From positions 1 through 24,932 of the IMG/VR virus record IMGVR_UViG_3300009705_000106: a DNA stretch of 24,932 bases; one strand, 5' to 3'. A program made the translations under genes and the position numbers. Positions 1 through 24,932 of this stretch are shown in pieces. The stretch's first letter is position 1. Every line of letters starts with the position of its first letter. The stretch comes from a virus. A model generated the notes under the pieces. The model saw only the letters and a program-made list of their open reading frames with translations, searched no databases and was not told the DNA's origin.

Positions 1-569
1 AACCAAGCTTTAAAAGCTGATTGAGTTTGTGTAGCCAGAGGATCATATTGAGCAGTTAATAAACTAGTCAATCCGGGAGCAGAATTTGCTCCTACAGGTT
101 CATATCCAATATATGCTCCAGAATAATCAGTAGAGTTAGCTGGGAGTGTATGATTGGAATGGTCAGTATCTAAAGTAAAGGTAAGAGGTTGTTGTTGACT
201 CATAACTTCAACCCAACAGAATTTATTACAATTATTTTGTAGTACTAAACATTTTAAATTTATTAAATTTAAATAATCTGCTGGTAAAAATCCTCCATCT
301 ACCCATGCATTATTAAATACATGTCCTTTATACAGTAAAGGAACACTCGCCTCTACAACTAAACTTCTTAAATCATCTATACGCTTTTGAGACATTTCAA
401 ACCCCTTCTGATATCTATTACCTCTAGGATTAAATCTAGTATGAACAAAACGTAATATATTTTTATTCAATTCTAAATCAATCTCCTCTGGAAGTAAGAG
501 ATCAGAGTGCATGGAGTTGATTTTGTCAACCCCATGCTGTACCCCAATATGCATATCTTGTATATTCAC
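1..569 (-). CDS. Partial virion protein, probable connector/tail stabilisation protein
   Basis: An open frame runs leftward from a GTG at 569 to the window edge, giving at least 189 residues; the C-terminus is missing. The GTG overlaps the TAG stop of the upstream gene (TAGTGA). An in-frame ATG at 554 is the alternative start, but the GTG start keeps the N-terminal IQDMH segment that I recall in Bacteroidota phage proteins of this type. Visible segments are HIGVQHGVDKINS, LLPEEIDLELNKNILRFV and FEMSQKRIDDLRSLVVE, followed by a more beta-like, Gly/Ser/Pro/Thr-rich part. Its place two genes after the major capsid protein suggests a head-tail connector or tail-ring component. The structural role is inferred from context and resemblance; no catalytic motif is visible. 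Confidence 0.75.
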   Translation of the reverse strand, partial: MNIQDMHIGVQHGVDKINSMHSDLLLPEEIDLELNKNILRFVHTRFNPRGNRYQKGFEMSQKRIDDLRSLVVEASVPLLYKGHVFNNAWVDGGFLPADYLNLINLKCLVLQNNCNKFCWVEVMSQQQPLTFTLDTDHSNHTLPANSTDYSGAYIGYEPVGANSAPGLTSLLTAQYDPLATQTQSAFKAW

Positions 570-1381
570 TATAAAGTTGTTTCTTTCAGTTTAGCTCTTA
601 AAGTTGTTAATTTTCCTGAATTCTTTTTATCAGTAAGATGGATAACAGTATCTTGTAATGTGTCTCCAAGAATCTCGTCTTGATATATTACTTGATTACC
701 TATCTTTCTTAATATCTCTGTACTTATCATCTCCTCTATTTCAGATTTCATTTTTAAATGTTTATCTTGTGAAATACGTATAAACTGAACAGCTTTTTCT
801 CCTTTTAAAGCATAAAGCCTATTTTCAATTTCTAAATCAGTTAATCTATCAGGATCATCATTAGCCATCAAACGATACACCCTTCTCATATCTGATTTAT
901 TATCTGATAATTTTATAAATTCTTTGTCAGCATCTTTTAAAAGCTGAATCTTATTATTAGCAGATCTTAATTCTCTTTGATGATCTTGGATAAAGAATCT
1001 CTTCTTTATATCTCCTGTCATCTCATCTTTATTTAAACCTACATGCGGATGTTTTAATATCCATTTGTATCTTAAATAGTCTTCAATATTTTCAGGCTCT
1101 CCATCTGACGTTGTAGAAATATCTAATTCTACTCCTCCAAATGGGATCATGATTGACATATTTGTCCAATAATTCTTTGCATGCTTTGGCCACTCTACAT
1201 GATCTGGACCTACATCCAAAATACCATTTAAATATTTTTTTTCTTCTTCAGCAGTTACTCCTTTTAAAGGTTGTCTATTCATGTAGACACTACTGATGTA
1301 CATTCTTGATTCTGCTCTAATCTGTTTAGGTAAAAACCCAGCAGGTTCTTTTCTCAAAATCACTATTTTTCTTTTTCCCAT
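569..1381 (-). CDS. Probable structural protein downstream of capsid gene (270 aa)
   Basis: A 270-residue protein starts at an ATG 171 bases past the end of the capsid gene. The first half has a basic N-terminus (MGKRKIVILRK) followed by mixed segments including ISSVYMNRQPL and WTNMSIMIPFGGVELDIS. The second half, from about residue 120, is charged and probably helical. No signal peptide, membrane segment or enzyme motif is visible. The gene ends TAG TGA, two stops in tandem, and the TAG shares its G with the GTG start of the next gene, which suggests coupled translation. Its position between the capsid and connector-like genes implies a virion or head-completion role. I do not recognise the family with certainty. 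Confidence 0.8.
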   Translation of the reverse strand: MGKRKIVILRKEPAGFLPKQIRAESRMYISSVYMNRQPLKGVTAEEEKKYLNGILDVGPDHVEWPKHAKNYWTNMSIMIPFGGVELDISTTSDGEPENIEDYLRYKWILKHPHVGLNKDEMTGDIKKRFFIQDHQRELRSANNKIQLLKDADKEFIKLSDNKSDMRRVYRLMANDDPDRLTDLEIENRLYALKGEKAVQFIRISQDKHLKMKSEIEEMISTEILRKIGNQVIYQDEILGDTLQDTVIHLTDKKNSGKLTTLRAKLKETTL

Positions 1382-1468
1382 TGTTATGTTCTTTTTAAAT
1401 TATTAAATTAAGTTGAATTTCCTTTCAGGCTTGTAAGAATACTAGGCCTTACTTTCTTTATGTAAAAT

Positions 1469-1503
1469 AGGATGGAGGGGGTTTTGACACCCCCATCAAT
1501 CCT
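1469..1503 (-). terminator. Hairpin after the capsid gene, possible terminator or mRNA processing/stability element
   Basis: The arms AGGAT/ATCCT and GGGGG/CCCCC are separated by a small internal loop and close an 8-base loop. The hairpin lies about 50 bases beyond the capsid stop on the leftward transcript. The sequence after it reads ATTTTACAT, only weakly U-rich, so it may be a partial terminator or a 3'-end protecting structure that sets the capsid message apart from downstream genes. This follows from base pairing alone. Confidence 0.55.
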
Positions 1504-1552
1504 ACAAAAAACTAGATATATAGACTACGAAAACGTTAGTTAACGCCAATCA

Positions 1553-2983
1553 CTATACGCGCACACACTCTAAATCAATAGAAGTATCAAATCTCTTAAG
1601 AACGATACCTGCTGTCTTAAGCATATGTACACTTGCACCATCAATGTCAGAAGCTCGTAGATCACTTGATCCGAAGCCTGTTGGAACAACAGAACCCGCT
1701 ACTGCCCATCTTAAGTACTCACGTCCTTTCTTGTTAATCATTTGAATGTTTCCTTGACCATCATAATTAGATGTGTCAACAAATATCATTCTATATGATT
1801 CCATAGAGTAGCCAGTCACAGGATGTTTAGTTCTTGCTTGTGCTACAGGACCATGATCAAACATTGGATGTTTAACCACATTTACTGTATGTCCATCAAT
1901 ATGGTCATAACTTGTGAAGTATCCAGTCATTCCCATAGAACGTCCTGAACCAGTAATAAATTTGCTCTCTGCATTAACCGTCCAATTTGCAGCTGATGGA
2001 AAACCACCTTGATAGTTTTTCAACGCATTGTCAAATTCACGCGCTCCACCAATACCAGTAAACAATGTAATGCTCTTATTAGTAGCATCGCTCATACCGT
2101 AGAATAAATCTCCGATAAGATTTGTTAACTTAGTTTCAGTTAGAGTTGAATAAGTGTCTTTATTGATAATTTGTTGTAATAATCCAGGACCTGTGATTAC
2201 TGGTTGCCCATTCTCATCTGTCATGTTTACTATTCCATCATTACCATAAGTTTGTTCTCCGTACCAGTAAAGTAATTCACACTCTTCCTTGAAAGAAAGC
2301 ATATGTAAATACTCTTCATAGTCCATCCACATTTTGGTAGTTTTACCACCTTTAGTAGGTAAAGAAAATTCAGCAACATAGTTCTTAGCATTTCCTGCGA
2401 AGTGATAAGATTTTCTAATTGTACCGATTTTGTTTCTCACCATACCTGGAGTAGACCAGTTAGAAGCATTTCCTCTAGAGAAATCAACTCCTACATTAGC
2501 ATATAATTGACCCCAGATAGCTCCAAGACCATGATCACCCGCAGGTAACGATGCTGTTGATGAAGGATCTATTAATTGCATTGTGTAAACATAGTTACTT
2601 CCAGATGATCTTGGCTCAGCCATAATTCTTGCTTGTACACCTGATTGTGAAATCAATGTATAAGGGAATACGAACCATTTATCTGGAAACGTTAATTCAA
2701 ATGTGCCTCCACCTAAACCTAGGCTAGAACCAGCATTTGCAACAGCTAGAGGACGAGTATTGATAGTGTGAGATTTAACTCGGTATTCATATTCCCATCT
2801 ATCGATGGACTTAGAATTACCAACCCCCTCTGTTAACATTGTTAACGGAAATTTTCTATCTTCTCTTCCTGCAAGGTGTGTGATTATTGGAGACAGCTCT
2901 GCCGGCTTTTCCAATAATGCATTCACTAACGAATTAGTATCCGTCATTTGTGAATCATTGTAATAAGTTTTTAATACTTGCAT
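1553..2983 (-). CDS. Major capsid protein
   Basis: A 476-residue protein, a usual size for an HK97-fold capsid protein of crAss-like and related Bacteroidota phages. The N-terminal part contains LVNALLEKPAELSPIITHLA and then a region like the E-loop/P-domain (FPLTMLTEGVGNSKSIDRWE). Later segments GGAREFDNALKNYQGG and GYFTSYDHIDGHTVNVVKHP are typical of phage capsid proteins. There are no catalytic motifs or signal peptide. The gene directly follows a scaffold-like gene, with terminase and portal further upstream, the classic head-module order. It ends TAG TGA and is followed by a hairpin. The ATG at 2983 is the only sensible start. The call rests on size, composition, gene order and resemblance; a structure-based search would settle the fold. 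Confidence 0.85.
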   Translation of the reverse strand: MQVLKTYYNDSQMTDTNSLVNALLEKPAELSPIITHLAGREDRKFPLTMLTEGVGNSKSIDRWEYEYRVKSHTINTRPLAVANAGSSLGLGGGTFELTFPDKWFVFPYTLISQSGVQARIMAEPRSSGSNYVYTMQLIDPSSTASLPAGDHGLGAIWGQLYANVGVDFSRGNASNWSTPGMVRNKIGTIRKSYHFAGNAKNYVAEFSLPTKGGKTTKMWMDYEEYLHMLSFKEECELLYWYGEQTYGNDGIVNMTDENGQPVITGPGLLQQIINKDTYSTLTETKLTNLIGDLFYGMSDATNKSITLFTGIGGAREFDNALKNYQGGFPSAANWTVNAESKFITGSGRSMGMTGYFTSYDHIDGHTVNVVKHPMFDHGPVAQARTKHPVTGYSMESYRMIFVDTSNYDGQGNIQMINKKGREYLRWAVAGSVVPTGFGSSDLRASDIDGASVHMLKTAGIVLKRFDTSIDLECVRV

Positions 2984-3028
2984 TTTATTTAATTTAAAGG
3001 GTTATAGTAACCTTGCTCCTTTCGCGCT

Positions 3029-4138
3029 TTATAGGTTACTCAGGTTTAAATCTAATGATTCAATATCAAAGTTACTACCCTTTCTTTTAGCATGGGCTGT
3101 CCCTTTAACGTTACCACTTGACTTAATCTTTTTTCGCAGGCTTGTAGCATTTGATGTCTTTGCCTTAGCCGCGATAATATCTTTTAAGTTAAATCCTTTG
3201 TACATTAAGTAATCAATAGCCAACTTAACATCTTTACTTGATTCTTTATGTGCTTTTTCTCTTTCAGTTACACCCTCAGCATCAGGTTTACTTAAATAAT
3301 CAAAGAATTTACTTTTATCTTTTTCTTGAACTGTAATACCAGCAAAATCCTTAGAGTTCTGAATTGTATCATTTATTTCATCCCAGAACTCTCTTTGTTT
3401 TTGTTGATTAGCTTTTTGCTCACGTTTTTGAACCTCTAAACTATTATCTCTTTCTTTTGTATAATATTGATTCAAAGCAGTTTTTGCTTTAACAGCTTTT
3501 TCATATAATTTATTAGTTTCTGTATAATCATCTAATAATTCATTTACAAATTCTGCATCATGTCCTTTTAATTTAAAGTACTCACCAAGCACAGCTCTCT
3601 GAGTTCTTAAATCATCTTCAGTAACTTTAACATTTTCAAAGTCATCCATTTGTACAGTTGACTTCATCCAGTCTGTAGATTTACCTCCATTTAAGAGAAA
3701 ATCTAAATGTTTTTGAACTTCAGGATAAGATTGAAATAATCCATCTAATTGGTCTTCTGCTATTTTTGATCCAACAGCTTTAGCTAATTTAACTAAACCA
3801 TCTGATGTATCTTCAAAATCATCATCAGGAAATTCATACCCTAATTGAGAAAGAACTTCATTTACTACAGTATCATCAACCTCGGACTCTATTACTTCTT
3901 CCTCTTCAACTTTAGGTTGTGTTTTACGTTTTGTACTTACTGCTTCCTTCTCCTCAACTTTTTCTACTACATCTTCATCGAGTTCTAAGGTAGCCTCACT
4001 AATATCTTCATCTGTAACTTTTTCTTCTTGTTCTACGATTTCACCTTTAGTTTTTTCTTCTGGTTCTGTCGTGAGACCTTCGCCTATGAAATTATCAAAG
4101 GTGATGTCTTCTAATTTTAACTTATTTTCGTCTGCCAT
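3029..4138 (-). CDS. Probable head scaffolding protein
   Basis: A 369-residue, highly charged protein. Residues 20-100 are strongly acidic (runs such as EEKVTDEDISEATLELDEDV and KVEEEEVIESEVDD). The middle is predicted helical or coiled coil with many Lys, Glu and Gln. The C-terminus is basic (SLRKKIKSSGNVKGTAHAKRKG) and ends in a short hydrophobic LDLNLSNL tail. An acidic coiled-coil protein with a basic end lying immediately before the capsid gene is the standard profile of a scaffold that is lost or cut during maturation. No protease signature is seen. A promoter-like TAAATTTGC lies just before the gene, which would let scaffold and capsid be made in excess over upstream products. Confidence 0.72.
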   Translation of the reverse strand: MADENKLKLEDITFDNFIGEGLTTEPEEKTKGEIVEQEEKVTDEDISEATLELDEDVVEKVEEKEAVSTKRKTQPKVEEEEVIESEVDDTVVNEVLSQLGYEFPDDDFEDTSDGLVKLAKAVGSKIAEDQLDGLFQSYPEVQKHLDFLLNGGKSTDWMKSTVQMDDFENVKVTEDDLRTQRAVLGEYFKLKGHDAEFVNELLDDYTETNKLYEKAVKAKTALNQYYTKERDNSLEVQKREQKANQQKQREFWDEINDTIQNSKDFAGITVQEKDKSKFFDYLSKPDAEGVTEREKAHKESSKDVKLAIDYLMYKGFNLKDIIAAKAKTSNATSLRKKIKSSGNVKGTAHAKRKGSNFDIESLDLNLSNL

Positions 4139-4155
4139 ATCTATTTATTTTTTAT

Positions 4156-4164
4156 GCAAATTTA
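4156..4164 (-). promoter_or_regulatory. Promoter-like TAnnTTTGC before scaffold and capsid genes
   Basis: Read on the minus strand, this is TAAATTTGC, matching the Bacteroidota -7 element TAnnTTTG plus the C also seen at the two other promoters called here. It lies 18 bases before the ATG of the scaffold gene in a 93-base AT-rich gap. No TTTG is found at the -33 position, so the match is only partial. A promoter here would raise expression of the two most abundant head proteins. Confidence 0.45.
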
Positions 4165-4231
4165 TGATTAATATTCTAGTTATTTATGTTTTTTTATTTT
4201 TTTACTTTAGCCTTTATTATATACCACTTTA

Positions 4232-7200
4232 TTATATTTTCATACCGGAGTGAAATACATTAATTGGTTTTAACCCCTTATCTATAAGCCTCATGTTTAG
4301 ATTATCCATCTCTTCCCAATAATCTGTATTGTTTTCATCTTTATAATCTTGAGGTATTTGTATAACTTGGAATTTCTCATCAACTAATTCAAGAATCTTT
4401 GAATCAGCATATCCTGGATTATCAGCTTTTAATTTTATACCATAGCGTAATTTATCTATCATGATTTGAGCTTGTACATTTTCGCCTTCTCCTATTCCGT
4501 TGAGTTCCCTAAGTATCTTTGCCTGGTCGGAATTGCCTTTAGAGAAGAAACTTTTACCTCCTGTCTGATCTTTAAATATTGAATTAGTTTTACTAGTCAT
4601 AAATGTTGCACCTTGTTCTGCCGCATTAGCAGATGTAGTTTTGCTTCCAACATACTCATGATCATCATCAAAGTCTACTGCAGTTGTATTTGTAGTTAAC
4701 ATAGAGGCGTACAGCATTACACTGTTAGAATAATTTCTATCCCCCTCTTCCATATAATTAAAGAGTTTTTCTTTGTTTACACTCTCAGGATGAACATGCA
4801 TAGAAGCAGCAACATAGTCTAAAGGTACACCATCATATGTATTATCCTCATAATTATATTTAGGACCTCTTTTTAGTTTTTGTTGATAATGTAAAAATTG
4901 TAATATACCTGCATCAATCGAATTAGACATGCCACGTTTTCCAGAAATTCCACTACCAAGATCATCCCCAGCTGTTAATCCATTTATCCAGTTTCCCTCT
5001 TCATCTTTATAAATTAATCCTGACTTTTCATACCAACGACCTAATTGAGTCATACTTCCGTCTTGATTTTCTACCTGCCAATCAACTTTTATACGCATTA
5101 TTCCTTCACTAGGAGGAGAAGTTACTTGGGACTCGTCAAAAACCATGCCAAGTAGGCTTTTTGGTACATTATCTTTAACCCATGTCATCAGCATACCTTT
5201 TTGCTCACTTCCAAACATTCCTGGATCACCAGTTTCAGTCATATATGTACCATATAATAGTGAAGCAGCGTGAGAAACTGCTTCTTCAGTATATCCAGTA
5301 AGCCTAGATATTCTTGAAATAGGAGAATTCTCTCTAGACTTTGCGTATGTACCTTCAAGGTCATTTTCGTCAAACGTATTATTCTCCGTCTTAAAGGCTA
5401 AATATTTCTCCATCGCTATATTATATCCTTCCGCATCACCTTCATAGTCCTCCTGCCGTGGCATATAATCCCTGTTGAAATTTATATTTCCTGAGAGATA
5501 ATCAGTAAAGAACGTTGCACTTTTCTTTTGTTCCTTATCTAAATTCTCATAATATTCACTATTAATATCATAAGAGGTTACTTGTTTAACATTTTCTTGG
5601 ACAAAACCCGCTATTACACCAAAGTTAGCTTTTTCATCTGAATTAACTAATCCTGGAGGCCTAGTAACACCTTGAATAAAATAATTAGGTTGGTCATATG
5701 CTAGAGCATCATCTCTCTCTTCTCCTCCTTCCCAATTTATTTGATCTATTCTTTCTACATACATTTTACCACTAACACCATGCATAATTAAAGGCACGCC
5801 TGTAGAAGGATCTCTGCCTACAATAAATCCTGTGTGTCCAGTACCTGTATTTGTACTTTGATCATATCCTGCTTTCTTTCCTCCTTTCCTATCTCTTTCT
5901 CCCATATGCCTCATATCTCCTGTACCAGAACCTAAATGAACAACATCTCCTACATTAAAAGTGTTCCAGACTTCCATAGGAGGAAATCTTTCAGATTTAT
6001 TAGTTGTTCCAATCTCCTTTCCGTCTGCAGTAAAAGTTCCAATAGCCTGTTGGGACCATATATTTTGCCCTCCATGATCCATCATATACCCCTGCCTGTA
6101 CCAACTATGTGCTGCACCCGCTTGCATATTGGGATCATCTTGACCAATTTGTAATGATTGTGGAAATAACATTTGTAGCATATCAGTAGTTTGTTCTGAA
6201 CATGACTGTCCTGTACATCCTATCTTATCCCACTTCCAATCTGTGTTCCATTCAGGTAAATGAGTTAAATGGTTATTCCCATAGTCATAGGTTGCTTCTA
6301 AAGTTTGTGTATTAAATGTACCAGTTTGATTTACTGTGTAACCTTTCTTTGCTAAACTATTTTGTAAATTAGAATAAGAGTTAGATTTAGAAGTAGTCAC
6401 AGATTCTGTATTTCCAGATTTATGTGGATGGGTATGACCATTCGTTCCAACAGGTGGAATATATCCTGAATCTCCAGGCTTACCAAAACCTCCCTCATGC
6501 AGTTTCATTTTATTAGCTCTTACATTATTTCCAGATTCTTTTTCCCACTTTGCTAATTGCTTTTGAGTTTCATCTCCCCACTGTTGATCCATATTTCCTG
6601 CCTTAGTTGTAGACTTAGGTAATTTATACCCTAGACCTACTAAAGCTTCTTGTATATATCCTATTGATTTTTCTTTATCATTACCATTCACTAAAGCCCA
6701 TGCATTTTGTAATACTGCATTATAATCTTTTCCTTTTAAAGAATAATTAGCATTTCTATATAATTCATCATAAGCATGGCTATCTCTACCTGTTATATCC
6801 ATTGTTGGGAATCCCGCTTTGATAGCATCTAAAACTTTAGCTGGACTATCTACCATTCCCAAAACTCTACAAACTTTTTTACCATTCATATCTAAAGCAA
6901 AACCATCTGCTGTAACATCAGCACAATTATTAGTTAAAAAATTATAAGCTTCATTTCCCACAATATCTCCTGCTTCTATAGCATCATGAAAATCTTGCCA
7001 AGTTTTAATTTTTCCCTTCATGTCCTTACCTTCTCCGGCTTTATAAATTGTTCCCCCAAGTACTCCTTGCTGTTTTAATTCTCTACTAGTTAACTTTTGT
7101 AATTGAAGATGTGTTTTTAAATATTGTTTTTGCTCAACACCAAAAACCATTGTTTGAGATCCTGTTGTTTTTCCATCTTTAATAGTTGTTGAAGAACTTC

Positions 7201-8170
7201 CTTTTCTAAAATGAGCCCAATCTATAAAGATACTAGGATTCTGGTAATTATATGACGCTATATGACCAGGTAGATAATTAGTATTCTCAAAACCATTCCA
7301 TGTTAAACCAGCCCATTTATTTACTACTGTTGTTTCATCATCTGTTTCATGGATCATATTCCCTAAAGCATCCTTAATACCATAGGTTCCTAATTCTTGT
7401 TCAGGAGTACCTGCATAATCAACAGTTTTATGCTGTCCATTCCAAGTAAATTCATAATTATTATTACTCATATGTACAGCCCATTTCTTTGCTGCATTAT
7501 AAGCTTCATCCCAAGTTTCCATATGACTCCAATCGTCTAATCCACTTTCTTGCCAATTGTCTATTGGATTCTTACTAAACAAATTCCCAAACATATTATT
7601 CTCACCTTTTTGTGGGGTTTCTCCTTCCCAAGCGTTTGCTTGATTTATTGTGCGATTTGTTTGTTGTTGTTCTAATTGTATCTCCCAATCAGTCTTTTTT
7701 GTTTGTGCTGCTATTTTTTCAAATTGACCACTTATATTTCCTTGTGATGGATCTGGCCATTCCTCCACAGCATGTGGATGGCCTGGGCCACGCCCTCCAT
7801 TATGATATTCTTTTCTGAACCCACCTTGCTTTGCTTGTTGAGGTCCTTGATCTCCCGGACCTTGCCCTGGTTTTTGAAGAGGTGCGTATTTCTCATCCGT
7901 CAAGAATTTTACAATAGCTCTAGGATTAGCTTCCATTGTATGACTAGATGTAGTAAATGTAGGTATATCTTTAAATGTATGAGGAGTTTTATCAACAAGT
8001 AAAGAATTAGTATTGAGTTTAAAATCCTCTTTACGAGCTCCACTTACTTCCTTTTCTTCAAAGACATCTTCCTTCTCTGCTTGTTGAAATAAGTCTACAT
8101 AATCTCCTTTGTATCCTCCTTCTTTAGCAATTTGTATTATCTTAGATTTCTGATTATTATTTAGCGCCAT
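4232..8170 (-). CDS. Large virion protein with two papain-like peptidase modules and two peptidoglycan-binding-like modules
   Basis: A 1312-residue protein. Residues about 98-142 are low complexity, rich in Gly, Pro, Gln and His. Around 300-420 there is H303 (PGHIASY) and later YNFLTNNCADVTADGF with C416, the His-then-NNCAD order of permuted NlpC/P60- or LRAT-like enzymes. Residues about 501-545 (IGYIQEALVGLGYKL...) and 601-632 (NLQNSLAKKGYTVNQTGTFN) look like PG_binding_1 modules. Residues about 650-830 hold GCTGQSCSEQTTDML (C657), FNVGDVVHLGSG and GTGHTGFIVGRD (H779), a CHAP- or NlpC-like layout. The last 480 residues are unassigned. It overlaps the portal gene by 14 bases. A role in cutting the cell wall during entry, as a tail or ejected internal protein, is likely but inferred. 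Domain calls are by eye. Confidence 0.7.
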   Translation of the reverse strand: MALNNNQKSKIIQIAKEGGYKGDYVDLFQQAEKEDVFEEKEVSGARKEDFKLNTNSLLVDKTPHTFKDIPTFTTSSHTMEANPRAIVKFLTDEKYAPLQKPGQGPGDQGPQQAKQGGFRKEYHNGGRGPGHPHAVEEWPDPSQGNISGQFEKIAAQTKKTDWEIQLEQQQTNRTINQANAWEGETPQKGENNMFGNLFSKNPIDNWQESGLDDWSHMETWDEAYNAAKKWAVHMSNNNYEFTWNGQHKTVDYAGTPEQELGTYGIKDALGNMIHETDDETTVVNKWAGLTWNGFENTNYLPGHIASYNYQNPSIFIDWAHFRKGSSSTTIKDGKTTGSQTMVFGVEQKQYLKTHLQLQKLTSRELKQQGVLGGTIYKAGEGKDMKGKIKTWQDFHDAIEAGDIVGNEAYNFLTNNCADVTADGFALDMNGKKVCRVLGMVDSPAKVLDAIKAGFPTMDITGRDSHAYDELYRNANYSLKGKDYNAVLQNAWALVNGNDKEKSIGYIQEALVGLGYKLPKSTTKAGNMDQQWGDETQKQLAKWEKESGNNVRANKMKLHEGGFGKPGDSGYIPPVGTNGHTHPHKSGNTESVTTSKSNSYSNLQNSLAKKGYTVNQTGTFNTQTLEATYDYGNNHLTHLPEWNTDWKWDKIGCTGQSCSEQTTDMLQMLFPQSLQIGQDDPNMQAGAAHSWYRQGYMMDHGGQNIWSQQAIGTFTADGKEIGTTNKSERFPPMEVWNTFNVGDVVHLGSGTGDMRHMGERDRKGGKKAGYDQSTNTGTGHTGFIVGRDPSTGVPLIMHGVSGKMYVERIDQINWEGGEERDDALAYDQPNYFIQGVTRPPGLVNSDEKANFGVIAGFVQENVKQVTSYDINSEYYENLDKEQKKSATFFTDYLSGNINFNRDYMPRQEDYEGDAEGYNIAMEKYLAFKTENNTFDENDLEGTYAKSRENSPISRISRLTGYTEEAVSHAASLLYGTYMTETGDPGMFGSEQKGMLMTWVKDNVPKSLLGMVFDESQVTSPPSEGIMRIKVDWQVENQDGSMTQLGRWYEKSGLIYKDEEGNWINGLTAGDDLGSGISGKRGMSNSIDAGILQFLHYQQKLKRGPKYNYEDNTYDGVPLDYVAASMHVHPESVNKEKLFNYMEEGDRNYSNSVMLYASMLTTNTTAVDFDDDHEYVGSKTTSANAAEQGATFMTSKTNSIFKDQTGGKSFFSKGNSDQAKILRELNGIGEGENVQAQIMIDKLRYGIKLKADNPGYADSKILELVDEKFQVIQIPQDYKDENNTDYWEEMDNLNMRLIDKGLKPINVFHSGMKI

Positions 8171-10490
8171 TATTCTGTTTTGCTTTCACCATTGCTTTAA
8201 TCTTCTTTTCTTCAACTTTATTATCGTCATTATTTATTTTGATATCAGTTGCATTATCTTCTTTATTCATTTGAATATCTGCTGCAATTTTTTCTCTCTT
8301 AACCTTAGAGTCCTCTCCATCTGCTGCTGTTTTACGCTGTATCTCTGCAGCTTCTAAAGCAATTTTCATTTTTCCTTCTACATCATTAGCTTCAGCATTA
8401 ATCATAGCTACTTCAATTTGAACCATTCTATCTTTCTCTCTTTGATCCGCATCATACTCCATTTTTTGTTGAGCTATCTCATTTTGTTGTTGAGCAATAT
8501 TATTTTGAGCTTCTTGTTGAGCTTGTTCTAATTGTTGTCTCATTTGTTCAGCTTTACCAATCTTATCTTTAATTTGTGTGAAACTATCGCTATCTATAGC
8601 TTCTGCCACAATAGATGCAGGTACTCCATTTTGAATCATAGACTGAGCTAGCATTTCTACCTTTTGTTTTTTCTCAATATCTGCTCCAGCGTCTGTTACA
8701 AAGATACCATACTCTGATTCCATATGTTTTAATGGATCAACAGTTAAAAATTCTCTTGCTCCATCAGGTTGTACAAAAGAAGTTTTCTTTCCATCTACCC
8801 ATGCTATTTTAGAATAGTCTAACATTGCTTGTAAATCACTTGACTCAAGCATAGATATTTTTCTAAAGTAGTCTTCAGTAATATGAGATGACTGCATTAT
8901 AGCTTGTTGTGATGTTCCCTTACCTTCATATTGTCCAATAGCACCTTGTCTTTGCCTATTAACTCCTGATAATCTTTCCCACTCTCCTAAGATAGAATCT
9001 AATAAAACAATATACTGTTCAATAGTTCTAATAGATAGATCCATTACGGTTTGATGTTGTGGATTTAATACCATACCTTCTTTATTATAATCTACCCATG
9101 CAATACCAGTAGCATCAATATAATACATAAACTTATCCATATCCCATTTCTTAGGGATCATATTAATATCAAACTGAGCAATAATATCTTTAGACTTAGC
9201 AATAGCTACTTCTAATCTATATTTGTATATATTATAATTAACTTGATAAGGTAATCCTAATTTAACTAAAGATATGTTATCTGAATTAATCTCTGAGTAT
9301 TTAATACCATTAACAGGTAACTTACATACAGATGGATTATCCATTGATCTTCTTTGATTTCGTAATTTTCCTACTTTACAAAATATTTTTTCACCAATCC
9401 TTGTTCCTTCCCATACTTCTGGTATCCACCCCCAATCAATAACAGCCCCTTCTTTTTTTAATTCTGCAGGTAACTTATAACCATCTGGAACCTCTACGGT
9501 TTCTATATCTCCTGTAGTAGGATCTGGATAAGATAAAAATCCTACTCTTGATATACTCTTCCAATATACTGTTACGCATTCAATCAATCTAGATCTTCCT
9601 CCTCTTACTCTATCATTTGCTGGATTAACAGAATGTATTAAAAATGATCCATCATCAAATACTTCTGGAGATTCTAATTGATCTATTTGTGCATCTGTTA
9701 AGTATTCTCTAAAATTATCTAATATAGTACTAATGTGAGCATCTTTTCTAACTAATGCCCAATCCCCATCTTCTATTAACTCTATATCCGGATCTTTATC
9801 ATAATCTACATCTAAAGGGTTAATAACATCATAGAAAGGTTCATTGTTTCTTACTCCTCTATGTGAATAAGCTTCTCCTGCTACTAAGAAGTGAAACCAT
9901 AGTTTCTGAAACTTATCATATATATTTTCTTTGTACATCAAATAGCTAATACTATTTTGTCCTATGATTGCTCTTTGATCTACATAATTTGCATTAAACA
10001 TTTCAACTACATGCTTAGGTAATTCTGTTTCTTGTGAAGGACTGCCTGTCTCTTGTCCCATACCATTTAACTGATTAACAAATCTCTGTTGCATAACCTG
10101 CATTATCTTTTGCTTCTTCTGTTCTTCTTTTTGGGAAATGGTATCCGCATTAGCGACACTCACTGTGTAGTTAAGAGGTCTCTTAGATTTTTCTCCTAAT
10201 AATAGATCTACGACAGGTTTAATAATAGGATAATTTCTGATTTTAGAAGGGAAGTTACGTCTTGCTTTACCGTATGGTTTTAAGACGTAATGATAATCAT
10301 CCTCCAATATATGACCATTATAGAAATCATATAATTGCTGAACATCGCCTCTGCGGGAACCAAATCCTCCAATATCAGATAAACTAATATAAGCTCTTAC
10401 ACATTCTTCTCCCCACTTCTCTGTCTTTTTAGAGTTAGGTACTTTCTGTTTTGGTATACTATGATGTGTATTGTTTACGTCTATTGCCAT
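8157..10490 (-). CDS. Portal protein
   Basis: A 777-residue protein directly after the large terminase (2-base gap), as in most tailed phages. The N-terminal part contains RRGDVQQLYDFYNGHI and NYPIIKPVVDLLLGEKSKRP, the 'return to a common core' segment I associate with crAss-like portals. The middle has YKENIYDKFQKLWFHFLVAG followed by NPLDVDYDKDPD, a common portal pattern. From about residue 640 to the end it is a Gln/Glu/Lys-rich coiled coil (EQAQQEAQNNIAQQQNEIAQ), consistent with the long helical crown or barrel of large portals. It forms the dodecameric DNA entry ring at one capsid vertex and docks the terminase. The size matches portals of crAss-like phages. The last 14 bases overlap the next gene. 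Confidence 0.88.
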   Translation of the reverse strand: MAIDVNNTHHSIPKQKVPNSKKTEKWGEECVRAYISLSDIGGFGSRRGDVQQLYDFYNGHILEDDYHYVLKPYGKARRNFPSKIRNYPIIKPVVDLLLGEKSKRPLNYTVSVANADTISQKEEQKKQKIMQVMQQRFVNQLNGMGQETGSPSQETELPKHVVEMFNANYVDQRAIIGQNSISYLMYKENIYDKFQKLWFHFLVAGEAYSHRGVRNNEPFYDVINPLDVDYDKDPDIELIEDGDWALVRKDAHISTILDNFREYLTDAQIDQLESPEVFDDGSFLIHSVNPANDRVRGGRSRLIECVTVYWKSISRVGFLSYPDPTTGDIETVEVPDGYKLPAELKKEGAVIDWGWIPEVWEGTRIGEKIFCKVGKLRNQRRSMDNPSVCKLPVNGIKYSEINSDNISLVKLGLPYQVNYNIYKYRLEVAIAKSKDIIAQFDINMIPKKWDMDKFMYYIDATGIAWVDYNKEGMVLNPQHQTVMDLSIRTIEQYIVLLDSILGEWERLSGVNRQRQGAIGQYEGKGTSQQAIMQSSHITEDYFRKISMLESSDLQAMLDYSKIAWVDGKKTSFVQPDGAREFLTVDPLKHMESEYGIFVTDAGADIEKKQKVEMLAQSMIQNGVPASIVAEAIDSDSFTQIKDKIGKAEQMRQQLEQAQQEAQNNIAQQQNEIAQQKMEYDADQREKDRMVQIEVAMINAEANDVEGKMKIALEAAEIQRKTAADGEDSKVKREKIAADIQMNKEDNATDIKINNDDNKVEEKKIKAMVKAKQNNGAK

Positions 10491-10492
10491 AA

Positions 10493-12463
10493 TTAAAATA
10501 TTTGTCTATCAAAAAATTCGTCTAACGATCTATCTTTATATAAGTCAGTCACCTCAGCATTGTATAATTCTCTAGTATGATACATACCAATCATTAATGC
10601 CATCACTCTATCAAAGTTACCTTTATGATTAAATTTAGTTAACTCTTGTATCAATGCTGGGTCATAGATCTTGTGCAAATTTAGTAATTTTTTTTCATTA
10701 TCGTCTACTCCTCGCAAAGAATTTAACCAATCCCTTATATATATCTCACCTTGTTGCTTTCTAGCCTCTGTCATATGCATGCCATACGTCCTTCTAACCC
10801 GCCTAGATTGTAACTCTTTCTTGTCTAACATCTCGAATTCTGCTTGTAACTTATGTAATTTTCTATATCTTTTTGCATAGGCTATTATTTCTCCACGGTC
10901 ATTCTCAAAGCCTATTTTAGCATTATAATAATCTGCAAGCATAAATAGATTACGATTATAATCATCTTGAGTTGCAGGTCTTCCCACATAAGATGCTACA
11001 ATCATATCATCAGGTTGTGATAAATTATTAGGTCTTTTAAGTACATACGCCGCCCCTAAAGAAGAAGAATCTGCAGATTGATTTTGTCCATAAGGGTCAT
11101 GACATATTACATATAAATTATGTGGAGTTTCGAGATCTTTATTCCTATAAGGTGTTTCATATATAACTACACATCCTGTATTATCATCATCTTTCCTGTG
11201 AGGGTATTTAAGTACTGGTCTTAAATCATAATCTGGTTTAAACTCTACATTTTCTTTTTTATAGTATAATCTACCAGGAGTTCCTTTAGTTTCTAAGTTA
11301 CTAACCTTTAAATAATTATAATGTTCTTGTAAAGATGCTACATCAAATAAGTTAGATGTAATTTGTAAAGTAGCTTCTTGAGGAGAGAAAGGATGCTCAG
11401 CAATATATTGATCTAATGATTTAGCATCAGCTGCACCTTTTTTCTTCTCCCTCATTTCCTTTTCATACTCTATTGCTTCGTTTGCTTGTGAGTTACCGTC
11501 ATCATCTATAAATCCATCTAAGTTTCTTTGTATAGGTATGAAGTATCCACACCTTGTACCTAAAGCACCTGCATCCCATTCGTTATCATAATCCATACAA
11601 TCATATGCTGCGGGATTATAAAATATTTCTTCCATCGCCTCAAAGTCAGCACCTTCTGTACCTCCTGTACCAAAAGCAATCATCATACCTAATGTCTTTG
11701 CTCCTTGTCTCATAGTAGGCATTGTTACTTCCCAAGCTTTAAGGAGTCCGGGGAATGAACCAGCTTCTTCAAAGAAGACTAATTCACCCGCCTTTCCCCT
11801 CACCTTGTCTGGAGCATCTTTTAAAGATACCCCCATTATCTGGGATTTCATACCCATCTCTATCTCAATACCATTAACTTTTTTCTTATAACCAGACATT
11901 TTACTCATTTCTCTATCTCTTAATCGTGGTTGAGCCCACGCTGTGTTATCATCTATAAATGATAAAAACTCCCATGCTTTAGATAAAAGCCCATCCCCAA
12001 TCAAATATTCTTTTTGTCCTGCAAATACAAAGTTTTTTGAATTCTTAACAAAGAAATAATTACGAGCTAACATAGATCCTGCCTTATAAGAGTATCCTTT
12101 ACGCCTAGCTTTAAGCACAATCATATGTCTATTTTCTGATCTAGCTTTATCTATCTCTTGAAAATATTCCCAATCTCCATCATAAAAAGCAGGAAACGTT
12201 CTTTCACGTTTCGATTGAATTGTACCATCAGGTAATTCTTCATCTACAGCCCTATCAATAGGACAATAGTTTAAATAAAAATAATGAAATCCTGTAATGT
12301 GTAATTCATCTACTTCGTAGCCATACATACATCTTTTAGCTTCTTCATCCCAAAAATCATAATAACCTTTAGTATTAGGTAATGCGTCTGTATAATAACC
12401 ATGCTTTTCAAAAAAATAAGCGGCTGGTCTTATTCTATTTATATCTTTAAATCCTTTTGACAT
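10493..12463 (-). CDS. terL: Terminase large subunit (TerL)
   Basis: A 656-residue packaging motor with an N-terminal ATPase and a C-terminal RNase H-like nuclease. The Walker A region at about 118-127 reads KARRKGYSYK, a deviant P-loop without the usual GKS/T, as I recall in crAss-like terminases. Walker B is LVFFEEAG (about 228-235), with the catalytic Glu next to the acidic pair. Nuclease acids are visible at D456 (ICHDPYG), E520-N-D522 (GFENDRGE) and D618 (HKGNFDRVMA). It cuts concatemeric DNA and drives it through the portal. The gene overlaps the preceding 95-residue ORF by 25 bases and sits 2 bases from the portal gene. Both catalytic centres appear intact. Confidence 0.93.
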   Translation of the reverse strand: MSKGFKDINRIRPAAYFFEKHGYYTDALPNTKGYYDFWDEEAKRCMYGYEVDELHITGFHYFYLNYCPIDRAVDEELPDGTIQSKRERTFPAFYDGDWEYFQEIDKARSENRHMIVLKARRKGYSYKAGSMLARNYFFVKNSKNFVFAGQKEYLIGDGLLSKAWEFLSFIDDNTAWAQPRLRDREMSKMSGYKKKVNGIEIEMGMKSQIMGVSLKDAPDKVRGKAGELVFFEEAGSFPGLLKAWEVTMPTMRQGAKTLGMMIAFGTGGTEGADFEAMEEIFYNPAAYDCMDYDNEWDAGALGTRCGYFIPIQRNLDGFIDDDGNSQANEAIEYEKEMREKKKGAADAKSLDQYIAEHPFSPQEATLQITSNLFDVASLQEHYNYLKVSNLETKGTPGRLYYKKENVEFKPDYDLRPVLKYPHRKDDDNTGCVVIYETPYRNKDLETPHNLYVICHDPYGQNQSADSSSLGAAYVLKRPNNLSQPDDMIVASYVGRPATQDDYNRNLFMLADYYNAKIGFENDRGEIIAYAKRYRKLHKLQAEFEMLDKKELQSRRVRRTYGMHMTEARKQQGEIYIRDWLNSLRGVDDNEKKLLNLHKIYDPALIQELTKFNHKGNFDRVMALMIGMYHTRELYNAEVTDLYKDRSLDEFFDRQIF

Positions 12464-12726
12464 AATTCCTTAATCTTCATTAGCTCTGCACATTTCTCAT
12501 ACTCTTCAGTGGATGTAAAATACTCAATAACTATATCAATCATATCATGAGTTCTTCCATCTTCTTCTACTGGATTAAATGGTAAAGGAAAGATATTTCT
12601 TTTTTTCTTTTCTAATTCATAATAAATATCATCTAGTGTTCGTTTCTTAGTTATTATATAATATGCATTAACCATTGCCTCTCCATAAAGTTCTAAATCT
12701 TCTTCATATTGTTTATACTCTTCCAT
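12439..12726 (-). CDS. Small unknown protein before terminase (95 aa)
   Basis: A 95-residue acidic protein, mostly predicted helical, with MEEYKQYEEDLELYGEAMVN at the N-terminus and YELEKKKRNIFPLPFNPVEE in the middle. No cysteine pattern, membrane segment or known motif is seen. Its ATG shares one base with the stop of the upstream gene (TAATG), and its end overlaps the terminase start by 25 bases, so translation is probably coupled to packaging genes. A small-terminase or packaging-accessory role is possible from position alone; nothing in the sequence proves it. Confidence 0.75.
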   Translation of the reverse strand: MEEYKQYEEDLELYGEAMVNAYYIITKKRTLDDIYYELEKKKRNIFPLPFNPVEEDGRTHDMIDIVIEYFTSTEEYEKCAELMKIKELCQKDLKI

Positions 12727-13238
12727 TACATACTATATTTATTTACTTCTACACCTCCTCTATTACTATTAGCTGCTTGCTGTTCTTTCTTCACTATATC
12801 CTCCAACCTTGTTAAACCATCTACTACTTTTCCCATCTTTTCTAAATTGTTAATTAAATCTTTTGCATGATATATAGGCTTTCCATTATCATCTAATATA
12901 GTTAAATCTATATCTCTAAAGTACTCTTGTAATTTTATTACAGAATCTCTAGCAGCTTTTAATAATTTTACCGCTGAAGACTCTGTTAACTCTTCATATT
13001 TATCACATGCTATCCTTACTTTAGGAGTTTCTTTCCATTTACTAGTAAAGACACTAGTACTTACTTCTTTCTTACGTTGATCTATTTCATAAACAGAATA
13101 AGGAGATCTATAGTCTACCATAAAAAATACATACGCTAACTCCTTATCAGTCAGAGTTTTAAACTCTAATATCATTTTAGCATACGGAGAAGGTATGGCT
13201 TTATTATCTACAATTGTTAAAAGATCTTTAGTAATCAT
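12726..13238 (-). CDS. Unknown late-operon protein (170 aa), small-terminase candidate
   Basis: A 170-residue protein. The N-terminal part includes SPYAKMILEFKTLTDKELAY, a stretch reminiscent of proteins that sit just upstream of terminase in Bacteroidota phages. The middle (about 75-115) is helical and charged, and the C-terminal third is a probable coiled coil (LINNLEKMGKVVDGLTRLED) with a Gln/Asn-rich tail. No clear helix-turn-helix is visible. Position two genes before TerL, size and a helical oligomerisation segment fit a small terminase subunit, but the assignment is only positional. It overlaps the HU-like gene by 11 bases and touches the next ORF by one base. Confidence 0.75.
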   Translation of the reverse strand: MITKDLLTIVDNKAIPSPYAKMILEFKTLTDKELAYVFFMVDYRSPYSVYEIDQRKKEVSTSVFTSKWKETPKVRIACDKYEELTESSAVKLLKAARDSVIKLQEYFRDIDLTILDDNGKPIYHAKDLINNLEKMGKVVDGLTRLEDIVKKEQQAANSNRGGVEVNKYSM

Positions 13239-13449
13239 TTTTATTTTTTAAATCTGTTATATATTTAACTCTATTCTTATTTACTGAGAATTTACCAAGA
13301 TATGGTAATCTAATAGTTTCAAACTCTCCTTTAGTCATTATTTCTCTAACGAACTTAAATTGATATGTTACTATTCGTTCAACCACATCAATAGGAAGTT
13401 CATATGTATTAGCTAAAGAATATATTAAATCCTTTTTATTTCTTACCAC
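13228..13449 (-). CDS. Short HU/IHF-like DNA-binding protein
   Basis: A 73-residue protein starting at a GTG, inside the last 14 bases of the upstream gene. It resembles the body of HU/IHF: two N-terminal helices (KKDLIYSLANTYELPIDVVE, then QFKFVREIM) followed by FETIRLPYLGKFSVNKNR, which matches the HU beta sheet and its G-K-F turn. HU is usually about 90 residues. Here the chain ends soon after the turn, so the long DNA-binding beta arm and the last helix appear shortened or absent. Related short IHF-like genes occur in the virion modules of crAss-like phages as far as I recall. Likely roles are DNA bending during packaging or as a virion-associated factor; both are inferred. Confidence 0.7.
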   Translation of the reverse strand: MVRNKKDLIYSLANTYELPIDVVERIVTYQFKFVREIMTKGEFETIRLPYLGKFSVNKNRVKYITDLKNKNDY

Positions 13450-13813
13450 GTTTTCCTACACTTTTAAGACTAGATAACATTGTAGCATTCACTGTCATAT
13501 ATTCTTCTTTTTCTTTCTCATTCTTCAACTTTGCTATCTCCATTTCTTTAGGATTAAAAACTAACGCGTCCCATTTAGGAGGAGTAGCTGGACAGCTTGC
13601 TGTTTTCCATTTAGCTTTTACTGGCATATGGCATCCACATAAACCACAACTTTTTGTAGCAGGTTTGAACTCCGGGCATTCTACACATAAAGTTATTCTC
13701 TCTTTATATTGTTCTTCAGAACATACAGGTGCCCCTTCTCTTATAAAGTCTACAGACTCTATAGCAAAGTTTTTAATCATTCTCAGGAAAGATGGTGTTT
13801 CTGTCTTCTTCAT
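13436..13813 (-). CDS. Cysteine-rich zinc-ribbon-like protein (125 aa)
   Basis: A 125-residue protein with seven cysteines: C31, C43-x2-C46, C56-x2-C59-x-C61 and C74. The core reads LCVECPEF, then SCGLCGCHMPVKAKW and ASCPATPPKW, like small zinc-ribbon proteins found in many phage structural operons. The N-terminus (FLRMIKNFAIESVDFIREG) is a likely amphipathic helix and the C-terminus is Lys/Glu-rich. Cys spacing fits one or two zinc sites. Function is unknown; a nucleic-acid or protein-binding adaptor role is plausible. Its start lies inside the preceding tiny ORF and its end overlaps the HU-like gene. Confidence 0.8.
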   Translation of the reverse strand: MKKTETPSFLRMIKNFAIESVDFIREGAPVCSEEQYKERITLCVECPEFKPATKSCGLCGCHMPVKAKWKTASCPATPPKWDALVFNPKEMEIAKLKNEKEKEEYMTVNATMLSSLKSVGKRGKK

Positions 13814-13910
13814 TTTTTATATTTTCTAAATCAATTCTTATACAAGATCCATCATATGCTTGATAAACTACAAAACATAATACCTCATCATAGGGGTATA
13901 TCAATACCAT
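13773..13910 (-). CDS. Tiny ORF, 45 aa, overlapping the zinc-ribbon gene
   Basis: An ATG at 13910 opens a 45-residue frame (MVLIYPYDEVLCFVVYQAYD then GSCIRIDLENIKNEE) ending in TAA. It fills the otherwise empty 104-base gap between its neighbours, starts 7 bases past the upstream gene's stop and overlaps the next start by 41 bases, which suits this tightly packed operon. The pattern of alternating hydrophobic and polar residues suggests a small beta-sheet protein. No family is recognised. Confidence 0.55.
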   Translation of the reverse strand: MVLIYPYDEVLCFVVYQAYDGSCIRIDLENIKNEEDRNTIFPEND

Positions 13911-13917
13911 GAATCTA

Positions 13918-14241
13918 TTAGTTGCGTCTGATATTAATTTCAACTTTATTTGTTTTAAGTTCTAGTATAGAGTTAATTCTATACTTTTTATTTTCATACA
14001 ATATAGCTCCTTTGTCTTTTAATCTTTTAACATAGTTATTCAATGTTCTATAATCATCTACTTTAAGTAGGTTTGCTACTCTTTTTTTATTAGATGCACT
14101 ACATAAATTAGTATCTGTATCTAAAGATGTGTCAAGTAAAGAGGATAATACCTCCAATTCCATCATAGTTAGATCAAATATTCCATTCCATATCTGCAAC
14201 GCTTTGATTGTACTACTAGCGTTTATCGTTAATTTTCTCAT
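13918..14241 (-). CDS. Winged-helix-like DNA-binding protein (107 aa)
   Basis: I place the start at the ATG at 14241 (MRKLTINASS), not the TTG three codons upstream. A helical N-terminal part (IFDLTMMELEVLSSLLD) is followed by NKKRVANLLKVDDYRTLNNY and VKRLKDKGAILYENKKYRIN. The order helix, turn, recognition helix, then a short beta wing with 'LKDKGAIL...YRIN' is typical of winged helix-turn-helix regulators of the MarR/replication-initiator type. It could regulate the late operon or act in DNA packaging. Cofactor or ligand motifs are absent. It overlaps the upstream gene by 26 bases. Confidence 0.7.
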   Translation of the reverse strand: MRKLTINASSTIKALQIWNGIFDLTMMELEVLSSLLDTSLDTDTNLCSASNKKRVANLLKVDDYRTLNNYVKRLKDKGAILYENKKYRINSILELKTNKVEINIRRN

Positions 14242-14476
14242 TGAATTCAATTTTTGCTTTACCTTCTATTATTTTTATTGTAGAGTTCTGCGCTTGCCTA
14301 TTATATTCATTAACAAGAGGTTCTATGTCTGCGCGAGTGCATACAAAAGATAAAAATACTTCTATCTCTTTAGATGCTGCATGTAAGTTATTACGTATTA
14401 TGTTTGCTTTAGGATACTCTTCCTTTAGTTTTTCATAATCGCTTAAACTAATAGTTACTGTGCCAGTCATTTCCAT
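14216..14476 (-). CDS. Unknown protein (86 aa) abutting the GroES-like gene
   Basis: An 86-residue protein, MEMTGTVTISLSDYEKLKEE at the N-terminus, then a helical middle and a beta-like C-terminal end (STIKIIEGKAKIEFNEK). Either ATG at 14476 or 14470 could start it; the first directly abuts the TAG of the GroES-like gene and is in the same frame. It ends in a double TAG. The leading segment is common in small phage proteins of unknown role, and no motif identifies it. Confidence 0.7.
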   Translation of the reverse strand: MEMTGTVTISLSDYEKLKEEYPKANIIRNNLHAASKEIEVFLSFVCTRADIEPLVNEYNRQAQNSTIKIIEGKAKIEFNEKINDKR

Positions 14477-14740
14477 CTAGAATATACCTAATACTTGAAA
14501 TTCCTGTATTAATAAATAATTACAGTCTTCTATACTAGAACGAACTGCTTCTGTACGAGGATCAATTAATACGGTATCGTTTTCTGAAACAAACTTACAG
14601 TCTGGTCCAACTTTGAGTACCTTTAATACGTTAGTGGATTGATTTCTAGCGGTATCTGCGTCTAGAATGATGCCCGACTCTGTTTTAGTTTTAGTTGGGT
14701 CTGGGATAAGGATCCAGTTTCCATTTGGTTTAAATTTCAT
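14477..14740 (-). CDS. GroES-like co-chaperonin
   Basis: An 87-residue protein with the GroES pattern: NWILIPDPTKTKTESGIILD at the N-terminus, where TKTESGIIL matches the mobile loop with its hydrophobic tripeptide that docks on GroEL; then VLKVLKVGPDC (the V-x-x-V-G-P strand), VSENDTVLIDP and CNYLLIQEFQVLGIF as the final strands. GroES normally has about 95 residues, so this is near full length, with the roof loop shortened. No GroEL is visible, so it would act as a cap on the host chaperonin, probably to help fold capsid or terminase proteins, as gp31 does in phage T4. It is early in the late operon. Its TAG stop is followed at once by the in-frame ATG of the next gene. Confidence 0.85.
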   Translation of the reverse strand: MKFKPNGNWILIPDPTKTKTESGIILDADTARNQSTNVLKVLKVGPDCKFVSENDTVLIDPRTEAVRSSIEDCNYLLIQEFQVLGIF

Positions 14741-14743
14741 AGT

Positions 14744-14914
14744 CTATATATTTTTTGACAAAGATATAAACTTTTTTATTACACTGCTAATTATTCCAGA
14801 CTTTTTTTTATAAGGACAATTTAAGCACCCATTATTACAACAAGATCCCCTTTTCAAATGATACTCTTTAGTAAATACAACCTTCTTATCTTTATTTAAA
14901 TAATAATCTTTCAC
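14744..14914 (-). CDS. DUF5522-like small cysteine protein (56 aa, GTG start)
   Basis: Starting at GTG 14914 (GTGA overlaps the upstream stop), a 56-residue frame contains VVFTKEYHLKRGSCCNNGCL followed by NCPYKKK. This closely follows the DUF5522 pattern (FTxEYHLxRGxCCxxGCxxCPY), a short family common in Bacteroidota chromosomes. The C-C-x3-C-x2-C set could hold a metal ion or iron-sulphur cluster; that is inference. The C-terminus SSVIKKFISLSKNI is an extra basic amphipathic helix. The stop TAG lies 3 bases before the GroES-like ATG and in the same frame. The function of the family is unknown to me. The motif makes this call much firmer than the length alone would allow. Confidence 0.8.
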   Translation of the reverse strand: MKDYYLNKDKKVVFTKEYHLKRGSCCNNGCLNCPYKKKSGIISSVIKKFISLSKNI

Positions 14915-15129
14915 AATTGGATATAGTTATCCCCCTTTGGTTTCTCTTTCAAGTTTAGATTTCTTTCTAGCAGTGCTCCTAAAGGACCCAGGGATAATAA
15001 GACCGGTGTTAGTTCACCACACTTACTTATGTGTATTCTACCCCAACTAGATGTTATACTTAACTCTTTTGCAACTACCGGAGAAAACTCTATCTCTATT
15101 TGAGACTACAATCCGATGTCTTTTCCCAT
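14911..15129 (-). CDS. First late-operon ORF interrupted by an in-frame amber codon (72 codons plus stop)
   Basis: An ATG at 15129, about 27 bases after the expected transcription start, reads seven codons (MGKDIGL), then TAG at 15106-15108, then 64 sense codons (beginning SQIEIEFSPVVAKELSIT and containing SSWGRIHISKCGELTPVLLS) to a TGA. That TGA overlaps the GTG of the DUF5522-like gene (GTGA). No ATG, GTG or TTG lies near the start of the part after the amber, so the frame makes sense only as one gene with the TAG read through, or as a nonsense mutant. Many Crassvirales read TAG as Gln, but other genes here end in TAG. The protein family is not recognised. It could also be an untranslated leader; coding status is uncertain. 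Confidence 0.5.
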
Positions 15130-15162
15130 TTTTGGTTACCGTGGGATGAATAATATTGCGGT

Positions 15163-15196
15163 GCAAAGATAATATTAAATATTTTAAATATCCAAA
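15163..15196 (-). promoter_or_regulatory. Late-operon promoter, Bacteroidota type
   Basis: On the minus strand TTTG (15196-15193) and TATCTTTGC (15171-15163) are separated by 21 bases, a full match to the Bacteroidota promoter TTTG ... TAnnTTTG. The intervening DNA is entirely A/T but for one G. The predicted start at about 15156 leaves a 27-base leader before the amber-interrupted ORF. This is the best promoter in the window and drives the whole leftward virion operon. Confidence 0.75.
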
Positions 15197-15345
15197 TAAA
15201 AATGAAAAAAATTTTTTGGCCTAGGGTTGAGCGAGTGAACCTCCCCAAAGATAACCCCTATCGGGAATAGTGATTGGGACCTCCTCCCCTTCATATTCAA
15301 GAAAAGATATATTTTATATCTTATGAATAAATACATATATATACT
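15197..15345. other. Strand-switch region between the divergent blocks
   Basis: No gene is seen in this stretch. Bases about 15216-15296 are clearly richer in G+C than the surroundings, in contrast to the A/T-only tract from 15171 to 15215. A second CAAAGATA (15246-15253), which reads TATCTTTG on the minus strand, might be another -7 element but has no TTTG at -33. An 8-bp perfect hairpin, AAGATATA-TTT-TATATCTT, lies at 15304-15322, 23 bases before the first rightward gene. No canonical rightward TAnnTTTG promoter is present, so the rightward gene may use a different (early or phage-specific) promoter. The AT tract next to a GC-rich block could also be an origin; that is speculation. Confidence 0.5.
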
Positions 15346-15696
15346 ATGGGAACAATGAAATCCGTACTATCTAATCCAACATCTATTGATGTAATTAGAC
15401 AAGAAGTAGACAACTACATTAAAGAAGGAAGAACAACTGCCTTTGGAGGTGGAACTAAATTACCGTTAGATACACTTGATAAGAGTGGCACACTAACAGG
15501 AAATTATGAGAATATATCTTATACCAATCCAAAAGGTGAAGATAAGGTATTAACACTTTGTGAATTCAAATGTGGTAGTATCGTTGATACGACTGCTGTT
15601 AATCATACTGATAGTAGATTAGTAAAAGGCACAAAAATACTAATATCAGTTAAGGAAATTAACGGACAATACAGAAACAAGATGTCATTTGCATAA
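15346..15696 (+). CDS. Unknown stand-alone early gene (116 aa)
   Basis: A 116-residue soluble protein at the head of the rightward block, with its own strong terminator. The N-terminal half is helical (VIRQEVDNYIKEGRTTAFGG), and the C-terminal half looks like a beta barrel (ENISYTNPKGEDKVLTLCEF ... KGTKILISVKEI). Two in-frame ATG codons lie close together (residues 1 and 4); the first is used here. A monocistronic gene with a leader hairpin and sharp terminator suggests high early expression. The beta part could be an OB-like fold, hinting at nucleic-acid binding, but this is only an impression and no family is recognised. Confidence 0.8.
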   Translation: MGTMKSVLSNPTSIDVIRQEVDNYIKEGRTTAFGGGTKLPLDTLDKSGTLTGNYENISYTNPKGEDKVLTLCEFKCGSIVDTTAVNHTDSRLVKGTKILISVKEINGQYRNKMSFA

Positions 15697-15699
15697 TAT

Positions 15700-15726
15700 A
15701 AAGGGAGAGAAATCTCCCTTTTTTTT
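15700..15726 (+). terminator. Strong intrinsic terminator with GAAA tetraloop
   Basis: A perfect 9-bp stem, AAAGGGAGA/TCTCCCTTT, closes a GAAA loop and is followed by a run of T to 15726. It lies 3 bases after the stop of the 116-residue gene and should end that transcript efficiently. Confidence 0.93.
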
Positions 15727-15728
15727 AA

Positions 15729-15881
15729 ATGAACATCACTTACTATGTCGTGAGAGCGTGTACCAGGCCTCTCACACCTCTTTTAACCCTTAATGTATCA
15801 CTATGTATTTCAGGAGCATTAGATAAGTATAACACAATCATAAAGGAAGAGAGACTTTCTTTATTTAATTTAAAACCTTGA
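15729..15881 (+). CDS. Doubtful 50-aa ORF between terminator and lysis-like cassette
   Basis: An ATG right after the terminator opens a 50-residue frame (MNITYYVVRACTRPLTPLLT ... SGALDKYNTIIKEE) ending at a TGA inside the CCTTGACA motif. A 7-bp hairpin GTGAGAG/CTCTCAC (15750-15775) lies within it. The frame may be chance, and this stretch could instead be a promoter and leader for the next genes. No family is recognised and no ribosome site is seen. Confidence 0.25.
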   Translation: MNITYYVVRACTRPLTPLLTLNVSLCISGALDKYNTIIKEERLSLFNLKP

Positions 15882-15883
15882 CA
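15876..15883 (+). promoter_or_regulatory. CCTTGACA start-adjacent motif, copy 1
   Basis: ACCTTGACA followed by ACA and the ATG at 15887 (3-base gap). It is the same 8-mer as at 16377 and 16652. It might be taken for a sigma70 -35 box, but it sits too close to the start codon for that. Confidence 0.5.
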
Positions 15884-15886
15884 ACA

Positions 15887-16159
15887 ATGGAAGAGCAACA
15901 AGAGTATGTAAGTAAATTTACTAAAGACTATTATCGTAATAAGTATGTAGAAGCAATTAATAAGATTGCAACTATGACTGGTAAGATAGTAGATCTTCAA
16001 CAACAGTTATTAGACTCTGATAAAAGAGATGTACAACTAATAGAGTATAAGAACTACAATAAATTAGCACATGAAAAGATAGCTGATTTAGAACAACAAT
16101 TAATAACCTTGACAGAGAAGAGCCAACTCGATAACACTGGTAACAAAGACAATGAGTAA
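15887..16159 (+). CDS. Coiled-coil protein (90 aa) at the head of the lysis-like cassette
   Basis: I start this at ATG 15887 (MEEQQEYVSKFTKD) rather than the TTG three codons earlier, because that TTG belongs to the repeated CCTTGACA motif. The 90 residues are almost entirely helical, with hydrophobic heptads in EAINKIATMTGKIVDLQQQL and AHEKIADLEQQLITLTEKSQ, so a dimeric or trimeric coiled coil is likely. There is no signal peptide or membrane segment. Its last codons overlap the next ATG (ATGAGTAA). Its role is unknown. A fourth CCTTGACA (16107-16114) lies within its coding sequence. Confidence 0.75.
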   Translation: MEEQQEYVSKFTKDYYRNKYVEAINKIATMTGKIVDLQQQLLDSDKRDVQLIEYKNYNKLAHEKIADLEQQLITLTEKSQLDNTGNKDNE

Positions 16160-16310
16160 AGAATTTAAATTAAAAACAGAGTTTATCCCTTATTTTGGAG
16201 GACCAGGTATTGGAATAGACAAATCAAGTCAGTACAAAGGAATAGTAATTATATTACCATTCTTATCAATTAGCATACTAATGAAGATTAAAGATCCATT
16301 AGCATTATAA
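16152..16310 (+). CDS. Small membrane protein (52 aa), holin-like candidate
   Basis: An ATG overlapping the previous stop opens a 52-residue frame. After a polar N-terminus (MSKEFKLKTEFIPYFGGPGI) comes one hydrophobic stretch, GIVIILPFLSISILM, flanked by Lys, then KIKDPLAL. One membrane span and its place just before a lipoprotein and an endolysin-like gene make a holin or lysis regulator possible, but single-span proteins of this size have many roles. Confidence 0.65.
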   Translation: MSKEFKLKTEFIPYFGGPGIGIDKSSQYKGIVIILPFLSISILMKIKDPLAL

Positions 16311-16342
16311 TTACAATACCTAAGCAAGTGTATAAACTGCTT

Positions 16343-16367
16343 GTAGTACTACATTTTGTAGTATTAC
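16343..16367 (+). promoter_or_regulatory. Long hairpin in the leader of the lipoprotein gene
   Basis: GTAGTACTACA and TGTAGTATTAC form an 11-bp stem with one G-U pair and a 3-base TTT loop. It stands in the 75-base gap before the lipoprotein gene, 18 bases ahead of its ATG and 9 bases before the CCTTGACA motif. The bases after it are not U-rich, so it is not a standard terminator. It could be an RNA-processing site, a translational operator or a protein-binding palindrome. Confidence 0.6.
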
Positions 16368-16376
16368 AATTTAATA

Positions 16377-16384
16377 CCTTGACA
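16377..16384 (+). promoter_or_regulatory. CCTTGACA start-adjacent motif, copy 2
   Basis: ACCTTGACA followed by a single G and the ATG at 16386. Here the TTG is not in frame with the gene, which argues against the motif being an alternative TTG start codon. Confidence 0.5.
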
Positions 16385-16385
16385 G

Positions 16386-16676
16386 ATGAAACAATTAACA
16401 TGGATATGCTACATAACAGCACTAATGATACTAAGTACATTATTAATGTCATGTGCATGCAGTATTACACCACGACAAGCAAAGATAGATTATGAATTAG
16501 AGAAAGCATACTTAGAGTATAGTTATGAAAGAGATTCATTAATCATAGAATTCTATCGAACAGATGTCATTGAAGAAGATGGTGTAAGATGGTATACATT
16601 AGATAGTATTATTATCAATAAAACAAATATTAATCAGCCTACTGGGCTAAACCTTGACAAAGATGAAAACAAATGA
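16386..16676 (+). CDS. Lipoprotein (96 aa), spanin-like candidate
   Basis: A 96-residue protein with a lipoprotein signal: hydrophobic span from about residue 5 (TWICYITALMILSTLLMSCA) and lipobox L20-M-S-C23. The mature part starts with a charged helical segment (IDYELEKAYLEYSYERDSLI) and ends with a beta-like and polar tail. Being directly followed by a membrane-anchored CHAP amidase, it may be an outer-membrane spanin subunit or an entry-exclusion lipoprotein. Its end overlaps the next start by 14 bases, and the third CCTTGACA lies within its coding sequence. The lipid anchor is clear; the lysis role is inferred from neighbours. Confidence 0.75.
   Translation: MKQLTWICYITALMILSTLLMSCACSITPRQAKIDYELEKAYLEYSYERDSLIIEFYRTDVIEEDGVRWYTLDSIIINKTNINQPTGLNLDKDENK
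16652..16659 (+). promoter_or_regulatory. CCTTGACA start-adjacent motif, copy 3
   Basis: ACCTTGACA followed by AAG and the ATG at 16663 (3-base gap). It lies inside the upstream coding sequence, in a reading frame different from copy 1's, so its conservation is not explained by protein coding. Confidence 0.5.
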
Positions 16677-17355
16677 AGATGTGTACCAAACAGGTACAGT
16701 AAAATATATGGTTAACTCTAAAGGGCATAAAGTCGCTGCTTATAAATCTAACTATGTAACAAAGCCTAAAACTTGGATACAAAGAAACATACGTTATCCT
16801 TATGATGCAATACTAATGTGGATTGGTATTCTAAGTGCAATAGCAATACTACTAATATCATTATCATCATGTAGTCTGCCTTTACAATGTGGTGATACTA
16901 TAGGGTCATTTAATGGAGTTACTGCTCATTATAACTCAGGAGACATTAATTCATGTGAAGATGAAAGACACATATCTAGTGATGGATATTCATATGGATT
17001 TAAATGGCAATGTGTAGAATACATTAGAAGATACTACAAAGATGTATTTGATCATGAAATGACTAGATGGGGACATGCTAGTGGTTATCATGAACAAGAC
17101 ATTAAAAACGGAGGGTTCAATGAAACACGACAACTTACACAATATGATAATGGTATGGAAATGCCACAAGTACATGATATTATAGTTTGGCGTGGTAAAT
17201 ATGGTCATGTAGCCATAGTCACTAAAGTAGAAGATGGATATGTTCACACAATAGCTCAGAATGTTGGAGAATATTGTGAAGCAAGATTGGAACTAGATGG
17301 TAAAACAATAGCTCCTGGATTTAATGTTGCTGGATTTCTAAGATTAGAAAAATGA
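16663..17355 (+). CDS. Membrane-anchored CHAP-domain amidase/endopeptidase (endolysin)
   Basis: I start at ATG 16663 (MKTNEDVYQTG), the ATG next to the CCTTGACA motif, giving 230 residues. The cytoplasmic N-terminus is followed by one membrane segment at about 48-67 (AILMWIGILSAIAILLISLS). From about 100 to the end is a CHAP domain: catalytic Cys in FKWQCVEYIRRYY (C117), His in GKYGHVAIVTKV (H182), and further strands YVHTIAQN and FNVAGFLRLEK. CHAP enzymes cut peptidoglycan cross-links or the amide bond. The anchor suggests a signal-arrest or membrane-tethered endolysin that acts on the periplasmic face. Its stop overlaps the next ATG (ATGA), so the two are coupled. Confidence 0.85.
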   Translation: MKTNEDVYQTGTVKYMVNSKGHKVAAYKSNYVTKPKTWIQRNIRYPYDAILMWIGILSAIAILLISLSSCSLPLQCGDTIGSFNGVTAHYNSGDINSCEDERHISSDGYSYGFKWQCVEYIRRYYKDVFDHEMTRWGHASGYHEQDIKNGGFNETRQLTQYDNGMEMPQVHDIIVWRGKYGHVAIVTKVEDGYVHTIAQNVGEYCEARLELDGKTIAPGFNVAGFLRLEK

Positions 17356-17900
17356 GAGTAATTGCAATTATATTAATAATTGGAATGCTCTCATACATTC
17401 TAATGACTAGGAAAACAAATGTTAAGAGAACACTTGATGCTCATTATGACACCATTTATCTTAAGGATAATGGTAGTCATCTTGACATCATACTTCAAAA
17501 TGAGGCACGAGTGTATAAAGCTTATGGATGGGGAAGTAAAGAGTTTTATACAAATGTACCAACTTGGGGTGATCTTTCATTTAAGAAAGCTTTAAAAGCT
17601 TTATTTTATGATGAATCAATTATAAGAGTTAATACTTATCACGATTTATCATCTGAATGGATACCAATTAAAGTATCTAAACAAGAGTTAACTTACATTG
17701 AACAATCAATATGTAATAGCTTTAAAAGATACGAAGGTAACATATACTATATATCAAGTGGATTACATGAAGCACATGGACAATATACACCGTTCAATAC
17801 ATGTAATACATGGGTAAATGATATATTTAAAGGCGCTGGATTATTATCACGCAAGTGGTTAATATTTAGTTCAGGACTGTCTAACCTTTATAAAGAGTAA
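17352..17900 (+). CDS. DUF2459-family protein, putative membrane-tethered cysteine peptidase
   Basis: A 182-residue protein with an N-terminal membrane segment (residues 2-18, VIAIILIIGMLSYILM). The rest follows the DUF2459 pattern: HLDIIL (H43, D45), YKAYGWGSKEFYTNVPTWGD (the 'WG...FY...PTW' block), and TPFNTCNTWVNDIFKGAGL with C151 in the TCNTW signature. The His and Cys fit a papain-like peptidase fold, although no activity has been shown to my knowledge. Here it is coupled (ATGA) to a CHAP endolysin, so a second wall-cutting or lysis-related enzyme is a reasonable guess. It ends before a non-coding region. Confidence 0.8.
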   Translation: MRVIAIILIIGMLSYILMTRKTNVKRTLDAHYDTIYLKDNGSHLDIILQNEARVYKAYGWGSKEFYTNVPTWGDLSFKKALKALFYDESIIRVNTYHDLSSEWIPIKVSKQELTYIEQSICNSFKRYEGNIYYISSGLHEAHGQYTPFNTCNTWVNDIFKGAGLLSRKWLIFSSGLSNLYKE

Positions 17901-17952
17901 TACTTTACTAGCGTAGAGTAACAGATAGGTAGGAGCGATCCTATGAATAGAA

Positions 17953-17964
17953 ACAAGTATTACG
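17953..17964 (+). repeat. 12-bp direct repeat ACAAGTATTACG, copy 1
   Basis: ACAAGTATTACG occurs here and again at 18299-18310, 346 bases apart, in a non-coding region. It may mark the borders of an inserted or duplicated piece or be two binding sites. Confidence 0.6.
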
Positions 17965-18298
17965 ATAAGAAATCATTGTTAGCGCAAAGATAATTGTTGT
18001 AACTCTAAATCACTTTAGTTTGGTATGCAAGCAGAACTTTAGTGAGCCTATCTATTGCTCTTTATATTATAATAATAAACTAAAGACTACATCAATTAGA
18101 CAAGTTATAACCAAAGAGGTCACACTGCTCTGGTCTTTAGATACAAAGTGGATAAATGTGATATACCCAGGCACCACACTTGTTAATAGAGAACTGGGAA
18201 AGAAATAAGAAAGGCTGTACATTAACAGAGTAATGTCGTCGTAGCATTGCAACAGCGTATTCCTAAGCACGAAGACAAAAGGCTTTTTATTTAAAAAT

Positions 18299-18310
18299 AC
18301 AAGTATTACG
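18299..18310 (+). repeat. 12-bp direct repeat ACAAGTATTACG, copy 2
   Basis: This is the second exact copy. It is followed by CACATTAACTAGAGTATTAA, which partly repeats the TACATTAACAGAGTAATG hairpin segment at 18218-18235, so short duplications recur at this end. Confidence 0.6.
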
Positions 18311-18350
18311 CACATTAACTAGAGTATTAACCATCTAAAAAAATAAAACT

Positions 18351-18575
18351 ATGATGATTAAATTAAGAGGTGTCTGTGTAGACATCAACAAACCTAGGTC
18401 TCAACAAGACTTAACTAGGTTATTAAATGTGTGTAAGTCAGAAGTCTCGACAGCTTCTGGAAGTAAGAAAGCATTCATCAACATGATTATACAGGTAATT
18501 GATAATAAGCTCACGAAAGAGTATTATTCAATTAACCAAATACATAATTATGAAGAAAATGTTAAACTTGCGTGA
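18351..18575 (+). CDS. Small unknown protein (74 aa)
   Basis: A 74-residue frame starting at the first of two adjacent ATGs (MMIKLRGVCVDINKPRSQQD). It contains LTRLLNVCKSEVS and KAFINMIIQVIDNKLTKEYY, probably two or three helices. The last 26 bases overlap the next gene, suggesting coupling. No motif or family is recognised. An A-rich leader precedes it, with no Shine-Dalgarno. Confidence 0.65.
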   Translation: MMIKLRGVCVDINKPRSQQDLTRLLNVCKSEVSTASGSKKAFINMIIQVIDNKLTKEYYSINQIHNYEENVKLA

Positions 18576-19254
18576 TTCTTTTAAAGGATCACTATCCAAA
18601 GGCAATAGTTTATTACAAGCTATTGTTAAAACCAATTCAGAAGCTGGACTTGTTCAGATTAGACTGCTAGAAATAGTTAGGCCTGATCCTGAACAGTCTA
18701 GAGATCTGAAGTTATTATTTCAATCAATAACAAGAGAAAATGACCAAGATGCTAAGCCTAGACATGCATACATGCCAATAGGTTATGCAGAACTAGAAGC
18801 ATTCTTTGGTATTAAAGTGTCAGAAAGAGATAAATGGTTTACCAATGAAAGAGGTAAAGAAGAATTAACATTAAATATACTTAACCCAACTTTTATTAAA
18901 TCATTTAATAAAGGTAAAGTATTAAGAGTACAAGTTAGAGAGTCTATTTATCCTAAAGATGAATGGCAAGCAGATCATGCGGATGACCAAGCTAAGAAAA
19001 ATCCATCAAATAATCAGAAGATGTATTATGAGGGACAATATATATTTGCTAATACATTTGTAGTAGTAGGTAAATCTAAACATACTTGGTTAGCGGCAGA
19101 TGCAGACTATAAAGAAGCAGGTTCATTTAGTATTAAAACTAAAACTACTGAAGTTAATGACTTCCAGGATGTTGGGTGGACTCCACCTACTGGTATTATT
19201 ATTCCTAAGAAGGGAACATTTGATGATTTAAGGAAAAGTTTAGAATTATCTTAG
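18550..19254 (+). CDS. Unknown replication-block protein (234 aa), possible ssDNA-binding protein
   Basis: I start at ATG 18550 (MKKMLNLRDSFKG), not the upstream TTG that lies deep in the previous gene; ATG 18559 is another option. The protein has a helical N-terminus, then a mixed alpha/beta part with VQIRLLEIVRPDPEQSRDLK, GYAELEAFFGIKVSERDKWF, LRVQVRESIYPKDEW and GQYIFANTFVVVG. The strands around KVLRVQVRES and FANTFVVV could form an OB-like barrel. Location just before the DNA polymerase would suit a ssDNA-binding protein or polymerase accessory factor, but this is by position, not by motif. It is the only rightward gene here ending in TAG, and the following DNA carries a promoter and terminator. 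Confidence 0.75.
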   Translation: MKKMLNLRDSFKGSLSKGNSLLQAIVKTNSEAGLVQIRLLEIVRPDPEQSRDLKLLFQSITRENDQDAKPRHAYMPIGYAELEAFFGIKVSERDKWFTNERGKEELTLNILNPTFIKSFNKGKVLRVQVRESIYPKDEWQADHADDQAKKNPSNNQKMYYEGQYIFANTFVVVGKSKHTWLAADADYKEAGSFSIKTKTTEVNDFQDVGWTPPTGIIIPKKGTFDDLRKSLELS

Positions 19255-19262
19255 ATAATGTA

Positions 19263-19291
19263 TTGTTATATCAAAAATACTTGTATATTTG
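19263..19291 (+). promoter_or_regulatory. Rightward promoter upstream of the polymerase genes
   Basis: TATATTTGC (19284-19292) matches the Bacteroidota -7 element TAnnTTTG, with TTG (19263-19265) 18 bases upstream as a near -33. The start would be about 19298-19302, just ahead of the hairpin region. This is the only full TAnnTTTGC I found on the plus strand of the right block. Confidence 0.6.
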
Positions 19292-19343
19292 CATATCATT
19301 ATAATAAAGTTTTATATACTTCTGCTAACAGATTGAATTTAAA

Positions 19344-19410
19344 CGGTTTACATAGACTACGACTGTTTAACGCAACAGAAACCGGGGACAAAGAGTCTCC
19401 GGTTTTCTTT
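19344..19410 (+). terminator. Terminator with a competing upstream helix, candidate attenuator or riboswitch
   Basis: AAACCGGGGAC (19379-19389) and GTCTCCGGTTT (19395-19405) form an 11-bp stem (one G-U) with a 5-base loop, followed by TCTTTACTTTT: a clear intrinsic terminator. Its 5' arm can instead pair with CGGTTT (19344-19349) through AAACCG (19379-19384), and between them lies a perfect CTGTT/AACAG hairpin (19363-19378). The two folds exclude each other, as in attenuators. With the promoter at 19284 this gives a leader of about 110 bases ahead of a tiny membrane gene and the DNA polymerase. A 55-codon frame (ATG 19258 to TAA 19425) also crosses the region, but it would be the by-product of reading through the stem. 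No known riboswitch is recognised. Confidence 0.65.
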
Positions 19411-19425
19411 ACTTTTACCTATTAA

Positions 19426-19512
19426 ATGGAGGAAGTAAAAGATATAATAGTACTTATTATAATAATTCTAGTTCCATTATGTGTTGTTATAGACAAGATA
19501 CGTAAAAAATAA
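19426..19512 (+). CDS. Tiny membrane protein (28 aa) before polymerase
   Basis: An ATG just past the terminator opens a 28-residue frame, MEEVKDIIVLIIIILVPLCV then VIDKIRKK. An acidic N-terminus, an uninterrupted hydrophobic helix and a Lys/Arg end make a plausible single-span peptide. It ends 4 bases before the polymerase ATG. It is too short for certainty, but the composition is far from random and the spacing fits an operon. Confidence 0.55.
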   Translation: MEEVKDIIVLIIIILVPLCVVIDKIRKK

Positions 19513-19516
19513 TAAA

Positions 19517-21403
19517 ATGATATATTTCGTAGGACCTGACTCAATATTACCATGTTGTGAAGAAGCAACTATGGAGTATGTTGTAAGCTACTGCAGCTCT
19601 AAAGATGTACTAGGTGTAGATACAGAAACAGAAGGATTAGACTTTACTTGTAAGAAAATGATAATGTTTCAAATAGGTGATGGAGATAATCAATTTGTAA
19701 TAGATACACGACATGTTAGTATAGAACCATTAAGGTCAGTTCTAGAAGATACTAATATAACAAAGATCTTTCATAATGCTAAATTTGACTACAAATTCAT
19801 CAAGAAGTGGTCGGGCATTACTTGTCAAGGGGTGTACGATACATTTCTTGCTGAAGTAGTCAATAATTGTGGAAGAAAGATAGGCTTTGGATTAAAAGAT
19901 TTAGTGCAAAGAGAGTTTAATGAAGAGCTAAACAAAGAAGTTAGAAACAAGTTTGTTAGACTTGAAGGACAACCATATACAGAGAGTCAAATAGTTTATG
20001 GTGCTAAAGATGTAGAGTATTTATGTAAACTAAGAGATATACAGATGCCTAAAACTATAGCTAACAATCTTGAGAATATAGTAGCTTTAGAAAATGATGT
20101 AGTACTTGCATTTGCAGACATAGAATATAATGGCTTAGATTTAGATACAACTCAATGGACATCATTAGAGAGCGCGTCTACATTAAAGGCGGATGGATTA
20201 GCTATTAATTTAGATCAATTAATAATAGAAGATGATAAGCTTAATAGATTTGTTAAAGAATATGTACAAGCGGACATGTTTACACCTTTAAAGGACATAC
20301 GAAAAATAGATGTAAAGTGGACATCACCTAAACAGGTGCTTGAAGTATTTCAAACTATTGTTCCTGAGCTAGATGATGTAAATGGTAAAAATATGTATAA
20401 ATATAGATTTAATCATGAGATTATAGATACATACATACAATACAAAGAAGCTATGAAATTATGTACATCTTATGGTCAATCATTTTTAAAAAACATTGGA
20501 GCTGATAATAAAGTCCATACTAACTTCCATCAAATACTAGATACTGGTCGAGTGAGTAGCAGTAAGCCTAATATGCAGCAGATACCTGCTGACAATAAAT
20601 ATAGGAACTGCTTTGTTGCGCCTGAAGGTTGGAGCTACGTAAGTGCTGATTACTCAAGTCAAGAGTTAAATGTAATTGCCTTTGGATCTAAAGACCCTGT
20701 TTGGTTAAAGGCTTTAGAAGAAGGACAGGACTTACACTCTACATGCGCTGAACTAGTATATGGTGAAGAATGGATGGGCAGTGGTGAAGACAGTTGTGCT
20801 TACCTTAAGAAAAAGGAAAAGTGCAACTGTCCTAATCATAAAAAGCTTAGAACTAATGTTAAGACTATTAATTTTGGTCTTGCTTATGGTATGGGCCCAA
20901 ACAAACTATCAGACACTCTTAATATAAGTATAGATGAAGCTAAACTTCTTATTAAAAAGTATTTTAAAGCTTTTCCCGCTATTAAAGGGTTCTTAGACAA
21001 GTTAGGTGCGTATGGTGTTAGGTATGGTTATATCAAGACATTTCCACCTTATAATAGAAAGAGATGGTTTACTAACTGGTATCCTAAAATATGGGATAGT
21101 AGAGCATCAAAGTTAGAACTTGGTAGTATTGAGAGAGCTAGTAAGAATACTCCAATACAAGGTGCTAGTGCAGATATGACTAAACGTGCTTTAATATTAA
21201 TGCGCGGGCATATAGCTGGTAGTAACGCTCCTGTAAAGCTAGTGATGACTGTACATGATCAGATAGATACTATATGTAAGAATGAGTATTTAGATGAATG
21301 GACAGTGATTATGAAGAAAATCATGGAGTACGCAGCTAAAGAGATAGTAACAAATGGCTTATTAAAGGCTGAAGTAACAGTAAATAATTGTTGGACTAAA
21401 TAA
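19517..21403 (+). CDS. polA: DNA polymerase I-type (family A) with 3'-5' exonuclease
   Basis: A 628-residue replicative polymerase. Exonuclease motifs are complete: Exo I D35-x-E37 (VDTETEG), Exo II H86-N-x3-D91 (HNAKFDYKF), Exo III Y161-x3-D165 (YGAKDVEY). The palm has motif A with D378 (SADYSSQELN), the O-helix RTNVKTINFGLAYG (R445, K449, F453, Y457) and motif C at TVHDQIDT (H580, D581, Q582). Family A enzymes usually have HDE, so Q582 is unusual. Between motif A and the O-helix is an insertion-like segment with C427, C436, C438 and H441, a possible metal site. No 5'-3' exonuclease domain is present, as in phage-type enzymes. Downstream genes begin 7 bases away. Confidence 0.95.
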   Translation: MIYFVGPDSILPCCEEATMEYVVSYCSSKDVLGVDTETEGLDFTCKKMIMFQIGDGDNQFVIDTRHVSIEPLRSVLEDTNITKIFHNAKFDYKFIKKWSGITCQGVYDTFLAEVVNNCGRKIGFGLKDLVQREFNEELNKEVRNKFVRLEGQPYTESQIVYGAKDVEYLCKLRDIQMPKTIANNLENIVALENDVVLAFADIEYNGLDLDTTQWTSLESASTLKADGLAINLDQLIIEDDKLNRFVKEYVQADMFTPLKDIRKIDVKWTSPKQVLEVFQTIVPELDDVNGKNMYKYRFNHEIIDTYIQYKEAMKLCTSYGQSFLKNIGADNKVHTNFHQILDTGRVSSSKPNMQQIPADNKYRNCFVAPEGWSYVSADYSSQELNVIAFGSKDPVWLKALEEGQDLHSTCAELVYGEEWMGSGEDSCAYLKKKEKCNCPNHKKLRTNVKTINFGLAYGMGPNKLSDTLNISIDEAKLLIKKYFKAFPAIKGFLDKLGAYGVRYGYIKTFPPYNRKRWFTNWYPKIWDSRASKLELGSIERASKNTPIQGASADMTKRALILMRGHIAGSNAPVKLVMTVHDQIDTICKNEYLDEWTVIMKKIMEYAAKEIVTNGLLKAEVTVNNCWTK

Positions 21404-21410
21404 TAATAAC

Positions 21411-21767
21411 ATGGATAAAGAACTAGTTAGACATTTCATTGAGGAATGCAAGCGTGACCAGGAATGGGCTGAACGTTGGGAATCAAACCACATTGAATTT
21501 GATGACTATTTCAGATACAGTGGGCAGTTTGAAAAAAGTGTGCATATAATAGACAGACATTATAGTACAGGTAAATATGGTATGATGCTTAAACCACCTA
21601 CATTAAGATCAAAAGATCCTGTAGTGAGGTGGTATTTTCAGAATCCAAATGAACCTATGTATGACATAGCTATAAAATTTAATATCAGTTATAAAGAGGT
21701 AAGTAATCGAATTAGTAAATATTTAAAGACCAGAACAAATGGAAGAGGTCAGAAAATATTTGCATAA
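21411..21767 (+). CDS. Unknown protein with C-terminal helix-turn-helix-like segment (118 aa)
   Basis: A 118-residue protein. The N-terminal half is charged and helical (KELVRHFIEECKRDQEWAER). The C-terminal half contains MYDIAIKFNISYKEVSNRIS followed by KYLKTR, which has the spacing of a helix-turn-helix (I-A-x-x-F-x-I-S, then the recognition helix). It starts 7 bases after the polymerase, so it is probably co-transcribed, and may be a DNA-binding regulator or replication accessory. The basis is motif spacing only. Confidence 0.65.
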   Translation: MDKELVRHFIEECKRDQEWAERWESNHIEFDDYFRYSGQFEKSVHIIDRHYSTGKYGMMLKPPTLRSKDPVVRWYFQNPNEPMYDIAIKFNISYKEVSNRISKYLKTRTNGRGQKIFA

Positions 21768-21777
21768 AATATATATT

Positions 21778-21990
21778 ATGAATGGAAGTTTAAGAGATAC
21801 ATTAAAGAGAAGTAAAACAGTTAGGGGAAGACGTTGGACTATACGTAGAGATACTCAAGGAAAATTAACAGAAGTTAAGATGATATTTAATCCTGATGAA
21901 TATGTAAAAAATTCAACCTCTAAAGAAATGTATGGGGATAAACGTCTTCTTGAAATACTAGAAAAAGAATTTAATAATAAAAAAGAATAA
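21778..21990 (+). CDS. Small basic protein (70 aa)
   Basis: I start at ATG 21778 (MNGSLRDTLKRSKTVRGRRW), which lies 10 bases after the previous stop; the longer frame from 21739 would overlap the preceding gene. The N-terminal third is very basic (RSKTVRGRRWTIRRD), like a nucleic-acid-binding tail, and the rest is helical and charged (EYVKNSTSKEMYGDKRLLEI). The family is not recognised. Confidence 0.6.
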   Translation: MNGSLRDTLKRSKTVRGRRWTIRRDTQGKLTEVKMIFNPDEYVKNSTSKEMYGDKRLLEILEKEFNNKKE

Positions 21991-21993
21991 ATT

Positions 21994-22650
21994 ATGGAAT
22001 ATACAACTATGTGGTACCCCTTATTACTGATATTTACATGTTTAGTAACAGGGTTAGGATTAGGCGCATTATACATGCACCGCAAATATATGATAGACTT
22101 AGCATTGCTACAAGAAGATCTAGAAATAGCTCATGATAGGCTTAAAGAATTGATTGGAGAATACAATGTTGTACGTTCAAAAAAAGATAAAATTAAACCT
22201 ACAAGACTTGATGACTCATTTAAAGCACAACTTCAGGTAAAAGACGATAATATAGATAGGATTAACGGGTTACTTACGTCTAAAACTGCTCAATTAGAGC
22301 ATGATTCTAAAAACTTATCAGTCGCAGCTGCACATATCTTAGTACTAGAAGGTAGAATATCTAATAATAAAAAGATAGCTATTGAAAGAGAAAAAGATCT
22401 AGTAGCAGCATTAACTAAAATTTCAGATCAACTAGAAGAAATAGATGAGCTAGAATCTGACACTAACCGTGGAGGTGTACAATTAAAATCTAGTTCAGAA
22501 GAGATTGACACCTTAAATCAAAATGTTAAATCGAAAGATAATAATATAGAGAGATTAAATAAAAGAATCATTGAATTAGAGGGTCAATTAGAAGAGGTCC
22601 CTGAAGAGAATGAGACTGGAGGTTATAAACGTAGAAAATTTATAGAATAA
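21994..22650 (+). CDS. Membrane-anchored coiled-coil protein (218 aa)
   Basis: A 218-residue protein with one N-terminal membrane segment (about residues 8-27, YPLLLIFTCLVTGLGLGALY) followed by a basic MHRKY. The rest is nearly all coiled coil: LLQEDLEIAHDRLKELIGEY, then long Lys/Glu/Asp-rich heptads including SDQLEEIDELESDTNRGGVQ and IERLNKRIIELEGQLEEV, ending in a basic RRKFIE. It looks like a membrane tether or spacer protein, perhaps organising replication at the membrane or supporting lysis. It is followed by two more small membrane ORFs. Confidence 0.72.
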   Translation: MEYTTMWYPLLLIFTCLVTGLGLGALYMHRKYMIDLALLQEDLEIAHDRLKELIGEYNVVRSKKDKIKPTRLDDSFKAQLQVKDDNIDRINGLLTSKTAQLEHDSKNLSVAAAHILVLEGRISNNKKIAIEREKDLVAALTKISDQLEEIDELESDTNRGGVQLKSSSEEIDTLNQNVKSKDNNIERLNKRIIELEGQLEEVPEENETGGYKRRKFIE

Positions 22651-22763
22651 TGGAAACAATATACTTAATAACATGTCTTGTAATATATTTTCTTGGGATA
22701 GCAACAGGGATGTATTTTTCATCTCAAATAGAAAAAGATATAGATAAAAATATTAAAAAATAA
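22650..22763 (+). CDS. Tiny membrane protein (37 aa)
   Basis: An ATG sharing its A with the previous TAA (TAATGG) opens a 37-residue frame: METIYLITCLVIYFLGIATG then MYFSSQIEKDIDKNIKK. It has a single hydrophobic span and a charged tail, as in small membrane regulators. The same TAATGG junction recurs at the next gene. Confidence 0.6.
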   Translation: METIYLITCLVIYFLGIATGMYFSSQIEKDIDKNIKK

Positions 22764-22903
22764 TGGAATATATAATATTAATATTTTGTGGACTATTTGC
22801 TTTCTGGATGCATATTACTGCTAGTAGTAGAAATAATAAAATAATAAATAATTTAAGAGAATATGAAAAAAAAGAAGCTGGGAAGCTCAAATCCAAAGTA
22901 TAA
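22763..22903 (+). CDS. Tiny membrane protein (46 aa)
   Basis: The start again shares one base with the previous stop (TAATGG). The 46 residues begin MEYIILIFCGLFAFWMHITA, a membrane span, followed by a polar helix SSRNNKIINNLREYEKKEAG. It resembles its neighbour in layout but not in sequence. Its end overlaps the next ORF by 41 bases. Confidence 0.55.
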   Translation: MEYIILIFCGLFAFWMHITASSRNNKIINNLREYEKKEAGKLKSKV

Positions 22904-22997
22904 AAAAAAGGATAAGGGTGCAAAGGTAGAAAAGAAGAGAGTACTATATTGTACAGCTCCTCACGGTGTTAAAGTCTCAGGTATATGGTATGAGTGA
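22863..22997 (+). CDS. Tiny lysine-rich protein (44 aa)
   Basis: A 44-residue frame beginning MKKKKLGSSNPKYKKKDKGA, then KVEKKRVLYCTAPHGVKVSG and IWYE. The Lys-rich N-terminus suggests nucleic-acid or membrane-surface contact; the C-terminal half holds a Cys and is less charged. It overlaps its neighbours on both sides (ATGAGTGA at its end), so gene status depends mainly on the gene-junction pattern. Confidence 0.45.
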   Translation: MKKKKLGSSNPKYKKKDKGAKVEKKRVLYCTAPHGVKVSGIWYE

Positions 22998-23205
22998 AGA
23001 AGATATAGAAGAGATCTTAAGTTATAATTACTGGCCTGTTGTAGATATAGATGGGCAATATTTTATAGCTAAACTATATAAGAAAAATACACGTGGTAAA
23101 CATAAAGGTTGGAAGAAAATAAAAACAAGAACCTTTCAAACACCACTAGAAGCTTGGACTTATCTTAGGGAGACATTAATGGATACATTAAAATTTATAA
23201 TATGA
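22990..23205 (+). CDS. Unknown small protein (71 aa)
   Basis: I start at ATG 22990, overlapping the previous stop, not the upstream GTG. Residues SEEDIEEILSYNYWPVVDID then GQYFIAKLYKKNTRGKHKGW show an acidic helix, a W-x-V-x-D-G-Q-Y-F beta block, and a basic segment. The chain ends with FQTPLEAWTYLRETL. Its stop overlaps the helicase ATG (ATGA), so it is translated with the helicase. No family is recognised. Confidence 0.65.
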   Translation: MSEEDIEEILSYNYWPVVDIDGQYFIAKLYKKNTRGKHKGWKKIKTRTFQTPLEAWTYLRETLMDTLKFII

Positions 23206-24419
23206 TAACACAATTAAAACTTTTTAAAATGGATGTAAATGATTTAAGAGATCAACAACAAAGAAAGGCCCTTAATAACTGGGCTGTAAATGGATTTGAA
23301 GGTAGTATAATAGCAGGTACAGGTTTTGGTAAGTCTAGGTGTGGAGTCATAGCAGTAGGTGAGACTATAAAGAGACTAACTGAGTATAACGAACACGGAG
23401 AGCGTATAGTATATATTACCGCTTTAGTATTAGTGCCTACTACACAATTGAAAGATCAATTTAGAGAAGAGTTTATTAAATGGGGATATGAGGGAGTGTT
23501 AGATACTGTAGAGTTTATGTGCTATCAAAGTGCTTATAAAATGGTAGGTAAACATTATGATATAGTTATATGTGATGAGATACATTTAGGCTTATCTCCA
23601 GAATATCGTAAATTCTTTGATAATAATGTATTTGAAAGGTTATTATGCATGACAGCTACATTACCTGAAGAATATGAGTATAAGGATTTATTAATAGAGA
23701 TGGCACCTATTATATTTGAGATTACATTAGATGAGTGTGTTGACCTCGGATTAGTATCTCCTTATAACATTACATGTCGACCATTAGAGTTAACATATAA
23801 TGAACGTACTGAATACAAAAAGATAAATAATAGATTTGTCTATTGGAAAGGTCAGTTAGGTAACTTTGACGCTTGGGAAAATGCTACATATATATTAAAA
23901 AATATATCTTCAAGTCCTGAAGAGAAGAAAGCTGCCATACAGTTCTACAGAGCTATAAGAGAACGTAAACAGATTATAGACTTTGCAGAAAATAAGATAG
24001 AAGCATTTAAAACTATAGTATTAGATAACCCTGAAAAAAGGATACTTGCATTTGGAGGTGCTAATGCTTTCACTGATATGTTAACAGACTCAGTAATACC
24101 ATTAGCTCAAGCCTACCATTCAAAGAGGACTAAGAAGCAGAGAGATTCAGCTTTAGAAAACTTTAAGAGTGGTATGATAAATGTATTGTGTTCAACTAAA
24201 GCTTTGAACCAAGGATTTGATGTGCCCGACGCTAACATGGGTATTGTATGTGGACTGACAAGTAAGTCTCTACCTATGATACAAAGAGTTGGTAGGTTAA
24301 TTAGATTCCAAGAGGATAAAACAGGTGAAGTCATAATATTATATATTAAAGATAGTCAAGAAGAGAAATGGCTAAAGAATGCAATTAAAGATTTAAATAA
24401 CGTAAAATTTGAAGAATGA
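23202..24419 (+). CDS. SF2 DNA/RNA helicase
   Basis: A 405-residue superfamily 2 helicase with both RecA-like domains. Motif I (Walker A) is AGTGFGKS at about 38-45; motif Ia is ALVLVPTTQLKDQF; motif II is DEIH at 125-128; motif III is MTATLPE (about 150-156); domain 2 has STKALNQGFDVPDANMGI and motif VI QRVGRLIRF (about 361-369). All key residues are visible. The layout is like phage UvsW/ResIII-type helicases and could serve replication restart, branch migration or repair. It is short for a full UvsW, with no clear accessory domain. It overlaps the ORFs on both sides by 4 bases, so it belongs to one tightly coupled operon. Confidence 0.9.
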   Translation: MITQLKLFKMDVNDLRDQQQRKALNNWAVNGFEGSIIAGTGFGKSRCGVIAVGETIKRLTEYNEHGERIVYITALVLVPTTQLKDQFREEFIKWGYEGVLDTVEFMCYQSAYKMVGKHYDIVICDEIHLGLSPEYRKFFDNNVFERLLCMTATLPEEYEYKDLLIEMAPIIFEITLDECVDLGLVSPYNITCRPLELTYNERTEYKKINNRFVYWKGQLGNFDAWENATYILKNISSSPEEKKAAIQFYRAIRERKQIIDFAENKIEAFKTIVLDNPEKRILAFGGANAFTDMLTDSVIPLAQAYHSKRTKKQRDSALENFKSGMINVLCSTKALNQGFDVPDANMGIVCGLTSKSLPMIQRVGRLIRFQEDKTGEVIILYIKDSQEEKWLKNAIKDLNNVKFEE

Positions 24420-24932
24420 AAATAGAAATAGATTTAGAACTCTTAGAAGAGTTAGACTTAAATCCTAATGAATATATATGCTTACATTCTAAACATAAGG
24501 GAATAGATCTTCCACAAATGTTAGCAGATAGTTTTGATTATAAGTATTGTATAGAAAATGAATGGATAGATGAGGATTGGAACCTAACTGATAAGTGGAT
24601 GGATTTATTTGCAACAGATTTTGATGATTTATTTAAAGAGTTACTTTCAGTGTATCCTGCAATAGTAGAGTCTCCGGGTAGAGGTAGGCGTATACTGCAC
24701 GCTAAAGACCCGGATGCTTATACTAACATGAAGGCTAAAAATAGGTACCGCAAGGTTACTGGTGAAAAGGTGGTAAAACATAGAGAGATTATGAGACTCT
24801 TACACATTCAACTAGTAGCAGATAAAGACAGTCTTGGGTATATGCAAAACTTAGAGACATGGCTAAATAATTATACTTGGGAAAAGTATGTAGATATTAA
24901 CTTAGAAGATAATAATGATGGAAGAATCACAA
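24416..24932 (+). CDS. Unfinished ORF at the right edge (at least 172 aa)
   Basis: An ATG overlapping the helicase stop (ATGA) opens a frame to the window end. Residues MKIEIDLELLEELDLNPNEY start an acidic helical N-terminus, followed by CIENEWIDEDWNLTDKWMDL and then a basic section (PGRGRRILHAKDPDAYTNMK, KNRYRKVTGEKVVKHREIMR). The start resembles N-termini of replication-initiation or helicase-loader proteins ('leelglsxxEYxxLx'), but this is weak. It is probably a replication or recombination partner of the helicase. Its C-terminus lies outside the window. Confidence 0.7.
   Translation, partial: MKIEIDLELLEELDLNPNEYICLHSKHKGIDLPQMLADSFDYKYCIENEWIDEDWNLTDKWMDLFATDFDDLFKELLSVYPAIVESPGRGRRILHAKDPDAYTNMKAKNRYRKVTGEKVVKHREIMRLLHIQLVADKDSLGYMQNLETWLNNYTWEKYVDINLEDNNDGRIT

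Follow-up and report, generated by a model that had tools for sequence, protein, structure and literature searches.

Known start-associated sequences and the element described here

Short, asymmetric and directional repeats in gene junctions are known from cluster A mycobacteriophages, in which L5-type stoperators, scattered through the genomes of these temperate phages, serve as DNA binding sites for a repressor. Mosaic phages carry boundary or linker sequences, short stretches that are shared where the neighbouring genes differ. The start-associated sequences (SAS and ESAS) of cluster K mycobacteriophages are found 3-7 bp before starts, have the consensus GGGATAGGAGCCC, which contains the Shine-Dalgarno core, and have been proposed to act at translation start (PMC3203893). 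On several mRNAs of phage T4, the RegA operators lack structure and lie either at the AUG or immediately 5' of it; they are A+U-rich, show loose conservation and take in the AUG itself (PMC3014915).

Here, we analyzed a 24.9-kb stretch of viral DNA (IMG/VR record IMGVR_UViG_3300009705_000106, hereafter the window), in which the 8-mer CCTTGACA recurs within a lysis-like gene cassette. Judged from its sequence and placement, this motif is a conserved, cassette-specific start-associated element of crAss-like phages, new in sequence and setting and known in kind. Like the cluster K SAS, it is a short, asymmetric and non-palindromic repeat located in sense orientation (13 of 13 sites) a few nucleotides from starts (within 1-3 nt at 8 of the 13), and it precedes different gene families and is confined to one phage lineage. 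On the other hand, it has no Shine-Dalgarno core, it is present in 2-4 copies per phage that are confined to the cassette (cluster K genomes have 11-19, distributed across their non-structural half), and in place of the 17-bp inverted repeats of ESAS only some distal copies show TTGAC/GTCAA. The inferred host phylum differs as well. The eight proximal copies resemble RegA operators in that they are unstructured and placed at or just 5' of the AUG, where they would suit occlusion of initiation, but the motif is an exact 8-mer rather than a loosely conserved, A+U-rich site that includes the AUG. Unlike stoperators, it is restricted to one cassette, tightly tied to the ATG and without a known repressor. 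It shares with boundary sequences its occurrence where neighbouring genes differ, and is distinguished from them by a position fixed to start codons and a sequence under constraint.

If this assignment holds, start-associated sequences also occur outside mycobacteriophages, in a form unrelated in sequence. The lysis timing of crAss-like phages is poorly known, and delayed lysis with overlapping expression stages has been described for crAss001 (PMC8375218). A tag shared by lysis genes would provide a testable handle both on this timing and on start selection in Bacteroidota, which do not use Shine-Dalgarno pairing (PMC6847099).

Genomic context of the lysis-like cassette

The head protein encoded in the window matches phrog_11589 (E 2.4e-86) and is about 30% identical to Crassvirales capsid proteins over 94-100% of the query. 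This crAss-like major head protein places the phage, on the basis of sequence, among the crAss-like phages (Crassvirales), and its hosts are likely Bacteroidota. Structural genes are located on the minus strand, while the cassette, followed by the polymerase and helicase genes, is on the plus strand. The cassette comprises a coiled-coil-like gene (90 aa, 15887..16159), a small membrane-protein-like gene (52 aa, 16152..16310), a lipoprotein-like gene with a lipobox-like LMSC (96 aa, 16386..16676), and a CHAP-domain endolysin gene with an N-terminal membrane span (16663..17355), all on the plus strand. The endolysin (PF05257, E 8.6e-15) is the only member identified by family; lysis roles of the other genes are suggested by their position, as is the possible function of the small membrane protein as a lysis helper. 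The sequence-only reading had described the motif as marking a lysis-like cassette, and this description is supported.

A strong terminator-like hairpin of the intrinsic type separates the 15346 gene from the cassette (15700-15721 in the window, 6017-6037 in the relative L092), so the cassette is probably transcribed separately in both phages. Directly 3' of the endolysin, positions 17352-17900 encode a DUF2459 protein (PF09601, E 2.5e-28), an unusual gene to find beside a lysis cassette. The endolysin's N-terminal region (an EVWYC.NSKG.KIPPY-like sequence plus the membrane span, 16663-16800) looks like a mobile module, which occurs by itself in L134 (4325-4510) and L143 (519-690) and as a fusion with a lipoprotein-like tail in L173 (1366-1660) and L157 (1074-1365).

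Motif copies at the starts of cassette genes

Three plus-strand copies of CCTTGACA lie 1-3 nt before an ATG, as had been noticed from the sequence alone. Specifically, the copy at 15876..15883 precedes the coiled-coil-like gene (ATG 15887) by 3 nt, that at 16377..16384 precedes the lipoprotein-like gene (ATG 16386) by 1 nt, and that at 16652..16659, which is inside the 3' end of the lipoprotein-like gene, precedes the CHAP endolysin gene (ATG 16663) by 3 nt. The TTG within the motif shares the frame of the following gene at 15878 and 16654, but not at 16379, and the earlier argument that a varying frame speaks against an alternative start is upheld. A fourth copy (16107-16114) had been reported as simply inside a gene; its position is correct, but it is also the head of a conserved leader (16104..16151, plus strand) that extends to ATG 16152 of the small membrane-protein gene.

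The window contains five copies in total, against 0.56 expected from dinucleotide shuffles, and 0 of 100 shuffles reached five. Among repeated 8-mers with at least four G/C, CCTTGACA ranks first in the 20 nt upstream of the 26 gene starts of the window (three starts), and the recurrence of an 8-mer before starts never exceeded two in 20,000 shuffles. The fifth copy, absent from the sequence-only reading, is on the minus strand (19823-19830), antisense to the DNA polymerase gene. Its complement corresponds to the conserved CQGV codons of the polymerase and recurs in relatives both with and without the cassette motif, and this copy is therefore unrelated to the cassette motif. An antisense RNA was rejected, since these polA codons, which are also present in relatives that lack the motif, are the only sense-strand complement in the window.

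Distribution of the motif among relatives

Relatives were retrieved by searches with the capsid, the endolysin, the upstream gene and the polymerase. One record (G001/L091) is nearly identical to the window and ends shortly past the first motif. Three further distinct phages have a readable cassette, namely G002 (L092, 93 kb), G005 (L095, of which L300 is a near-copy) and L130, and the motif is carried by three of three further distinct CHAP-endolysin phages in the viral collection. Motif sites are located at 6315, 6844 (CCTTGATA) and 7128 in G002, at 3216 and 2950 on the minus strand in G005, and at 150, 489, 672 (CCTTGATT) and 895 in L130. Together with the window, this amounts to 13 sites in four phages, of which the five distal ones lie 36-40 nt from the ATG. 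Across the 93-kb record of G002, no further sense-strand copy in such a context exists outside the cassette. A lack of enrichment near starts across the genome had been named by the sequence-only reading as a refutation, and taken literally it applies here: the motif is a local tag and does not serve as a translation signal for phage genes in general.

What lies behind the motif varies from phage to phage. In L130 they include an unrelated 90-aa gene and a lipoprotein-like gene, the coiled-coil genes behind it differ between G002 and G005, and in the window it also precedes a lipoprotein-like gene. Since relatives retain the motif in front of differing genes, it probably serves the lysis genes as a common control tag and is not a product of chance. 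A chance repeat, or a duplication relic devoid of function, might be considered for a sequence of 8 bp with so few copies per phage, but the start-adjacent recurrence was never reached in the 20,000 shuffles and conservation in four diverged phages with different genes makes this explanation very improbable. The sequence-only reading had also named as a refutation related phages with unrelated sequence before the same genes. The motif is kept in three other phages. The CHAP gene, which carries it in the window and G002, lacks it in two of the four (G005 and L130), and among more distant relatives, those whose small genes are related (L134, L143, L149, L157, and L173) have ordinary AT-rich starts unrelated to the motif.

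In a polA tree, the four motif phages belong to a group of 12 rows, in which motif-free records also occur; at least one of these (L132) ends before the cassette. The occurrence of the motif therefore follows the cassette and does not strictly track polymerase descent. A scan with TAAACCTTGACANNNATGAA yielded five new matches, three of them the same sequence, and no second start-adjacent copy in any. A long-form match in the GC-rich phage L115 was dismissed as a chance coding match, and the tag was absent from cellular CHAP relatives among the matches listed.

Conservation of the leaders

The distal copy at 16107 heads a conserved leader of about 48 nt that ends at the ATG of the small membrane-protein gene and is found at the same place in three relatives. 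An alignment of five distal leaders (columns numbered by the first sequence) contains 36 invariant columns out of 54 from just before the motif to the ATG, as opposed to 1 of 42 upstream. The leader overlaps upstream coding sequence in one frame in the window and L130 and in another in G005, and is non-coding in G002. Constraint therefore apparently acts on the nucleic acid itself, as the leader is kept in three coding contexts. For comparison, the window and the other motif phages share only 47-67% identity at fourfold-degenerate polA sites.

The window leader before the lipoprotein-like gene (a hairpin, an AT stretch and CCTTGACAGAT) is nearly identical to the CHAP leader of G002 (L092 7128), and this homology ends directly after the motif, which indicates that the tag is retained where the gene that follows has changed. 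Such a pattern would be expected of a short stretch of homology at gene borders through which lysis genes are exchanged and which regulates nothing: the motif is the exact point at which homology between the window and G002 changes, between two copies the lipoprotein gene is either there or missing, and gene content varies between phages while the motif stays. However, 12 bp is short for homologous exchange, a pure linker would need neither the 1-3-nt spacing to the ATG nor a distal leader conserved up to it, and ongoing selection is needed to keep the motif identical between phages that have diverged at neutral sites. We therefore regard a recombination junction as rather improbable.

Sequence context and structure at the motif

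With its upstream bases included, the wider context of the motif reads WWAACCTTGACA. The 10 nt upstream are at least 80% AT in 12 of the 13 sites; the exception is the 16652 copy, which is in coding sequence (5 of 10). This context would suit a promoter or transcript start, in which an AT-rich stretch and CCTTGACA are recognised by a phage-modified RNA polymerase and late transcription starts separately at each lysis gene, giving a leader that is very short or about 40 nt long. A variable distance to the ATG (1-3 or 36-40 nt) would be natural for a transcript start, and the terminator-like hairpin that both the window and G002 have ahead of the cassette is also compatible with it. On the other hand, the tight spacing of all eight proximal copies is unexpected, a start downstream of the motif at a 1-nt gap would cut off the ATG, and the AT stretch is missing at the 16652 copy, whose location in coding sequence disfavours a promoter. 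Nor is a sigma-70 -10 box or any fixed second element visible. These observations make a promoter doubtful, though it is the most plausible of the alternatives. The earlier view that the motif is not a -35 box proved correct for sigma-70: the TTGACA form was rejected because no -10 hexamer is found 16-18 nt downstream of any of the four copies.

Of 12 folded sites, 10 were no more structured than shuffled sequence, and the stable hairpins of the other two are placed upstream of the motif, which is itself unpaired or weakly paired in single-strand folds. A stable hairpin (16340..16369, plus strand) lies upstream of the 16377 copy and recurs ahead of the CHAP gene motif in G002. A hairpin operator was rejected on these grounds. 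The TTGAC...GTCAA dyad of the distal form was also set aside, as it is present in L095, L130 and (by wobble) L092 and broken in the window and L092_cc.

A linear, unpaired motif in intergenic and partly coding positions would likewise suit a nuclease that cuts there and makes or destroys translatable lysis mRNAs, a processing site for which the T4 RegB nuclease, cutting at GGAG, provides precedent (PMC3014915). A cut site needs no fixed distance to the ATG, however, and no RegB homologue was found in a search that had no positive control, on records that may be incomplete. Processing is accordingly an improbable account, slightly more so than recombination.

Possible role in translation initiation

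The explanation that we favour, with confidence a little short of even, is that CCTTGACA is a start-associated cis-element which co-regulates the lysis cassette genes of a group of crAss-like phages by controlling translation initiation. The invariable sense orientation, together with a spacing of 1-3 nt at each of the eight proximal copies, points to the translation start. At the mRNA level, the motif would be recognised as a short stretch without structure just 5' of the start codon or, alternatively, at the head of a fixed leader of about 37-40 nt. A phage or host factor bound at it, with AAACCUUGACAAAGAUG as its putative RNA target, would act as a joint translational switch for the lysis genes. 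The most likely effect would be to hold them back, since the cassette, which shares its strand with the replication genes and precedes those for polymerase and helicase, could be transcribed while virions are still incomplete. A protein bound at the motif would occlude the start, as T4 RegA does, although direct occlusion fits poorly with the five distal copies. Counting against a lysis element are the CHAP genes of G005 and L130, which do without it, and the small number of phages (four) that carry it. A more specific version, in which a dedicated phage factor recognises CCUUGACA next to lysis-gene starts and gates their translation as a lysis-timing switch in hosts without Shine-Dalgarno pairing, is possible and more tentative. 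Among four records, which may be incomplete, no match to RegA (PF01818) was obtained in a search that had no positive control, and no CsrA homologue was found.

The translation enhancer, mRNA operator and processing site suggested by the sequence-only reading all retain some likelihood, and conservation in relatives with different genes supports a cis-regulatory role. Pairing with (flavobacterial) 16S rRNA was rejected, since 16-79 of 100 shuffled motifs, according to the version of the flanks used, formed a duplex as good as the best one; the near-match with a bulge, UGUCAGGUUAA, was equalled by 16 of 100. With complementarity no better than that of shuffled motifs, the element does not behave as a Shine-Dalgarno or rRNA-pairing leader. 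The start context of Flavobacterium has A at -3 and -6 (PMC6847099). What the motif places at these positions changes with its spacing, and the copies with a 1-nt gap do not share this Kozak-like context of Bacteroidota, having C at -3 and T at -6.

Conserved non-coding blocks near the cassette

Two further blocks of non-coding sequence are conserved among these phages. The first lies 3' of the endolysin (window 17905-18075, L092 7800-7985, L095 1978-2100 on the minus strand, L130 2052-2185) and ends in ...TTAAATTACATTTGT-TGGTATGCAAGCAG...GTGAGCCTRTCTATTACTC; it is a candidate structured RNA, for which Rfam and ARAGORN returned no Rfam or tRNA match. The second (window 18200-18295, L092 6255-6315, L095 3235-3365 on the minus strand, L130 2500-2612) reads CGTATTCCTAAGCAYGAAGACAAA..GCTTTTT with a T run at its end, and is located just before the first cassette motif in L092 and L095.
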